A stretch of 64,000 nt of DNA from Chloroflexota bacterium. Lineage in GTDB: Bacteria > Chloroflexota > Anaerolineae > DTLA01. Positions 1 to 64,000 of this stretch are shown here, piece by piece. How positions within the stretch are numbered: position 1 is the stretch's first letter; each line of letters opens with the position of its first letter. Made by a program: the position numbers and the translations under genes. The DNA lies in assembly GCA_014360805.1 (NCBI GenBank), contig JACIWU010000002.1:1-64000 (forward strand). The letters are read 5' to 3'. Under the pieces are notes generated by a model. It saw only the letters and a list, made by a program, of their open reading frames with translations, was not told the origin of the DNA and did not search any database.

Positions 1-60
1 CCCCTGGCCCCCATCTCCCCGCACGCGGGGGAGAAGGGGGTGGCTGTGCGGGAGGACAAA
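1..60. repeat. Intergenic palindromic GC-rich repeat
   Basis: The segment holds a strong hairpin: CTCCCCGC at 15-22 can pair with the GCGGGGGAG at 25-33, and the C-rich and G-rich flanks extend the pairing. The phrase GTGCGGGAGGA that follows recurs near 56251-56261. Sequence of this kind is usually a dispersed non-coding repeat. The window edge may cut the element. Confidence 0.45.
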
Positions 61-92
61 CATCCGCACTCTGAAGCGCGTCGCGGTCGCGG

Positions 93-121
93 TTGCCGCG
101 CCGGTTGCGGCGTGATATAAT
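93..121 (+). promoter_or_regulatory. Predicted sigma70-type promoter for the polysaccharide cluster
   Basis: TTGCCG (93-98), a 17-base spacer and a consensus TATAAT (116-121) lie about 80 bases before the first gene of the cluster. Confidence 0.65.
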
Positions 122-199
122 GCACCGCGCAACGGTGGATGCGGTCAACCCCTGGAGACGCGCAAGGTCTGGGATACGGTGTGGAGGCGGGTGAGCCTC

Positions 200-1075
200 A
201 TGCGCAAAGGCAGACGCGCAACCTTGGTGATATTGGCGCTCGTGGGCGTCATCGCGGCGATGGCGGTGGCGCGGCCGGCGCTGAGTCGGGGCTACAGCAA
301 TGCGGCCATGCTGGCCCTGTATCGCCATGCCCACCGGGCAGAGGGCGCCGCGTCCGACGGCGACCTGGCCCGCGCCGAGGCGCTCCTGGCGACGGCGCTG
401 GCGCTGGATGCAGGGAACGCGGCGGCTCATCGCGGGCGCGGCTTCGTGCTCTGGCAGCGGGGCGCGCGCCAGGAGGCAGGCGCAGAGTGGCGTCGCGGCG
501 GCATCCCCGGCGCCGATTTCACGCGCAGCGGGCGGCAGGCGCAGAAGGAGGGCGCCACGGCGCGGGCCATGGATTGGTACGACCGGGCCATCGCCACGGC
601 GCCCGAGGCGGGCGAGGCCTACGTGCGCAAGGCTGTGCTGCACGAGGCCGCCGAGGACTGGCAGGCGGCTCTGGCCTTGTACGAGCAAGCCCTGGCCGTG
701 GCCTCGTTCCCGGAGACGTGGATGGAGCGGCAGGCGCATCTGGGCCACGCCAATGCGCTGCGGAAGTTGGGTCGGCCTGACGACGCCCTCGCGGACTACG
801 AGTGGTTGGTGGTCAATGCGCCCTACTACTGGGGCTACGTTCGGTTGGGCGAACTGGTCTGGAAGCAGGGCGATGCGGCCCGCGCCGAGCAACTGTTCCT
901 ACAGGCCATCGCCGTGGATCCCAGCATGAAGTGGGCGTACAGGGGGCTGGCGTCTCTCTACGAGGACACGGGACGGCTGGCGGACGCCGAGGCCATGTTC
1001 CGCAAGGTGCTGGAACTGGATCCCGACGACGACGCGGCGCGCCGCGGCCTGGAACGCCTGGCCCGCCAACCATGA
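200..1075 (+). CDS. Membrane-anchored TPR-repeat protein
   Basis: This is a tetratricopeptide-repeat protein of about 291 residues. An N-terminal hydrophobic segment (roughly residues 6-25) should anchor it to the membrane, with helical repeats outside. Several 34-residue TPR-like units are visible, for example around the AxxxYxxAIA, AxxLYEQALAV and AEAMFRKVLELDP phrases, and the last one is nearly canonical. The ATG at 200 has GGAGG at 183-187; an in-frame GTG at 179 is a less likely start. It heads a polysaccharide cluster and may scaffold or regulate the export machinery, as TPR proteins do in other exopolysaccharide loci. Its specific role is inferred from context only. Confidence 0.75.
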   Translation: MRKGRRATLVILALVGVIAAMAVARPALSRGYSNAAMLALYRHAHRAEGAASDGDLARAEALLATALALDAGNAAAHRGRGFVLWQRGARQEAGAEWRRGGIPGADFTRSGRQAQKEGATARAMDWYDRAIATAPEAGEAYVRKAVLHEAAEDWQAALALYEQALAVASFPETWMERQAHLGHANALRKLGRPDDALADYEWLVVNAPYYWGYVRLGELVWKQGDAARAEQLFLQAIAVDPSMKWAYRGLASLYEDTGRLADAEAMFRKVLELDPDDDAARRGLERLARQP

Positions 1076-1099
1076 CAACTTGCCGTATAGGTTGACATA

Positions 1100-2620
1100 A
1101 TGGCTGACCCCTCGCATGTGGAAGAAGGCGGTTCCCTCTCGTTTCTTGGCCGCTCGGCGGTGTTGAACCTGCTGTTCGGCACCGAGGCCGTGGCAAGTTT
1201 TCTGCTGGACGTGGTCATCGCGGCAGCCTTTGGGTTGGGCGCGCAATCCGACGCGCTGTATGCCGCTTATGCGCTGCCGCAGAAGGTGGGCCGCGGGATG
1301 TTCCAAAGCCTTACCAATTCGTTCATGGGGCTGTTCGCGGGCGAGGCGGACCGCCGCACGGCCTACCGCGAGGCCATCTCCGTCATCGCGGCGCTGGCGT
1401 TGCCGATCTCGGTGATCCTGTCGCTCACCAGCGCCTGGTGGCTGCCCGTTACCATCCCCGGCGCTTCGGCCGAGACGCGCCTGGCCGCCGTGCCGCTGGC
1501 GGCCATCCTGGCGTGGCTGTTGGCGTTTCTGGCGCTGGCCGAGACGTTCCGCGCCATCTACTACCACGAGGGCATTATGTGGCTCCCGACGGTGGCTCGA
1601 ATCGCGGGCATCGCCTTGTCGGTCGGCTTCGTCCTGGGCGCGCCGGCGAGCCAAAGGTTGGCGCTGGCGGCGTGGGGATTGACGCTGGGCGCGGCGCTGG
1701 AGGCGGCGCTGGGCTTGGCGCTGATGCCCGCCGTGCTGAAGGTGCGGTGCGCCCCCGCATGGCCCACATCGGCCCGGCTGCGGGCCATGCTTGCGATGGT
1801 GGGCGTGCCGTTGGCCGGCCAGGGGGTCTATGTGGCCGCCACGCTGGGCGAGCAGATGCTGGCATCGCTCCTGCCGCCGGGTAGCATCACCGCCGCCAAC
1901 TACGCACGGCGGATCATCAACACGCTGGAGCGGTTCGTGTTCCGCGGCTTTCTCATCACGACCATACGCCGCAGTGCAGGGCAAATCAGAACCGACTTCC
2001 GTTCCGAGTTTCGGCAGGTGATGTTGGTGGCCATACCGGTGGCGGTGATCATGCTGGCGCTGCCCGTGCCGCTGACGGCGGTGATCTTCGGGCGCGGGCA
2101 GTTCGGGGCGGGCGACGTGCAGACGCTGGCCCTGGCGCTGCAGATGTTCGCGCCGGCCGTGCTGGGCGAGGCGGCGACGCGCATCCCCAGCGGGCTGGCC
2201 TACGCGGCCAGGCGCTTGCGGGTTCTGTTCACGTCCGCCGTTCTATCGTCGGCCACGCTTCTGGCGTGCGAGGCAGTGCTCATTTGGGCGGGCCTGGGCC
2301 TGCGCGCGCTGGGGTTGGCGACGGCGCTGGCCAGTGCGGTTTCGTTCACCTGGCTCTACTTTGCGATGCTGCGCCCTGCCCGCGTGCAGATTGTGGACGG
2401 GCGCGGCGCGTGGCGGCTGGCGCTGGTGGCGGCAAGCGCGTGGCTGGGGGCGGTGGCCTTGCAGGCGCTGGTTCGCGCGGCCCTGGGTGGTCGCGTGCTC
2501 AATCTCGCCCTGCTCGCGGGCGGAATGTTAGGCTGCGGGGTGTTCCTGGCGGCGACGGCCTACGCGGTGGGGCTACGCGAGGTGCGCAAGGTCGTCGGGG
2601 CGCTCCGAGGGGTTCGTTAG
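1100..2620 (+). CDS. MurJ/MviN-family lipid-linked oligosaccharide flippase
   Basis: This is a 506-residue polytopic membrane protein with about 14 hydrophobic segments. It has the MviN/MurJ (MOP superfamily) pattern near the N-terminus: a GAQSDALYAAYALPQKVGRG stretch followed by FMGLFAG. The central IIFGRG-like phrase (VIFGRGQFGAGD) is typical of MurJ homologues. The family flips undecaprenyl-linked glycans across the membrane. Here it sits directly before a glycosyltransferase and O-antigen-ligase-like genes, so a Wzx-like role for surface polysaccharide is more likely than the housekeeping lipid II role. The stop at 2620 abuts the next ATG, so the two genes are probably translationally coupled. 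Confidence 0.8.
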   Translation: MADPSHVEEGGSLSFLGRSAVLNLLFGTEAVASFLLDVVIAAAFGLGAQSDALYAAYALPQKVGRGMFQSLTNSFMGLFAGEADRRTAYREAISVIAALALPISVILSLTSAWWLPVTIPGASAETRLAAVPLAAILAWLLAFLALAETFRAIYYHEGIMWLPTVARIAGIALSVGFVLGAPASQRLALAAWGLTLGAALEAALGLALMPAVLKVRCAPAWPTSARLRAMLAMVGVPLAGQGVYVAATLGEQMLASLLPPGSITAANYARRIINTLERFVFRGFLITTIRRSAGQIRTDFRSEFRQVMLVAIPVAVIMLALPVPLTAVIFGRGQFGAGDVQTLALALQMFAPAVLGEAATRIPSGLAYAARRLRVLFTSAVLSSATLLACEAVLIWAGLGLRALGLATALASAVSFTWLYFAMLRPARVQIVDGRGAWRLALVAASAWLGAVALQALVRAALGGRVLNLALLAGGMLGCGVFLAATAYAVGLREVRKVVGALRGVR

Positions 2621-3862
2621 ATGAAGGTGGCGATTGTCTCGTACATCTATGACCTGCAGGCCGGGGGCGGGGCCGTGCGCTCGGCTCGGATGCTGGCGCA
2701 GGGCCTTGCGGACAGGGGCGACTCCGTGGCGGTGATTACAACAACGCGCGAGCGACGCCTGCGCGTGGAGCGAGAGGGGGATGTAACCGTCTATTCGTTC
2801 CTGCCCCGGAACCTGTACTGGGTGGGCGATAAGGACGAGCAGCCCATGTGGAAACGCGTCCCGTGGCAACTGCTGGACATGTGGAATCTCCATGCCTATC
2901 GGGTTGTGCGGGGCATCCTGCGTCGGGAGCGGCCCGACATCGTGCATGTCAACAAACTGCGCGGCCTGTCGCCGTCGGTGTGGGCGGCGGCGGGCGCCGA
3001 GGGTATCCCCATCGTCCACACGTGTCGCGACTACGAGTTGTTCAGCCCGGAGGGTACTCTTGAGAGCCGCGTGGGCGCGTGGGCCGAGAGGGGGACCTGG
3101 TTCATGCGCCCGTACTCGTCGCTGCGGGCGGGGCTGTCGCGGGCGGTGGCGGCGGCGGTGGCTCCCAGCCGCTACACGTTGGACGCGCACCTGCAACGGG
3201 GATTCTTCCCGCGCGCCACCTCGCGGGTGATCCCCAACTCGCATGGGCTGACGTTGCAGGCCTTGGAGCGCGTGCGCGCCACGTCGCGTGTGGCGGAAGG
3301 TCCGGACGTGCGGCTGCTGTACCTGGGGCGGCTGGAGCAGGCGAAGGGGGTGGACCTGCTGTGCGAGGCGGTCGCGGCGTGCGCGGACCGCTGCCCGAAC
3401 CTGCGGCTGGACGTGGCAGGGTGGGGCACGCTGGAGGGGGCGCTGCGCCGGCGCTACGGCGGCCACCCGCGGATAGCCTTCCACGGCGCGGTGTTCGGCG
3501 AGGCGAAGGCGCGCCTGCTCGCCGAATGCGATGCGATGGTGGTCCCCTCGGTGTACCCCGAGATCTTCGGGAATGTGGTGGTGGAGGCCTATGCGTTTGG
3601 CAAGCCGGTGATCGCGGCGGCCTCGGGGGGGCTTCCGGAACTCGTGGCGCCAGGCGAGACGGGGTGGCTGGTGCCGCCGGGGGATGCCCGCGCGCTGGCC
3701 GAGGTGATCGGGCGCATCGCAGGCGAACCGTCCCTTGCGCGGCGCATGGCGCTCGCGTGTTTTGAGGCGGCGCGGCGATACGCGCTGGAGCGCGTGGTGG
3801 AGGAGTATCGCTCGCTGTATCAGGCCGTGCTTGAGGGGAAGGTTGGCGAGAATGCCCATTAG
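2621..3862 (+). CDS. Family 4 glycosyltransferase
   Basis: This 413-residue cytoplasmic enzyme has the GT-B fold of GT4. The N-terminal half starts with a YIYDLQAGGGAVRSA glycine-rich loop for acceptor binding. The C-terminal half has RLLYLGRLEQAKGVDLL and the E-x7-E motif in PEIFGNVVVEA. It should transfer a nucleotide-activated sugar to a growing lipid-linked glycan; donor and acceptor cannot be told from sequence. Its ATG follows the flippase stop without a gap, and its own end overlaps the next gene by 11 bases. Confidence 0.87.
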   Translation: MKVAIVSYIYDLQAGGGAVRSARMLAQGLADRGDSVAVITTTRERRLRVEREGDVTVYSFLPRNLYWVGDKDEQPMWKRVPWQLLDMWNLHAYRVVRGILRRERPDIVHVNKLRGLSPSVWAAAGAEGIPIVHTCRDYELFSPEGTLESRVGAWAERGTWFMRPYSSLRAGLSRAVAAAVAPSRYTLDAHLQRGFFPRATSRVIPNSHGLTLQALERVRATSRVAEGPDVRLLYLGRLEQAKGVDLLCEAVAACADRCPNLRLDVAGWGTLEGALRRRYGGHPRIAFHGAVFGEAKARLLAECDAMVVPSVYPEIFGNVVVEAYAFGKPVIAAASGGLPELVAPGETGWLVPPGDARALAEVIGRIAGEPSLARRMALACFEAARRYALERVVEEYRSLYQAVLEGKVGENAH

Positions 3863-5258
3863 GTTCCGTGGACTGGCGAAGGGGGACGCAGGAGCCGGCG
3901 AGGATCGCCCGTGGCCTGTACCGTTCGTGTCCACGCCGTTCTCCGTTGACCTGATGCTGTTCCTGGCGTTGTGGCCGCTGTGGTGGATTTTGGGCGTGGA
4001 GCAAATCCTGCCGCCCTTGTTCTTGACGTGGGAGACGGCGCGGTACCTGTGGCAGGCGCGGGGCCGGTTCACCGTGAGCGCGCCCGTGGTGTGGGCGGGG
4101 TTGCTGGCGGCTTGGTGGCTGGTGCCCGCGTTGTGGGTGGATCGGGAATACGCCGACATCTTCGTGAAGGAGACTGCCGCGGCCTGGTCGCAGGTGATGA
4201 TGCTGTTCCTCTTCGGGAATGCCGTTCGCACGGCAAAGGAATGGAACCAGGCGGCGCGGGGGTTGAAGTGGCTGGCGGTGTTTGTGGCCGCGGGGGGGCT
4301 GATCTACGCGCTGGGGCTGTGGCGCGGCGAGATGCTTTCTGCGGTGGGCAGGCTCCTGCCTGGCTACCTTGTGGAGTCTTCTACATTCTTCCGGTCTGTT
4401 GCGATTCGGCGGCTTGCCGTGGTTTCGGCAGAGGGGGCCGCACTGTTTCCTGGGCGGCTCACAAGCCTCACGCTGACGCCGTCTTCGCTAAGCATCATCT
4501 CCCTGCTCCTCATCCCGTTTGTGGCATGGCAGATGTCCGAGGCGAAGGGCCGCACGCGTGTCGTGTTGGGCCTGGCGCTGGCGGGGCTGCTCGTGTGCCT
4601 GGCCGGGGCGGAGTCGCGCGTGGCGTACCTGGCGTTCGGCGTGGGGCTGGCGGCGTTTGGCGTGTACGCCTCGCGATCGCTCAACAGGCGGGCAAGGACG
4701 GCCCTGTACGCGGGCGCGGCGGCCCTGGTCGTCCTGGCGATTCTGGGCATCGTCATCGGATTCGGGGGGCTGGACGACCTGTGGCGGGCCGTGGCCGTGG
4801 AGTGGCGGCCCGGCAGCATCTCGGTGCGGACGCGGGTTTACCTGGAGACGTTTCGCCTTCTGCCTGAACATCCCATCGCCGGCTGGGGCGTGCAGGCGCG
4901 GATTCCGGGCGTCCGCTCGTCGTTCTCGGCGGGAAGCCACAGCAGCATCCTGGCCATGGGTTTCCGGCACGGCGTGGTGGGGCTTGTGCTGTACATCGGG
5001 CTGTGGGTGTCCATCTGGCGCGAGATTTTCCGAGGGTTGAAACGGAGTGGCGCGTCGCAAGGGGCGCGCGGGTTCTGGGTCGCGGTGGCCATCGCGATGC
5101 TGTGCTTCAACGTCCGCGAACTGGCCGACGCTTGGTGGTGGGATCAGACGCTCACGATGACATTGTGGACGCTGTGGGGGCTGATCCTCGCTGCGAAGGT
5201 GAAGGACACTGTCTCCGCGGCGGGCCTCTCGCCCTCTGGGCAGGAGACGGGGAAATGA
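3852..5258 (+). CDS. O-antigen ligase-like membrane protein (first copy)
   Basis: This is a 468-residue polytopic protein with about 11 membrane segments. The long periplasmic-type loop before the last helices carries the Wzy_C/O-antigen ligase pattern, with HPIAGWGVQARIPG followed by SHSSILAMGFRHGVVGL. Family members join or polymerise lipid-linked glycans on the outer face of the membrane. The ATG at 3852 was chosen because it overlaps the end of the GT4 gene by 11 bases; an upstream in-frame start would run deep into that gene. A second, divergent ligase-like protein lies two genes downstream. Confidence 0.8.
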   Translation: MPIRFRGLAKGDAGAGEDRPWPVPFVSTPFSVDLMLFLALWPLWWILGVEQILPPLFLTWETARYLWQARGRFTVSAPVVWAGLLAAWWLVPALWVDREYADIFVKETAAAWSQVMMLFLFGNAVRTAKEWNQAARGLKWLAVFVAAGGLIYALGLWRGEMLSAVGRLLPGYLVESSTFFRSVAIRRLAVVSAEGAALFPGRLTSLTLTPSSLSIISLLLIPFVAWQMSEAKGRTRVVLGLALAGLLVCLAGAESRVAYLAFGVGLAAFGVYASRSLNRRARTALYAGAAALVVLAILGIVIGFGGLDDLWRAVAVEWRPGSISVRTRVYLETFRLLPEHPIAGWGVQARIPGVRSSFSAGSHSSILAMGFRHGVVGLVLYIGLWVSIWREIFRGLKRSGASQGARGFWVAVAIAMLCFNVRELADAWWWDQTLTMTLWTLWGLILAAKVKDTVSAAGLSPSGQETGK

Positions 5259-6055
5259 ACGAGTCTTGGCATTCCATCAACCTCATCGGTGCCAAACTGA
5301 CCTTGCTGGACTGGGATGGCCTTATCCGCACGGTGGCCGAATCCGTGCGTTCGGGGCGCAAAATCCTTGTGGCGTCGGGCAACGTGTTCTCGTTCAACCT
5401 GGCCTACGAGAAGCCGTGGTTCCGAGATTTCCTCAATCGGGCCAACATCGTGCGATTGGAGGGCGAGGGGCTTCGGTGGGGCGCGCGGGTTTTAGGCCAT
5501 CGGACGCCGCGCCGTATCGTGTTCGCCGATTGGATATGGGATTTGGCCGACATGGCCGCGAGGGAGGGCTTTTCCTTCTTCCTGCTCGGCTCGCGCCCTG
5601 GCGTGGCCGACAAGGCCGCCGCGCGCCTTCGGGAGCGCTTCCCGAACCTGCGCATCGCGGGCACGCACCACGGCTACTTTGACAAGACGCCAGGTAGCGC
5701 AGAAAACGAGGCGGTCATCCAGCAGATCAACGCGGCCCGGCCCAACATCCTGTTTGTGGGGTTCGGGATGCCCCTGCAGGAGCGGTGGCTGGCCGACAAC
5801 TGGGAGCGCCTGGACGTGAACGTGGCATTCACATGCGGCGCGCTGTTTGACTACGTTTCGGGCGAGTTGCGCCGCGCGCCCAAGTGGATGAACGACCACG
5901 GGCTGGAGTGGCTGGGGCGGCTGATCATTGAGCCGCGACGCCTGTGGCGGCGCTATGTCATCGGCAACCCGCTGTTTCTGTGGCGGGTGCTGAAGCAGCG
6001 GCTGCGGCAGGAGATGAGCGGCGGGCGAGGGCCAGATGAAGGCGGCGCGGCGTAG
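5255..6055 (+). CDS. WecG/TagA/CpsF family glycosyltransferase
   Basis: This 266-residue GT26 enzyme has family marks: VASGNVFSFNLAYEKPWF, the LLGSRPGVADKAA stretch, HGYFD, and FVGFGMPLQERWLADN followed by CGALFDYVSGELRRAPKW. The family transfers N-acetylmannosamine-type sugars to a lipid-linked GlcNAc early in teichoic acid or enterobacterial common antigen synthesis. The start at 5255 overlaps the preceding stop as ATGA, and its end overlaps the next gene by 20 bases, so it belongs to one transcriptional unit. Confidence 0.87.
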   Translation: MNESWHSINLIGAKLTLLDWDGLIRTVAESVRSGRKILVASGNVFSFNLAYEKPWFRDFLNRANIVRLEGEGLRWGARVLGHRTPRRIVFADWIWDLADMAAREGFSFFLLGSRPGVADKAAARLRERFPNLRIAGTHHGYFDKTPGSAENEAVIQQINAARPNILFVGFGMPLQERWLADNWERLDVNVAFTCGALFDYVSGELRRAPKWMNDHGLEWLGRLIIEPRRLWRRYVIGNPLFLWRVLKQRLRQEMSGGRGPDEGGAA

Positions 6056-7334
6056 TTGGGCAGAGACGGCGGGCGCGGCGTTGATCGTGGCGGCTGCAGG
6101 GGCCGCAGCGGTTGCGCCCGCATTCGGCTGGGCGGCGTGTCTGGGCGTGGCGGCGGGGCTGGCCCTGATAGGCGTGGGGCGTGGCCTGCGGCGTCCGCCT
6201 GCCTGGGGCGCGATGGCGGTGCTCGCCGCGATGTCGCTGGTGTCGGCGGCGATCACGCAGACGCCCGACGCCACATGGCCGCGAGTCTGGCAGTTGTGGG
6301 CCGGCCTGGGGATGTTCTGGGCGCTGGCGGCGTGGGCGCGGACGCGCGAGCGCGTGGCTGCCGTTGGGGCGGGGCTTGCAGGCGCGGGGGTGGCGCTGGC
6401 GCTGGCGTCGCCCTTTGTGGTGAACTGGTTCACCGCGCGCAAGACATTCTTCCCGCCATCCGTGTATGCCCTGTTCCCGCGCCTGGTCAGCGACACGGTG
6501 CACCCCAATATCATGGCGGGGGCGCTGCTGTGCGTGATCTTCATCCCGCTGGCGTGGGCGCTGAGGCCCCCGACGGTGTCGGCGAGGCGAACCCTGGCCC
6601 GCAGGCTGTGGGGGGCGCGCGGCGTCTGGGCCGTAGCCTGCCTGCTGATGCTCGTGGTGCTGTTCCTCACGAAATCCCGCGGGGCCTGGGCGGCGTTCCT
6701 GGCAGGGGGCGCGATCCTGGCCGTGCTGATGGTGCGCCGACGCGCGGCGCTGGCGGCGGCCTTGCTCCTTGCGGCGGCGCTGGCCGCGGGCGTCGGCTAC
6801 TGGGCGCTGGCGGGCGGGGCCTGGCAGCCGCCGATGGAGTCGGACATTCTGGACATATCCACCTTCGCGTTCCGTTTGCGGATGTGGCATTACGCCACGA
6901 TGCTCATCGGCGACTTCCCGCTGACCGGCGTGGGCATGGGCGGGTTCAATGTGGCCCTGCGCGACCTGTACGGGTACGCGGCCTTCAGCCAGCCGGGAGC
7001 GCATAGCCTTTACCTTCAGGCGGCGCTGGATCTGGGGCTGCCGGGGCTTGCGGCGCTTGTGGCGGTGATGGCCATGGCCGCGTGGCGCGCCATCGTGGCC
7101 CTGCGTCGGCTGCGGGCGGCCGGCGACGACCTGTGGTCCCTGGCGGCCGGGGCCGTCGCGAGCCTGGCGGCCCTGCTGGCCCAGGGGCTGCTGGACGTGG
7201 CCGTGTGGGGCACGAAGGGCAGCGTCCTGCTTTGGGGGGTGCTGGCGCTCCTGTACGCGTTGGGCGGCGCGGGGAGCGCGTCGGACGCCGCATCCGCGCG
7301 CCGCGAGGCCGATTCGCCCACCCCGAAATCCTGA
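6036..7334 (+). CDS. O-antigen ligase-like membrane protein (second copy)
   Basis: This is a 432-residue protein with about 11 hydrophobic segments and a Wzy_C-like loop: LTKSRGAWAAFLAG, then DFPLTGVGMGGFN and a SQPGAHSLYLQAALDLGLPG segment. It is only distantly like the other ligase-like protein of the cluster. One of the two may polymerise repeat units and the other attach the chain to its acceptor. It overlaps the WecG-like gene by 20 bases and ends the cluster just before a palindromic repeat. Confidence 0.77.
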   Translation: MKAARRSWAETAGAALIVAAAGAAAVAPAFGWAACLGVAAGLALIGVGRGLRRPPAWGAMAVLAAMSLVSAAITQTPDATWPRVWQLWAGLGMFWALAAWARTRERVAAVGAGLAGAGVALALASPFVVNWFTARKTFFPPSVYALFPRLVSDTVHPNIMAGALLCVIFIPLAWALRPPTVSARRTLARRLWGARGVWAVACLLMLVVLFLTKSRGAWAAFLAGGAILAVLMVRRRAALAAALLLAAALAAGVGYWALAGGAWQPPMESDILDISTFAFRLRMWHYATMLIGDFPLTGVGMGGFNVALRDLYGYAAFSQPGAHSLYLQAALDLGLPGLAALVAVMAMAAWRAIVALRRLRAAGDDLWSLAAGAVASLAALLAQGLLDVAVWGTKGSVLLWGVLALLYALGGAGSASDAASARREADSPTPKS

Positions 7335-7336
7335 CA

Positions 7337-7385
7337 GTAGGGCGGCTTTCCATATCCGCCGGGCAGGTATGGGAACCTGCCCTAC
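7337..7385. repeat. GTAG-headed palindromic element (copy 1)
   Basis: This 49-bp element opens with GTAGGG and closes with CCCTAC. Inside are two neighbouring hairpins, GGCGG-CTTTCCATAT-CCGCC and GGCAGG-TATGGGAA-CCTGCC. Their loops (TTTCCATA and TATGGGAA) are almost reverse complements, so the whole element is a large imperfect palindrome. It starts two bases after the stop codon of the last polysaccharide gene. A second copy in the opposite orientation lies at 16556-16612. Confidence 0.7.
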
Positions 7386-7416
7386 GCTCTATGCTGGTCA
7401 TCCCCGTTGTCGCGTT

Positions 7417-7446
7417 TCGTCAATCGGCGGGACTTTGTGTTACAAT
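7417..7446 (+). promoter_or_regulatory. Predicted promoter for the PEP/pyruvate-binding protein
   Basis: TACAAT (7441-7446) is a good -10 box. A weaker -35 (TCGTCA, 7417-7422) lies 18 bases upstream. The next start codon is at 7523. Confidence 0.45.
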
Positions 7447-7522
7447 AGGTTCGGGATGACCGCGCCACAACGGGGCGCGCGGGCGGCGCGGACGGGTTGT
7501 ATTATCCCAGCGTGAGGCCACC

Positions 7523-9841
7523 ATGGACGAGAACGGGCGGTTCATGCCCAAGGTGTTGCAACTGTATCTGGAGATCAGCCAGTATCCCATCCTGGCGTCG
7601 CGAATCCGCGAGCGCATGCGCCAGGAACTGTTCTCGCGCGGCGTCATCTCGCAGGAGCGGTTTGAGGCGGAAGTTCGCGAGAAGGCCATCCTGTCGCAGC
7701 AGCGCGAGGGGCTTTCGGATCCGCTGGTGCAGGAGACGGCCGAGATGTGGAACGAGCGGCTGCGCCAGATTCGCGACACGCTTACCGATTTCTACTTCGC
7801 GTATAACTTGCCGCACGACCTTTTCCGCGGCATCGTGAGCGAGATCCTGGGGCCTCAACGCCTGACGGATGACGACATCCTGACCTTCAACCCCGAACTG
7901 GCGCCGTGGGACATCCTGTTCGCCAAAGGGGAGGAGTACGAGGCGTTGCCGCCGGAGCGGCGAGCGCGGATTCAACATCACCTGCAGGAGATCATCGTCG
8001 TCCTGCTCAAGGCGATGATCAGCGATCACCTGCAGTTCCTCGGCGTGGCGCGGGGGGTTTTCACCATCCGCGACCTGAAGGAGATACGCCAGCGCCGCAT
8101 CGGTCGCGGGAAGATCGGGGGCAAGGCTGCCGGCATGCTCCTGGCCTGGAAGATTCTCCAGACCGATGACTCGGAGGTGGCCCGGCGACTACGCCCGCTG
8201 GTGAGCATCCCCGATTCGTACTACGTAGGCTCGGATGTCTATTACGACTTCCATGCCTACAATCACCTGTTGGAGTATATCAATCAGAAGTACCTGCCGC
8301 AGGCCGAGATTGAGGCGGCGTATCCGCGCATCTACGACGTGTACCGCCAGGGGCGGTTCCCGCCGGAGATCACCCGGGCGCTGCGCGACCTGCTGGAGGA
8401 CATCGGGCCGGTCCCCATCATCGTGCGGTCTTCTAGCCTGCTGGAGGACAGTTTCGGCACGTCCTTCGCGGGCAAGTACGAGAGCCATTTCTGCCCGAAT
8501 CAGGGCACGCTGGACGAGAACCTGTCGGCGCTCTGCGACGTCATCGCGCGCATCTACGCCAGCGTGGTGAACCCCGCGGCCCTGCTGTACCGCAAGAAGA
8601 TGGGGCTGCTGGACTACGACGAGCGCATGGCGATCCTCATCCAGAAGGTGCAGGGCCAGCGTTATGGCCGCTGGTTCTTCCCGATGGCGGCGGGCGTCGC
8701 CTTCAGCCGCAACCCGTTCCGGTGGAACCCGCGCATCCGCCGGGAGGACGGGCTGGTGCGCATGGTCTGCGGGCTGGGGACGCGCGCCGTGGACCGGGTC
8801 CCCAACGACTACCCGCGCATGGTGGCCTTGAGCCATCCCAAGTTGCGCCCCGAGACGACCACCGAGGACATCCGCCGGTATTCCCAGCACTTCATAGATG
8901 TGCTGGACATGGAGGATAACGAGTTTCGTTCGCTGCCGATAGAAGAGGTGGTGGACGAGGACTACCCGCCGCTGCCCTACCTCGTCTCGTGGGATTATGG
9001 CGACTACTTCTCGCCCATGCGGCCCTTTGAGCGCGACACCAAAGTGCGGATGGTGTTCACCTTTGACCGCCTGCTGACGGAGACGAACTTCGCGGCCGAC
9101 ATGCGCGACTTCCTGGCGCTGCTGGAGCGGCGATACGGCCGTCCGGTGGACATGGAGTTCACGCTGGACCTGGCGCCGGACGGCGGGAAGCCCCGCGCCT
9201 ACATCCGCCTGCTCCAGTGCCGCCCGCAGGCCAGCATGGCCGAAGCCGAAGGCGTGCAGGTGCCGGACATCCCCGAAGAGCGCGCGCTGTTCATCTCCCG
9301 GCGACTGGTGCCACACGGCAGGGTGGCCGACATCCGATACGTCATCTACATCCGCCCCGATGCATACGCGGCGCTGCCCTTGCCGTCGCAGAAGGCCGAA
9401 GTGGCGCGGGTGGTGGGGCGGCTCAATCAGAAACTGGCGGGCGAACGGTTCATCCTCATCGGCCCGGGGCGATGGGGTAGTTCTAGCATGGACCTGGGCG
9501 TGAAAGTGTCCTACGCCGACATCTACAATGCGCGGATGCTGGTGGAACTTGGGATTTCGGGCACAGACGCCACCCCGGAGGTCTCCTACGGCACGCACTT
9601 TTTCCAGGACTTGGTGGAGGCGCAGATATACCCGCTGGCGATCTTCCCCGACGCGCCCGGCGCGCTGTTCAGGACGGAGTTCTTTGAGGGCAGCCCGAAT
9701 GCGCTGGCGGACCTGCTGCCCGAAGACGCCCGCTGGGGCGATGTGGTGCGGGTGCTGGACATCCCCGCGCTGACGGGCGGCAAGCGGCTGGAGGTCGTGA
9801 TGGACAGCGACGAAGAGATGGCTGTAGGATTTCTGAGGTAG
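7523..9841 (+). CDS. PEP/pyruvate-binding domain protein (PPDK N-terminal type, no phosphotransfer domains)
   Basis: This is a 772-residue cytoplasmic protein. Its central part matches the ATP-grasp-like N-terminal domain of PEP synthase and pyruvate phosphate dikinase: IIVRSSSLLEDSFGTSFAGK at about residues 304-323, then an AFSRNPF motif. The C-terminal 200 residues contain FILIGPGRWGSSSMDLGV and are conserved in appearance but not assigned to a known domain. The central phosphohistidine domain and the C-terminal PEP-binding barrel of true PEP synthases are missing, so it cannot do the complete reaction. It may use ATP to phosphorylate another substrate or protein. The following alcohol dehydrogenase gene starts 7 bases after its stop. 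Confidence 0.75.
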   Translation: MDENGRFMPKVLQLYLEISQYPILASRIRERMRQELFSRGVISQERFEAEVREKAILSQQREGLSDPLVQETAEMWNERLRQIRDTLTDFYFAYNLPHDLFRGIVSEILGPQRLTDDDILTFNPELAPWDILFAKGEEYEALPPERRARIQHHLQEIIVVLLKAMISDHLQFLGVARGVFTIRDLKEIRQRRIGRGKIGGKAAGMLLAWKILQTDDSEVARRLRPLVSIPDSYYVGSDVYYDFHAYNHLLEYINQKYLPQAEIEAAYPRIYDVYRQGRFPPEITRALRDLLEDIGPVPIIVRSSSLLEDSFGTSFAGKYESHFCPNQGTLDENLSALCDVIARIYASVVNPAALLYRKKMGLLDYDERMAILIQKVQGQRYGRWFFPMAAGVAFSRNPFRWNPRIRREDGLVRMVCGLGTRAVDRVPNDYPRMVALSHPKLRPETTTEDIRRYSQHFIDVLDMEDNEFRSLPIEEVVDEDYPPLPYLVSWDYGDYFSPMRPFERDTKVRMVFTFDRLLTETNFAADMRDFLALLERRYGRPVDMEFTLDLAPDGGKPRAYIRLLQCRPQASMAEAEGVQVPDIPEERALFISRRLVPHGRVADIRYVIYIRPDAYAALPLPSQKAEVARVVGRLNQKLAGERFILIGPGRWGSSSMDLGVKVSYADIYNARMLVELGISGTDATPEVSYGTHFFQDLVEAQIYPLAIFPDAPGALFRTEFFEGSPNALADLLPEDARWGDVVRVLDIPALTGGKRLEVVMDSDEEMAVGFLR

Positions 9842-9848
9842 GTGGGCT

Positions 9849-10865
9849 ATGCGAGCCATGCTGTTGCGACACATCGGCCCTGTGGAGACCGCCCCGCTGG
9901 AGGCGGTGGAACTGCCCGATCCGCGCCCTGGCTCCGGCGAGGTGCGCATTCGGGTTCGCGCGTGCGGCGTGTGCCACACGGACTTGCACACGGTGGAGGG
10001 CGAGTTGCGCCTGCCCAGGTTGCCCCTCATCCCCGGCCACCAGATCGTGGGCGTGGTGGACGAGGTGGGCGACGGCGTGGGGCATCTGGAATTGGGCCGG
10101 CGAGTCGGCGTGGGATGGTTGGGCTGGACGTGCGGCGTGTGCGCGTTCTGCCGCAGCGGGCGCGAGAACCTGTGCGAGCGCGCGCAGTTCACCGGCCTGC
10201 ACCGCGACGGCGGGTACGCGGAGTACGCCGTGGCCGATGCGCGGTTCGTGTACCGCCTGCCCGAAGGGTTTTCGGACGTGGAGGCCGCCCCGTTGCTGTG
10301 CGCGGGGATCATCGGTTATCGGGCGCTTCGGCTGAGCGGCGTGCAGCCCGGGCAAAACCTGGGCCTGTACGGGTTCGGCGCGTCGGCGCACATCGTGCTG
10401 CAGATCGCGCGCCATTGGGGGTGCCGGGTGTACGTCTTCACGCGGGGCGCGGGACATCGGGCGCTGGCGCGGGAGTTGGGCGCGGTGTGGGTAGGCGGGG
10501 CCGAGAACGATGCCGGGGCGCGAATGCATGCGAGCATCATCTTCGCGCCGGCGGGCGCGCTGGTGCCACAGGCGTTGGCGGCGCTGGAAAAGGGCGGGAC
10601 GCTGGCGCTGGCCGGCATCACCATGAGCGACGTCCCGGCGATGCCCTACGACCTGCTGTACCACGAGCGCACGGTGCGGAGCGTGGCCAACAGCACGCGG
10701 GAGGACGCCCTGGGGCTGCTGGAGGCCGCCGCGCAGGTGCCCGTGCGCACCGAGGTGGAGACGTATTCCCTGGGCGACGCCAACCGCGCACTGCAGCGCC
10801 TGAAGGCGCGGAAGGTCCAGGGTGCTGCTGTGCTTGTGGTAGGGCCGCCAGGCCGCAATGAGTAG
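9849..10865 (+). CDS. Zinc-dependent alcohol dehydrogenase (MDR family)
   Basis: This 338-residue medium-chain dehydrogenase/reductase has Cys42-His43 (GVCHTDL) and the GHQIVGVV motif for the catalytic zinc. Cys95, Cys98, Cys101 and Cys109 form the structural zinc site. The nucleotide-binding loop is YGFGASAHIVLQ, with a Phe-Gly-Ala variation of the usual GxGxxG. It resembles the AdhP-like group of zinc alcohol dehydrogenases and should oxidise an alcohol or reduce an aldehyde with NAD(P)H. It sits 7 bases after the PEP-binding protein gene and is probably co-transcribed with it and the antiporter that follows. Confidence 0.85.
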   Translation: MRAMLLRHIGPVETAPLEAVELPDPRPGSGEVRIRVRACGVCHTDLHTVEGELRLPRLPLIPGHQIVGVVDEVGDGVGHLELGRRVGVGWLGWTCGVCAFCRSGRENLCERAQFTGLHRDGGYAEYAVADARFVYRLPEGFSDVEAAPLLCAGIIGYRALRLSGVQPGQNLGLYGFGASAHIVLQIARHWGCRVYVFTRGAGHRALARELGAVWVGGAENDAGARMHASIIFAPAGALVPQALAALEKGGTLALAGITMSDVPAMPYDLLYHERTVRSVANSTREDALGLLEAAAQVPVRTEVETYSLGDANRALQRLKARKVQGAAVLVVGPPGRNE

Positions 10866-10883
10866 ACATAACGCGGAGAAGAC

Positions 10884-12755
10884 ATGGGAGAGACAACCTT
10901 TGTGCCGTTGTTTCTGATAACCGTCCTGGCGGCAGCCGTTCCCCTCCTATCCACCGCTTTCCGCAGGATTCAGATTCCCATCGTCGTGGGCGAGATTCTG
11001 GTGGGCATGATCATCGGTAGGAGTGGCCTGAACCTTGTGCACGAATCGCCCTCACTGGCTTTCCTGGCCGAATTCGGTTTTGCGTTCTTGATGTTCCTGT
11101 CGGGCCTGGAGGTGGATTTCACGGTGCTGGTGCCTCAGAATCGGCCATCGTCTTCGGAGCGGCGGCCAGTCTCCCCCGTCATGCTTGGCAGTTTGATCTT
11201 TATGCTTACGGTTACTCTCTCGGTGGTGGTTTCGTTCTGGTTCGCTGCTATGGGGCTGATACGGACGCCAATCTTGATGGGCCTGATTCTCAGCACGACA
11301 TCGTTGGGGGTTGTGGTGCCCGTGCTGAAGGAACGGCGCATGATTTCGTCGGCGTACGGGCAGACGATCCTGGTGAGCGCCCTTCTCGCCGATTTCGCAA
11401 CGCTTCTGCTCATCAGCGTGGTGGTGGCCATTCAGCAGCGGGGATTGACGCCAGACTTGCTGTTGGTGTTGGTGCTGGTTGTGGCGTTTTTCGTCCTTCT
11501 GCGGGTGGCGCAGGCTCTCCAGCGCATAGGCGTGGTGAGGCGGGTCATAACGGAATTGTCTAGCGCTACGGCGCAAATTCGGGTGCGGGGGGCGTTTGCC
11601 CTCATTGTACTGTGGGTGATGCTGGCCCAGGCTCTGGGGCTGGAGATTATCCTGGGGGCGTTCCTGGCCGGCGCGTTGGTGAGCCTTCTGGGCGGGAACC
11701 GAGAAGCGCCCCTACGAGAGAAATTGGAGGCCATCGGATTTGGCTTTTTCATTCCGATATTCTTCATCATGGTGGGCGTGCGCTTTGATTTAGGGTCGCT
11801 GGTGAATTCACCAGCGGCATTGGTGCTGCTGCCGGTGCTTTTGGTTGCGGCGTATGTGGTGAAAGTAGCGCCTGCGTTGTTGCTGCGCATGCGGTTCTCG
11901 TGGCGTGAGGCGCTGAGCGCAGGGCTGCTCCTGTCCTCGCGGCTGTCGCTTATCATCGCGGCGTCGGCAATTGCCCTGGAGTTAGGGACAATATCCGAGG
12001 CTGTGAACAGCGCGATCATTCTTGTGGCCATCGTTACCTGTACTGCTTCGCCGCTGCTCTTTCTGCGGTTTGCCCCGCGGGTGGAAGAGAAGGCGCGCCG
12101 GGGGGTTGTCATCGTGGGGGCGAGCGAACTGGGGCTCCTGGTGGCACGACGGCTGGCGGCAGAACAAATGCCCGCTACCATCGTGGGGCGGGACGAGGCG
12201 CGGATCGCAGTGGTGCGGCAACAGGGATTTGCGGCAGTGCACGGCGACCCGTTGGAATCGCGCACTCTGGAGCAGGCAGGCATCGCCAACGCGGAGGCGG
12301 TGGTGTCCGTTTCCAGTAGGCCCGAGGTGAATTGGCATGTGTGCAGCGTGGCGCTGCATGTGTACGGGGTGCCTACGGTGGTAGCCTGGGCCGACCGCGC
12401 CGAGGATGCCAGGGCGTTGCAGGATATGGGGGTGCTGGTGGTGCAGCCGGCGATGGCGACGGCGCTGGCTCTTGAGGGTGCTTTGCGGTTCCCGAGCGCT
12501 TTTGACCTGATTGCCAACAAGGAAGACGAAGCCGAACTAGGAGAGTCGGTGATCTGCGATGCCGCGCTTGATGGGGTACGCCTGCGCCACCTGACGATAC
12601 CGGGGGGCGCGCTATTGATCGGGATTCGGCGCGATGGCGAAGTCATCGTGCCGCACGGCGACACGCGCCTGCGCCTGAACGATGTGGTGATGCTGGTGGG
12701 GCCACGGGATGCTGTGCGCGAGGCCTGCGAGTGGTTTGAGGGGAGATGTAAGTAG
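10884..12755 (+). CDS. Kef-type cation:proton antiporter with TrkA-N and TrkA-C domains
   Basis: This 623-residue protein has an N-terminal CPA2 antiporter domain of about 12-13 membrane segments (residues 1-395), including IPIVVGEILVGMIIGRSGL and FLMFLSGLEVDF. A cytoplasmic TrkA-N nucleotide-binding domain follows (about 405-520, VVIVGASELGLLVARRL), then a TrkA-C domain at the C-terminus (about 535-620). Proteins of this layout exchange K+ or Na+ for protons and are gated by nucleotide binding to the TrkA-N domain. The exact cation cannot be read from the sequence. Confidence 0.88.
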   Translation: MGETTFVPLFLITVLAAAVPLLSTAFRRIQIPIVVGEILVGMIIGRSGLNLVHESPSLAFLAEFGFAFLMFLSGLEVDFTVLVPQNRPSSSERRPVSPVMLGSLIFMLTVTLSVVVSFWFAAMGLIRTPILMGLILSTTSLGVVVPVLKERRMISSAYGQTILVSALLADFATLLLISVVVAIQQRGLTPDLLLVLVLVVAFFVLLRVAQALQRIGVVRRVITELSSATAQIRVRGAFALIVLWVMLAQALGLEIILGAFLAGALVSLLGGNREAPLREKLEAIGFGFFIPIFFIMVGVRFDLGSLVNSPAALVLLPVLLVAAYVVKVAPALLLRMRFSWREALSAGLLLSSRLSLIIAASAIALELGTISEAVNSAIILVAIVTCTASPLLFLRFAPRVEEKARRGVVIVGASELGLLVARRLAAEQMPATIVGRDEARIAVVRQQGFAAVHGDPLESRTLEQAGIANAEAVVSVSSRPEVNWHVCSVALHVYGVPTVVAWADRAEDARALQDMGVLVVQPAMATALALEGALRFPSAFDLIANKEDEAELGESVICDAALDGVRLRHLTIPGGALLIGIRRDGEVIVPHGDTRLRLNDVVMLVGPRDAVREACEWFEGRCK

Positions 12756-12782
12756 GCGGTTGTCAGCACGGCGGCCCGCCAT

Positions 12783-12811
12783 TTGACAGAAATGAGAACG
12801 TGTGCAACAAT
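12783..12811 (+). promoter_or_regulatory. Predicted promoter with possible operator, SDR-HAD genes
   Basis: A consensus TTGACA (12783-12788) is followed at 17 bases by AACAAT (12806-12811). The 9-mer ACGTGTGCA (12798-12806) overlaps the spacer and the -10 box. The same 9-mer lies just after the ugpA promoter and before ugpB, so it may be a shared operator. Confidence 0.6.
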
Positions 12812-12860
12812 CGCTGCGGATCGCATATCTCGGTGATTCTTGTAGCGAGAGGAGGAGCCT

Positions 12861-13697
12861 ATGGACACGGAATATCTCATTTCTTTGTTCGGCCTCCAGG
12901 GGAAGACGGCTTTCATCACAGGGGCCGGGGGCGTGCTGTTCAGCAGCGTGGCCCAGGCGCTGGCCAGGGCAGGCGCTAACCTGGTGATCGCGGATGTGGC
13001 CGAGGAGGCGGCGAGGGCGGTGGCGCAGCGGTGCGCCGCGCTGGGGGCCGAGGCCATCGCCGTGAAGGTGGACGTGCTGGACCGCGGGAGCGTAGAGCAG
13101 GCGCTGGAGGCGACACTGGCGCGGTTTGGGCGCGTGGACATCCTCATCAACGGCGCGGGCGGCAACAAGCGGGAGGCCACTACGTCCAAGGACCTGTCGT
13201 TCTTTGACCTGCCCGAAGCCGCCTTCCGCTGGGTGTTTGACCTGAACCTCATGGGCACGGTCATCCCGTGCCAGGTCATCGGCCGGCAGATGGCTCGCCA
13301 GGAGTCGGGCGTGATCTTGAACATTGCGTCCATGGCGGCGATCCGCCCGCTCACGAACGTGGTGGCGTATTCGGCGGCGAAGGCGGCCGTGGTCAACTTC
13401 ACCCAGTGGCTGGCGACCCACATGTCGCAGAACTACTGCACCCAAATCCGCGTCAACGCGCTGGCCCCCGGCTTTTTCCTCACCCATCAGAACCGCTACC
13501 TGCTGGTGGACGAGCAGACGGGGCAGTGGACCGAGCGCGGCAAGACGATTCTGGCGCACACGCCCATGGGGTGCATGGGCGACCCGGAGTTTGACCTCAT
13601 CGGCGCGGTGTTGTGGCTGGTGTCGCCGGCGGCCCGTTTCGTCCATGGCGCGGTCATCCCCGTGGACGGCGGATTCGCGGCGTGCAGCGGCGTGTAA
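12861..13697 (+). CDS. UxuB-like SDR oxidoreductase (D-mannonate oxidoreductase type)
   Basis: This 278-residue short-chain dehydrogenase has an unusual cofactor loop (TGAGGVLFSSVA, replacing the usual TGxxxGIG), as in the SDR branch of mannonate/fructuronate oxidoreductases. The catalytic residues are visible: Ser in IASMAA, and Tyr and Lys in AYSAAKAA. The phrases INGAGGNKREATT, ALAPGFFLTHQNR and HTPMGCMGDPE also suit that branch. It should interconvert a sugar acid and its keto form with NAD(H). AGGAGG precedes the ATG. The HAD gene 32 bases downstream probably shares the transcript. Confidence 0.75.
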   Translation: MDTEYLISLFGLQGKTAFITGAGGVLFSSVAQALARAGANLVIADVAEEAARAVAQRCAALGAEAIAVKVDVLDRGSVEQALEATLARFGRVDILINGAGGNKREATTSKDLSFFDLPEAAFRWVFDLNLMGTVIPCQVIGRQMARQESGVILNIASMAAIRPLTNVVAYSAAKAAVVNFTQWLATHMSQNYCTQIRVNALAPGFFLTHQNRYLLVDEQTGQWTERGKTILAHTPMGCMGDPEFDLIGAVLWLVSPAARFVHGAVIPVDGGFAACSGV

Positions 13698-13729
13698 CGT
13701 TCACGAATCTCACTGTCGGAGGCGAAGTC

Positions 13730-14626
13730 ATGGCAATCGTACCCGAGGCCGCAAAACCCCTTGTGGAACTGAAGCCCGCCCGCGAGTTCTTCGTCGGGAT
13801 AGACTCCGATGGCTGCGTGTTTGACACGATGGAGATCAAGCACAAGGAGTGCTTTATCCCCAACATCATCCGCTACTGGCGGCTGCAACCGGTGTCCAAG
13901 TACGCGCGGGAGGCGGCGGAGTTCGTGAACCTGTACTCCAAGTGGCGGGGCATCAACCGCTGGCCGGCGCTCGTCATGGTGTTTGACCTGCTGCGCGAGA
14001 GGCCCGAGGTGCAGCGACGCCACGCTGTCATCCCCGAAGCGCCGCAGATTCGCAAGTTCATCGCGTCGGGGCGCCCGCTGAGCAACGATTCGCTCAAGGA
14101 GTTGGTGGCCGAGACCCACGATCCCGAGTTGACCCAGGCGCTGGAATGGAGCCAGGCGGTGAACCGCACGATTGAGGAGATCGTCTTCGGCGTGCCGCCT
14201 TTCCCCTACGTGCGCGAGAGCCTGGAGATGATGGCGCAGCACGCGGATATGGTCGTTGTGTCGCAGACGCCCACCGAGGCGCTGGTGCGCGAGTGGCAAG
14301 AGCATGGGATAGACGGCTACGTGCGGGCCATCGCGGGGCAGGAGATGGGCACGAAGGCCGACCACCTGCGGTATGCGGCTGGCGGCAAGTATCCCGCGGG
14401 ACATGTGCTGATGATCGGCGACGCGCCCGGGGACTTGAAGGCCGCCCGCGCCAACAACGCGCTGTTCTTCCCCATCAACCCGGGGCGCGAGGATGAGTCG
14501 TGGGAGCGGTTCTACAAGGAGGGTTTCCCGCGTTTCCTGCGCGGCGAATTCGCCGGCGACTACGAGGCCGCGCTGATTCGGGAGTTTGAGGCGCTGCTGC
14601 CCGAGACGCCGCCGTGGAAGCGGTAG
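13730..14626 (+). CDS. HAD-superfamily hydrolase
   Basis: This 298-residue protein has HAD motif I in GIDSDGCVFDT (nucleophile Asp plus acid/base Asp near residue 25). A long helical cap follows, then motif II (VVVSQTP), a lysine in GTKADHL and motif III/IV in MIGDAPGDLKAA. It is probably a phosphatase acting on a small phosphorylated metabolite. The neighbouring UxuB-like SDR suggests a sugar-acid or phosphosugar substrate, but this is only context. The ATG at 13730 was chosen because GGAGG lies 8 bases upstream; extending it would enter the SDR gene. Confidence 0.75.
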   Translation: MAIVPEAAKPLVELKPAREFFVGIDSDGCVFDTMEIKHKECFIPNIIRYWRLQPVSKYAREAAEFVNLYSKWRGINRWPALVMVFDLLRERPEVQRRHAVIPEAPQIRKFIASGRPLSNDSLKELVAETHDPELTQALEWSQAVNRTIEEIVFGVPPFPYVRESLEMMAQHADMVVVSQTPTEALVREWQEHGIDGYVRAIAGQEMGTKADHLRYAAGGKYPAGHVLMIGDAPGDLKAARANNALFFPINPGREDESWERFYKEGFPRFLRGEFAGDYEAALIREFEALLPETPPWKR

Positions 14627-14679
14627 GCGGCGGGGACATTTGCGTTCACTTGCGGCTCGCGCTGTCCGCAAAACAAAAC

Positions 14680-14713
14680 GAGCACAGAGTTGGTGCGCCG
14701 CAACTCTGTGCTC
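14680..14713 (-). terminator. Intrinsic terminator after tRNA-Arg
   Basis: A perfect 13-bp stem (14680-14692 with 14701-14713) has an 8-base loop. On the minus strand it is followed by GTTTTGTTTT. It lies just downstream of the minus-strand tRNA gene. Confidence 0.85.
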
Positions 14714-14729
14714 TTCTACGTCCGACAGG

Positions 14730-14802
14730 TACCCCCGGAGCGACTCGAACGCTCGCACCCGGCTCCGGAGGCCGGTGCTCTATCCACCTGAGCTACGGGG
14801 GC
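14730..14802 (-). tRNA. tRNA-Arg (anticodon CCG)
   Basis: A 73-nt cloverleaf reads on the minus strand. It has a 7-bp acceptor stem (GCCCCCG with CGGGGGT, first pair G-U), a 4-bp D stem (GCTC/GAGC) and an anticodon stem CCGGC/GCCGG with loop CTCCGGA. The T stem is GAGCG/CGCTC around TTCGAGT. The anticodon CCG at 14766-14768 reads the Arg codon CGG. No CCA is encoded. A T-rich terminator hairpin follows 17 bases downstream. Confidence 0.96.
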
Positions 14803-14860
14803 ATCGCGACAAGTCTAGCACAGAAGGCCCGATTTGGCAAAAAGCCTGCGCGAGGGTGGT

Positions 14861-14889
14861 AACCGCGAATGGCGCGAATCTACGCGAAT
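14861..14889. repeat. Dispersed CGCGAAT repeat (copy A)
   Basis: AACCGCGAAT is followed by two further CGAAT phrases (GGCGCGAATC, TACGCGAAT). The same phrase order recurs at 16622-16650 and 33718-33747, with a partial copy near 51349-51370. All copies lie in non-coding gaps. Confidence 0.6.
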
Positions 14890-14994
14890 GTAGAACAGGG
14901 ATTGCTCCGGGACTTCAACCGTCGCCACGGCGGGCGCCAACAGGCGAGCGGGAGATGGGGATGCGCGCGCTCATCCCCCGCGCCCGCCGGGCCG

Positions 14995-16383
14995 CTACAG
15001 GTGCGGCTTGATGCGCCGGGCCACGCGGCGGCAGGCCTCGCGCAGGAATTCCAGGTCGGCTTCGGTGTGGGCCGTGCTCAGGGCGCCCAGTCCGTGCACG
15101 ACGTGGACATCCTCCAGCAGCAGGGCGGTCTGGAGCACACGGTCGCGCAGCGCCACGTCGCACTTGCTGGGGTCGTACACGTCCTCGGGGCTGTTGAATT
15201 CCACCGCGTTGTCGTAGGGGAAATGGAGCATGGCGAGGGAACTGCCCGAGAAGGCGCCGCGCGGGTCGCCGGTGCAGCGGGCCAGAATCCCCTCTTCGGC
15301 GAATGCCGCCTCCATGATTTGGCGCGTCTTCGCCCCGAGTTCGGCCAGGCGCGGGTAGATTGTCGCTTCGTTGGCCGCCAGGTGCTCCATGACGGTTTTG
15401 GCCGCGACCATGGAGGACGGATGCGCCGAGTACGTGCCGCCGGTGAAACGCACGCGGTTGCCGCCGCCGGAGCCGGCCAGGGCCAGGATGTCGGCGCGGC
15501 CGGCCACCGCCGCCACGGGCATCCCCCCGCCGACGATCTTGCCGAAGGCCGCCAGGTCTGGCCGCACGCCGTAGAGCGCGCCCAAGTCGCCGGCGCGGAA
15601 GCGGAACCCCGCGATGACTTCGTCAAAGATGAGGACGCTGCCATAGCGCTCGGTGAGGGCGCGCGCCTCGCGCAGGTACTCGGGCGTGGCGGGGATAAAC
15701 CCACCCGCCCCGATGAATGGCTCCACGATGAAGCAGGCGATGCGGTCGCCGTATTGGGCGAACATGTCTCGTAGGTGTTGGGGGTCGTTGAAGCGGGAGA
15801 CGAGGGTACTCTCGTCAATGATGCCGGGGAAGCCCTCCGTTTCCATGTGGGCGAAGCGAGTGGCATCGCGGAAACTCACGCCCTTGAGGCCCCAGGGCTG
15901 GGCGCCGTGCCAGCCCCCGCCCACCTTCAGCACCAGGTCGCGGCCCGTGTAGGCGCGGGCCAGGAGGATGCTGTACATGGTGGCCAGCGCGCCGCTGGTG
16001 GTGAATCGGACGCGCTCGGCGCCCGTCTGCCGACACAGAATCTCCGCGGCTTCCACGTGGGCGCGGTCTTCAAATCCGGTCTGGAGGCCCTGGCCGTCTT
16101 CCAGCGCGCGGGCCACCGCCGATACGATGACGTCGGCATTGTGGCCCAGGATGTTGGCGTAGTGCCCCTGCCAGAAGTCCAGAATCCGATGGCCGTCCTC
16201 ATCCACCACCCAGGCGCCCTTCGCTCGGACCGGGCGGGGCGGGAAGGGCGTTACCGAACGGCGCGCGTGGCTCATGCCGTCCACGATGCAGGCTTTGGCC
16301 CGCTCGTGGAGCGCCGCCGATTTCGGCGAGTGTCGCCGGTACTCTTCCGAAAGTTCCGCCAGCAGTTTCGTGTGATCTCTCAT
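14995..16383 (-). CDS. Class III aminotransferase, glutamate-1-semialdehyde aminomutase-like
   Basis: This 462-residue PLP enzyme is closest in pattern to HemL. It has a TTSGALATMYSILLARA glycine-rich loop, GGGWHGAQPWGLKGV, LIFDEVIAGFRF (residues 252-262, with the PLP-nitrogen Asp) and the Schiff-base lysine at about 282 in GKIVGGGMPVAA. The canonical enzyme shifts the amino group of glutamate-1-semialdehyde to give 5-aminolevulinate. No other haem genes are nearby and many HemL-like proteins act on other substrates, so hemL is not assigned. The start at 16383 has GGAGG 8 bases upstream. It stands alone between the tRNA and the large regulator. Confidence 0.78.
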   Translation of the reverse strand: MRDHTKLLAELSEEYRRHSPKSAALHERAKACIVDGMSHARRSVTPFPPRPVRAKGAWVVDEDGHRILDFWQGHYANILGHNADVIVSAVARALEDGQGLQTGFEDRAHVEAAEILCRQTGAERVRFTTSGALATMYSILLARAYTGRDLVLKVGGGWHGAQPWGLKGVSFRDATRFAHMETEGFPGIIDESTLVSRFNDPQHLRDMFAQYGDRIACFIVEPFIGAGGFIPATPEYLREARALTERYGSVLIFDEVIAGFRFRAGDLGALYGVRPDLAAFGKIVGGGMPVAAVAGRADILALAGSGGGNRVRFTGGTYSAHPSSMVAAKTVMEHLAANEATIYPRLAELGAKTRQIMEAAFAEEGILARCTGDPRGAFSGSSLAMLHFPYDNAVEFNSPEDVYDPSKCDVALRDRVLQTALLLEDVHVVHGLGALSTAHTEADLEFLREACRRVARRIKPHL

Positions 16384-16555
16384 AGCCACCTCCAAGGCTG
16401 CGACGAGTCTTGTCCGGGGGTGAACCCTCGCGGATAGTCCCCAGTGTAGCACAGGGGGCGGCGGACGGCAAAGCGCGTCGCCCCGTGCGGGGTGGTGGAT
16501 ATATTTGGGCGGAGATTGGTTAGACCGATGAGCGGCAGCACGAAACGGATGGAGC

Positions 16556-16612
16556 GTAGCAGGTTTCCATACCTGCCCCCGTGCCCACGGCGGCTATGGA
16601 AAGCCGCCCTAC
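16556..16612. repeat. GTAG-headed palindromic element (copy 2, inverted)
   Basis: Read on the minus strand, this 57-bp element begins GTAGGGCGGCTTTCCATA, matching copy 1 at 7337 almost base for base. It has the same pair of hairpins (GGCGGC/GCCGCC and GGCAGG/CCTGCC) and the same complementary loops, but about eight extra bases between the hairpins. Confidence 0.7.
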
Positions 16613-16621
16613 GAACTGTGC

Positions 16622-16650
16622 AACCGCGAATAACACGAATCCACGCGAGT
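16622..16650. repeat. Dispersed CGCGAAT repeat (copy B)
   Basis: AACCGCGAATAACACGAATC followed by CACGCGAGT. It differs from copy C (33718-33747) at only a few positions, which points to a dispersed non-coding repeat family. Confidence 0.6.
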
Positions 16651-16655
16651 AGGGG

Positions 16656-16688
16656 ACGTGGGACGCACCTCCGAGGTGCGTCGCACGT
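16656..16688. repeat. Interrupted perfect palindrome
   Basis: GACGCACCTC (16662-16671) and GAGGTGCGTC (16673-16682) are exact reverse complements around one base. ACGTG and CACGT extend the pairing outward after one mismatch. No T-run follows, so it is not an obvious terminator. Confidence 0.65.
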
Positions 16689-16738
16689 TGGATCCACGCG
16701 AACCTGCGCGAAGAGAGCAGGCCCCGCGCGGGGCGACC

Positions 16739-16766
16739 TTGCGCCTGCGGCAGCAGAGGTTATAAT
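16739..16766 (+). promoter_or_regulatory. Promoter placing transcription start at the start codon (leaderless)
   Basis: A consensus TATAAT (16761-16766) ends only 6 bases before the ATG at 16773. A weak TTGCGC lies 16 bases upstream of it. With usual spacing, transcription would begin at or next to the A of the start codon, and no Shine-Dalgarno sequence is present. Confidence 0.55.
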
Positions 16767-16772
16767 AGAAGC

Positions 16773-19700
16773 ATGTTGGCGGACACGCTCATCCTGCAGA
16801 CGAAACTGATTCCTCCCAAGCCCCTGCAGCCGAATCTGTACAGGCCGCGCCTGTCGGAGCGCATCCTGCGGTGCTTGCAGCATCGGGTTACGCTGGTGCA
16901 GGCGGCCACGGGCTATGGCAAGTCCACGGCGCTGGCCCAGGCGCTGGCGGGCGGCAAGGTGCCGCTGTTCTGGTACAGCGCGGCGGAGACCGACGCCGAC
17001 CCCGTCGTGTTTCTCCTGCACGTCGTGTCGGCCCTGCGCCTGCAACTCCCCGAAGTCGCCGATAGCACCCTGGCGTTCCTGCGGCAAGGCCCTGCAGGGG
17101 GGCCAGCCTCGTGGCGGCGGGCCGCCGACATGCTCATCAACGAGATCGCCGACGACCTGCGCACCGAGAGCGCCCTGGTGATTGACGACTTCCACCTGGT
17201 CGGCGATACGCCTGACATCGCGTACATCGTTACCCGCCTGGCCGATTACCTGCCCCCCAATGTCCACCTTATCATCAGCGCGCGCCAGCGTCCCGCCCTG
17301 CTGCCCCTGAACCGATGGAAAGTCAAAGGCCACCTGCTGGAGGTTGGCGCAGAGGACTTGGCCTTCACGGTGGATGAAATAGACGCGCTCTTCCACACGC
17401 AGTACAGGGTGCAACTGGCCCCCGCCGACGTGGAGCGCCTGGCGCGCGAGACCGAGGGCTGGGTGATCGCCCTCCAGATGATCTGGAAGGCTCTGGAGTC
17501 GGGGTCGGTGAATTCGCTGGGGGAGGTGTGGGCGGCTTTGCCCGAAGCGTTGGACCCGCTCTTTGACTACCTCGGCAAGGAGGTCCTCCACCGCGCCTCT
17601 CCTGAACGCCAGCACTTCCTGCTGGTAACCAGCGTTCTTCGCTCGCTGACGCCCGAAGGATGCGATGCGATGCTGGGGTGGAGCGGCTCGGAGACGATCC
17701 TGCGCGGCCTGTGCGACGACGGGCTGTTCGTGTATCAGACAGGCCCCCACGAGTATCGCTATCAGCACCTGTTTCAGGATTTCCTGCAGGAGCAACTTGC
17801 GGGGCATGGCCTGTCCAGGAGCGCCCTACATCGGCAGGCGGCGCGGTTCTACATGGAGAAAGGCGCGACCGCAGAAGCGGTGGTCCACTATCTGGCCGCC
17901 AACGATTTTGTGGAGGCAGCCGAACAGATTGCCACGCTCGCCGAGGGGATGATTCGCACGGGCCGATTGGACACGCTGCGGAACTGGATATCCGCACTGC
18001 CCTATGCCGTGCTGGAGGATGCGCCTCTGCTGATGGTGTGGCTTGGGGATACCTACCGCCTGGGTAGCCGATTTGAGGAGGCCCTGGAGTGGTACAGCCT
18101 CGCCGAAGCCCGCTTCCGCGCCACGGGCGACAATGCAGGCTTGAGCCGCGCGCTGCGGGCGCAGGGGGCGGTGTACCTGGACACGGTGCGCCCGCTTCGC
18201 GCGGAGGCTCTTCTGGAAGAGGCGCTTCGCCTGACCGACGAGAAGGATCGGCGCGAGCGCGCGGCCCTGTTGGAGGCGCTGGCCGAGAATCGCACGAACC
18301 TGGGGCGACTGGATGAAGCCAAGGCGCTGCGACAGCAGGCGCGCGAACTCCTGGCGTCGGATGGCCCCAGCGCCGCCGACTTGGATGTGCGCGTCCTCCT
18401 GCGCACGGGGCGCATCGCCCAGGCCCAGGCCCTGCTGGAGGAGCGCGCCGCCGAGGAGCGGGCGCTGCCGCCCCATCGCCCGGCCCGCGCCCACCGCGAG
18501 ACGCTGCTCCTGCTCTCGCTCATCTACGCGTTCCGTGGGGAGCCGGAAGCCACGCTGCGCTGCGCCGAGGATGGCATTGAGGTAGGCCGCGCGTTACAAT
18601 CGCCGTTCGTGGAGGCGGTGGGGTACATGCGGCTCGGGCATGCGCTGCAAATCGGCAAGCCGCGCCCGGATGAGGCCGAAACCTGCTACCGGAAGGCCAT
18701 CGCCCTGGCCAAGTCGTTGCAGGTCTCCCGCGCGACCGTGGAGCCGCTGTGGGGTCTGACGCGGCTCTACGGGTTCTTCGGCGACGTGGGGCAAGCAGAA
18801 TCGTGCGCGCGGGAAGGGATAGACATCGCCCTGGCCGCCGGCGACGAGTGGATCGCGGCGTTGGTGCGGCTGACGCTGGGGGCGGTGTACATCCATGCGG
18901 GCCGGATCCAGCAGGGCATAGACGAACTTGCGCGGGCCGAGACGGCGTTTCTCCGTTGCTCCGACGCCTTCGCGCGCACTGCCTGCCGCCTGTGGTTGAG
19001 CCTGGCCTATCTGCAGAGTGGCGACCCTGCGGCGTTCGCCTTGCACACCGACGCGCTCCTGCGCCTGGTGCAGGAAAACGACTGCGCGCATCTGCTCACG
19101 CGGCCCAGTTTTCTGGGGCCAGCCGACGCGCAGCGGTGTATCCCCCTGCTGATGGAGGCGCGGCGGCGGCGCATTCACCCGGCCTACGTGTCTCGGCTTC
19201 TGGAGAGCCTGGGCGTGGCCGAGTTTGAGTCGCACCCAGGCTATTCGCTCACGGTCAGGATGCTGGGGCCGCTGCGTATTTGGCGAGCGCAGGAGGAGAT
19301 CGCGCCGCGCGAGTGGCAGCGCGAAAAGGCGCGGCAACTGTTTGCGCTCCTGCTGGCCCATCGGGGCAAGTTCCTGCAGCGCGACCAAATCCTGGAGTAC
19401 CTGTGGCCGCGTTCTGACCCGTCGTCCGCCGAGGTTGGCTTCAAGGTTGCGCTGAACGCGCTGAACCGCGCGTTGGAACCGCAGCGCCCGGCGCGCTCGG
19501 CGGGGTTCTTCGTGCTGCGTAAGGAATCGGCCTACGGACTCAACCCGGCCGCCGCTGTGCTCACCGACGTGGACGAGTTTGAGCAGTACCTGGCCCATGC
19601 CGAACAGGAAACCGAACCGCGCAGAACGATTCGCCTGCTGCGGGAAGGGTTGAGCCTGTACCGAGGGGACTATCTGAGCGACTTTCTGTACGAGGAGTGG

Positions 19701-20012
19701 ACGCTAAGGGAGCGGGATCGCCTACGCCAGGCTTTTGTGCGGGGGGCCGCCCGCCTGGCCGGACTCCTGGCCGACTCCGGCGACTGCGACGAGGCGGTGT
19801 CCTGGTGCCGGCGGGCGCTGGCCGTGGATAACTGCTGGGAGGAGGCGTATCGCGTGTTGATGCAATGCTACGGCGCCCAGGGCAACCGCGCCATGGTCAT
19901 CCGCACTTTTGAGGAGTGCGAGAGCACGCTTCGCAGCGAATTGGACGCGCCCCCGATGCCGGAGACGATAGACCTGTACCGGCGCCTGGTTGCCGAGGAG
20001 CCGCCCCGCTAG
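16773..20012 (+). CDS. MalT-like STAND ATPase regulator with TPR region and C-terminal SARP/BTAD domain
   Basis: This is a 1079-residue transcriptional activator. A STAND NTPase domain comes first, with the P-loop AATGYGKST at residues 44-52 and a Walker B-like ALVIDDFHLVGD near 130-140. A long TPR-like helical sensor region spans about 390-800. From about residue 823 (LTVRMLGPLRIWR) there is an OmpR-type winged helix, then a bacterial transcriptional activation domain (about 925-1075). This layout differs from classical MalT, which ends in a LuxR helix-turn-helix. Such proteins bind an inducer and ATP, oligomerise and activate nearby promoters. The target genes are unknown; the GlpD/AGPS genes lie on the other strand just downstream. 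It appears to be leaderless. Confidence 0.87.
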   Translation: MLADTLILQTKLIPPKPLQPNLYRPRLSERILRCLQHRVTLVQAATGYGKSTALAQALAGGKVPLFWYSAAETDADPVVFLLHVVSALRLQLPEVADSTLAFLRQGPAGGPASWRRAADMLINEIADDLRTESALVIDDFHLVGDTPDIAYIVTRLADYLPPNVHLIISARQRPALLPLNRWKVKGHLLEVGAEDLAFTVDEIDALFHTQYRVQLAPADVERLARETEGWVIALQMIWKALESGSVNSLGEVWAALPEALDPLFDYLGKEVLHRASPERQHFLLVTSVLRSLTPEGCDAMLGWSGSETILRGLCDDGLFVYQTGPHEYRYQHLFQDFLQEQLAGHGLSRSALHRQAARFYMEKGATAEAVVHYLAANDFVEAAEQIATLAEGMIRTGRLDTLRNWISALPYAVLEDAPLLMVWLGDTYRLGSRFEEALEWYSLAEARFRATGDNAGLSRALRAQGAVYLDTVRPLRAEALLEEALRLTDEKDRRERAALLEALAENRTNLGRLDEAKALRQQARELLASDGPSAADLDVRVLLRTGRIAQAQALLEERAAEERALPPHRPARAHRETLLLLSLIYAFRGEPEATLRCAEDGIEVGRALQSPFVEAVGYMRLGHALQIGKPRPDEAETCYRKAIALAKSLQVSRATVEPLWGLTRLYGFFGDVGQAESCAREGIDIALAAGDEWIAALVRLTLGAVYIHAGRIQQGIDELARAETAFLRCSDAFARTACRLWLSLAYLQSGDPAAFALHTDALLRLVQENDCAHLLTRPSFLGPADAQRCIPLLMEARRRRIHPAYVSRLLESLGVAEFESHPGYSLTVRMLGPLRIWRAQEEIAPREWQREKARQLFALLLAHRGKFLQRDQILEYLWPRSDPSSAEVGFKVALNALNRALEPQRPARSAGFFVLRKESAYGLNPAAAVLTDVDEFEQYLAHAEQETEPRRTIRLLREGLSLYRGDYLSDFLYEEWTLRERDRLRQAFVRGAARLAGLLADSGDCDEAVSWCRRALAVDNCWEEAYRVLMQCYGAQGNRAMVIRTFEECESTLRSELDAPPMPETIDLYRRLVAEEPPR

Positions 20013-20025
20013 CGACGTGGGGGCG

Positions 20026-21675
20026 CTATCGCCACGCCTGCGTCAGCGCGACCTGCCGCTCATATTCGCCCAGTTCGCGCTCCACATCCACCGCCGCCCA
20101 GCCCAGGCGCGGCGCCAGCAGTTCGGCCACGGCCCTGGCCCGGTTGAGGCCGCCGCCCGGCGTCTCGTAGATGACGTGAGTGCGGCGGATGAGCACGTCG
20201 CACAGACTCATGGCCATCTCGTGCTGCACGGCATACAACGGCTCGGCCATCAGGTAGGGCAGTTCCGGCACGATGCGCTCGCCGAGCGCGGGGTTTTCCT
20301 CCACATAGGCGGCGATCCAGGCCGCGTCGGCCCCGTACGTGTCCACGAGATGGGCGTGCGCGTCGGCGTCCCCCATCCAGGCCGCGGCGTTCCCCACAAT
20401 CTCGCATCCCGGCAGGGACTTGCGGGTGGCGCAGGGACGCGCGGCCTCAACGCCGTGTTCTTGCGCCAGCACCCGCGCCGCCAAGTCCACAATCTGCTCG
20501 GCCATGAGGCGGTGGGTGGTGAGTTTGCCGCCGGCAACGGTGATGAGGCCCGACGGGCTGCGGTAGATTTGGTGCTCGCGCGACAGGGTGTAGGTGCCGC
20601 CCTCGGCGTAGATGAGGGGGCGGAGGCCAGCGAAGGTGCTCACAATGTCGGCTTCGCTCACCCGCGCGCTGGGGAAGTTGTGCGCCAGGGCCTCCAGCAG
20701 ATAGGCGACATCCTCGCGGGTCGCGGCGGGGGCGTCCAGGTCGCCCGTGTAGTCGGTGTCGGTGGTGCCGGCGATGGTGTGTTGGCCCCAGGGGATGAGG
20801 AAGGCGTGGCGGCCGTCGCGAGGCGAGTCAAAGGCGATGGCATGGTGGCTGGAGAGGCGCTCGCGCCGGAAGACCAGGTGGATGCCCTTCGTGGGGCGTA
20901 TGGTGATGCCCTTGTAGTTCGGATCCTGCTGGCGGATGGAATCCACCCAGACGCCCGTGGCGTTGACGACGACGCGGGCGCGGACTTCAATGTCGCGACC
21001 CGTGATGCGGTCGCGCACCCACGCGCCCTGTACCTTGCCGCCGGCCAGGCGCAGCGCGACGACTTCGGCGTAGTTGGCGACGACCGCGCCTTCGGCATGG
21101 GCGGCCTTGGCGATGAGCATCGTCAGGCGGGCATCGTCGGTGCGGGCGTCGTAGAACCGCGCCGCGCCCAGAAGCCCCGGCCTGGTCAGCAGCGGCTCGC
21201 GGGCGCGCGCTTCATCGGCGCCCAACCAGCGGTGGCGCTGGACGTTCTGGAATAGCCCCAGCGCGTCGTAGAGGGTGAGGCCCAGGCGCAATTTGATCGG
21301 GCCGGTCTTCTGGTCGCTGTACACGGGGTACAGGAAGGGGAGCGGCCTGACCAGCCTGGGCGCGATCTTGCGCAGGCGCCGCCGTTCGTTGCAGCATTCC
21401 AGCACCAGCCCGAATTCGTAGTTCTCCAGATAGCGAAGCCCGCCGTGGATCATCCGCGACGAGCGGCTGCTGGTGCCAAAGCCGAAATCGCGCTTTTCCA
21501 CCAGCGCCGTGCGGTACCCGCGAAGGGCCGCATCGCGGGCCACGGCCACGCCTGTAATGCCCCCGCCGATGACCAGGATGTCAAACGTGTCCGACGCCAG
21601 GGCGTCCAGGTTCTCGCGGCGGGTCGCGGCCGAGAAGGGGCGCGGGCAGGTCAGGGAGAACGACAGGTCGGGCAT
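20026..21675 (-). CDS. glpD: Aerobic glycerol-3-phosphate dehydrogenase (FAD)
   Basis: This 549-residue flavoprotein oxidises glycerol-3-phosphate to dihydroxyacetone phosphate and passes electrons to the quinone pool at the membrane. It has the FAD-binding loop IGGGITG (residues 36-42), SSRSSRMIHGGLRYLE, GATRAEDxV-like positions and TDTDYTGDL, all typical of GlpD. The C-terminal DAO_C helical domain is present. Its GGGAGG ribosome site lies inside the end of the upstream AGPS-like gene, with only 3 bases between the two genes, so they are translationally coupled. The ugp-gdpD-glpK genes 6 kb away supply its substrate. Confidence 0.92.
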   Translation of the reverse strand: MPDLSFSLTCPRPFSAATRRENLDALASDTFDILVIGGGITGVAVARDAALRGYRTALVEKRDFGFGTSSRSSRMIHGGLRYLENYEFGLVLECCNERRRLRKIAPRLVRPLPFLYPVYSDQKTGPIKLRLGLTLYDALGLFQNVQRHRWLGADEARAREPLLTRPGLLGAARFYDARTDDARLTMLIAKAAHAEGAVVANYAEVVALRLAGGKVQGAWVRDRITGRDIEVRARVVVNATGVWVDSIRQQDPNYKGITIRPTKGIHLVFRRERLSSHHAIAFDSPRDGRHAFLIPWGQHTIAGTTDTDYTGDLDAPAATREDVAYLLEALAHNFPSARVSEADIVSTFAGLRPLIYAEGGTYTLSREHQIYRSPSGLITVAGGKLTTHRLMAEQIVDLAARVLAQEHGVEAARPCATRKSLPGCEIVGNAAAWMGDADAHAHLVDTYGADAAWIAAYVEENPALGERIVPELPYLMAEPLYAVQHEMAMSLCDVLIRRTHVIYETPGGGLNRARAVAELLAPRLGWAAVDVERELGEYERQVALTQAWR

Positions 21676-21678
21676 GGG

Positions 21679-23352
21679 TTACCTCCCGTCTGCGAACAGG
21701 ATGCCCGGGTTCAGGATGCCTGCGGGGTCCAGGGTGCGCTTGACGGCCCGGAACGCCTCCACTCCCAGAGGCCCCACTTCGCGCTGGAACCATGAGGCAT
21801 GGTCGCGGCCGATGCCGTGATGATGGCTCAGCGTGCCGCCCGCGCCCAGGATGGCCTCGGTGGCGGCCCGCTTGATGGCCCACCACTGCTGCTCCTCCTG
21901 ACCGGGTGCTTGCCTGCCCAGGAACGTGGCGTACAGCGACGCGCCCCACTCGTATACGTGCGAGACGTGCGTCATCACGTAGCCAGGGCCGCCGTCGGCG
22001 TCGCGGATGGCGGCGCGCAGGGCCTGGGTCATGGCTTCGTACAGCCGCAGGAGGTTGGCCCAGGAGGTGGCGGTCTCCAGGGTATCTACGAAGATTCCCG
22101 CGCCTAGGAGGATGTCGCGCAGGTAGGGCTGGGCGAAGCGTTCGCGCTTCCACGATTCGCCGACGGAGCGGCCAACCGCGAGGCCGCCGTGGGCTTTGCA
22201 CACCGGCGCGGCCCGTTTCCACGCCTGCTGCGTGGCCTTCACGTCGCCGTCGTAGCCCAGGATGAGGACGCAGGATCCGCCGGTGAGGCTGTGCCCCTTC
22301 ATCCGCAGGTAGGCTTCGGCTGCCGCGTCGCCCAGGGCCTTCAGCCCACTGTGCGTGTGGGCCAGCATGGCGAACCCCGCCGTCTCGCTGGCGTCCGACA
22401 GGCGCGCGACGGTGGGCTTGGGCCCGCCCTGGAGCAGGTCGCGCAGGGTTGCAAGGCCATCTTCCAGCGAGCGGAACAGGAACCCGCGGTAGTCTTGCAC
22501 CTGGGGCCGGGGGTGAATCCGCACCGTGGCTTCGGTGATGACGCCGAACACGCCCTCGGAGCCGATGAGCAGGTGCAGGAGGCTGGGGCCGGTGGCAGTG
22601 GCCGGCGCGTCGCGAGTGTCCAGGACGCCCGCCGGGCTGACCATCTGCACGGCCTGCGTCATGTCTTCAATCTTGCCGTACCCCGTGGAAGCCTGACCCG
22701 CGGCGCGGGTAGCGATCCAGCCGCCCAGCGTGGAGAACTCAAAGGATTGCGGGAAGTGGCCCAGGGTGAAGCCCTGCGCGTTGAGTTGGGCTTCCACCTC
22801 CGGGCCCGTGGCGCCGGCCTGGATTCGGGCGGTGCGGGAGACGCGGTCCAGCGCCAGGAGGCGATCCATGCGCGCCAGGTCCAGCGAGATGGCGGGGCGC
22901 GGGCCGGGTTCCGGCTCCACGCCGCCCAGCACGCTGCTGCCGCCGCCGAAGGGCACGACGGCGATGTCGCGGTCGGCGGCCCAGGTCAAAAGCGCGGCAA
23001 TCTGGGCCTCGTCCGCGGGGTAGACGACCGCGTCCGGAGGATTGGGGACGATGCCCGTGCGCACGCGGATCAGGTCGCGGTACGACTTGCCGAAGGCGTG
23101 CTCCACGCGCGCCCGACGGTCCACGAGCACCGCCTCGTCGCCGACGATTCCGCGCAGCGCGCCGATGTCTGCATCGCTCAGGCGCGGGGGGCGCAGGTCC
23201 ATGTCGTCCAGGAGCACAGGCGGGGAGTGGGTGATGTCATCGGGCAAGGCGAGCCATTGGCGCAGAGTGGGCCAAAGTCGGGGGCGATTGTCCAGGGAGT
23301 AGGTCTGGTCCAGCGTACCCCACCCCCACCATCGCAGGTTGGGAATATCCAT
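21679..23352 (-). CDS. FAD-binding oxidase, alkyldihydroxyacetonephosphate synthase-like
   Basis: This 557-residue flavoenzyme of the VAO/PCMH family most resembles AGPS. N-terminal RWWGWG is typical of that group. The FAD domain has [14 protein letters not shown] and [21 protein letters not shown], and the C-terminus has the HHHGIGRDH loop. In eukaryotes AGPS swaps an acyl for an alkyl chain on dihydroxyacetone phosphate to make ether lipids. Bacterial relatives are mostly uncharacterised and some are hydroxyacid dehydrogenases. Coupling to glpD, which makes dihydroxyacetone phosphate, favours a DHAP-linked role. Confidence 0.8.
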
Positions 23353-23407
23353 GGCAACCCCTCCCTTCTGGGTTATGCCGTTGTCGCAGGTTGCGGGAAT
23401 CGGGGAT

Positions 23408-23437
23408 ATTGTAGCACGCGGGGGCGTGGCGCGTCAA
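23408..23437 (-). promoter_or_regulatory. Predicted promoter for the AGPS-like/glpD operon
   Basis: On the minus strand TTGACG (23437-23432) and TACAAT (23413-23408) are separated by 18 bases, about 55 bases before the start codon. It faces away from the zwf promoter. Confidence 0.55.
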
Positions 23438-23485
23438 CCGCGCCGTGGCGGCGATTCGGCTCCGTCTTGTGTTGGCGACCAAGGC

Positions 23486-23556
23486 GCGACGCGCTTTCGG
23501 AAGTGCGCCGCGCCTATGCCCACGGCACGACCAACAGGCTTTGGAACCGAGTCGCG
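23486..23556. repeat. 71-bp dispersed repeat (copy 1)
   Basis: It shares with 33756-33825 the order GCGACGC...CGG..GTGCG.CGC.CCT.TGCC, then a nearly identical 26-base end containing CGACCAACAGG and TTTGGAACCGAGTC. It lies between divergent promoters and has no convincing coding potential. Confidence 0.6.
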
Positions 23557-23586
23557 ATGGCGCACGTTTTGCCACGCAACCGTGGC

Positions 23587-23615
23587 TTCACAATCGCCGC
23601 CGAGCAGGGTATAAT
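23587..23615 (+). promoter_or_regulatory. Predicted promoter for zwf-pgl
   Basis: TTCACA (23587-23592), a 17-base spacer and a consensus TATAAT (23610-23615) precede the zwf start by about 32 bases. Confidence 0.7.
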
Positions 23616-23646
23616 GGGCCAGACGTGTTTGGGTGGGAGGGCGACA

Positions 23647-25176
23647 ATGGCGATGGAACCGAAGGCGGGCGAAACCAGGCGGCCCGTGCCGCCCTTTACC
23701 GTGGTCATCTTTGGGGCATCGGGCGACTTGACGCGGCGCAAATTGGTGCCCGCGTTGCACAGCCTGTGCTGCGCGGGCTACCTGACACCTGGGCGGGAGA
23801 TTACGGTGGTGGGCGTCGCGCGCACGCCGATGAGCGATGCCGAGTTCCGCGCGCGGTTGTGGGACGGCGTCGCCGCCTACGCTCGGCTTACGCCCGTGCG
23901 GTGCGAATCGTGGGAGCGCCTGGCGGCCCATCTTCGCTACTTCCAACTGGACTACGGGTCGGGGGAATCCTATGCGGCGTTGCGTTCCTTCCTGGCCGCG
24001 TTGGACGCGCAACGCGGCGTGGGTGTCGGGCACGGGCGCTATCTGTTTCACCTGGCCACGCCGCCCGACCTGTACGTTCCCATCGTGGAGCGACTGCGCG
24101 ATTCGGGCCTGTCGCGGTCCGAGCATGGCTGGGCGCGGATTGTCATAGAGAAGCCCTTTGGCCGAGACGCCCGAAGCGCCCATGACTTGAACGTTGCGCT
24201 CCATTCGGCCTTCCCCGAAGAAGAAATCTACCGCATTGACCACTATCTCGGCAAGGAGACGGTGCAGAATCTGCTGGTGTTCCGTTTCGCCAATGCCATC
24301 TTTGAGCCGCTCTGGAACCGCAACTTTGTGGACCACGTTCAGATTACGGTGGCCGAGTCGGTGGGAGTGGGGCATCGGGGCGGGTACTACGACGGCGCGG
24401 GCGTGCTCCGCGACATGTTTCAGAATCACGTGCTGCAACTGCTGACGCTGATTGCCATGGAGCCGCCGGCATCGTTTGACGCCAAGATGTTCCGCCAGGA
24501 GAAGGTCAAGGTCCTGGAGACGCTGCGCCCTATCCTGCCCCAACAGGTTGGCGCTTTCACCGTGCGGGGCCAGTACGAGGGATACCGCGCCGAGGAGGGC
24601 GTGGCCCCTGACTCCCAGACCGCAACCTTTGGCGCGGTCACGGCCCATGTGGACAACTGGCGCTGGGAGGGCGTGCCTTTCTATCTCCGTTCGGGCAAGC
24701 GCCTGAAGACGAAGACCACCGAGATTGTCCTGCAATTCAAGCGCGCCCCTCACCTGGTGTTTCGGCGGGGGGATGGCGAATCGGTGCCCGCCAATCGGCT
24801 GGCCTTCTGCCTGCAGCCCGATGAGGGCGTGCACCTGGTGTTTGAGATCAAGTCGCCCGGGTTCGGAATGGCCACGCGTTCGGTGAACATGGTGTTTCAT
24901 TACGCGCGCGAGTTCGGCCCGGGCCGGTTGGCCGAAGCCTACGAGCGTCTCCTGCTGGACGCGATTCAGGGCGATCCTTCGCTGTTCGCTCACTGCGACG
25001 AGATAGACCGCGCGTGGGCGTGGATTGACCCCATCGTGCAGGGCTGGGAGCAGGGTGGGGCGCCGCTTGAGGGCTACGCGGCCGGGTCCTGGGGGCCGGA
25101 GGGGGCTTCGCGCTTGCTGGCTGCCGACGGCCGGGCGTGGATGACCTATTGCGCGGGTGGCGGTCATGAGTCCTAG
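23647..25176 (+). CDS. zwf: Glucose-6-phosphate 1-dehydrogenase
   Basis: This 509-residue enzyme oxidises glucose-6-phosphate to 6-phosphogluconolactone with NADP+ at the entry to the oxidative pentose phosphate pathway. It has the coenzyme loop [17 protein letters not shown] near the N-terminus, VIEKPFGRD, and the active-site motif [15 protein letters not shown] with the substrate-binding His and Lys. The length is normal for the family. The ATG at 23647 follows GGGAGG; an ATG at 23614 overlaps the -10 box and is unlikely. The pgl gene overlaps its end, so the two consecutive pathway enzymes are co-translated. Confidence 0.94.
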
Positions 25177-25933
25177 GCTGGTTGTCGCACCCACGGCCCA
25201 GGACGTGGGCGAGTGCGTGGCCGCGATGATCGTCCGTGCGGCGCAGGGCGCGGTGAGCCGTCGGGGGCGGTTTCTCCTGGCGCTGTCGGGGGGACGGTCG
25301 CCGCTGGCGGCCTATGCGCGGCTGGCTTTGGCCTCGGGCATGCCCTGGGAGCGCACGCACCTGTTCTGGAGCGATGAGCGGTGCGTGCCGCCGGGCCATC
25401 CGGATAGCAACTTTGGGGCCGCGAATGCCGCGCTCCTGTCGCGCGTCCCCATCCCGCCGGAACAGGTGCATCGCATCCGTGGCGAGGAAGACCCCGCCGC
25501 CGAAGCCCGCCGGTATGAGGCCGTGCTGCGGCGTGTGGCGGGCGAAGACTTGCCGCGGCTGGATGTGATCTTGCTGGGGTTGGGAGAGGATGGGCATACG
25601 GCGTCGCTGTTCTCCGGAAGCGCGGCGCTGGACGAGCGGACGCGCCTAGTTGTCGCCGTGGCCGCGCCATCCGAGGGGATGCACGCGCGCATCACGTTCA
25701 CGCTCCCGCTGATTGCGGCGGGGCGGCGCGTGGTTTTCGTCGTTACGGGCGCGGGCAAAGCCAGGGCGGCGGCGCGCGTTCTGGAGACGCAGGAGGCAAC
25801 CCTGCCTGCGACGCGGGTGGCGGCGGCGCGGGCTGTGTGGGTGTTGGACGAAGAGGCGGCCCGCGATTTGGGCGATGCGCTCAGGCGAGCCGGGCGCCGG
25901 GCGTGGGCGCGTCAAACTCGCCCACGAGTTTGA
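25166..25933 (+). CDS. pgl: 6-phosphogluconolactonase
   Basis: This 255-residue enzyme hydrolyses 6-phosphogluconolactone, the product of the preceding gene. Family motifs are [13 protein letters not shown] near the N-terminus, [15 protein letters not shown], and [16 protein letters not shown]. The ATG at 25166 overlaps the end of zwf by 11 bases; an in-frame GTG at 25157 is an alternative. Its 3' end overlaps the convergent murB gene by 53 bases. Confidence 0.92.
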
Positions 25934-26825
25934 TCTCCGGCTCCAACCACACGCCGAAAGCCTCCCACACGCGCCGCTGGATTTCGGCCATGAGGGTAGC
26001 CACATCGGCCGCGGTGGCCCCGCCGGTGTTGACGATGAAGTTGGCATGCTTGGGCGAGACCAGCGCGCCGCCCCGCCTCATCCCCTTGCAGCCGGCTGCT
26101 TCTATCAGGCGGCCGGCGGCGTCGCCCGGTGGGTTGCGGAAGACGCTGCCCGCGCTCCACGAGGTCAGCGGCTGGCGCGCCTTGCGTTGCGCCTGGAAGT
26201 CGGCCATGCGGCGGGCGATGTCCTCGGGCCGGCCTGGGGTAAGGGCCAGACGCACGCCGACGACGATTATACCTTCGGCCAGGGCGCGCGAGTGGCGGTA
26301 CGCGAAGTTCATCTCGGTGTTGGTCAGCGAGCAGGCTTCGCCCGACGGCAAGACGCAATCCACATCGCGCACGACCGCTGCGATGCTTGCGCCGAACGCG
26401 CCGGCGTTCATGGCGACGGCTCCGCCTGTGGAGCCGGGGATGCCGGCGGCGAACTCCAGTCCTGCCAGACCCGCCTCGGCCGCCTTGCGCGCCAGGGCCG
26501 GCAGGGGATAGCCCGCACCCGCTTCTACCGTCTGGCCCGATATGCGTAGCCAGGACCATGCTTTCCCCATGTGGATGACGAGGCCGTTGTAGCCCGCGTC
26601 GCCGACAAGGAGGTTCGTGCCCCTGCCGAGGACGAGCCAGGGGAGGCGCTCATCGGCGCAGAAGGCCAACAGTTGGCGGAGGGCCTCGGCCTCGGGCGGT
26701 GTGGCGAACAGCAGGGCCGGCCCGCCGATGCGGAACGATGTGTGCGCCGCCAGAGGCTCGCCAGTGGTGAGCCAGGCGGCGCGGAACAGGCGCAGCGCAC
26801 GGGCTTGCACCGACTCTGCGCTCAT
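25881..26825 (-). CDS. murB: UDP-N-acetylenolpyruvoylglucosamine reductase
   Basis: This 314-residue flavoenzyme reduces UDP-GlcNAc-enolpyruvate to UDP-MurNAc with NADPH in the cytoplasmic stage of peptidoglycan synthesis. It has the FAD-binding HTSFRIGGPA and LGRGTNLLVGD stretches, GIPGSTGGAVAMNAGAFG, and the catalytic serine region AGSVFRNP with the PKHANFIVN end typical of MurB. Its start overlaps the stop of the upstream stalk-protein gene as ATGA. The 3' end overlaps pgl by 53 bases. No other mur genes are in the window. Confidence 0.93.
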   Translation of the reverse strand: MSAESVQARALRLFRAAWLTTGEPLAAHTSFRIGGPALLFATPPEAEALRQLLAFCADERLPWLVLGRGTNLLVGDAGYNGLVIHMGKAWSWLRISGQTVEAGAGYPLPALARKAAEAGLAGLEFAAGIPGSTGGAVAMNAGAFGASIAAVVRDVDCVLPSGEACSLTNTEMNFAYRHSRALAEGIIVVGVRLALTPGRPEDIARRMADFQAQRKARQPLTSWSAGSVFRNPPGDAAGRLIEAAGCKGMRRGGALVSPKHANFIVNTGGATAADVATLMAEIQRRVWEAFGVWLEPEIKLVGEFDAPTPGARLA

Positions 26826-27409
26826 CGGGCTGTCCTGCGGCGGGCCAAGAAGGCCAGGCCGGCGGCGATGAGAGCCAACGCCACCGCTCCGGCCCCAAGG
26901 ATGACGACGCCAGACGCAGCCCCAGGCGCGGGCGTCGGCGTGGCTGTGGGCGCGGCGGTTGGCGGTACGGGTGTCGGCGTTGGCGTGTCGGTGGGCGTCG
27001 GCGGCTCCGGCGTGGGCGTGGGCGGCGCGGTAGGAGTGCCCGTCGGCGTGTCGGTCGGCGTGAAGGTGGGGGCGGGCGTTGGCGTGCGCGTGCGGGTGAA
27101 CGTGGCCGACGGCGCGGGCGTGTCCGTTGGCGCGGGAGTGTCGGTGGGCGGGGGCGGCGCGGGCGTGTCGGGCGGGCGCGTCGTCGGCGATGGCGGGAGG
27201 GGCGTCGGCGATGGCGGCTGCGGCGTGGCGGTGAACGTGGGCGACGGCGGGATGGGCGTGGGCGTGCTGGTGGGCGCGCGTGAGGGCGTGCGCGTGGGCA
27301 CCGTCTGGTTGAGCGCGTGCGTCCGACTCCACGCGCCCGGGACGGAAGCCCACAGCACGATCGTCATCATCGCAATGGCCAACTTCCATACGCTTGCGGT
27401 CGTCCTCAC
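26822..27409 (-). CDS. Thr/Pro-rich stalk protein with N-terminal signal and C-terminal membrane anchor
   Basis: This 195-residue protein has three parts. An N-terminal signal or anchor (about residues 8-28) comes first. About 130 residues made almost wholly of Thr and Pro follow (TPTP, PPTPTP and TDTPAP repeats), with no globular domain. A C-terminal membrane segment (about 168-190) ends in RRRTAR. It looks like an extended cell-wall spacer or glycosylation target. Its stop overlaps the murB start as ATGA, so it is co-translated with a peptidoglycan enzyme. The function is unknown. Confidence 0.7.
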   Translation of the reverse strand: MRTTASVWKLAIAMMTIVLWASVPGAWSRTHALNQTVPTRTPSRAPTSTPTPIPPSPTFTATPQPPSPTPLPPSPTTRPPDTPAPPPPTDTPAPTDTPAPSATFTRTRTPTPAPTFTPTDTPTGTPTAPPTPTPEPPTPTDTPTPTPVPPTAAPTATPTPAPGAASGVVILGAGAVALALIAAGLAFLARRRTAR

Positions 27410-27522
27410 CTCGCGGCCTCCCGGATGGAATCGCGTCGCGAAGAATTATACCGGGTGCGCCGTTGCGCGGCAAGTGGGGCGCGGAAGCGAACATTGCAGA
27501 AGGGTAGTTTTTCGCAATGGAT

Positions 27523-27563
27523 TTGACAATACAGACCGCTTCTGATATACTTACGTGTGCAAA
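27523..27563 (+). promoter_or_regulatory. Strong predicted promoter and possible operator of the ugp operon
   Basis: TTGACA (27523-27528), a 17-base spacer and TATACT (27546-27551) are near consensus. The 9-mer ACGTGTGCA (27553-27561) starts right after the -10 box, where a repressor would block initiation. The untranslated leader to the ugpA start is about 120 bases and contains a small inverted repeat, TGCAA-4-TTGCA (27653-27666), before the ribosome site. Confidence 0.75.
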
Positions 27564-27678
27564 GATACTCTAGTGGCAGGTTGTCCGGTGCCCACCCAGG
27601 GTCTTTGTGAGGGGCTGCGTCCTCGCCCTTTGCTTTCCGCTTTAACAGCAGTTGCAAATCCTTGCACAGGAGCGGCAC

Positions 27679-28611
27679 ATGGCAGTGCTCACGCGGACAC
27701 GTTCTAGTATCGCGCAAGCGCGAGCGAAGCAGCGACGCCGCGAAATCAAGCAGTGGATTACCGCGTTCCCTTATCTAGCGCCCTCGCTCGCCCTGTTCGT
27801 GATCTTCGTTTTCGCGCCGTTGGTGCGCACGGTTATTCTCAGCATGTATGCCACCAATCCCATCGGCCAGATGACCAAGTTCGTCGGGCTGAAGTGGTTC
27901 CAGCGGTTGGTGGAGTCGCCGGTGTACGCCAATAGCCTGCTGGTAACCCTGAAGTTTGTGGCCTATACCGTGCCGGGAGTGCTGCTACTGTCCCTGGCGC
28001 TGGCGACGCTTGGAAACCTGCGACTGAGGGGCATCTCGTTCTACCGCGTTGCCTTCGCCATCACCATCTCGGTGTCGGGCGCGACGGCAGCCCTTATCTT
28101 CATGTTCCTGTACCACCCGGTCATCGGCACCTTCAACTACGTCATGCAAATCATCGGCGTGGGCAAGATCCCATGGCTGACGGACACGCGCTGGGCGCTG
28201 ATTTCGGTGGCGATCCCGCGCATCTGGCTGCAGACAGGCTTCGCCACCGTCGTGCTGTTGGCGGGCATGCAGGGTATCTCCGAAGAACTGTACGAGGCCG
28301 CGAAGATTGACGGTGCGGGCTTCTGGCACAGTTGGCGCCATATCACGCTGCCGCTTATCTCGCCGAGCCTGTTCTTTCTCCTCGTCGTGACCACGCTCAA
28401 TGCGTTCCAGACGTTCACCGAGGTCAACGTGCTCACCGCCGGTGGGCCGGTGGATTCCACACAGGTGGTGGTGCACGAAATCTACCGCAGTTTCTACTTC
28501 AACGGTCAGTACGGCTACGCTTCGGCGCAGGCGCTGGTGTTGTTTGTGATCATCCTGATTCTGACCATCATCCAATTCGGCGTCATTGAGAAGAGGGTGC
28601 ACTACGCATGA
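27679..28611 (+). CDS. ugpA: Sugar/glycerol-3-phosphate ABC transporter permease (UgpA-like)
   Basis: This is a 310-residue inner-membrane permease of the MalF/UgpA type with six membrane segments after a short basic N-terminus. The EAA loop that contacts the ATPase is visible as EELYEAAKIDGAGFWHSWRH. The ATG at 27679 has AGGAG 6 bases upstream. It is first in an operon with ugpE, ugpB, a glycerophosphodiesterase and glycerol kinase, which supports glycerol-3-phosphate or glycerophosphodiesters as substrate. Permease sequence alone would also fit other sugars. Confidence 0.83.
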   Translation: MAVLTRTRSSIAQARAKQRRREIKQWITAFPYLAPSLALFVIFVFAPLVRTVILSMYATNPIGQMTKFVGLKWFQRLVESPVYANSLLVTLKFVAYTVPGVLLLSLALATLGNLRLRGISFYRVAFAITISVSGATAALIFMFLYHPVIGTFNYVMQIIGVGKIPWLTDTRWALISVAIPRIWLQTGFATVVLLAGMQGISEELYEAAKIDGAGFWHSWRHITLPLISPSLFFLLVVTTLNAFQTFTEVNVLTAGGPVDSTQVVVHEIYRSFYFNGQYGYASAQALVLFVIILILTIIQFGVIEKRVHYA

Positions 28612-29444
28612 GCAAGCACAAGTTTGCGCAGGTTCTCGGGAAGGTCGCCCTGTACCTGCTGCTCACCATCGCGGCCATCGCCATCCTGTTCCCGCTGTAC
28701 ACGGGGTTCGTTACGTCGCTGCTTAGCGCGAAAAACTTGGACACCTATCCGCCGAAACTGGTGCCGCTGGATTTCCAGTGGCAGAACTACAAAGAAGCGC
28801 TCCGAATGGCGCCGCTGCTGCGATTTGTTCTCAACAGTTTTATCCAGTCAGGCGGCGTGATGATCTCGCAACTGGTTCTGGCGAGTTTGGCGGCGTTCGC
28901 GTTCGCGTTCCTGCCGTTCAAGGGCAAGCAGTTCATGTTCATGGTGTTCCTTTCCACCATGATGATCCCGTGGGAAGCGACGATCATTCCGAACTACCTT
29001 TTCATCCAAAAGATCGGGTGGGACGATACGTACCTGGGGCTCATCGCGCCGTTCATGGCGACTGCGTTCGGCACGTTCCTGATTCGGCAGTTCTTCATGA
29101 GCCTGCCTAAGGATCTGTACGATGCGGCAATCATAGACGGGTGCAGCAACCTGCGCTACCTGCTCACCATCGCTGCGCCGCTGGCCCGCCCAGCGTTGGG
29201 CACGCTGGCGGTGTACAGTTTCCTTCAGACCTACAATCAGTACTTCTGGCCTCTGCTCATCACCAACAGCACCAACATGCGCACGGTGCAGATTGGCATC
29301 AAGATGCTGCAGGAGTTTGAGCGCGAGGCCTGGAATGTGGTGATGGCCGGCGTGGTGATCGTGATGATCCCGACGCTGGTCTTGTTTGTCCTCGCCAACC
29401 GGCAACTTATCCGCGGCCTGACTGCCGGTGCCCTGAAAGGCTAG
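28608..29444 (+). CDS. ugpE: Sugar/glycerol-3-phosphate ABC transporter permease (UgpE-like)
   Basis: This is the second permease of the importer, 278 residues with six membrane segments and the MalG-type EAA loop PKDLYDAAIIDGCSNLRYL. The start overlaps the ugpA stop as ATGA, as expected for equimolar subunits of one complex. No ATPase gene accompanies the pair. Confidence 0.83.
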   Translation: MSKHKFAQVLGKVALYLLLTIAAIAILFPLYTGFVTSLLSAKNLDTYPPKLVPLDFQWQNYKEALRMAPLLRFVLNSFIQSGGVMISQLVLASLAAFAFAFLPFKGKQFMFMVFLSTMMIPWEATIIPNYLFIQKIGWDDTYLGLIAPFMATAFGTFLIRQFFMSLPKDLYDAAIIDGCSNLRYLLTIAAPLARPALGTLAVYSFLQTYNQYFWPLLITNSTNMRTVQIGIKMLQEFEREAWNVVMAGVVIVMIPTLVLFVLANRQLIRGLTAGALKG

Positions 29445-29510
29445 AGCATTGCTACCCCGCGTGGCGCTGTCGTCGTTGCTTCGTCATGGTCTTGTGAACG
29501 TGTGCACAGG

Positions 29511-29570
29511 AAGGAGGTGATGCGGACGGGAGAAGGATGTATCGGTTTGGAGTTCCACAAGGAGACATGA
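29511..29570 (+). promoter_or_regulatory. Full-length Shine-Dalgarno site and 16-codon upstream ORF before ugpB
   Basis: AAGGAGGTGAT (29511-29521) is complementary to 11 bases of the usual 16S rRNA 3' end. It runs into a short frame, ATG at 29520 to TGA at 29568-29570 (16 codons). That stop overlaps an ATG in the ugpB frame. The spacing to the first ATG is too short for efficient use, so it may act as a ribosome standby site or leader. Confidence 0.35.
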
Positions 29571-29602
29571 CAAAACTATTCGTTACGAAAAGGAGAAGGA
29601 CA

Positions 29603-31036
29603 ATGAAACGAACGCTCTTCGCTGTTGTGGCTGTGGTGCTTGTTGCCACCATGGTGCTGACGGCGTGCGGTCCCAAGGCGACGCCTGAGCCGACGAAGCC
29701 GCCCGCTCAGCCGACGACCCCTGCGGCTCAGCCTACGACGCCGCCAGCCCAGCCGACGACCCCTCCGGCGCCAAAGGAGCCTGTGAAGATTGACTTCTGG
29801 TACGCCATGAGCGGCAGGGGAGGCGACGCCATTCAAGAGCTGGTCAAGCGCTTCAACGAGTCCCAGAACGAGGTCTTTGTTACCGCTACATATCAGGGTT
29901 CCTACGACGATGCTATCACCAAGTTGAAAGCCGGTCTGCAGTCCAAGGACGTGCCCGCGGTCGTGCAAATCTACGATATTGGGCTGCGCTTGCTTATTGA
30001 CCTGAACGTCGTCAAGCCGGTGCAGGACTTCATTGACGCCGAGAATTTTGACGTGAGCGACATTGAGCCGGCCGTGCGTAACTATTATACCGTGGATGGC
30101 CGGCTGTGGCCCATGCCGTTCAATACGTCCAACCCGGTCTTGTACTACAACAAGACGATGTTCAAGGAGGCCGGCCTGGATCCTGAGAAGGCTCCGCGCA
30201 CCTGGGCCGAGGTTACCGAGGCCGCCCGCAAACTCACCAAAAAGGACGCATCGGGCAACACTGTCCAGTATGGCTGCGCCTTTGCACTGTACGGTTGGTT
30301 TGTGGAGCAGTTCATCGCCGTACAGGGCGGCTACTACGTGAACAACGAGAATGGCCGCGCCGCTCGCGCCACCGAGGCGACTTTCAACGGCCCGGAAGGG
30401 GTGAAGTTGCTGGAATGGTGGAAGAGCATGATTGACGAGGGCATTTGCGCCAACCTGGGCCGCAAGACCGCCGACACCAAGAAGGCGTTTGACTCGGGCG
30501 TGGTGGCGATGACCTTGGACTCCACCGCTGGCCTCCGCGACCGTGTGGATGCCGCCGAGGGCAAGTTTGAACTGGGCGTTGGGTTCCTGCCGCGCTCCAG
30601 CGAAGAGGATTTCAAGAAATCCGGGACCATCATCGGCGGCGCCGCCCTGTACATCCTGAACCTGAGGCCGCCTCAGGAACAGGAAGCCGCGTGGAAGTTC
30701 ATCAAGTTCATGGTCAGCGCCGACTCGCAGGCCTTCTGGCACATCAACACCGGGTACTACCCCATCAACTCCAAGGGATACAACCACCCAGATGACATCG
30801 CCTGGCGGCAGAAATACCCGCAGTTCCAGGTGGCCATTGACCAACTGCATGCTGCGCCCATCAACAGCTACACCGCGGGTGGCCTGATCGGCGTCTTTCC
30901 TGAGGCGCGCCAGACCGTGGAAGCCGCGCTGGAGGAATGCTTCTCCGGCCAGGCGACCGCGAAGGAAGCCCTGGACAAGGCCGCGGCCAAGGTTACCCAG
31001 GCGATCAAGGACTACAACGACACCGTAGCGCCGTAA
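29603..31036 (+). CDS. ugpB: Extracellular substrate-binding lipoprotein (UgpB-like)
   Basis: This 477-residue lipoprotein has a signal peptide ending in the lipobox VLTAC (Cys22) and a Pro/Thr-rich linker of AQPTTP repeats. The family 1 extracellular solute-binding fold follows, with KIDFWYAMSGRGGDAIQELVKRFNESQ, the usual opening of UgpB-like proteins, and YNKTMFKEAGLDP. It should capture the substrate outside the membrane for the UgpA/E permease. The ATG at 29603 was chosen for its signal peptide and the AGGAGAAGGA just upstream; an in-frame ATG at 29567 is possible. Confidence 0.87.
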   Translation: MKRTLFAVVAVVLVATMVLTACGPKATPEPTKPPAQPTTPAAQPTTPPAQPTTPPAPKEPVKIDFWYAMSGRGGDAIQELVKRFNESQNEVFVTATYQGSYDDAITKLKAGLQSKDVPAVVQIYDIGLRLLIDLNVVKPVQDFIDAENFDVSDIEPAVRNYYTVDGRLWPMPFNTSNPVLYYNKTMFKEAGLDPEKAPRTWAEVTEAARKLTKKDASGNTVQYGCAFALYGWFVEQFIAVQGGYYVNNENGRAARATEATFNGPEGVKLLEWWKSMIDEGICANLGRKTADTKKAFDSGVVAMTLDSTAGLRDRVDAAEGKFELGVGFLPRSSEEDFKKSGTIIGGAALYILNLRPPQEQEAAWKFIKFMVSADSQAFWHINTGYYPINSKGYNHPDDIAWRQKYPQFQVAIDQLHAAPINSYTAGGLIGVFPEARQTVEAALEECFSGQATAKEALDKAAAKVTQAIKDYNDTVAP

Positions 31037-31073
31037 CGCCTCTCACCCACAGAGCGTTCTGTGGATGACACCG

Positions 31074-31108
31074 TTTGGACTGCTGGAGCGCCGCTTCAGC
31101 AGTCCAAA
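31074..31108 (+). terminator. Hairpin between ugpB and gdpD
   Basis: TTTGGACTGCTG (31074-31085) and CAGCAGTCCAAA (31097-31108) form a perfect 12-bp stem with an 11-base loop. There is no real T-run, so it may be a partial terminator or an RNA-stabilising end that raises ugpB mRNA above the downstream genes. Confidence 0.6.
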
Positions 31109-31177
31109 CTTCTTGTAGAGTTTGTCATTGTCTGCTATCATTGCTCCGCGCTGGGGCTATACATTGGAGGACGACCG

Positions 31178-32122
31178 ATGACCACAATTCGCAGAGTATC
31201 CTCGCTCATCACCCTGCTCGTGGCCGCTGCTGTGCTGTGCCAGGCGCTGACTGCCTGTGCCGCGCAGCCTACAGCAGCGCTGACGGCTATGCCAACCGCG
31301 CCGATTCCGACGGAAGCGCCTTCCCCAACTTTGGCTCCCTCGCCCACGGCCCCCGCCTGGCCCCATATCCTGGTCGTGGCGCATAGGGGCGGCGCGGCGC
31401 TCGCTCCGGAGAACACGCTGGGCGCCTTCGCCAACGCGCTCAACATCGGCGTGGATATGGTGGAGTGCGACGTGCACTTGTCCAAGGACGGCGAACTTGT
31501 CGTGATGCATGACCCCGACCTGGCGCGCACCACCGACGGCAAGGGGTTCATCTATCAGATGAACTTCGCGGACATTCGCAAGTTCAACGCGGCGGCGAAG
31601 TTCAAGGGCGCTCCCTGGCCCGCCGAACCCGTACCCACATTGGGCGAAGTGCTGGATTTGGTCAAGGGCAAGGCCCAGGTGCAGATAGAGATCAAGGTGG
31701 AGAAGATCTTCGGTCGCTATCCCGGCATTGAGCAGAAGGTAGTTGACGCAGTCAAGGCCCGCGATATGGTAGACGATGTGATTATTATCTCGTTTGATTT
31801 TCCCACCATCGTGGAAGTGAAGAAGATTGACCCGCGCTTCAAGACCGGCGCGTTGCTGAGCAACACGACGCTATCGCTGAACGCCGCCAAGCCCCACGAG
31901 CAGTTTGTGGCCGATGTCATCGCGCAGACGGGCGCGGACTATATCATGCCGTCGTCGGCAGGCGTGTCCGACTTGCTTGTGAACGCCGTGCACGCGCGCG
32001 GCCTCAAGATCGGTGTGTGGACGGTGAACAGCCCGGGGGAAATGCGCCGTATGGCCGAGTGGGGCGTGGACGCGATTACGACAAACGACCCAATTGAACT
32101 CAAGAAGGTCTTAGGCAAGTGA
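31178..32122 (+). CDS. Glycerophosphodiester phosphodiesterase lipoprotein
   Basis: This 314-residue lipoprotein (lipobox LTAC, Cys27, then a Pro/Thr-rich linker) carries a GDPD TIM-barrel domain. Motifs are VAHRGGAALAPENTLGAF, ECDVHLSKDGELVVMHD and, near the end, GVDAITTNDP. The enzyme splits glycerophosphodiesters such as glycerophosphocholine into an alcohol and glycerol-3-phosphate. The lipid anchor places it outside the membrane, so it could feed glycerol-3-phosphate to the neighbouring Ugp importer. In E. coli the counterpart UgpQ is cytoplasmic. GGAGG at 31166-31170 supports the ATG at 31178. Confidence 0.9.
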   Translation: MTTIRRVSSLITLLVAAAVLCQALTACAAQPTAALTAMPTAPIPTEAPSPTLAPSPTAPAWPHILVVAHRGGAALAPENTLGAFANALNIGVDMVECDVHLSKDGELVVMHDPDLARTTDGKGFIYQMNFADIRKFNAAAKFKGAPWPAEPVPTLGEVLDLVKGKAQVQIEIKVEKIFGRYPGIEQKVVDAVKARDMVDDVIIISFDFPTIVEVKKIDPRFKTGALLSNTTLSLNAAKPHEQFVADVIAQTGADYIMPSSAGVSDLLVNAVHARGLKIGVWTVNSPGEMRRMAEWGVDAITTNDPIELKKVLGK

Positions 32123-32131
32123 GGGAGGACT

Positions 32132-33646
32132 ATGGCTGCAAAGTACGTCGCTGCGATTGACCAGGGCACAACCAGCACCCGCTTCATGATCTTTGACCGC
32201 GAGGGCAGGGTCATCAGCGTGCACCAACTGGAGCACCGACAGATTTACCCGCAGGCCGGTTGGGTGGAGCACGACCCGCTGGAAGTCTGGGAGCGCACGC
32301 AGCAGGTGATCCAGGGCGCGCTGGACAAGGCGCGCGTGGCCCCCCGCGACCTGGCTGCCATCGGCGTAACCAACCAGCGTGAGACGACCGTGGTCTGGGA
32401 TCGCAAGACCGGCAGGCCCTACTACAACGCCATTGTGTGGCAATGCACCCGCACCAAGGACATCTGCGATGCCCTCGCAAAGGACGGCGGGCAGGACCGC
32501 TTCCGCGACAAGACGGGCCTGCCTCTGGCGACCTACTTCTCGGGGCCGAAGATTCGGTGGATTCTGGACAACGTGCCCGGAGTCCGCGCCGCCGCCGAGC
32601 GCGGCGATGCCCTGTTCGGCAACATGGACACGTGGATCATCTGGAACCTGACGGGCGGGCCCCATGGCGGCGCCCACGTAACCGACGTCTCCAACGCCAG
32701 CCGCACCATGCTCATGAACCTGCGCGCGCTGGATTGGGACGACGAGATTCTGGAGGTCATGGGCATTCCCCGCGCGATGTTGCCCCGCATCCGTCCATCC
32801 AGCGACCCCGCGCTGTACGGGACGACACTGACGGATGGGCCTCTGGGCGCGGCAGTGCCGGTGTGCGGCGACCTGGGCGACCAGCAGGCGGCCCTGGTGG
32901 GCCAGACGTGCTTCAGCCCGGGCGAGGCCAAGAACACCTACGGCACCGGCTGTTTCATGCTCCTCAACACCGGCACGGAACCGGTGCCCAGCGCCAGCGG
33001 CCTACTGACGACGCTGGGGTACAAAATGGGCGACGCACCCGCCGTGTATTGCCTGGAAGGCTCCATCGCCATCACGGGCGCGCTGGTGCAGTGGCTGCGC
33101 GACAACCTGCGCTTCTTTGATTTCGCCAAGCATGTGGAGGACTACGCCCGACAGGTGCAGGACAGCGGCGGCGTGTACATCGTCCCTGCTTTCTCTGGGC
33201 TGTTTGCCCCGTATTGGCGCAGCGATGCTCGCGGGGTCATCGTGGGCCTGACGCGCTACGTGAACAAGTCGCACCTGTGCCGCGCCGCGCTGGAAGCGAC
33301 TGCTTACCAGACCCGCGAGGTGCTGGATGCCATGGAGAAGGATTCGGGGGTGAAACTGGCGGCGCTCAAGGTGGACGGCGGCATGGTGCAAAACGAACTG
33401 CTGATGCAGTTCCAGGCCGATATCCTGGGCGTGCCGGTCGTGCGCCCCAAGGTGGCCGAGACTACGTCGCTGGGCGCGGCCTACGCGGCAGGGCTGGCTG
33501 TCGGGTTCTGGGGCGGCCTGGACGACCTGCGCAAGAACTGGGGCGTGGACAAGATCTGGGAGCCGCACATGGATGCCGAGACCCGCGCCCGCCTCTACAA
33601 GGGCTGGCTGAAGGCGGTAGAGCGGACGCTGGGTTGGGTGGAGTAG
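32132..33646 (+). CDS. glpK: Glycerol kinase
   Basis: This 504-residue FGGY-family kinase converts glycerol and ATP to glycerol-3-phosphate. It opens with the phosphate-binding [19 protein letters not shown] and has [50 protein letters not shown], and the second signature region [20 protein letters not shown]. Length and motifs are complete. It begins 9 bases after the GDPD gene. Glycerol from outside and from phosphodiesters would both end as glycerol-3-phosphate for GlpD or lipid synthesis. Confidence 0.95.
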
Positions 33647-33717
33647 GGCGGTTGGCAGGGGCGACGCCGCTTGTCCCCATCCGTCATTGCGAGCGAGGCG
33701 AATCAACCCCCATCCAT

Positions 33718-33747
33718 AACCGCGAACAACACGAATCCACGCGAATG
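33718..33747. repeat. Dispersed CGCGAAT repeat (copy C)
   Basis: AACCGCGAACAACACGAATC and CACGCGAATG, nearly the same as copy B at 16622-16650. Confidence 0.6.
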
Positions 33748-33755
33748 TGGAACGT

Positions 33756-33825
33756 GCGACGCTCTTCCGGACGTGCGGCGCACCTGTGCCATGCCGCGAC
33801 CAACAGGGTTTGGAACCGAGTCTGC
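33756..33825. repeat. 71-bp dispersed repeat (copy 2)
   Basis: It matches 23486-23556 over its length, with the last 26 bases almost identical. It follows a CGCGAAT repeat directly and runs nearly to the end of the convergent MBL gene. Confidence 0.6.
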
Positions 33826-33837
33826 GGCTGGTCGGTG

Positions 33838-35424
33838 CTACGCCAGCACGATGGGCCTGCCCACTTCGGGCCTCTGGATGCGCACGCCACTGCCCGCCAG
33901 TTGCTTCTCCCACCATTCGGGGTGTTCGGTGTGGATGGGAATGAGAATGTCGGGCTTGACGGTGGCGACGAACTCCACCAGTTCGGGGCCGGCGGCGTGG
34001 CCGGATGCGTGCAGGGGAACGCGGTTGGCGTCATCGGGGTCGCCGTACAGCGTGAACCCCATGTGTCGCACCCAGTTGCGCAGGCGGCCCAGGTCGGCGG
34101 CTTGCTCGTCGTCGTAGGCGCGGCTGCTGGAATACAGGTAGATGCCGCCTTCCACCCCCTGCAGGTCTAGCAGGTCGTTGGCATCCCACAACGAGAAGCA
34201 GAGGATGTACGCGCCTGGGTTGCGCGAGACCTCCGCCGGGCCGACGAGGGGTTTGGGCCATGCGTCGCGCAGGGTGCGCTCCCACGGGCGCGGGGCGGCC
34301 TTCGGGTCGGCGTACACTTGCAGCATGGGCCACAGTTCGGGCGGGGTGTAGCGGTCGGGGTCGGCCAGGGCGATGGCCTGGAGCAGGTAGGTGTCCTTGG
34401 GCAGGATGAGGAGCGCGCGGCCTGCCTCCTGGGCCACCTGCGCGAACGATTCCAGTCGCTCCACGTTGCGCGGCCCGAAATCGGCCACGACGAGCCTGCC
34501 GCTGGCGGCGCGGACGAGCGCAGTCGCATTGGCGATGATGTCGGCCTCGGTGATGGGCGCGGGGTCTGGATCGGGGCGCGTCGCCTCGCACAGGAGCGCG
34601 ACGGGGTTCAGTTGGGCCAAATCCTCCGCGAAGCGGCGGCTGAGGTCGCCGTTCTTCCCGTGGAAGCGCAGGTCGCCTGTGTAGGCGATCCACCCTGCCG
34701 ACGTTCGGACGGCGTATCCGCCCGCGCCTGGGATGGAATGATCCAGCGGCCACCAGCGCACGGGCAAGCCGTTCACGGAGTCCGACGCGCGCTCGGCGCA
34801 CGCTGGCACGAAATCCTTGCCCCTGCCCCTGTCGCTCTTGGGCAGATGCGCCCAGTAGTCATGGGCTTCGGCGGTGAGCGCGCCGTCCACGAAGTAGTGG
34901 GGGCGGCACCGGTAGGCGGCCTTGGAGTCCGATTTTAGTTCGCCGGATTCCGCCGGAGCGCGGGGGTTCACGTAGATGAGTTCGCGCTCAAAGGACATCT
35001 GGCCGGTGATCTGCATGGCGCGGGCGATGAAGGCGGTAACCCGCGTGGCGTAGATGGGGATGGCGTGGTTGACATAAGACAGATCGGCGTTGTGATCCAG
35101 ATGGGCATGCGACAGGAGCACGGCGTCGGCGGGCAGGCCATCGCGCCGCACGTCTCGGTACAGCGGGTGCGGTCGGAACCGTTCCCACAGGCCCGCGAAG
35201 GCCAGGTCGTCGCGGTACAGCCCCTCCAGCGGGGGCAACAGCCCCAGCGCCAGGGGATCTAGCAGGCCGCGGGCCGCGCGCGGGCGCAGGTACTCGTTGA
35301 AGAAGCGGCCCGCGTGCCCGAAGTCCAGCCCGAAGTCAAAGAACAGGCGCGCGTCGCCATCTTCCAGGAGAATCTTGTTGCCGCCGATGCATCCGACTGC
35401 GCCGTAGCAGGTGATGGTGGTCAT
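33838..35424 (-). CDS. RNase J-like metallo-beta-lactamase/beta-CASP hydrolase
   Basis: This 528-residue protein has the MBL metal motif SHAHLDH (His106, His108, Asp110, His111). Later metal-ligand positions follow in PLDHSIPG, the TGDLRFHG motif, and the beta-CASP/RNase J-like tail HASGHAAGPELVEF and IPIHTEHPE. RNase J enzymes cut and trim RNA from the 5' end. This protein differs from canonical RNase J by an insert of about 60 residues before the HxHxDH motif, so an RNA-processing role is likely but not certain. The ATG overlaps the stop of the upstream S51-like gene as ATGA, with AGGAG upstream. Confidence 0.75.
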   Translation of the reverse strand: MTTITCYGAVGCIGGNKILLEDGDARLFFDFGLDFGHAGRFFNEYLRPRAARGLLDPLALGLLPPLEGLYRDDLAFAGLWERFRPHPLYRDVRRDGLPADAVLLSHAHLDHNADLSYVNHAIPIYATRVTAFIARAMQITGQMSFERELIYVNPRAPAESGELKSDSKAAYRCRPHYFVDGALTAEAHDYWAHLPKSDRGRGKDFVPACAERASDSVNGLPVRWWPLDHSIPGAGGYAVRTSAGWIAYTGDLRFHGKNGDLSRRFAEDLAQLNPVALLCEATRPDPDPAPITEADIIANATALVRAASGRLVVADFGPRNVERLESFAQVAQEAGRALLILPKDTYLLQAIALADPDRYTPPELWPMLQVYADPKAAPRPWERTLRDAWPKPLVGPAEVSRNPGAYILCFSLWDANDLLDLQGVEGGIYLYSSSRAYDDEQAADLGRLRNWVRHMGFTLYGDPDDANRVPLHASGHAAGPELVEFVATVKPDILIPIHTEHPEWWEKQLAGSGVRIQRPEVGRPIVLA

Positions 35425-36650
35425 TCGGGTTTGCTCCTTTCGGGTGTTCGGCGGCGCCAGCGCGTGCCGCCGGGCATGTCTTCCAGTACAATCCCCAGGG
35501 CCGCGAGGCCGTCGCGGATAGCATCGGCTTGTGCCCAGAGGCCCGCGCGGCGAAGTTGGTCGCGTATGGCCACACAAAGTTGCACATACGGCGCGGCCGA
35601 GTCCTCGCCGCTCGTGGTCTGCGCGAGGCGCGAGAGCGAAGCGAGCAGGAAGGCACGCGCCTCGTCGGCCTGGGCGCGATCGGCAGCCGCCGACTCCAGC
35701 GCCATTGCAAGCCGATGCAGGGCGAACAGGCAGGCCGCCAGGTCGTTGGGGCGGCCTTCCATTTGCAGACGCGCGCGGCGCAGTTCCTCGGCCAGGGTGA
35801 CCGTGGAGATTCCCTCGGCAGGCTCGGTGGGCGCGGGCCGTGGGACTGTTGCCGCTTGTGTGCGCAGTTCGTCCAGCGAGAACGACGTGCCCGCAGAGTG
35901 TATTTCATCGTGTCCGTGTCGCCGTATGGTAACACTGCCCGCGCCCATCACCGCGCCCGTGTTCGCCTCCAAATCCAGGATGCACGCGGTGTACTCGTCT
36001 ATCCCCAGGATCGTGGCGTCGTCGGGGAGTTGCCGTTCCAGGACCCCCAGGCGGGGCGCGCCCATAAAGCAGAAACGCGTGTCGTGGGTGCCGCCCTCGG
36101 CATTGTTCCAGTGCGGCATGATGGCGAGAGTCATGCCCAACGGCCCCAGGATATCCAGCCCCTCCACCCAGTGGGGTTCCGCGCCCACCTTGTAGATTTC
36201 GTACACGGGTAGGGTGTAGCGGCTCATGGCAATGGCGGCGGCGCTCGCCATGATGAGATGGGCGCCCTCGTGTAGCCGCCGGGCGCACGCCGAGAACAGA
36301 GGATGATCCTTCCACTGCGACACGGCGTAGGTGGGGCTTCCTGGCCCCGCGAAGATGAGATCGGCACGCCGAATGAGGTGCAGGTTGAATTGCAGCGTCT
36401 CATCGTCCAGCGACTGCCGGCTCTTGAACGAGGCGACGGAGAGGCCAACGCCCAGCCGCTCGCGGAAGTATTCCACGGCGCGCTCGGACAGTTCGTCGGC
36501 GTTCAGTTGGAAGCCCGCCGGCGTATCCAGGAACACGGCGCGCACCTCCCCTTGGATGCGGCGAAGGACGGCGCGGTAAACCTTCCCCATGGCATCGGTC
36601 ATCTCGCCCGAGCCTATCAGCGTTACCGTGCCTGGCTTATCCGTGGGCAT
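35421..36650 (-). CDS. S51-peptidase-like protein fused to a CysRS-type C-terminal domain
   Basis: This 409-residue protein has two parts. Residues 1-250 resemble the S51 peptidase/cyanophycinase fold, a class I glutamine amidotransferase-like fold, with LIGSGEM, FAGPGSPTYAVSQW and a nucleophile-elbow-like MASAAAIAMS (Ser136) followed by GIDEYTACIL. Residues about 280-400 form a helical domain whose end, ADAIRDGLAALGIVLEDMPG then GTRWRR, closely matches the C-terminal tail of cysteinyl-tRNA synthetases. No synthetase catalytic domain is present. Its stop overlaps the MBL nuclease gene start as ATGA. The tail suggests RNA or tRNA binding; the reaction is unknown. Confidence 0.7.
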   Translation of the reverse strand: MPTDKPGTVTLIGSGEMTDAMGKVYRAVLRRIQGEVRAVFLDTPAGFQLNADELSERAVEYFRERLGVGLSVASFKSRQSLDDETLQFNLHLIRRADLIFAGPGSPTYAVSQWKDHPLFSACARRLHEGAHLIMASAAAIAMSRYTLPVYEIYKVGAEPHWVEGLDILGPLGMTLAIMPHWNNAEGGTHDTRFCFMGAPRLGVLERQLPDDATILGIDEYTACILDLEANTGAVMGAGSVTIRRHGHDEIHSAGTSFSLDELRTQAATVPRPAPTEPAEGISTVTLAEELRRARLQMEGRPNDLAACLFALHRLAMALESAAADRAQADEARAFLLASLSRLAQTTSGEDSAAPYVQLCVAIRDQLRRAGLWAQADAIRDGLAALGIVLEDMPGGTRWRRRTPERSKPE

Positions 36651-36747
36651 AGGCGGCTCCCGTTCTGTTCGGCCAGCGTTCTGGTACACCGTTGGCTCCA
36701 TGATACCAGCAGGGCCGACCGTCGCCAAACGCGAGTGCCGCGCTCCC

Positions 36748-37791
36748 CTAGTTGGGGCAGGTGCCGGGGAAGGCCGACGCCTCCATCAGCGGCGGACTCT
36801 CCATCAGATGGGCGATGGCGTCCCTGATCTTGGCGCGGTCGGGCAGGAGCACCATCGCGCCCTCCGGCGTCGTCCAATCTCGGACCATGGTGTAGTCTAT
36901 GACGCGGCTGTGAATCTGCTCGGGCGAGATGTCCTTGGCGAGGAGGGCCAGCGACAGCACCTCCTGGAGCGTGAGGTTGGTGTCCACCGAGTCCTTGAGG
37001 GCGGCCCAGATGCGGGGGATGCGGGGGATCATGCCCACATCCAGCGCGCGGTTGCGTATGCCCATGAGGACGCGCTGCTGGCGGCGGGTGCGGTCAATGT
37101 CGCCGCGGCCGTGCCGCGAACGGGCGAACATGAGCGCCGTCTTGCCGTCCATCACCTGTGGCCCCGCCGGTACCTTGAGCAGGCGGAACCCACCGGGCGC
37201 GGAATCGTCTATGAACTTGTCCTCAATGGGGCAGTCCACGTTCACGGTGATGCCGCCCATGGCGTCAATCACGCGCTCAAAGGCCTCAAAGTTCAGGCGG
37301 ATGTAGCGGTCGGTTTCCAGCCCCAGGTTGTTCTTCAGCGTGTCGGCCACGAGCGCAGGCCCGCCGCCCGGGTACTTCAACGCTTCGCCGAAGTAGTCGG
37401 CCACATTGACGCGGTTTTCGCCCACCTTGGGGATGCTCACCCAGAGGTCGCGGGGGATGCTGAGGATGCCCACGGCCTTCTCGTCGCGGTGGATGGTAAC
37501 CCACATGATCACATCGGTGCGCCAGGGGCCGGTCTGTCCTTCCCGCTGGTCGCTGCCGAGGAGCAGGATGTTGAGCACGCGATTGGTCGGGGGTACGGCC
37601 AGGGTGGGAATGGCGGTGGGCTCGCCTGCAGGATTCTGCGCAGGGGCGCTGGGCGGCACTGTATCGGAGGGTGCCACTGTGGGCGGCGGCGCGGGCGTGT
37701 TGGCTTGCGGGGCAAGGGCCGAGCAGCCGACGAGGATCAGCGCGGCCAGCGCGGCCGCAGCCCAGGCGAACAGCACATGGGGTCGTCTCAT
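36748..37791 (-). CDS. LytR-CpsA-Psr (LCP) family protein with lipobox
   Basis: This 347-residue LCP phosphotransferase has the family core: NILLLGSDQREGQTGPWRTDVIM, VGILSIPRDLWVSIP, RLNFEAFERVIDAMGGI and FARSRHGRGDIDRTRRQQRV. LCP enzymes attach undecaprenyl-phosphate-linked polymers to peptidoglycan or another cell-envelope acceptor. The N-terminus ends in a lipobox-like LVGC (Cys23) followed by a Pro-rich linker, so it may be a lipoprotein rather than the usual single-pass membrane form. AGGAGG lies 15 bases before the ATG, which is longer than usual. Confidence 0.87.
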   Translation of the reverse strand: MRRPHVLFAWAAAALAALILVGCSALAPQANTPAPPPTVAPSDTVPPSAPAQNPAGEPTAIPTLAVPPTNRVLNILLLGSDQREGQTGPWRTDVIMWVTIHRDEKAVGILSIPRDLWVSIPKVGENRVNVADYFGEALKYPGGGPALVADTLKNNLGLETDRYIRLNFEAFERVIDAMGGITVNVDCPIEDKFIDDSAPGGFRLLKVPAGPQVMDGKTALMFARSRHGRGDIDRTRRQQRVLMGIRNRALDVGMIPRIPRIWAALKDSVDTNLTLQEVLSLALLAKDISPEQIHSRVIDYTMVRDWTTPEGAMVLLPDRAKIRDAIAHLMESPPLMEASAFPGTCPN

Positions 37792-37879
37792 GTTGTCTTC
37801 TCGCAACCTCCTTTCGCCGCGGTTGCGGCGCGGCTCTGGCCAACCCTGTTGCAACTTGCGGGCCACGACGGCCGGTTAT

Positions 37880-37907
37880 TTGATAAATAGGCGTTTTATG
37901 TTACAAT
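37880..37907 (+). promoter_or_regulatory. Predicted promoter for the PHP-AlbA_2 gene
   Basis: TTGATA (37880-37885), a 16-base spacer and TACAAT (37902-37907) lie in an AT-rich patch that stands out from its surroundings. The leader to the ATG at 37980 is about 65 bases. Confidence 0.6.
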
Positions 37908-37979
37908 AATCTCGGCAAGCCGTAAAGTCTGGCGCGCCATGCGCACGGCGGCTTGCAGATTCTGATTGAAAGAGAGTTT

Positions 37980-39707
37980 ATGAAAGGTACACGAAAAGTC
38001 AGCGGGCAGATGGAATGGAAAAAGGCTGACCTGCATATCCATACCCCCGCTTCGGCCGACTACCAAGAGCCGAAGGTGAGTTATCTGGACATCTTGCGCC
38101 GAGCCGAGGAGCGCGGCCTGGACATCATCGCCTTTACGGATCACAACACCATACGGGGCTACGCCACCATGCTCCAGGAGATAGAGGGCCTGGAACTCCT
38201 GGAGCGGCTGGACCGCTTGCAGCCAGCGGAAAAGGAGCAATTGGCCGAATACCGGCGGCTGCTAAACAAGATTTTGGTGCTGCCGGGCGTGGAGTTCACC
38301 GCCACCCTGGGGTTTCACATCCTGGCCATCTTCCCGGAAGACGCGACCGTGCGGGAGATTGAGCACCTCCTGCTGCGGCTCAATGTCCCCGCCGACAAAT
38401 TGGACGACGGCAGCACCGAGGTCGGCGCGACGTCCGACGTGCTCACGGCGTACCGCGAGATGGCGCGGGCTGGGGCGCTGGTCATCGCTGCGCACGCCAA
38501 TTCCAGCCACGGCGTCGCGATGCAGGGGTTTGACTTCGGCGGGCAGACCAAGATCGCCTATACCCAGGATCCGAACCTGCACGCGCTGGAAGTAACGGAT
38601 CTGGAGAGCGGCAAGCGTCGGAGCACGGCTTCGTTCTACAGCGGCTCCAAGCCCGAGTACCCGCGCCGCATGCACTGCATCCAGGGATCCGACGCGCACT
38701 GCCTGACCACCGACCCGAAGGACAAGCGTTTGACCGGCATCGGCGACCGCATCACGGAGTTGCTGCTGCCCGAGACCACGTTTGCCGCCATCAAGGAGTT
38801 GTTCCTCGGCGACGACTTTGCCCGCACGCGCCCCTACAGGCCCGCCAAGCAGCCTTTTGACCACGTGATGGCGGCCAGGCAGGAGGGGCCGAATATTGTG
38901 CAGTCGTTCTTTGAGTCGGCCTCGCGCCAGGGCGGCAGGCTGCACGCGGTCATCTGCGATGTTGTGGCGTTCGCCAACACCAACGGCGGCACCATCTTCA
39001 TCGGCGTAAGCCCGAACGCGAAGACGCCGCCTGTGGGCGTGGACAAGCCCGAAGAGGTGGCGGCGCTCCTGAAGGCGGAGATCCAGCGCAAGGTTACGCC
39101 GCCGGTGGACGTAACGATAGACACGCTGGAATCGCAGGGCAAGAAGATCATTCGCGTCAGCGTCCCCAGGGGCGCCGACATCCCCTACTCGGTGGAGGGC
39201 ACGAAGATTTACGTGCGGCACGAGTCGGAGACCAGTTTGGCCCTGCGCGACGAGATCATCCAGTTGGTGAAGCGAGCCGCCGAGGAGAAGGGCCAGCCTG
39301 CCCCTGCGCCGGAGCCGGCCCCCCAGGCGGTCTGCGCCGAAGAAGAAGAGCCTCTGTTTCGCATTGAGCCGCCGCGCACCGGCGTGGAAATCGTGGAATC
39401 GGAAGAGCGCAAAGGCACGCTGTACCATTCGCTCAAGGACCTGCGCAACGGCAACGTCGTTACCAACGTAACGCGCAAGTCGGCGCGCAGGCTTTGGCGC
39501 TCGGCCATCACCCAACACGAGGACGCGCCGGTGGCAGGCGACAAGATCACCTGGCTGGGCGACATCGGCCTGTGGAAGGTTTACGGCTCGGGCAGCCGCA
39601 GGCGCTACAACCTGGTGCAGCGCGACCGCACCGGCCGCATCCACTACTACTACGGCGTGAGCGAAGACGGCTTTCACGGCGAGTGGCGGCAGTTCCTCAA
39701 GAAGTAG
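37980..39707 (+). CDS. PHP-domain phosphoesterase fused to an AlbA_2/Schlafen-type domain
   Basis: This is a 575-residue protein. The N-terminal PHP domain (about 11-280) keeps the metal motifs: DLHIHT (17-22), FTDHN (52-56), PGVEF, AAHANSS and GSDAHCL. An AlbA_2 (divergent AAA/Schlafen-type) domain follows at about 310-430, with VVAFANTNGGTIFIGVS and IYVRHESETSLA. A separate conserved-looking C-terminal region (about 470-575, LWRSAITQHEDAP and WKVYGSGSRRRYNLVQ) is unassigned. PHP domains act on phosphodiester or phosphomonoester bonds, and AlbA_2 domains occur in nucleic-acid-binding regulators. The start codon is uncertain: ATG at 38010 is also possible. Confidence 0.75.
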   Translation: MKGTRKVSGQMEWKKADLHIHTPASADYQEPKVSYLDILRRAEERGLDIIAFTDHNTIRGYATMLQEIEGLELLERLDRLQPAEKEQLAEYRRLLNKILVLPGVEFTATLGFHILAIFPEDATVREIEHLLLRLNVPADKLDDGSTEVGATSDVLTAYREMARAGALVIAAHANSSHGVAMQGFDFGGQTKIAYTQDPNLHALEVTDLESGKRRSTASFYSGSKPEYPRRMHCIQGSDAHCLTTDPKDKRLTGIGDRITELLLPETTFAAIKELFLGDDFARTRPYRPAKQPFDHVMAARQEGPNIVQSFFESASRQGGRLHAVICDVVAFANTNGGTIFIGVSPNAKTPPVGVDKPEEVAALLKAEIQRKVTPPVDVTIDTLESQGKKIIRVSVPRGADIPYSVEGTKIYVRHESETSLALRDEIIQLVKRAAEEKGQPAPAPEPAPQAVCAEEEEPLFRIEPPRTGVEIVESEERKGTLYHSLKDLRNGNVVTNVTRKSARRLWRSAITQHEDAPVAGDKITWLGDIGLWKVYGSGSRRRYNLVQRDRTGRIHYYYGVSEDGFHGEWRQFLKK

Positions 39708-39743
39708 CCGCGCTGCGGGCCGTCGGAACGCCAGGAGGACCTC

Positions 39744-40277
39744 ATGCGCGTTGGCATCTTGACGGTGAGCGACCGCGCGTCGCGGGGCGAATACGAGGAC
39801 CGCGCGGGGCCTGTCATCGCCGAAATCGTGCGCGCGGACCTGCAGGGCGACGTGGTTGAAACGGCCATCGTGCCCGATGAGCAAGATCGCATCGCCGCGG
39901 TCTTGCGCTGGTGGTGCGATGAGGCCGATTTGGACCTCGTCCTGACGACCGGCGGCACCGGCTTCGCCCCGCGCGACGTAACCCCCGAGGCGACGCGATC
40001 CGTCCTGGAGCGGGAGGCTCCCGGCCTTGCCGAGGCCATGCGCGCCGCCAGCCTTCGCGTTACCCCCCACGCCATGCTGTCGCGCGCCGTGGCCGGCATA
40101 CGGGGCAGGACCCTCATCGTCAATCTCCCTGGCAGCCCCAAGGCCGTCAGGGAGAACCTGGAGACCATCCTGCCCGCGCTGCCTCACGCTATAGAACTGC
40201 TGCGCGAGGTCCAGGGCGCCGACCAGCGCCACCATCACCCTACGGAAGGAGGTGCGAAGCCGACCGAACGATCGTGA
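39744..40277 (+). CDS. mogA: Molybdenum cofactor biosynthesis protein, MogA/MoaB family
   Basis: This 177-residue protein of the MoCF-binding fold has RVGILTVSDRASRGEYEDRAGP at the N-terminus, the molybdopterin-binding motif TTGGTGFAPRDVTPEATR, and LPGSPKAVRENLETILPALPHA near the end. MogA adenylates molybdopterin before metal insertion. MoaB paralogues share these motifs and cannot be excluded, but the GEYEDRAGP phrase favours MogA. It has a 64-base gap before the MFS gene. Confidence 0.87.
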   Translation: MRVGILTVSDRASRGEYEDRAGPVIAEIVRADLQGDVVETAIVPDEQDRIAAVLRWWCDEADLDLVLTTGGTGFAPRDVTPEATRSVLEREAPGLAEAMRAASLRVTPHAMLSRAVAGIRGRTLIVNLPGSPKAVRENLETILPALPHAIELLREVQGADQRHHHPTEGGAKPTERS

Positions 40278-40340
40278 GCCTGTGCAGCACCGACCGGACA
40301 CCCATGCGGTAGCCAACTCTTTCAATCGGGGAGGAGTGGA

Positions 40341-41627
40341 ATGAAATCCAGGTACCGGTGGTTTGTCGTTTTGATGTTCTTCTTCTTCATGCTGCTTCAC
40401 CAAGCGGACCGTCTGCTCATCGGCCCCCTGACCACGCCCATCATGGAGGAGTTCCGCATTGACGAGGCCAAGATGGGCCTGGTATCCAGTTTCGCCATCC
40501 TGGTTGCGGCGATCATGTACCCCGTGTGGGGATACCTGTACGACCGCTACGCGCGCGCCAAACTCATCGCGCTGGCCTCGTTCATCTGGGGCTCCACCAC
40601 GTGGCTCAACGCGATTGCCCCCAACTACACGACCTTCCTCATCACGCGCTCGTCCACGGGCATTGACGACTCCAGTTACCCGGGCATCTACAGCCTGCTG
40701 GCCGACTATTTCGGGCCGAACATACGGGGCAAAGTATACGGCTTGCTGCAGACGGCCATGCCTTTGGGCTACATGCTGGGGATGGTCCTGGCCAGCATGT
40801 TGCGGGATACCCTGGGCTGGCGCAATGTGTTTATCATCACGGGTAGCCTGGGTATCTTGCTCGCCATTGTGATCTTCTTTGGGCTTCGCGAGCCTCCGCG
40901 AGGCAAGGCCGAGCCGGAGATGGCTGCGTTTGAGGAGATCCCGTCGTTCCACTTTGACCGCAGAGTTGCCCTGGGGTTGTTCCGTCGCAAGTCGCTCCTC
41001 TTCCTGTTCGCGCAGGGATTCTTCGGCGTATTCCCGTGGCAGGTCATCACGTTCTGGTTCTTCCGCTTCCTGGAGACAGAGCGCGGCTTTTCCACGGGCG
41101 AGACGACCAGCATCATGATGATCGCGATTCTGGCCCTATCGGCGGGGTACTTTGTGGGCGGGAGCATCGGCGATTTCTTCTTCAAGCGCGACTACAGGGG
41201 GCGCGCGCTGACAGGGGCCACGGGCGTGCTCCTGGGCGCGATTCTGCTCACCATCACGCTGCGCATCCCGGCGGGCCAACTCCTTCCGTTCATGATCTTC
41301 ATGTGCCTGACGGGCGTGACCATGTCCATCGCCGCGCCCAATGTCCAGGCCACCATCCACGACGTGGCCGAGCCGGAAGTCCGTAGCACGGCGCAGGCCA
41401 CGCTGAGTTTCATTGAGAACATCGGCTCGGCCATCGCGCCGGCGCTGGCGGGGTACATCGCCGTGCGGTCGTCGCTGGGCAACGCTATCCTGACCATCTG
41501 CGTCAGCACGTGGCTGGTGTGCGCGTTCCTGTTCCTGGGCGTGGCGCGTTACATCCGGCAGGACGCCGAGCGGCTGCGTCGCGTCATGCGCGAGCGCGCA
41601 GAGGCGACGGCCGCTGCCGCGGAGTAG
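40341..41627 (+). CDS. MFS transporter, spinster-like
   Basis: This 428-residue protein has 12 membrane segments. The segment-2/3 signature is GYLYDRYARAKLIAL, and the SSYPGIYSLLADYFGPNIRGKVYGLL stretch resembles the spinster (SPNS)-type branch, whose known members move lipids or amphipathic organic anions. The substrate here is unknown. The pseudo-nitrilase gene begins 4 bases after its stop using GTG, so the transporter and the nitrilase pair are one translational unit. The substrate may therefore be a nitrile, an amide or a related amine compound. Confidence 0.85.
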   Translation: MKSRYRWFVVLMFFFFMLLHQADRLLIGPLTTPIMEEFRIDEAKMGLVSSFAILVAAIMYPVWGYLYDRYARAKLIALASFIWGSTTWLNAIAPNYTTFLITRSSTGIDDSSYPGIYSLLADYFGPNIRGKVYGLLQTAMPLGYMLGMVLASMLRDTLGWRNVFIITGSLGILLAIVIFFGLREPPRGKAEPEMAAFEEIPSFHFDRRVALGLFRRKSLLFLFAQGFFGVFPWQVITFWFFRFLETERGFSTGETTSIMMIAILALSAGYFVGGSIGDFFFKRDYRGRALTGATGVLLGAILLTITLRIPAGQLLPFMIFMCLTGVTMSIAAPNVQATIHDVAEPEVRSTAQATLSFIENIGSAIAPALAGYIAVRSSLGNAILTICVSTWLVCAFLFLGVARYIRQDAERLRRVMRERAEATAAAAE

Positions 41628-41631
41628 GGGA

Positions 41632-42450
41632 GTGGCTTCGGAAACCCGTGCGGTTGTCGCCGCGCTGCAAGGGCGGCAGTTTACGTTCGCGTCGGAGCGG
41701 GCCTGGGCCGCGTACTGGGAGCAGGCCCTTGCGGGTGCTGCGGAGCGCGGCGCGCGCCTGGCCGTCCTGTCGGGAAGCCCCGGCTGGGACGAGGTGTGGG
41801 AGGGGCCAGTGGCCGAGGCGGGCCAACTGGCGCGGCGCTACGGGCTGTACCTGGTGGCCGACATCGGCCCGCAGCGCGACGAGGACGGGCGGGTCTTCCC
41901 CTGCCTGCACGTCTTTGCCGACGACGGCAGTCTCGTCGGGGCGCAGCGGCAGATTCACCTGAGCCGCGAAGACCGGGCCCTGATGTACTCCGCGGGGGAG
42001 GAACTCCACGTTGTTGATTCCCCTGCTGGGGCGCTGGGGCTCGTGGTCGGCGCGGACGTGCGGGTGCCCGAGGTGAGCCGCGCCCTGACACTGCTGGGCG
42101 CCGAGGTGCTCGTACATGTGGGCGCGCTGCGCGAACGGTCGGAGGGGGCGTGGCTGGCGCGGCTGTGGCGCGAGGTGCAGGCCAATCAGACCTTCGGCAT
42201 TGAGGCGTATCCCGTGGGCGCGGGGCTGGTGGGGCGGTCCTGCGTGCTGGCGCCGGTGGAGATGACCCCCGGCGGGAGGGGCGTCGTGGCCTGCGCCGAA
42301 AGCGCCGACGCCGAGGCCGTTGTCGCCGCCGAACTGGACTTCGGGGCGCGCGCGGCCCTCACCGCTCGCTACGACATCCTGGCCGAGATGAACCTGCCGC
42401 TGTACCGGCAACAACTGCTGTCGCTGTACCGCAAGGGGTCGCTGCCATGA
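41632..42450 (+). CDS. Degenerate nitrilase-superfamily protein lacking the catalytic triad
   Basis: This 272-residue protein aligns along the nitrilase fold: AVVAALQGRQFTF, a QRQIHLSRED loop, and GLVVGADVRVPEVSRALTLLGAEVL. All three catalytic positions are lost. The Glu of the usual FPE is Gly48, the Lys of RKIHL is Gln107, and the Cys before the YDxRFPE-type motif is Gly140. It cannot do the usual amide or nitrile hydrolysis. It starts with GTG 4 bases after the MFS gene, with GGAG just upstream, and its end overlaps the intact nitrilase gene as ATGA. A structural or regulatory partner role is plausible. Confidence 0.75.
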   Translation: MASETRAVVAALQGRQFTFASERAWAAYWEQALAGAAERGARLAVLSGSPGWDEVWEGPVAEAGQLARRYGLYLVADIGPQRDEDGRVFPCLHVFADDGSLVGAQRQIHLSREDRALMYSAGEELHVVDSPAGALGLVVGADVRVPEVSRALTLLGAEVLVHVGALRERSEGAWLARLWREVQANQTFGIEAYPVGAGLVGRSCVLAPVEMTPGGRGVVACAESADAEAVVAAELDFGARAALTARYDILAEMNLPLYRQQLLSLYRKGSLP

Positions 42451-43499
42451 CCGCCTGGCGCGACGCGGTGATGTTCCACTTGGCGCGGGCGCTGGTACGC
42501 TGGCGGGCCGGGTTGAGCGCTGCCCAGGGCTGGCTGGCCCGCGCCTCGTATCCCCAGGCGTTGCCGCCCGACGAGGACAGGGCGCGCGTGCGCGTCGCCG
42601 CTGTGCAGTTTCCAGCGCGCCTCTTCGCGTCGCCCGCCGACTACGCGCGGGAATGCCACGCCTGGACGCTGCGGGCCGTGGAGGCCGGCGCGCAACTGGT
42701 GGTGTTCCCCGAACTGGTGGGGTTCGTGCCGCTGCTGGGGCTGGTGCCCGGCATTGAGGCCCAGGCGGCCCGCGCAACTGCGGGGGCGGGCGAGGCGGGC
42801 GCGCTGGCGGCGGTAACCCGTCTCCTGGCTCCATCGGCCACGCGGGTGTACCGGTTCACGTTCCAGAACCTGTCGCGCCGCTTCCGCGTCCACATCGTGG
42901 CGGGTAGCGCCATCGCCGCGGGGAGCGACGGAACGCTGCGCAACACGGCCTACCTGTTCGGCCCCGACGGGTTTGAGATGGGCCACCAGCCGAAGGCGCA
43001 CTTCTATGGCCAGGAGTTTCACATGGGCCTGACGCGCGGCGGGTTCATCCAGGTGTACGATACGCCCGTGGGCAAACTGGCGATGCCCGTGTGCATGGAC
43101 TACACCTACCCGGAGACGGCGCGCATTGCGTATCTCCTGGGCGCGGAGATTCTGCTGAACCCGTCGGCGGACATCAACGCGGACTACAACTGGCACTACC
43201 AGTTGCGCGGCGTGTGGAGCAGGGTGCAGGAGTCGCCGTGCTACGGCGTGCATGCGATGATGGTGGGCGACGTCCTAGGGATGCCGTTCCGCGGGCAGTC
43301 GGCCATCGTGGGGCCGGTGGGACTGGTGGGCGGGGATGGGATTTTGGCCCGCGCAGAGCCTTGCGACCAGGGCGACGTGGTGGTGGCCGACATGGATTTG
43401 GCGGCCCTTCGCGAGTTCCGCCGCGACCTGCAGGTGGAACCGCGCTACGATTGGTGCGCCCGCCAGTTGGGCGCGATTTGGGAGCGGCGTTCTTTGTAG
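42447..43499 (+). CDS. Carbon-nitrogen hydrolase (nitrilase superfamily)
   Basis: This 350-residue enzyme keeps the Glu-Lys-Cys triad: Glu89 in VVFPELVGF, Lys183 in QPKAHFYGQE and Cys216 in PVCMDYTYPETAR. It cuts a non-peptide C-N bond in an amide, nitrile or carbamoyl compound. The long N-terminal region before the core (residues 1-47) is unusual. It overlaps the pseudo-nitrilase gene as ATGA, consistent with a stoichiometric partner. Its TAG stop (43497-43499) lies inside the GTAG head of a palindromic repeat. Confidence 0.85.
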   Translation: MTAWRDAVMFHLARALVRWRAGLSAAQGWLARASYPQALPPDEDRARVRVAAVQFPARLFASPADYARECHAWTLRAVEAGAQLVVFPELVGFVPLLGLVPGIEAQAARATAGAGEAGALAAVTRLLAPSATRVYRFTFQNLSRRFRVHIVAGSAIAAGSDGTLRNTAYLFGPDGFEMGHQPKAHFYGQEFHMGLTRGGFIQVYDTPVGKLAMPVCMDYTYPETARIAYLLGAEILLNPSADINADYNWHYQLRGVWSRVQESPCYGVHAMMVGDVLGMPFRGQSAIVGPVGLVGGDGILARAEPCDQGDVVVADMDLAALREFRRDLQVEPRYDWCARQLGAIWERRSL

Positions 43500-43537
43500 G
43501 GCAAATTGCCAATTTGTCCTGCGGACAGTTTCCCTAC
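43496..43537. repeat. GTAG-headed palindrome upstream of the RAYT gene
   Basis: This 42-bp element runs from GTAGGG to CCCTAC. It contains the hairpin GGGCAAATT-GCC-AATTTGTCC (one G-T pair) and then TGTCC-TGC-GGACA. The first GTAG supplies the stop codon of the nitrilase gene. Together with the downstream cluster it brackets the transposase gene. Confidence 0.75.
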
Positions 43538-43544
43538 GGGAGCC

Positions 43545-44198
43545 ATGGAGGGGATTGTGGGACGCCTGGGCTGGAAATCATTCTACCGACGGAACTTGCC
43601 GCATATACAGTTGCCCGGTTGCACGTTGTTTGTTACTTTTCGCCTGGCTGGCTCTATTCCGGCAGAAGCGGCGCAAAGCCTGATCGCGGAAGGACGGCGT
43701 GTTGACGCGGCTCTCGCGCGAATTGCGGACTTGGGCGAACGCGAGAGGCGGCGCAGCCTGGAGCAACGTCGGCTATTCGGAAAATGGGATGCGGCGCTGG
43801 ACACCGCCGCTGTTGGGCCGCTGTGGCTTGGTGATCCGGGGATAGCCGCATTGATGGCTGATTGTCTCCAATACAGAGATGGGCGGGTATACGATCTGGA
43901 TGCCTACTGCATCATGCCGAATCACGTGCATTTGGTATGTACGCCGCTGGTCAAGGAAGGGGACAACTATTACTCCATATCCAGCATTATGCACTCCCTC
44001 AAAGGTTACGTGGCGCGCCAAGCCAATGTACTACTGGGACGTGAAGGGGCATTTTGGCAGCACGAGAATTATGACCACGTGGTGCGCGACGAAGGGGAGT
44101 GGCAGCGTATTGTGTATTACGTGCTGGACAACCCTGTGAAGGCGGGCCTGGTGCAGACTTGGCGCGATTGGAAATGGAGTTATTGCAAGCAGTTGTAG
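43545..44198 (+). CDS. REP-associated tyrosine transposase (RAYT, Y1 HUH family)
   Basis: This 217-residue single-strand DNA transposase of the IS200/IS605-related Y1 family opens with GWKSFYRRNLPHIQLPGCTLFVTFRL, the usual RAYT start. The HUH metal motif is His127-x-His129 in MPNHVHL. Tyr176 in ENYDHVVRDE is the probable nucleophile, and the tail YVLDNPVKAGLV is typical. RAYTs recognise GTAG-type tetranucleotides next to REP hairpins, and this gene is bracketed by such elements. It is a single gene without insertion-sequence ends. Its stop codon lies inside the first downstream GTAG. Confidence 0.9.
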   Translation: MEGIVGRLGWKSFYRRNLPHIQLPGCTLFVTFRLAGSIPAEAAQSLIAEGRRVDAALARIADLGERERRRSLEQRRLFGKWDAALDTAAVGPLWLGDPGIAALMADCLQYRDGRVYDLDAYCIMPNHVHLVCTPLVKEGDNYYSISSIMHSLKGYVARQANVLLGREGAFWQHENYDHVVRDEGEWQRIVYYVLDNPVKAGLVQTWRDWKWSYCKQL

Positions 44199-44278
44199 CG
44201 CAAATTGCCCTACGGTCGCCCGCCCTGTAGCGCAAATTGTCAATTTGCGCTACAGCACATCGTCAATTTGCGCTACAG
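44195..44278. repeat. Cluster of REP-like palindromes downstream of the RAYT gene
   Basis: Three related units are present. GTAGCGCAAATTGCCCTAC is at 44195-44213. A perfect 15-bp inverted repeat around one base (44225-44255) has arms CTGTAGCGCAAATTG and CAATTTGCGCTACAG. A right half-copy lies at 44262-44278. Each unit begins with GTAG or ends with CTAC, the reverse complement. Units and RAYT gene together look like a REPtron. Confidence 0.85.
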
Positions 44279-44370
44279 GGGCCTGGCTGGCCCCACCCCG
44301 GCGCGAAAAATGGCGAAGCCCTATCGGGCCGATGAACGCCCGTGGGGCTTCAGCCTGGTCGCGTCTTGGC

Positions 44371-45171
44371 CTACTGTCCTATGACGTTGGTGGGCGTCTC
44401 AATGGGGGCCACATCCGCCTTCACAGCGTCAAACTCGGTCCGCATCTCGGTAACCTTCTCGTCGGTCGTGGACTTTGCGCGGTAGAGCGTCTCGGCCTTG
44501 ACCAGCGCCTTGGCGTTCATCTCCACCCATGCGAAGCCCTCGTAGTCCACGACGGCACCCTGCTGCCCGGCGATGAATCCGCCGAGGCCGAACTGGCTCA
44601 GGTCAATCTTGACGCGGTACTTGTTGGTGTTGAACCCATTGACCTGCTCTTTGCCGACGAACTCCGCCTCTTGCAGGTTGTTGAAGACCAGCAGGAACGC
44701 CCCGCCGTAGAGCATGAGCGCCTCCCACGGGTCATCCTGGGGGCCCAAGGCTACGTACTGGTTCTCGCCGGTGCCCATGTACATCTGCTTGTCCACGAAC
44801 AAGAATTCTGCGGTCAGGTTTTCGCCTTCGTACAGCCGGACGCGCTGATTGCCCGCCGCGTCAATCTCGGCCTCCGTCCTGGTAACGGATTCGGGATTGT
44901 CGCCCTCTTTGGCCGTGAACGTGCTCACCACTCGGACCGGGGCAAGCAGTTTCAGGTGGCTGATGAGCGAGTCCAATTCTGTGGTCTCGGCCTGTGTCGG
45001 TTGCGGTTCCGGGGTGGGTGTGTTCGTGGGCGCGGGCGTGGCTGTTGGGGCCGCCGTGGCTTGGGGCTTGGGTGTGGATTTCGCGCCCCCGCCGCAAGCC
45101 GCAAGCGCGGTGGCCATGGCCACTACCAGGAGCACAGCGATAGCCCGAGCGAAGAAACTTCGTGTTTTCAT
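44371..45171 (-). CDS. LolA/LppX-like lipoprotein
   Basis: This 266-residue lipoprotein has a signal ending in ALAAC (Cys26), a Thr/Pro-rich linker and a beta-rich domain. In that domain, VRVVSTFTAKEGDN, EGENLTAEFLFVDKQMYMGTG and FVGKEQVNGFNTNKYRVKID resemble the LolA-LppX-LprG half-barrel fold that carries lipids or lipid-linked molecules. The assignment rests on pattern only. It has its own promoter and no operon partner. Confidence 0.65.
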   Translation of the reverse strand: MKTRSFFARAIAVLLVVAMATALAACGGGAKSTPKPQATAAPTATPAPTNTPTPEPQPTQAETTELDSLISHLKLLAPVRVVSTFTAKEGDNPESVTRTEAEIDAAGNQRVRLYEGENLTAEFLFVDKQMYMGTGENQYVALGPQDDPWEALMLYGGAFLLVFNNLQEAEFVGKEQVNGFNTNKYRVKIDLSQFGLGGFIAGQQGAVVDYEGFAWVEMNAKALVKAETLYRAKSTTDEKVTEMRTEFDAVKADVAPIETPTNVIGQ

Positions 45172-45280
45172 GAGACTCTCCTTTCATGTGCAGTCTTTGG
45201 GCGGCACTCCAACGAGGTCCGTCCATACCTCGCTGAGGGGGCAGCAATGCGCATCGCTCAGCCATCGTTGGGGCGTGCGT

Positions 45281-45309
45281 ATTATACACTCCGGCAGAGC
45301 GCTGCGCAA
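45281..45309 (-). promoter_or_regulatory. Predicted promoter for the LolA-like lipoprotein
   Basis: On the minus strand TTGCGC (45309-45304), a 17-base spacer and a consensus TATAAT (45286-45281) lie about 110 bases before the start codon. Confidence 0.6.
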
Positions 45310-45329
45310 GAACGGATATGCGCCGTTTT

Positions 45330-46094
45330 TCACGACAGCAGGCGCGCGATGGCGTCCATGACCTGCCCGGCCACAGCGCGGTCGCGGGCGGCGCGGTCGG
45401 CTGGGGCGGCGGGCACGAAGGGTGGGCCGAAACGCACGCGCAGTCGGCCCTCGGTCTCGTACACGGCGGCGGGGAGCACCCTCATCCCTGTCTCCGCCAG
45501 CAGGACGATGAAGGCCCCGGCTCCCGGCGGCGGCTCTGCGAGGCCGACGGGGACATCTCGCCCCTCCGGCGCGAGGCCCAGCAGGCCGCCCGTCTGCGCC
45601 AGCCTACGGGCCAGTCGCACCGTGCGCAGCACCGCCGCGGCTCGCTCGTGCATCTCCTCGGGCGCGGGCGGCATGGGCGGCATGGTTACGAACCCGTAGG
45701 CGCGGGCGATGTGGGCAAAGGTCCAGCGGCTGGCAGGCGTGAGCATCCGACGCCGCCAGCGGCTCGTCTCAAACCGCCAGGCCGCCGTCATGACCCAGGC
45801 CATTTCCTCGTTGTCGCCCAGGGCGCGGCGTTCGGCCAGGGCTGCCGTGATGGCGAAGGCTACCCACCACACCTGGAACCCCGGGCGGCTGTAGTGATTG
45901 CACGCCACCAGGAGCGGCCCTGTGGCAGGCACGTGCTCCCCGCCAATGACCTCCAGGGGCGGGCGCAGCGCCGCCACCGCCCGGCGCGCATCCCGGACAA
46001 AGGAGCGTCGCCGACGGGCCAGCGCCGTCCAGGCGATTCCTCCCGCGATGCGCCAGGTGAGGGGGTAGCGCGGCACTTGATTCGCAGACGGCAC
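45330..46094 (-). CDS. PlsC-like acyltransferase with an altered HX4D motif
   Basis: This protein of about 254 residues is related to 1-acylglycerol-3-phosphate acyltransferases. It has VIGGEHVPATGPLLVACNHY, a later APEGRDVP block matching the usual FPEGTRS, and VLPAAVYE. The HX4D catalytic motif reads His67-YSRP-Gly72, so the aspartate is missing. It may act on an unusual acceptor or be inactive. The start is uncertain: GTG at 46094 follows a CATAAT box by only 7 bases and would be nearly leaderless; GTG at 46076 is an alternative. It diverges from the MFS gene at 46143. Confidence 0.65.
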   Translation of the reverse strand: MPSANQVPRYPLTWRIAGGIAWTALARRRRSFVRDARRAVAALRPPLEVIGGEHVPATGPLLVACNHYSRPGFQVWWVAFAITAALAERRALGDNEEMAWVMTAAWRFETSRWRRRMLTPASRWTFAHIARAYGFVTMPPMPPAPEEMHERAAAVLRTVRLARRLAQTGGLLGLAPEGRDVPVGLAEPPPGAGAFIVLLAETGMRVLPAAVYETEGRLRVRFGPPFVPAAPADRAARDRAVAGQVMDAIARLLS

Positions 46095-46142
46095 TCGTGG
46101 TATTATGCCGTCCGCCTCAACTTTGTCCTCAAGGAGGGCGCG

Positions 46143-47387
46143 ATGCTCAAGTCTCGGCACTACGTCATCATGAACGTGTACTGGTTCGGTCTCGCCTTCA
46201 TGTGGAATGCCTTGCATCCTATCATCCTGCCTGCGCTTCTGTTGCGGTTCGTCCCCGATAGTTTGAAGAACACCTATCTTGGTGGGATGACGTTCGCCGG
46301 CCTCATCTTGGCCATGATTATCCAGCCCCTGTCGGGAGCGTGGAGCGACAGGACCCGTTCGCGGTGGGGGCGGCGTCGCCCCTGGATGGTGGCGGGAACG
46401 GTGGCCACGCTGCTGGTCCTGGCCGGCATGAACGCGGCCGGCGGGTTCTGGGTGCTCCTCATCACGTACCTGCTCTTGCAATCGGTGTCCAACATGGCGC
46501 ATGGCCCGGCCCAGGGGCTGATTCCCGACCTGGTGCCTGCCGAACGGCGCGGCCTGGCCTCGGGCTGGAAAAACCTGTTTGACATGGCGGGCCTTATCGT
46601 AGCGTCGCTAGTTGCGGGGAACCTGATGGGACAGGATAACCCGGGCCTGGCCTTCGCCATCATCGGCGCGGTGCTGGCCGTGTGCGCTCTGACAACCGTC
46701 GTGGGCACGCCCGAGACGCCCGGCGCGGCAGCCGTCCCCGCCCCGGCGGGCAACCCGGGCCTTCCCTCGGAGCGCGCAGGGTGGCGCCGGCGAGTCGCCG
46801 CAGCCATCCGCGAGTATCCCGATTACGCCTGGCTCATTGCTTCGCGCTTTCTGATTCTCCTGGGCATCTACGCGGTGCAGACCTTCGCGCAATACTTCAT
46901 TCGCGACCGCCTGGCCGTGCCTAACGCGGCGGAGGTAACGGGCAACCTGATGGCGGCCATCGGCGTGGCGCTGACCGCGCTGGTGTTCCCTGCCGGCTGG
47001 CTGTCGGACCGCGTGGGGCGGCGAATGTTGAACATCGGCGCCGGACTGCTGGCCGCGCTGGGCATCTTCCTGCTGTTGTTCGTGTCCGACGTGCGCTCGC
47101 TGTATCTGGTCGGCGCGATTATCGGCATGGCCACGGGTATCTTCGTCAGCGTGAATTGGGCGCTGGCCACCGATCTGATTCCCGCCGACAAGGCCGGGCT
47201 GTACATGGGTTTGACGAATATTGCGACGGCAGGCTCTGCGTCCGTGAGCCGCCTGGGCGGGCCGCTGATTGATGGGCTGAACGCCGCGCGTCCGGGCGCG
47301 TACATGGGCTATTCGGCGCTTTTCATCGTGGCGTCGGTGAGCGCCCTCGCCGGCGCGCTGCTGATGTTCCGCATTCGCCGGCGCTAG
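46143..47387 (+). CDS. MFS transporter
   Basis: This 414-residue protein has 12 membrane segments. Between segments 2 and 3 is SGAWSDRTRSRWGRRRPWM, as in the sugar:cation symporter/SLC45-like branch of the major facilitator superfamily. A matching WLSDRVGRRML lies in the second half. That branch often carries sugars, but no sugar genes adjoin it. AAGGAGG (46131-46137) lies 5 bases before the ATG. Confidence 0.83.
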   Translation: MLKSRHYVIMNVYWFGLAFMWNALHPIILPALLLRFVPDSLKNTYLGGMTFAGLILAMIIQPLSGAWSDRTRSRWGRRRPWMVAGTVATLLVLAGMNAAGGFWVLLITYLLLQSVSNMAHGPAQGLIPDLVPAERRGLASGWKNLFDMAGLIVASLVAGNLMGQDNPGLAFAIIGAVLAVCALTTVVGTPETPGAAAVPAPAGNPGLPSERAGWRRRVAAAIREYPDYAWLIASRFLILLGIYAVQTFAQYFIRDRLAVPNAAEVTGNLMAAIGVALTALVFPAGWLSDRVGRRMLNIGAGLLAALGIFLLLFVSDVRSLYLVGAIIGMATGIFVSVNWALATDLIPADKAGLYMGLTNIATAGSASVSRLGGPLIDGLNAARPGAYMGYSALFIVASVSALAGALLMFRIRRR

Positions 47388-47415
47388 CCTGCACCGGCCG
47401 GGACGCCGTGCGCCG

Positions 47416-47931
47416 TCAGTGATACCGCCTGACCTGGAAGCGGTACAGTTTCACCGGCTCCTTGGGGCCGATGCCTGCTTTGCGTCGGCAGATGTCTATC
47501 TGCTCTTCGGGCGTGTCCACGCCTTCCAGGTCGGGCAGGAGCAGGCCCTTGCGCCAGCCGCTTTCCACGATAACCCCGTACTTCTTCGCATCCAACTGCT
47601 CCACGCTTTCCACCGGTTCGGGTTCGGTCAGCACGTCCACCGAGATGTCCAGGTCGTCCAGTTCGTCGGGCGTGATGGGGTAGAAGCGGGGGTCGCGGGT
47701 CGCGGCGCTGATGGCGTTGCTGATGACCTCCTCGGCGACGTTGGGCTGCGTGGGGTGGAACGTGCCGATACAGCCGCGGAGCGCGCCGTCTTTGGTGTGG
47801 ATGGAGACGAAGACGCCCGCGCGCTCTTTCATCTCCGGGGTCATTTCGTCGGGTTTTGGCGGATGGATACGCTTGCGGTCTCGCACGTAGGCGCTGATCG
47901 CCTTTCTGGCCAGTTGGACGAGAGGATGCAT
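47416..47931 (-). CDS. AMMECR1-domain protein (AmmeMemoRadiSam protein A)
   Basis: This 171-residue cytoplasmic protein has the AMMECR1 signature [20 protein letters not shown] and [25 protein letters not shown], then [22 protein letters not shown]. The family is widespread but without a proven reaction; in many genomes it neighbours a MEMO protein and a radical SAM enzyme, neither of which is here. AAGGAG precedes the ATG. Confidence 0.88.
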
Positions 47932-48102
47932 GGCATGTACTCCTTTCCCCGCAGGCGAGCCGAGGCTTGCCCGCGCCAGGGGTTGGCAATCGCGGCCTTA
48001 TTATGCATGAGGATGCGCGCGCGCGCAAGACAAGGGAAGGGGAGACTCGGCTTCGCCCGTTGTCGGCAACTCCGCACCCATGTACCATAGACCCCAGGCG
48101 TC

Positions 48103-48123
48103 CCGAGACCCTTGGGGTCTCGG
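48103..48123. repeat. Short perfect hairpin in a non-coding gap
   Basis: CCGAGACCC and GGGTCTCGG are exact reverse complements around three bases. The flanking gap (47932-48204) has no convincing gene. No T-run follows, so it is not a clear terminator. Confidence 0.5.
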
Positions 48124-48204
48124 AGGGGATTGCTTCGGGGCGTCGCGGCCAGGGGCGGGGTTGGCGTGCCCTACGTCTGGGAGCGGGTCGCGGCGAGGCG
48201 CGGG

Positions 48205-49284
48205 CTACCGCCGGAATCGGCGCAGGAGCCACGCCCACCAGCGGCGAACGGCCGCCACGAGCCAGGGCAGGTTGCGTTTCGGGCGAGGCCTGCCGCCCCA
48301 CTCCACCAGCACAGCGCCCCACGTGAGGCCGGCGCCGAAGCCCACCAGCACCACGCGCTGCCCCGGCTGCAACCGCCCCGCGTCGGCCATCTCGCACAGG
48401 GCGATGGGGATGGAGGCAGCAGAAGTGTTCCCGTAGCGATCAATGTTCGCGTACATCTTCTCCTTTGGCACGCCCAGCCGCTCGGCTGCCGCTTGGAGGA
48501 TGCGCGCGTTGGCCTGGTGCGCGATCACCATGTCCACGTCGGCCAGGGACAGGCCGGCCTGTTCCAACACCTTGCGGGTGGCCGCGGGGATGATCTTCGC
48601 CGCAAAGCGGAAGACTTTCTGCCCGTCCATCCGTATCGTGTGCAGGTTCTCGGCGACCGTTTCCGCCGAGGCGGGCTTGCGCGACCCGCCCGCCGGCAAA
48701 ATAAGCCAATCGGCGCCCGCGCCGTCGGCGCCCAGGTGCGTAGCCAGGATGCCGCCCGGGCCGTTGGCCTGTCCCAGGAGCACCGCACCCGCGCCGTCGC
48801 CGAAGAGCACGCACGTGCCCCGGTCCGTCCAGTTCGTGATGCGCGACAGGGTCTCGGCGCCGATGACGAGGGCGTACCGGTACGCGCCGGCCTCAATGGC
48901 GTGGGCGCCCAGGGCCAGCGCGTAGATGAACCCTGAGCAGCCCGCGCCGAGGTCAAACGCAGCGGCGCGGGTGGCGCCGATGCTGCGCTGGACCAGGCAG
49001 GCCGTGGCCGGGAAGAGGTAGTCCGGCGTGGCTGTCGCCACGATGATGAGGTCAATGGCGAGCGGGTCGGCGCTGGCGGTCGCCAGGGCGCGCTCGGCCG
49101 CGACGATGGCCATGGACGCGGTCGTCTCGTCGGCGTCGGCCAGTCGCCGCTCGCGGATGCCGGTGCGCTCCACGATCCACTCGTCCGAGGTGTCCACCAT
49201 CTGCGCCAGGTCGGCATTGGTGAGAACGCGGCGGGGCACATACGCGCCCCACCCGATGATCTGCGCTTTGATTCCTTTGCTCAT
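48205..49284 (-). CDS. fabH: Beta-ketoacyl-ACP synthase III
   Basis: This 359-residue enzyme condenses acetyl-CoA with malonyl-ACP to start fatty acid synthesis. It has the Cys-His-Asn triad: Cys116 in DLGAGCSGFIYAL, His in MVIAHQANARI and Asn in DRYGNTSAASIP. TSDEWIVERTGIRERR is a family signature. A basic tail of about 25 residues (ending WLLRRFRR) extends beyond the usual end. The start at 49284 overlaps the fabF stop as ATGA. Confidence 0.94.
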   Translation of the reverse strand: MSKGIKAQIIGWGAYVPRRVLTNADLAQMVDTSDEWIVERTGIRERRLADADETTASMAIVAAERALATASADPLAIDLIIVATATPDYLFPATACLVQRSIGATRAAAFDLGAGCSGFIYALALGAHAIEAGAYRYALVIGAETLSRITNWTDRGTCVLFGDGAGAVLLGQANGPGGILATHLGADGAGADWLILPAGGSRKPASAETVAENLHTIRMDGQKVFRFAAKIIPAATRKVLEQAGLSLADVDMVIAHQANARILQAAAERLGVPKEKMYANIDRYGNTSAASIPIALCEMADAGRLQPGQRVVLVGFGAGLTWGAVLVEWGGRPRPKRNLPWLVAAVRRWWAWLLRRFRR

Positions 49285-50519
49285 GGGTATCTTCCCAACG
49301 CCAGCGAGGCGTTGTGGCCTCCGAAGCCGAAGGAGTTGGACAGCGCCACCCGAATGGGCGTTGGGCGGGCGCGGTTCGGCGTGTAGTCCAAATCGCACTC
49401 GGGGTCGGACGTCTCGTAGTTGATGGTGGGTGGGATGATGCCCTCTTCCAGCGCCTTGGCGGTGATGATGGCTTCCACAGCCCCGCTGGCCCCGAGGAGA
49501 TGGCCCATGACCGATTTGGTAGAACTGACGGCAAGGCGGTAGGCGTGATCGCCGAAGACCGACTTGATGGCGATGGTTTCGGCGCGGTCGTTGAGGGGCG
49601 TGCTTGTGCCATGGGCGTTGATGTATTCCACGTCGGTGGGCGCAAGGCCGGCGTCCCTGAGCGCGCCGGCCATGGCCAGGGCGGCGCCCGCCCCGTTCTC
49701 CAACGGCGCGGTGATGTGGTAGGCGTCGGCGGAGAGGCCGTAGCCGAGGATTTCGGCGTAGATGTGCGCGCCGCGCGCCTGGGCGTCCTCCAATTTTTCC
49801 AGCACCAGGATGCCGGCCCCTTCGCCCATGACGAACCCATCACGATGGACGTCAAATGGGCGACAGGCGCGGGTCGGCTCGTCGTTGCGCCGCGAGACGG
49901 CCCCCATGACGTTGAAGGCCGCGATGGCGAGGCGGAGGATGCCCGCCTCGGCCGCGCCGCAGATGGCCTTGTCCACCCGCCCGTGTCGGATCATCATGGC
50001 GGCCTCGCCGATGCAGTTGGCGCCGCTGGCGCATGCCGAGATGACGGCCAGGTTGGGGCCGCGAATCCCGTATTCAATGGCGATGTTGCCGGCGGCGGTG
50101 TCGGCGAGGACCATGGGGATGAAGAACGGGCTGACCCGCCGAGGGCCGCGCTCGTCCAGCGCGTGGAGTTGCTGGGCCAGCGTGGCCATGCCGCCGATGC
50201 CGGTGCCCACGATGACGGCGACGCGCTCGTTGTCGCCCGCGAAGGTCAGCCCCGCGTCGGCCACGGCCTGGCGCGCGGCGGCAAGGGCGAACTGACTGTA
50301 GCGGTCCATGGTGCGCGCGGCTTTCGCGCCGAACAGGGCCACGGGGTCAAAATCCTTGACCTCGGCGGCAATCTGGGTTTCCAGATCCGAGGCGTCAAAC
50401 AGGGTGATCGGCCCAACGCCTGATTTCCCCTCCACGACGTTGCGCCATGTGGTGGGGACATCGTTCCCAACGGGCGTTACGGCTCCGACGCCGGTGATGA
50501 CCACTCGGGTTTGTGGCAT
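49281..50519 (-). CDS. fabF: Beta-ketoacyl-ACP synthase II
   Basis: This 412-residue chain-elongation enzyme has the KAS I/II triad: the active-site Cys in ISACASGANCIGEA, His in INAHGTSTPLND and His in STKSVMGHLLGASGAVEA. It extends acyl-ACP with malonyl-ACP. FabF rather than FabB is inferred from the N-terminal VVITGVGAVTPVGND. It lies 48 bases downstream of fabG and overlaps fabH. Confidence 0.94.
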   Translation of the reverse strand: MPQTRVVITGVGAVTPVGNDVPTTWRNVVEGKSGVGPITLFDASDLETQIAAEVKDFDPVALFGAKAARTMDRYSQFALAAARQAVADAGLTFAGDNERVAVIVGTGIGGMATLAQQLHALDERGPRRVSPFFIPMVLADTAAGNIAIEYGIRGPNLAVISACASGANCIGEAAMMIRHGRVDKAICGAAEAGILRLAIAAFNVMGAVSRRNDEPTRACRPFDVHRDGFVMGEGAGILVLEKLEDAQARGAHIYAEILGYGLSADAYHITAPLENGAGAALAMAGALRDAGLAPTDVEYINAHGTSTPLNDRAETIAIKSVFGDHAYRLAVSSTKSVMGHLLGASGAVEAIITAKALEEGIIPPTINYETSDPECDLDYTPNRARPTPIRVALSNSFGFGGHNASLALGRYP

Positions 50520-50566
50520 GTGCGTCTCCTTCTCTATCTATGTTCGGGCGCGGTTGAATTGCGCCC

Positions 50567-51313
50567 CTACTGCATGATGAGTCCGCCGTCCACGCTGAGC
50601 ACCTGGCCGGTGATGAAGTCGGCGTCGGGCGAGACAAGGAACGCGACGGCGGCGGCGATGTCTTCGGGTGTCGCGGCGCGCCGCAGGGGCGTGAAGTCAA
50701 TCCAGTTCTGCACCATCTCCTGCGGAAGCGACGCGGTCAGGTCCGTGGGGACGTAGCCCGGCGCGACGGCGTTGACCGTGATGTTGCGCGGGCCGACCTC
50801 CTTGGCCAGCGACTTGGTGAGGCCGAGGAGTCCGGCCTTGGCGGCGGCGTAGTTCACCTGGCCCGCCTGGCCCGCAAGGCCCGCAACGGATGTGATGTTC
50901 ACGATGCGGCCGTAGCGTTGGCGCATCATCGGGCGGATGACGGCGCGGCAACAGTTGAACGCCCCTTTGAGGCATGTGTTCACGACGATGTCCCAGTCCT
51001 CTTCGGTCATGGAGGCCAGGAGCGTGTCGCGCGTGGTGCCGGCGTTGTTCACGAGGATGTCCACGCGCCCAAACGCGCCAACGGTCTCGGCGATGAGTCG
51101 CTCGGCCTCGGCGAAGGCGCTCACATCGGCCTGGATGGCTTTGGCGCGCCCGCCGCGACGTTCTATCTCCGCGACGACCTCGGCCGCCTCTGCCGAGGCG
51201 CTGCGATAGTTGACGACGACCGTCGCGCCCGATGCCGCCAGGCGCAACGCAATGGCCCGGCCTATCCCGCGCGAAGCGCCGGTTACCACGGCCACCTTCC
51301 CGTCCAGAATCAT
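50567..51313 (-). CDS. fabG: 3-oxoacyl-ACP reductase
   Basis: This 248-residue SDR enzyme reduces 3-oxoacyl-ACP with NADPH. It has TGASRGIG for the cofactor, NNAG, and the catalytic Ser, Tyr and Lys in NITSVAGLAGQAGQVNYAAAK. GGGAGG supports the ATG at 51313. In many bacteria acpP follows fabG, but here fabF follows 48 bases later with no carrier protein gene. Confidence 0.93.
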   Translation of the reverse strand: MILDGKVAVVTGASRGIGRAIALRLAASGATVVVNYRSASAEAAEVVAEIERRGGRAKAIQADVSAFAEAERLIAETVGAFGRVDILVNNAGTTRDTLLASMTEEDWDIVVNTCLKGAFNCCRAVIRPMMRQRYGRIVNITSVAGLAGQAGQVNYAAAKAGLLGLTKSLAKEVGPRNITVNAVAPGYVPTDLTASLPQEMVQNWIDFTPLRRAATPEDIAAAVAFLVSPDADFITGQVLSVDGGLIMQ

Positions 51314-51348
51314 CTCTGATACCTCCCGTAAGTGCATGTGGGCATTGC

Positions 51349-51370
51349 ATCCGCGATTCACACGAATTCG
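51349..51370. repeat. Partial CGCGAAT-type repeat between fabD and fabG
   Basis: CCGCGATTCACACGAATTCG resembles the dispersed CGCGAAT family but is shorter and less conserved. It lies in the 141-base gap inside the fatty acid operon. Confidence 0.4.
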
Positions 51371-51454
51371 CGGCCACTCTCTTGCTGCGCGAAGCCCTGC
51401 GGGCCAGGTCCTGCGGCGCGGGGCCTCACGCCCGATGTCGCCCCGCGCTGCCCC

Positions 51455-52420
51455 CTACCGGCTAGACTGCGCGAAGGCGATCACGGCGTCGGGGTCGCCG
51501 ATGGCGACGGCGTAGGTCGCACCGGCGATTCGGCTCACGAGGCCCGTGAGCACGCTCCCCGGCCCGATTTCCACGAAGTGGCTCGCTCCACGACGGGCCA
51601 ATTCGCGTATGGACTGGGTCCACCGCACGGGCGCGGTCAACTGCTCCACCAACTCACGCCTGACCTCATCGGGGTCTTGGAGCGGGCGGGCGTCCACGTT
51701 ACCCACGATGGGTGCGGCGGGTCGGCGCAGGGCCACCGCATGGACCGCGCGGCGGAAACCTTCGGCGGCGTGCGCCATGAGCCTGGAGTGGGCCGCGATG
51801 GATACGGCGAGGCGAATGACGCGACGCGCGCCGGCCTGCTTGGCGAGTTCCTCCGCGCGCCCCAGCGCATGAACGTCGCCCGATAGCACGATTTGGCCTG
51901 GAGCGTTGTCGTTGGCGATCTGGATGACCCGCCCGCTCTCGGACACCTGTCGGCAGATCGCGTCAAGGACGTCGGCGTCCAGCCCGATGACCGCCAACAT
52001 GCCGCCGGGGTTGGTCTTGCCTGCCTCGGCCATGAGTTGGCCGCGCAGCCGCACCAGGTGTAGCCCGTCGGCGAAGGACAGCGCGCCCGAAGCCACCAGC
52101 GCCGAGTACTCGCCCAGGCTATGGCCCACGTAGTAGTCCGGCTTTATCGCGCGGCCTGCCGCCTCTTCCACCGCGCGCAGCGCCGCGATGCTCGTGGCCA
52201 GAATCGCCGGTTGGGCGTTGGCGGTGTCGGTGAGGGTTTCGGCCGGTCCTTCAAAGCACAGCGTGCTCAGGCGAAAGCCGAGGGTGTCGTCGGCTTCCTC
52301 AAACGTCCTGCGGGCGCTGGCGAATCGTTCGGCAAGCGCCTTTCCCATGCCCACGTGCTGGGAGCCTTGCCCCGGGAACTGGAAGACCAGGCGGGGCGCG
52401 CCCTGTGCGTCGGATTCCAC
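51455..52420 (-). CDS. fabD: Malonyl-CoA:ACP transacylase
   Basis: This 321-residue enzyme moves malonyl groups from CoA to acyl carrier protein. The N-terminal FQFPGQGSQHVGMGKAL, the nucleophile elbow GHSLGEYSALVA with the catalytic Ser, AAHSRLM with the catalytic His, and VEIGPGSVLTGL are all present. It begins with GTG, supported by GGAGG 8 bases upstream, 20 bases after fabK. Confidence 0.94.
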   Translation of the reverse strand: MESDAQGAPRLVFQFPGQGSQHVGMGKALAERFASARRTFEEADDTLGFRLSTLCFEGPAETLTDTANAQPAILATSIAALRAVEEAAGRAIKPDYYVGHSLGEYSALVASGALSFADGLHLVRLRGQLMAEAGKTNPGGMLAVIGLDADVLDAICRQVSESGRVIQIANDNAPGQIVLSGDVHALGRAEELAKQAGARRVIRLAVSIAAHSRLMAHAAEGFRRAVHAVALRRPAAPIVGNVDARPLQDPDEVRRELVEQLTAPVRWTQSIRELARRGASHFVEIGPGSVLTGLVSRIAGATYAVAIGDPDAVIAFAQSSR

Positions 52421-52440
52421 GTCGTCAACCTCCGCAAGAA

Positions 52441-53388
52441 TCAGGCCGCGGCCCAGGCGTTCAGCCGTTGCAGGTGCGCCTCGGCCTCGGCCATGATGCG
52501 CTCCAAGAGAACCCGCACCGGCACGATGTCGTGAACCAGGCCCGCAATCTGGCCAGCCATGACGGAACCGTTGATCACATCGCCTTCCCTGGCGGCCAGC
52601 CGGAGTTTTCCGGTACCGAACTCAATGACCTCGGCCTCGGTCGCGCCCGTCTTTTCCATCTCGGCGAAGCGCGTGGTCATCTGATTGCGGATGGCGCGCA
52701 CCGGATGGCCGAGGGAGTGGCCGGTGGTTACGGTGGCGCGGTCGTTGGCGCGCAGGATGCGCTCCTTGTAGTTGGGGTGCACCCTGCACTCCTCGGTGCA
52801 GATGAAGCGGGTGCCCATCTGGATGCCCACGGCGCCCAACGCCAAGGCAGCCAGAAGCCCGCGCCCATCGGCGAACCCGCCCGCGGCGATGACGGGGATG
52901 TCCACGGCGTCCACAACTTGGGGCACCAGGGGCAGCGTAGCCACGTCGCCGATGTGCCCGCCCGATTCCATCCCCTCCGCCACGACCGCATCCACGCCGT
53001 CGCGCGCCAGGCGCACCGCCAGGGCCACCGAACCGACGACGGGGATGACCTTGATGCCCGCGGCTTTCAGGCGCGGCACGATGGCCGAAGGGCTGCCCGC
53101 GCCCGTCATGACCACGGGCACGCCTTCGTCTATACAGATTTGCACGATGTCGTTGACGAACGGCGAGAACAGGGGGATGTTGACGCCGAAGGGGTTGCGC
53201 GTGAGTGCCTTCGTCTTGCGCACCTCATCGCGGACGTAGTCGGGGGGAGCGTTGCCGCCGCCCAGCACGCCCAGGCCGCCCGCCTCCGAGACGGCGGCCA
53301 CCAGTTCGGCAGTGGCCACCCAGGCCATGCCTCCCTGGATGATGGGATATCGGATTCCCAGCAGATCGCACAACACGGTTCGTATCAC
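52441..53388 (-). CDS. fabK: FMN-dependent enoyl-ACP reductase FabK-type (nitronate monooxygenase family)
   Basis: This 315-residue TIM-barrel flavoprotein has YPIIQGGMAWVA at the N-terminus, GAGSPSAIVPRLKAAG, GMESGGHIGDV with the active-site His, and AAGGFADGRGLLAALALGAVGIQMGTRF for phosphate and FMN binding. FabK performs the last reduction of each elongation cycle. Nitronate monooxygenases share the fold, but placement inside a fab operon decides for FabK. It starts with GTG behind GGGAGG. Confidence 0.9.
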   Translation of the reverse strand: MIRTVLCDLLGIRYPIIQGGMAWVATAELVAAVSEAGGLGVLGGGNAPPDYVRDEVRKTKALTRNPFGVNIPLFSPFVNDIVQICIDEGVPVVMTGAGSPSAIVPRLKAAGIKVIPVVGSVALAVRLARDGVDAVVAEGMESGGHIGDVATLPLVPQVVDAVDIPVIAAGGFADGRGLLAALALGAVGIQMGTRFICTEECRVHPNYKERILRANDRATVTTGHSLGHPVRAIRNQMTTRFAEMEKTGATEAEVIEFGTGKLRLAAREGDVINGSVMAGQIAGLVHDIVPVRVLLERIMAEAEAHLQRLNAWAAA

Positions 53389-53425
53389 GTTTACCTCCCC
53401 AACGGATGTGGCCTTGTCGTTTACC

Positions 53426-53983
53426 TCACGCGATGGTCAGAAGCGCGTCGCCCTCGCGGACGACAGCGCCCGCCTGCACGTGGATGCCGCGCACGCTGCC
53501 CGCACGCGGCGCGCGAATCTCATTTTCCATTTTCATGGACTCCAGGATGGCGACGAGTTGGTTCTCCGCTACAGTCTCCCCCTCGCCTACGCACACTTCC
53601 GCCACCAGGCCGCACAGGGGAGCGCGCACGACGACCTCGCCCTCAGCCGTCGCGCTTTGGCGTCGGCTGGGGTGGAGCGCCTCGTCGTGCACCTGGATGC
53701 GGTGCACCTTGCCTCGCACCAGCGCGTAGTACGTCCCGCCGCGCTCGTCCACCAGCACCTCGTAGGAGGCGTCGTTGACCAGCAGCGAGTACAGCGATAG
53801 CCCTTGAATCTCCGACACGTCCAGGCGGAACGTGCGGCCCTCCATCGCCAGCGTGCCGTCGGGCAGCAGCGTAACGGTGAGCGGCGTCCCGTCCACCTCC
53901 ACGCGATAGGTTATCGGCCTACTGCCATCCAGCGTCCGAGCACTTTCCAATTGGAGTCTCCATTTCGGGTCGGTTGGGCGCAT
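53426..53983 (-). CDS. Biotin carboxyl carrier protein of an acyl-CoA carboxylase
   Basis: This 185-residue protein ends in a biotinyl domain with the modification site Lys151 in ESMKMENEI. The N-terminal region (TYRVEVDGTPLTVTLLPDG, about 25-100) matches the acetyl/propionyl-CoA carboxylase alpha-subunit middle domain rather than E. coli AccB. It carries carboxybiotin from AccC to a carboxyltransferase, which is not encoded here. Its first 73 bases overlap the end of accC in another frame. Confidence 0.88.
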   Translation of the reverse strand: MRPTDPKWRLQLESARTLDGSRPITYRVEVDGTPLTVTLLPDGTLAMEGRTFRLDVSEIQGLSLYSLLVNDASYEVLVDERGGTYYALVRGKVHRIQVHDEALHPSRRQSATAEGEVVVRAPLCGLVAEVCVGEGETVAENQLVAILESMKMENEIRAPRAGSVRGIHVQAGAVVREGDALLTIA

Positions 53984-55419
53984 GTCTGCACCTGGGAGGG
54001 GCGCAGCGCCCTGGCCCGATGGTGTAGCAGCGCGGCAAGGACTGCGGCCGCGCGCAGGTCGTCCAGCGAGGCGGCGCGCTCCGCGTAGGCTGCCTGCTCC
54101 AGGAAACTAGTGTCCACATATCCGCCCTGGAATCGCGGGTCGTCCAGGATTTCCTGGTGCAGGGGGATGTTGGTGCGTATGCCCATGATGCGGTACTCGT
54201 CCAGCGCGCGCCTCATGCGCACCAGCGCCTCGCCACGGGTCTCGCCCCATGCGATGACTTTGGCGATGAGGGAATCGTAGTAGGGCGTGATCTCCAGCCC
54301 TTCGTGGATGCCGCTTTCCACGCGGATTCCTGGCCCCGAAGGCTCGCGCATGTACGAGATTTTCCCAACGGATGGGCGGAAGTCGTCAAAGGGGTTTTCG
54401 GCCAGGATGCGGCATTCTATGGCCCAGCCCCGGAGTCGCACATCTTCCTGGGCCAGGCGCAGCCGCCGACCGGCTGTGATGCGGAGTTGCTCCTTGACGA
54501 TGTCCACGCCGGTAACCATTTCCGTGGTCGGGTGTTCTACTTGCAAGCGGGGATTGATCTCAAGGAAGTAGAAGTTCTGCTGGTCATCCAGCAGGAACTC
54601 CACGGTACCGGCATTGACATAATCTGCGGCGCGCGCGGCGGCGACGGCGGCTTCGCCCATGCGGCGGCGCAAATCCGGCGTGAGGGCGCGCGAAGGCGCT
54701 TCCTCCAGCACTTTCTGATGATGCCTCTGGACGGAGCCTTCGCGCTCGCCCAGATGAATCACGTTGCCGTGCTGGTCGGCCAGGATCTGGAACTCAATGT
54801 GGCGGACGCCCTCCAGGACGCGCTCCAGGAAGACCGAGTCGTCGCCGAAGGCGGCCTTGGCCTCGCGGCGGGCCAGCGCCAGGGCCTCGGGGAATTCGTC
54901 CGGCCCGGCAACGAGTCGGATGCCCTTGCCGCCACCGCCGGCGGCGGCCTTGATCATCAGGGGGTAGCCCACCGCCTGGGCGGCCTGGGCCGGGTCGCCA
55001 TCGGGCACGTCCCACTCGGAGCCGTGGATGACGGGCAGCCCCGCCTGGCGCATGGCGCGTCGGGCCAGAATCTTGTTGCCGGACAGGCGCAACGTCTGGG
55101 GCGATGGCCCCACGAACACCAAGCCGGCGTCCAGGCAGGCCTGCGCGAATTCGGGATTCTCGGCCAGGAAGCCGTAGCCGGGGTGCACCGCGTCGGCGCC
55201 AGAGCGCCTGGCGATGTCCAGGATGCGCTCCATATTGAGATAACTGTCGCGGGCGGGCGCGGGGCCCACGCAGTACGCCTCGTCGGCGTAGCGCACGTGC
55301 AGGGACGCCCGATCCACCTCCGAGTAGATGGCGACGGTGCGTATCCCTAACTCGCGACAGGTGCGAATGATACGAACGGCGACTTCGCCGCGATTGGCGA
55401 TGAGGACCTTTTTCAGCAT
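53911..55419 (-). CDS. accC: Biotin carboxylase subunit
   Basis: This 502-residue ATP-grasp enzyme carboxylates biotin with bicarbonate and ATP. It has KVLIANRGEVAVRIIRTCRELG at the N-terminus, the glycine-rich KAAAGGGGKGIRLV, HIEFQILADQHGN, and FLEINPRLQVEHPTTEMVTG. It is about 50 residues longer than E. coli AccC; the extra tail covers the region shared with the carrier-protein gene. It is the first gene of the seven-gene fatty acid operon and provides malonyl-CoA for FabD. Confidence 0.94.
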   Translation of the reverse strand: MLKKVLIANRGEVAVRIIRTCRELGIRTVAIYSEVDRASLHVRYADEAYCVGPAPARDSYLNMERILDIARRSGADAVHPGYGFLAENPEFAQACLDAGLVFVGPSPQTLRLSGNKILARRAMRQAGLPVIHGSEWDVPDGDPAQAAQAVGYPLMIKAAAGGGGKGIRLVAGPDEFPEALALARREAKAAFGDDSVFLERVLEGVRHIEFQILADQHGNVIHLGEREGSVQRHHQKVLEEAPSRALTPDLRRRMGEAAVAAARAADYVNAGTVEFLLDDQQNFYFLEINPRLQVEHPTTEMVTGVDIVKEQLRITAGRRLRLAQEDVRLRGWAIECRILAENPFDDFRPSVGKISYMREPSGPGIRVESGIHEGLEITPYYDSLIAKVIAWGETRGEALVRMRRALDEYRIMGIRTNIPLHQEILDDPRFQGGYVDTSFLEQAAYAERAASLDDLRAAAVLAALLHHRARALRPSQVQTCAQPTRNGDSNWKVLGRWMAVGR

Positions 55420-55489
55420 GGGATGGCTTCCTGAGGGTCTTTACAACGCAAACACTACAGGACCGAATTGGTTGCGCGGGAGGTGAACG

Positions 55490-55954
55490 ATGGCGCAGGG
55501 CATGGCACAAACCATGATGTTTGAGGATTTTGTCGTCGGGCAGGAGTGGACGACGTCGGGCCGGACGGTAACGGAGGCCGACATCGTGGGGTTTGCGGGC
55601 CTTTCGGGGGATTTCAACGCGCTGCACGTGGACAGCGAATACGCCCGCAGCACGCCCTTCGGGGAACGCATTGCCCACGGGCTCTTGGGCCTGGCGATGG
55701 CCACGGGGCTGGCCTCGCGGGCCGGTTTCATGGAAGGCTCGGTGGAGGCGTTCCTTTCGCTGGAATGGAAATTCCGCGCGCCCATCCGCATCGGCGATAC
55801 CATCCGCGCCGCGCTGCGGGTGGCGGGGACGCGGCCCATGGGCGACACCGGCGGCTTGGTGATATTGGACGTGGCGGTGCTGAACCAGCGCAACGAGACG
55901 GTGCAGCGTGGGCAGTGGACGGTGCTGGTGAAGCGCCGGCCGCTGCAGGGGTAG
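55490..55954 (+). CDS. MaoC-like (R)-specific enoyl-CoA hydratase/dehydratase
   Basis: This 154-residue hot-dog-fold protein has the hydratase 2 motif in VGFAGLSGDFNALHVDSEYA (Asp and His catalytic) followed by TPFGERIAHGLLGLAM. It adds or removes water at an enoyl thioester. It diverges from accC with a gap of 70 bases, so it may serve fatty acid or polyester precursor metabolism. GGGAGGTGA precedes the ATG. Confidence 0.87.
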   Translation: MAQGMAQTMMFEDFVVGQEWTTSGRTVTEADIVGFAGLSGDFNALHVDSEYARSTPFGERIAHGLLGLAMATGLASRAGFMEGSVEAFLSLEWKFRAPIRIGDTIRAALRVAGTRPMGDTGGLVILDVAVLNQRNETVQRGQWTVLVKRRPLQG

Positions 55955-56331
55955 GGGCTGCGGGCGGAGCAACCCCGCGCTTGCAAGGGGCTGGCTTCGG
56001 GGTATCGCTCCCCGCAATGAGGGGGCCAGTACGCTTGGGGACCCAGCCCGTTGCCAGGGCGCAGTTCAATTCTGGCGCGCGGTGGCCGGGCATCGTTGGG
56101 TTTGCCGATCAGGGTCCACCTCACCCATCTCACCCAGTCCTCGCCTACCTTGACTTCAATACGGTGGGGGCGTACAGCAAGACGAGGGTTCACCTCACCC
56201 GTCTCTACCCCAACACTCCCCTATTCTTGACTTCACCACGGTGGGGGCCGTGCGGGAGGAACAGCCACCTCTCCCATCCCCCTGGAGGGGTTAGGTGAGG
56301 TCAGCGCCAACGATTTCCGTGCGATTCCTAC
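55955..56331. other. Non-coding region with tandem repeats
   Basis: No gene is supported here. The last 200 bases consist of a degenerate tandem repeat, listed separately; the first 150 bases show no clear signal. Confidence 0.55.
56112..56300. repeat. Tandem repeat of about 74 bp, 2.5 copies
   Basis: Unit starts are near 56112, 56186 and 56260. Each begins with a CACCTC-CCC phrase; the two complete units both contain CTTGACTTCA followed by ACGGTGGGGGC. The third copy is cut after about 30 bases and runs into a C-rich/G-rich palindromic end. Confidence 0.65.
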
Positions 56332-56360
56332 TTGACAAACGACGGTCTTTGTGCTATACT
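56332..56360 (+). promoter_or_regulatory. Near-consensus promoter of the IclR gene
   Basis: TTGACA (56332-56337), a 17-base spacer and TATACT (56355-56360) match the ugpA promoter boxes exactly. It starts about 95 bases before the TTG codon. Confidence 0.8.
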
Positions 56361-56426
56361 ATTCTGTGAAACCGAGTTGCACGCTGTGCAATCACCGCGC
56401 CATCCTGTCCAATGGGGGAGGGTGCC

Positions 56427-57254
56427 TTGAGCAAGCCTATTCGTGCCGTCGACCGAGCATTGGATGTGATGTTGTGCTTCTCGCGGGAAGAGCCTGAACT
56501 GACCCTCACCGAGATTGCCGAGCGCGTGGAGTTGCACAAGAGTACCGTGCACCGCGTCCTCGCCACGCTGGAGAATAAGCGTTTCGTGCAGCACGATGAG
56601 GCGACAGGCAAGTATCGTCTTGGGCTGCGCGTTCTGGAACTGGCCATGCTGGCGCTGGAGACCACCGACATCCGGCGACACGCGTGGCCTTTTTTGCGGC
56701 GTCTGAGCGAGGAGTGCCGCGAGACGGTGGATCTGGGCGTGTTGGACGGGACGGACATCGTCTATCTGGAAGTTATTGAAAGCCCCCAGCGGGTGAAACT
56801 GGCCGCGGCGCCCGGGCAGCGGCTTCCCGCCTGCTGCACCTCGTCGGGCAAGGCGATCTTGGCCTATCTGCCCGAGGCCCAGGTCAGGCAGATCATGATT
56901 CAGGGGCTTCGCCGCTACACCGAGCACACCATCGTCTCCCCTGACGATTTCCTCGCCGACTTGCGAGCCACCCGCGAGCGCGGCTTTGCCATCGCCCAAT
57001 CGGAATACGAGGACGGCATCAACGCCGTGGCCGCGCCGATTCTGGATCCGCGGCAGAGGCCCATCGCGGTGATCGCGGTCGCGGGGCCAGCCTTCCGCCT
57101 GCCGATGGAGCGGATGTTGGAGTTGGGGCCGGTGGTGCGCCAGCATGCCGACGAGATCGCGCGCGAGATCGGGCTGGCCGCCGCGCTGATTCCCGATTAC
57201 AGCCACACCGAAACGCTCTACAAGGTGCGGCAGATTCGGCCCGAAGGGGCGTAG
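56427..57254 (+). CDS. IclR-family transcriptional regulator
   Basis: This is a regulator of about 275 residues. It has an N-terminal winged helix (IRAVDRALDVM, LTEIAERVELHKSTVHRVLATLE) and the C-terminal IclR effector domain with PACCTSSGKAILAYLPE and AQSEYEDGINAVAAPI. The family binds small organic acids or aromatic metabolites and usually represses. TTG at 56427 with GGGAGG upstream is preferred; ATG at 56412 is possible but lacks a ribosome site. It precedes a sulfur-carrier-like gene and the liv operon, its likely targets. Confidence 0.87.
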   Translation: MSKPIRAVDRALDVMLCFSREEPELTLTEIAERVELHKSTVHRVLATLENKRFVQHDEATGKYRLGLRVLELAMLALETTDIRRHAWPFLRRLSEECRETVDLGVLDGTDIVYLEVIESPQRVKLAAAPGQRLPACCTSSGKAILAYLPEAQVRQIMIQGLRRYTEHTIVSPDDFLADLRATRERGFAIAQSEYEDGINAVAAPILDPRQRPIAVIAVAGPAFRLPMERMLELGPVVRQHADEIAREIGLAAALIPDYSHTETLYKVRQIRPEGA

Positions 57255-57263
57255 GGTGGGAGT

Positions 57264-57503
57264 ATGGGGGGCGGCACGTTCTCGTTTGAAGTGGAGGTGT
57301 TCGGGGCACTGCTGCCCCCGGGACAGCGGCGGCAACATCTGGACGCCGATGGCCCACTCACGGTGCGGGATGTCGTCCTGCGCCTGGGTCTGGATCCCGA
57401 CGACATTGGGCTGGCGACGGTCAATGGCGTGCAGGTGCCGCTGGAGCGCGAGGTGCCCCCGGCGAGCCGCGTGTGCCTTTTCCCGCCGATGTTCGGCGGG
57501 TAG
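57264..57503 (+). CDS. MoaD/ThiS-like ubiquitin-fold sulfur carrier
   Basis: This 79-residue protein has a beta-grasp pattern and ends in Gly-Gly (PPMFGG), the thiocarboxylate or adenylation site of MoaD and ThiS carriers. The phrase FPPMFGG and the VNGVQVPLEREVPPASRV loop are typical. It would carry sulfur for molybdopterin, thiamine, or a tungsten/aldehyde oxidoreductase cofactor. No activating ThiF/MoeB partner is near. It begins 9 bases after the IclR gene. Confidence 0.8.
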   Translation: MGGGTFSFEVEVFGALLPPGQRRQHLDADGPLTVRDVVLRLGLDPDDIGLATVNGVQVPLEREVPPASRVCLFPPMFGG

Positions 57504-57677
57504 CAAAATTGGCGGTTGGGTCTTGTTGCGACGCCTGGCGTGCTGAGATGTCACGCAAGACTGTGGGCTACGGTTGGAACTGTGGGGAAGGGAGGTGGTA
57601 GAGCAGAGGCCTATCCATATCCCATCGGTACGTCTGTCGGTTTCACAAATTTCCGAAAATGTTAGGAGGAAGAGCAG

Positions 57678-58895
57678 ATGACCCGGCGAAGCATGTTTGT
57701 GATGATCACCCTGTTGACCATCGTTGCCGTGATGCTGGGCGCGTGCGGCCAGGCCACGCCGACGAAGGCGCCCGCGCAGCCCACGGCTGCCCCTGCCCAG
57801 CCCACGGCGGCACCCGCGCAGCCCACGGCGGCACCCACGACGCCGCCCGAGCCCATCAAGATCGGCTGGATTGCCCCCAAGACGGGCACCAATGCCATCC
57901 TGGGCGAGTGGGACGAGCGCGGCATCCTGCTGGCCTTTGAGGCCAAGAACGCGGCCGGCGGCATCCACGGTCGGATGCTCCAGTTGATCCAGGAAGACGA
58001 CGAGGCTGACCCGACCAAGGCTGTCGCCCTGGCGCAGAAACTCATCACCCAAGACAAGGTGGTGGCCGCGTTCGCGTGCACCAACAGCACGACGACGTTG
58101 GCGGTTGTGCCCGTGTTCATGGAGTACAAGGTCCCGCATCTGACCGCCGCCCTCAATGCCACCATTACCCAGAAGGGCAGCAGGTATGTATTCCGCGACT
58201 GCCCGGCGGGGCCTGCGTATGAGAAGAGCATCGTGGACTTCATGGTGGGCAAGGGGTTCAAGAAGTTCGCGATCATCTCCGACACGTCGGCCTATGGCAA
58301 GGGCGAGGCCGAGTACCAGACCAATGCCCTGAAGGCGCACGGCCTGGAGCCTCTGGCCGTTGAATGGTACGGCATTGAGGACAAGGACTTCACGGGCCAG
58401 TTGACGAAAATTCTCCAGACCAACCCGGAGGTCATCCTGTTCGGCGGCTCCGAGGTGGCTTCGGGCCTCATCGCCAAGCAGGCGCGGCAGTTGGGGTTCA
58501 CCGGCCAGTTTGCGGGCGGCGCGGCCATCGGCACGACCAAGTTCGTTGAAGTCGCCGGCGACGCGGCGGAAGGCACTTACTACTCCAACCCGTACATCAC
58601 CAATGACCTCAACGATCTGACGCGCGATTTTGCGGCCCGCTACAAGGCGCGCTGGGGTGATGAACCCGAGAGCCACGGCGCCAAGGCCTACGACGGCGCT
58701 ACGGTGCTCATCATGGCTCTGGAGAATGCGTACCCCGACATCACGCCCGAGCGCATCACCGAGGAACTGCACAAGATCTGCGGCGTTCAGGGCCTCCAGG
58801 GCACGATCTGCTACGATGAGAACGGCGAGGGCCTGCACGAGGTGGGCATTGGCGTCGTCAAAGACGGCAAACTGACCCCCGTATCCGTCCAGTAG
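57678..58895 (+). CDS. livK: Branched-chain amino acid-type ABC substrate-binding lipoprotein
   Basis: This 405-residue lipoprotein has a lipobox MLGAC (Cys23) and a linker of three AQPTAAP repeats, encoded by near-identical tandem DNA. A Leu/Ile/Val-binding (Peripla_BP_6) domain follows: IKIGWIAPKTGTNAILGEWDERGI and AAGGIHGRMLQLIQEDDEADPTKAVALAQKLI. It delivers substrate to LivHM. LivK-type proteins bind many amino acids, amides and aromatic acids, so leucine is not certain. AGGAGGA precedes the ATG. Confidence 0.88.
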   Translation: MTRRSMFVMITLLTIVAVMLGACGQATPTKAPAQPTAAPAQPTAAPAQPTAAPTTPPEPIKIGWIAPKTGTNAILGEWDERGILLAFEAKNAAGGIHGRMLQLIQEDDEADPTKAVALAQKLITQDKVVAAFACTNSTTTLAVVPVFMEYKVPHLTAALNATITQKGSRYVFRDCPAGPAYEKSIVDFMVGKGFKKFAIISDTSAYGKGEAEYQTNALKAHGLEPLAVEWYGIEDKDFTGQLTKILQTNPEVILFGGSEVASGLIAKQARQLGFTGQFAGGAAIGTTKFVEVAGDAAEGTYYSNPYITNDLNDLTRDFAARYKARWGDEPESHGAKAYDGATVLIMALENAYPDITPERITEELHKICGVQGLQGTICYDENGEGLHEVGIGVVKDGKLTPVSVQ

Positions 58896-58902
58896 AACTG
58901 CA

Positions 58903-58938
58903 GCAAGAGGGAGGCTGTGCAAGCGACCTCCCTCTTGC
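58903..58938 (+). terminator. Attenuating hairpin between livK and livH
   Basis: GCAAGAGGGAGG (58903-58914) and CCTCCCTCTTGC (58927-58938) form a perfect 12-bp stem with a 12-base loop, followed by CTTCTCTC. It probably lowers expression of permease and ATPase genes relative to the binding protein. Confidence 0.7.
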
Positions 58939-58982
58939 CTTCTCTCGGTTGGGGCGTCCAGACCGCTCTTGAAAGGAGGGGC

Positions 58983-59876
58983 ATGACCAAAACGGTCATT
59001 CTCGTGCAGACTATCGTTGGAGGCCTGGGCATCGGGAGCATCTACGCGCTCGTGGCTCTGGGCTACTCCATGGTGTACCGCTCCATGGGCCTCGTCAACT
59101 TTGCGCATGGCAGCATCTACATGATCGGGACGTACTTCGGCGTGATCTTCTACAAGGGGATGGTGGCCGGCCTGCACCTGCCCTACTGGGCGGCGTTCAT
59201 CGTGGGCATCCTGCTGACGGCGATCCTGGGCGTTGCGCTGGAAAGGCTGTTCCGCCCGCTGGCGAACCTGGACCTCATGCTCATGCTCCTGGGGACCATC
59301 GGCGTGGGCATCGTGCTGGACAACCTGGCCATCATCATCTGGGGCGCGGAAGGGTTTGCGGTGCGGTCGCCTCTATCGTCCAAGCCGATCCTTGTGGGCG
59401 GCGTGGCGCTCGTGCCGCAGATGTTGCTCATCATCGGGGTGGGCGCCGTGCTTATGGTCGGCCTGCAGACATTCTTGTCGCGGACGAAGGTGGGGAAGGC
59501 CATGCGCGCTGCGGCGCAGGACCGCGAGATCGCGAGCGCCATGGGGATACCGGTGAACTTCACGAATGCGGTTACCTTCGCCATCGGCTCGGGGCTGGCG
59601 GCCGCGGCGGGCATTCTGGCCGCGCCTATCGTGTACGTGAACCCCGCCATGAGCGCGGCTGTGGGCATCAAGGGGTTTGCGGCGGCCATCCTGGGCGGCT
59701 TGGGCAGCATCCCGGGCGCCATTGTGGGCGGGCTGCTCTTCGGCGTGATTGAGGCTATCTCGGCGGGTTACATCTCGTCGGCCTATACCAAGGGAATCGC
59801 CTTCATCATCATGGTGCTGGTGCTCATGATCAAGCCATCGGGTATCGTGGGCGAGACCACCGTTGAGAAGGTGTAG
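58983..59876 (+). CDS. livH: Branched-chain amino acid ABC transporter permease LivH
   Basis: This 297-residue permease has about eight membrane segments and the LivH start GGLGIGSIYALVALGYSMVY. RSMGLVNFAHGSIYMIG and AAILGGLGSIPGAIVGG, which contact the ATPases, are also present. AAAGGAGG lies just before the ATG at 58983. Confidence 0.92.
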   Translation: MTKTVILVQTIVGGLGIGSIYALVALGYSMVYRSMGLVNFAHGSIYMIGTYFGVIFYKGMVAGLHLPYWAAFIVGILLTAILGVALERLFRPLANLDLMLMLLGTIGVGIVLDNLAIIIWGAEGFAVRSPLSSKPILVGGVALVPQMLLIIGVGAVLMVGLQTFLSRTKVGKAMRAAAQDREIASAMGIPVNFTNAVTFAIGSGLAAAAGILAAPIVYVNPAMSAAVGIKGFAAAILGGLGSIPGAIVGGLLFGVIEAISAGYISSAYTKGIAFIIMVLVLMIKPSGIVGETTVEKV

Positions 59877-59885
59877 GAGGGCGAG

Positions 59886-60893
59886 ATGAAGACGCGCACG
59901 ACACTTTGGAAGACCATCGCGCTGATCGCTTTCCTGGCGCTGCTCCTCGCCATGCCCAAGATCGCACGCAATGACTACCAGGTGCGCATCTTGAACATGA
60001 CGGGGCTGTACATCCTGCTCAGCCTGGGGTTGAACATCGCCCAGGGGTTCTGCGGGCAGATCAACCTGGCCATCGGTGCGTTCTGGGCCATTGGGGCCTA
60101 CACCGCGGCGCTGCTCAACGTGAACTTCAAGTGGCCCTTCTGGCTCACGTTGCCGGCCGCCATGGTGGTTGCGGCCCTGGTGGCCGCTGTGGTGGCGCTC
60201 CCATCCCTGAAGGTCCGCTCGCACTACCTGGCCATCGTTACACTGGGGCTTGGCGAGGTCATCAACATCATCCTCGTGAACGAAGACCAGATCACGCGGG
60301 GAGCCATGGGGATTCCGAACATCAAGCGTCCCAGTTTCTTCGGCATCCCCATCAACACGGAACAGAAGTACTTCTATCTGGTGCTGGCGTTCGTGATCCT
60401 GGGCTACCTCGTCGCTCGGCAGATCACGCGCCACCGCTTCGGCCGCGCTTTCCGCGCAGTGCGCGATGACTACGTGGCTGCCAAGGCCATGGGCGTCAAC
60501 ACCGGTTTCTACCAGATTCTGGCGATCACCATCAGCGGCGTGTACGCGGGGGTCGCGGGCGTGCTATTCGCCCACCTCAACACGTACATCAGCCCCGACA
60601 TCTTTGAGTTCCGCTCCACCCTGTTCGTTCTCACCATGACCCTGTTGGGCGGCATGGGAAGCCTGCTGGGGTCGGTGGTTGGCGGAGTTCTGGTCATCCT
60701 GCAAGAGGTCCTGCGGGCGTTCCGCGACTGGCAACTGGTGTTCTACGGGCTGGCCGTAGTACTGGTGGTGCTCTTCTTCCCGGGCGGGGCGGTGGGCATT
60801 GCGCGGCGCTGGCGGGAACGCCAGGGCGCGCGGCGGGCCCGCGAGGAGGAGGCCAATACCGCGGCGAACCCGCCATCCGAAGAGGCGAGGTGA
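59886..60893 (+). CDS. livM: Branched-chain amino acid ABC transporter permease LivM
   Basis: This 335-residue permease partners LivH. It has LLSLGLNIAQGFCGQINLAIGAFWAIGAY, AVRDDYVAAKAMGVNTGFYQ and TLLGGMGSLLGSVVGG, with a charged C-terminal tail (RRARE). It begins 10 bases after livH. Confidence 0.92.
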   Translation: MKTRTTLWKTIALIAFLALLLAMPKIARNDYQVRILNMTGLYILLSLGLNIAQGFCGQINLAIGAFWAIGAYTAALLNVNFKWPFWLTLPAAMVVAALVAAVVALPSLKVRSHYLAIVTLGLGEVINIILVNEDQITRGAMGIPNIKRPSFFGIPINTEQKYFYLVLAFVILGYLVARQITRHRFGRAFRAVRDDYVAAKAMGVNTGFYQILAITISGVYAGVAGVLFAHLNTYISPDIFEFRSTLFVLTMTLLGGMGSLLGSVVGGVLVILQEVLRAFRDWQLVFYGLAVVLVVLFFPGGAVGIARRWRERQGARRAREEEANTAANPPSEEAR

Positions 60894-60897
60894 GACC

Positions 60898-61659
60898 ATG
60901 TTGCTGGAAATACAGAACCTCACCATGCAATTCGGCGGCCTGGTGGCCGTGAACGACGTGTCGCTGAACATCCAGGAGGGCGAAATCCACGCCCTCATCG
61001 GGCCGAATGGTTCGGGCAAGACGACCATCTTCAACGTGGTGTCGGGCTATTACAAGCCCACGCAAGGGGTGGTGCGGTTCCGCGGCAAGCAGATCAGCGG
61101 CCTGCCGTCGTACAAGATCACCGCGATGGGGGTGGCCCGAACGTTCCAGAACCTGCGGCTGTTCTCCAGCATGACGGTCATGGAGAACGTGTTGGTGGCC
61201 CTGGGGCATCACGCCAAGACTCGCTTCTGGCAACATGTGCTAGACCCCTTCTCCGTCCGCCGCGAAGAAGAGGAGTTGAAGGAAAGGGCGCTTCGGACGC
61301 TGCGCATCATGAAGATTGACCGGTACGCCGACGAGCAGGCGACCAGCCTGCCCTATGGCTTGCAGCGGCGCGTGGAGATCGCCCGAGCGCTGGCCACTGA
61401 GCCGACCCTGGTTCTGCTGGACGAGCCGGCTGCTGGCCTGAATGAGGCAGAAACCGCTGAGTTGCGCGAAATGCTGCTGGAGATTCGCCAGTCGGGCATC
61501 ACCATCTTCCTGGTGGAACACGACATGAAACTGGTGATGGAAATCTCCGATGTGGTATCGGTCCTGGACTACGGCAAGAAGATCGCCGAGGGTTCCTGCA
61601 GCGCCGTGAGTTGCGACCCTGTGGTCATTGAGGCGTATCTCGGCCGGGAGGAAGGGTGA
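60898..61659 (+). CDS. livG: Branched-chain amino acid ABC transporter ATPase LivG
   Basis: This 253-residue ATPase has Walker A GPNGSGKTT, a degenerate signature LPYGLQRRVEIARALA and Walker B LVLLDEPAAGLN with the H-loop EHDMKLV. LivG-specific RTFQNLRLFSSMTVMENV is present. It begins 5 bases after livM and overlaps livF by one base. Confidence 0.93.
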   Translation: MLLEIQNLTMQFGGLVAVNDVSLNIQEGEIHALIGPNGSGKTTIFNVVSGYYKPTQGVVRFRGKQISGLPSYKITAMGVARTFQNLRLFSSMTVMENVLVALGHHAKTRFWQHVLDPFSVRREEEELKERALRTLRIMKIDRYADEQATSLPYGLQRRVEIARALATEPTLVLLDEPAAGLNEAETAELREMLLEIRQSGITIFLVEHDMKLVMEISDVVSVLDYGKKIAEGSCSAVSCDPVVIEAYLGREEG

Positions 61660-62366
61660 TGTTAGTCCTGGACAATGTTCACATCTACTACGGGCACATT
61701 CACGCGGTGAAGGGAATCTCCCTGGAGGTGCGCGACGGCGAGATCACAACCATCATCGGCGCAAACGGGGCCGGGAAATCCACGACGATAAAGGCCATCT
61801 GCGGCCTTGTCCACCCGCGACACGGCGCCATTCTCTTGAACGGCGAGCCGATCCACCGGCTACCCGCGCACAAGTTGGTGCACAAGGGGATCGCATATGT
61901 GCCGGAGGGCCGGCGCGTGTTCCCCGTGCTCACCGTGGACGAGAACCTGGAGATGGGTGCATATCATCGGACGGACCTGGACGAGATCGCCAAGGATAAA
62001 GCGCGCATGTACGAACTGTTTGCGCCCCTCAAGGGTCGCGAGCGACAACTGGCCGGCTCCCTCAGCGGTGGCGAGCAGCAGATGCTGGCCATCGCCCGCG
62101 CGCTGATGTCCAGGCCCAAGATCCTCGTGATGGACGAGCCATCGCTGGGCCTTGCGCCCTTGTTGGTTCAGCACGTGTTTGAGGTCATCTCCGAGTTGAA
62201 CCGACAAGGCATTACCATCTTGCTCTCGGAGCAGAACGCGCGCGCGGCGCTCAAGATCGCCCACCGCGGCGTCGTCATGGAGACGGGCCGCATCCGCTTC
62301 GCCGATACAGCCGAGGCGCTGCGCGAGAACCCCGTCGTTCAGCACGCTTACCTGGGACTTGCGTAA
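61659..62366 (+). CDS. livF: Branched-chain amino acid ABC transporter ATPase LivF
   Basis: This 235-residue ATPase has Walker A GANGAGKST, the LivF phrase YVPEGRRVFPVLTVDENL, signature LSGGEQQMLAIARALM and Walker B ILVMDEPSLGLAP. TGATG links it to livG. It completes the transporter. Confidence 0.94.
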   Translation: MLVLDNVHIYYGHIHAVKGISLEVRDGEITTIIGANGAGKSTTIKAICGLVHPRHGAILLNGEPIHRLPAHKLVHKGIAYVPEGRRVFPVLTVDENLEMGAYHRTDLDEIAKDKARMYELFAPLKGRERQLAGSLSGGEQQMLAIARALMSRPKILVMDEPSLGLAPLLVQHVFEVISELNRQGITILLSEQNARAALKIAHRGVVMETGRIRFADTAEALRENPVVQHAYLGLA

Positions 62367-62381
62367 GTCCCCATCCAACGC

Positions 62382-62409
62382 AAGGGCGGGCTGACGGAGG
62401 CCCGCCCTT
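62382..62409 (+). terminator. Hairpin after the liv operon
   Basis: AAGGGCGGGC (62382-62391) and GCCCGCCCTT (62400-62409) form a perfect 10-bp stem with an 8-base loop. The T-run is absent, so read-through into the dehydrogenase gene is possible. Confidence 0.6.
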
Positions 62410-62509
62410 CCGCGGTTGCCGCCCCTGCCCGCATGGGTGTTCTATGACCCGCGCGGGCGCGAGGGGCGGCAGTGGTGTTTGTGAAATCCCACATTTGGAG
62501 GCACAACAT

Positions 62510-63562
62510 ATGCCGGAGGAAATCGTACGCATCCAAGCCAGCGACCTGGTGCAAGCCTGCGAGCGCCTGCTGCAGAAGGTCGGCGTGCCGCCCGATGAGG
62601 CGCGCATCATCGCCGAGATCGTGGTGGAGGCCGACCTGCGCGGCGTGGAGTCGCACGGGCTTCTGCGCCTGCCCGCGTATGTCCATCGGGTGCAAGCGGG
62701 GCTGATGACACCCAAGACCGAGGTCAAGGTGGTGCGGGAGCGGAGCGCGTCGGTGCTGCTGGACGCGCAGCGCGGGTTTGGCCAGGTGGCGGGCGTCCGC
62801 GCCATGGCCCAGGCGATGGAGCGCGCGCGGCAACACGGCGTGGGCGTCGCGGCCGTGCGCAACGCCAACCACTTCGGGATCGCGGCGTACTACGCCATGA
62901 TGGCGCTGCCCCATCGGATGATCGGCGTCGTTACGGCCAACGCCGCGCCAAGCATGGCGGCGTGGGGCGGGGCGGCGCCGGTGCTGGGAACCAACCCCGT
63001 CTGCATCGCCATCCCCACCGGCGGCGACGTGGACATCGTCCTGGACATGGCCTCGTCGGTGGTGGCGCGCGGCAAGATTCGGCTGGCGGCCAACAAGGGC
63101 GAGCGCATCCCCCTGGGCTGGGCGCTGGACGCGCAGGGCCGCCCCACCGATGACCCCAAGGCGGCGCTGGATGGCACGCTGGTGCCTATCGGCGGGCCGA
63201 AGGGGTACGGCCTGGCGCTGGCCATAGACGTGCTGTCGGGCGTGCTCACCGGCGCCGATTTCGGCACTCGCCTTACGTCGGTGCACGACCTGCAGCAGCC
63301 GTCCTCTGTAGGGTTCGTAACCCAGGCGCTGGACATTTCGGCTTTTGCCGATTGGGACGATTTCTGCCGGGACATGCAAAGCCTCGTCCAGGAGATTCTC
63401 CATTCTCCTCGCGCTCCTGGCGTGGAGCGCATCTACTTGCCTGGAGAGATAGAATGGCTCAAACGGCAAGACCGACTGCAAAATGGCGTGCCTGTGCCCG
63501 CCAGCGTGCTCGTTGGAATCCGGGGCCTGGCGCAGGAATTGGGCGTAGAGGTTGCGCTGTAG
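62510..63562 (+). CDS. Malate/L-lactate/ureidoglycolate dehydrogenase family (Ldh2) oxidoreductase
   Basis: This 350-residue NAD(P)-dependent dehydrogenase of the Ldh2/type 2 malate dehydrogenase fold has VVEADLRGVESHGLLRLPAYV, NANHFGIAAYYAMMA with the active-site His, LGTNPVCIAIP and GPKGYGLALAIDVLSG. Members oxidise 2-hydroxyacids such as lactate, malate, ureidoglycolate or sulfolactate. Position after the liv operon and IclR suggests a shared catabolic substrate. GGAGG lies 8 bases before the ATG. Confidence 0.87.
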   Translation: MPEEIVRIQASDLVQACERLLQKVGVPPDEARIIAEIVVEADLRGVESHGLLRLPAYVHRVQAGLMTPKTEVKVVRERSASVLLDAQRGFGQVAGVRAMAQAMERARQHGVGVAAVRNANHFGIAAYYAMMALPHRMIGVVTANAAPSMAAWGGAAPVLGTNPVCIAIPTGGDVDIVLDMASSVVARGKIRLAANKGERIPLGWALDAQGRPTDDPKAALDGTLVPIGGPKGYGLALAIDVLSGVLTGADFGTRLTSVHDLQQPSSVGFVTQALDISAFADWDDFCRDMQSLVQEILHSPRAPGVERIYLPGEIEWLKRQDRLQNGVPVPASVLVGIRGLAQELGVEVAL

Positions 63563-63593
63563 CGGGAAGAGGCAGCGCGGAGACCTCGTTCAT

Positions 63594-63645
63594 CTCCCGC
63601 GCCCTCTTGGCTCCCCCCACGAGGAGAGATAAGAGGGCGCGGGAG
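63594..63645. terminator. Bidirectional terminator
   Basis: CTCCCGCGCCCTCTT (63594-63608) and AAGAGGGCGCGGGAG (63631-63645) form a perfect 15-bp stem with a 22-base loop, followed by GTTTTG. It separates the dehydrogenase gene from a convergent membrane-protein gene. Confidence 0.85.
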
Positions 63646-63651
63646 GTTTTG

Positions 63652-64000
63652 CTATCCGCCGATGGCGTTGGGCATGTAGAAGATGAGCGACAAGAGGGCG
63701 TCGGTGGCCGCGAAGATGGCGAAGGCGAACATGACGACCTTGCGCTCGGCCCGCCGAATGTAAAAGCGCATGCCTAGCAGGCCCAACGCCAGGAGCAACG
63801 CCGGAAAGCCCAGCAGGACGACCCATTCCAACCGAGGCGGCACGACGTCCAGGAACGGGGCGTACCACAGGAACGCGGGCAACATGAAGAGTTTGGAGAA
63901 CAGGTACAGGACGACGGCGACGGCAAGGCCCACGCGCCCCGCGCGGGTGGTCAGGTCAGCGTCGGGTCGGGCCAGGTAGAACCCCACAAGCCACGCGAAC
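63652..64000 (-). CDS. Hypothetical membrane protein (partial, start outside window)
   Basis: The visible 116 codons encode about four hydrophobic segments, including LAVAVVLYLFSKLFMLPAFLWY and WVVLLGFPALLLALGLLGM, with a short RRAERK loop. A GTG at 63987 is in frame, but the codons before it also encode a hydrophobic stretch (FAWLV), so the gene probably continues beyond the window. No family is recognised. Confidence 0.6.
   Translation of the reverse strand, partial: FAWLVGFYLARPDADLTTRAGRVGLAVAVVLYLFSKLFMLPAFLWYAPFLDVVPPRLEWVVLLGFPALLLALGLLGMRFYIRRAERKVVMFAFAIFAATDALLSLIFYMPNAIGG

Follow-up and report, generated by a model that had tools for sequence, protein, structure and literature searches.

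An apparently non-catalytic nitrilase paralogue encoded next to an intact one in Chloroflexota: candidate subunits of a heteromeric hydrolase

The locus and its two nitrilase-superfamily proteins

The window, i.e. the whole 64,000-nucleotide stretch of a Chloroflexota contig (JACIWU010000002.1) that was analysed, has Chloroflexi and Anaerolineae MAGs as its nearest named relatives. It contains two overlapping genes of the nitrilase superfamily, referred to as A and B, which follow an MFS transporter gene in an operon layout (MFS-A-B). The features of this region are as follows:

37953..39707, + strand: PHP + SLFN_AlbA_2 protein (Pfam; the PHP match is slightly below its cut-off)
39744..40277, + strand: MogA-type molybdopterin adenylyltransferase (NCBIfam PRK09417, 176 bits versus a cut-off of 158)
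40341..41627, + strand: MFS transporter (MFS_1, Pfam 1.7e-49), ending 4 bp upstream of A
41632..42450, + strand: gene A, pseudo-nitrilase subunit (ORF, 272 aa, GTG start, TGA stop)
41773..41775, + strand: A Gly48 codon, at the position of the first catalytic Glu (B Glu89), by alignment
41950..41952, + strand: A Gln107 codon, at the position of the catalytic Lys (B Lys183), by alignment
42049..42051, + strand: A Gly140 codon, at the position of the catalytic Cys (B Cys216), by alignment
42067..42192, + strand: A helices alpha5 and alpha6, presumed dimer surface, residues 146-187 including LWREVQANQT (conservation, predicted helices)
42447..42450, + strand: 4-bp overlap (ATGA) between the stop codon of A and the start codon of B (sequence)
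42447..43499, + strand: gene B, nitrilase-superfamily hydrolase with intact Glu-Lys-Glu-Cys (ORF, 350 aa, ATG start)
42711-42713, + strand: B Glu89 codon (sequence and alignment)
42993-42995, + strand: B Lys183 codon (sequence and alignment)
43092..43094, + strand: B Cys216 codon, nucleophile (sequence and alignment)

An ORF for a Y1 (IS200-like) transposase occupies positions 43506-44198 and starts 7 bp past the end of B.

Both proteins match the Pfam CN_hydrolase profile (cut-off 23.2 bits), A with 66.5 bits and B with 84.6 bits, and they are paralogues of each other (30% identity, E 6e-22). The AlphaFold2 model of A (pLDDT 90, pTM 0.90) has the full nitrilase fold, and its best fold match in the PDB is mouse Nit2 (2w1v, TM 0.80), which bears out the fold assigned to this protein in the initial annotation. 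That annotation had also read Gly48, Gln107 and Gly140 of A as replacements of the catalytic triad. In the alignment with B and in those of the orthologue pairs, these residues indeed stand opposite Glu89, Lys183 and Cys216 of B. Protein A therefore lacks the Glu-Lys-Cys set of an active enzyme, and Lys and Cys are absent in all A orthologues. None of 24 copies has Cys at the nucleophile position (Gly in 21; Asp, Asn and Glu in one each), and the Lys position is taken by Gln in 22 of the 23 readable copies. At the first Glu position Ala, Asn, Gly, His or Gln was found in 21 copies and Glu in two (G397 and G409), both of them orthologues from a different class of Chloroflexota. Most copies carry an acid at the position of the second Glu, the fourth catalytic residue (17 Glu, 4 Asp). 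Because the A proteins of G397 and G409 still have Glu, the loss of Lys and Cys is, on these alignments, a trait of the A family, the loss of Glu being a later or separate event. Of the triad losses, those of Cys and Lys are conserved and that of Glu is not.

Judging from the model, an alignment error is very unlikely as the source of the triad loss in A. Misalignment of the triad was ruled out by the orthologue alignments and the confident fold model, and since this model matches nitrilase structures, a realignment that restores the triad is not to be expected. Neither the alignments nor the model yielded such a restoration, which had been named at the outset as fatal to the idea of a dead paralogue.

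Protein B carries Glu89, Lys183, Glu190 and Cys216, i.e. the residues of an active enzyme, and the alignment agrees with the earlier statement that its triad is retained. Cys and Lys are each retained by 23 of 24 B proteins, and Glu by 23 of 23. An N-terminal extension of ~45 aa is specific to B, and the nearest sequence relatives of B are Pyrococcus 3ivz (2e-16) and PH0642 (1j31). All substrate-specific NCBIfam equivalogs scored far under their cut-offs (best 68 versus 500 bits), and B was therefore given no substrate branch; its score against the Nit6803 nitrilase model (21 bits versus a cut-off of 503) also keeps it out of the true nitrilase branch.

Two B copies deviate from this pattern. 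The B protein of G117 (L110:2016-3149) has Gly in place of Cys, leaving neither subunit of this genome with a nucleophile, and that of G185 (L108:4113-5285) has Gln for the catalytic Lys. Because of these two copies, catalysis does not seem to be retained in every lineage, and the A-B pair may persist there without it.

Occurrence, gene order and selection

A-B pairs were found in 23 Chloroflexota genomes of two classes and on one MAG contig labelled Armatimonadetes (L050). The first number comes from whole-genome searches: 21 of these genomes belong to the class of the window, of which 396 were searched, and two to a different class of Chloroflexota. Separate searches for A-type and B-type proteins returned the same 21 of the 396 genomes, and A without B was found in none of the 396. 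The A match of G031 is weak and broken, in an assembly with ambiguous bases, while in G001 a contig end divides the pair.

The 4-bp ATGA overlap pointed out in the initial annotation is present in the sequence, and an overlap of 4 bp recurs in seven other loci, the eight belonging to distant families (the window, G002, G024, G059, G133, G256, G154 and L050). In G244 B starts immediately after the A stop, and in G030 and G063 the overlap is 14 bp. In three genomes A and B are not adjacent; the gene that separates them encodes a methyltransferase in G308, an uncharacterised protein in G183 and a beta-CASP metallo-beta-lactamase (RNase-type) in G216 (L106:4813-6231). The last overlaps A by 1 bp and B by 4 bp. 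As A and B are separated in these three genomes, the equal stoichiometry via translational coupling that had been proposed from the overlap is not universal.

Of 24 loci, 14 have an MFS gene no farther than ~5 kb from A-B, and these genes are of several MFS types. The type present in the window occurs in the order MogA-MFS-A in five genomes, with B following directly in G002 and G097, a contig end after A in G001 and the order MogA-MFS-A-(MBL RNase)-B in G216. The suggested link with a transporter is consequently only partly upheld, and handling of the substrate or product by the MFS protein is plausible but not universal. A MogA gene accompanies A in 11 of the 24 loci, a Lon gene in 6. The PHP + SLFN_AlbA_2 protein is encoded near the pair in 9 loci (the window, L031, L032, L033, L040, L041, L101, L104 and L111), often adjoining Lon. 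Since the source genome encodes two further MoCF_biosynth proteins besides MogA, we attach no functional meaning to the adjacency of this gene; MogA, Lon and PHP may simply share an ancient gene neighbourhood without forming a pathway.

Within the genus, A has a dN/dS of 0.16-0.22 and B one of 0.15-0.19, while the neighbouring MFS and MogA genes have values of 0.08-0.11 and 0.04-0.12, respectively. The inactive paralogue is under purifying selection on a par with B and is always accompanied by the active one. Its absence or random decay in relatives, which would have told against a function, was not observed, as A co-occurs with B and has a similar dN/dS. The pairwise distances of A are correlated with those of B (r 0.89; 0.92 on genomes with MogA nearby), versus 0.71-0.74 in the comparisons with MogA; this is supporting evidence only, as homologues of similar rate partly correlate anyway.

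Dimer surface, natural fusion and the S family

Members of the nitrilase superfamily dimerise via the so-called A surface, formed by alpha5 and alpha6; mutations in this surface abolish activity, and the catalytic Cys is presumably held in place by alpha5 (PMC4700190, PMC4981594). In the model of protein A the corresponding predicted helices span residues 146-154 and 171-185. Conservation of alpha5 is 0.87 in A, the highest of any region of this protein, versus 0.79 in B and 0.81 in S, a family of single proteins described below. For alpha6 the values are 0.75 in A and 0.70 in B, and A outside alpha5 spans 0.47-0.75. Two alpha6 residues of A, Trp179 and Arg180, are present in 24 of 24 A proteins, whereas B and S differ or vary at these positions. 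Such a pattern would be expected of a surface that has become specialised for heterodimer formation, although the conservation of alpha5 and alpha6 is partly a general constraint of the superfamily, as the value for alpha5 of S indicates.

In G090 (L031), a Ser-rich linker joins A and B into a single protein of 680 aa. The AlphaFold2 model of this fusion has a pTM of 0.81 over 680 residues, a score that is silent on which faces touch. Two loosely arranged domains of ~300 residues would be expected to score much lower, and the halves are therefore predicted to have a fixed arrangement within one compact particle. The alignment used for the fusion was a balanced set of 12 rows, in which L104 was read through the A stop codon; in a larger joint alignment the homology of A and B had put the rows of both on one half of the fusion. 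This fusion is a single case and comes from a MAG with ~9% contamination.

The S family comprises single proteins with the CN_hydrolase fold, 385-750 aa long, which are encoded in many Anaerolineae-level genomes (L010-L030, L072-L081; e.g. L043:7183-8724). Like A, they have Gly at the catalytic Cys position (21 of 21 checked), and many of them keep Glu and Lys. Unlike A, they form a separate clade, several end in a low-complexity C-terminal tail, no partner gene was seen, and five S loci had no conserved neighbours. A, B and S are each a clade (SH-aLRT 99), and together they are split from the ordinary nitrilases of the same phylum (SH-aLRT 96; midpoint root). The AU test rejected neither A as sister to B nor A as sister to S (p 0.54 and 0.53). 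As this leaves the branching order undecided, the Cys may have been lost once or twice.

A putative heteromeric hydrolase and its known counterparts

Based on our observations, we suggest that A and B are probably the two subunits of one heteromeric nitrilase-superfamily hydrolase, most likely an A:B heterodimer in which A is an obligate, non-catalytic partner that would hold and perhaps regulate the active site of B. The original idea of a dead paralogue acting as a heteromeric partner has gained support from the fusion, the co-occurrence, the gene overlap and the conservation of the dimer surface. From these data we infer a physical A:B complex and, likewise, the activation of B, the ligand, the substrate and the transport, as well as a role for A that is regulatory rather than purely structural. 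After duplication, A would have lost the nucleophile and Lys while retaining the fold and the alpha5/alpha6 surface, and would pair with B over this surface, where homodimeric relatives pair with themselves. In known nitrilases, residues of this surface contribute to the placement of the catalytic Cys, and the active site of B is therefore probably completed or tuned by A. The remodelled pocket of A, with its near-invariant Gln and an acid at the second Glu position, may accommodate a regulatory ligand that is not cleaved. Hydrolysis of an amide, carbamoyl or nitrile compound would be the task of B, and the MFS permease, often encoded in the same operon, would move the substrate or the product.

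The pocket of A also admits another reading, in which A, although co-expressed with B, works independently of it as a homodimer and binds the same ligand, as a sensor or carrier, without hydrolysing it. The predicted fold of A is complete, the remodelled pocket (Gln107, Asp142, Glu147 and the acid at the second Glu position) is conserved, and the partnerless S family, with its Gly for Cys, indicates that Cys-less folds can probably act alone. However, a lone binder fits poorly with the fact that A never occurs without B in 396 genomes, with the G090 fusion, and with Trp179 and Arg180 of alpha6, which are unlike both B and S; we therefore regard it as unlikely. Somewhat less likely still is a heteromer performing acyl transfer, in which a thio-acyl intermediate on B would be passed to an acceptor whose site is shaped by A. 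Some members of the superfamily are acyltransferases, e.g. Lnt (PMC5500890), and the neighbouring genes include MogA and, in a single genome, a methyltransferase; but no acceptor-specific domain was seen, and the neighbours vary among lineages.

Loss of the whole triad in the window copy and the broken A copy of G031 might suggest that A is a decaying pseudogene retained only through its linkage to B. This is contradicted by the low dN/dS of A, by reading frames that are intact across distant families and by the fixation of Gln at the Lys position, which make such decay extremely improbable; dN/dS and the orthologues rule out the pseudogene reading.

A more specific form of the heteromer proposal, which we put forward only tentatively and consider rather less probable than not, is that A acts as an allosteric ligand sensor switching live B on, and belongs to a wider Chloroflexota set of Cys-less proteins (A and S) in non-catalytic roles. 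If the heteromer proposal is true, the A-B pair would constitute a simple, operon-encoded model of how a dead paralogue can take the place of one subunit in a dimer and control the other, and would account for one class of Cys-less 'CN hydrolases' annotated as enzymes by family models. It would also be an easy test system, as both proteins are small and seem to be soluble and a natural fusion exists.

Homodimeric enzymes of the amidase/nitrilase superfamily are homomeric and have the full triad in each subunit. To our knowledge, nearly all described enzymes of the superfamily consist of identical subunits. Pyrococcus 3ivz, PH0642 (1j31) and mouse Nit2 (2w1v) share the fold of A and B, but A is without Lys and Cys. 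A literature search that covered few subscription papers found no bacterial live/dead nitrilase pair, which is weak evidence of absence, and no paper joining the nitrilase superfamily or carbon-nitrogen hydrolases with the term pseudoenzyme.

Analogous pairs are known from eukaryotes. In grasses, nitrilase activity arises from a complex of two paralogous subunits, NIT4A and NIT4B (PMC3537687, PMC5154151). These are plant proteins of the true nitrilase branch, and the likeness to A-B drawn here concerns the complex of paralogues. In trypanosomes, AdoMetDC with its prozyme and deoxyhypusine synthase are cases in which a dead paralogue activates the live enzyme ~1000-fold via a heteromer (PMC5201418, PMC3663545); their folds are unrelated to nitrilase, and for A-B such activation is only proposed. 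The kind of system is thus already known from the heteromeric NIT4 of plants and the prozyme of trypanosomes, and the bacterial A-B pair would be a further form of it.
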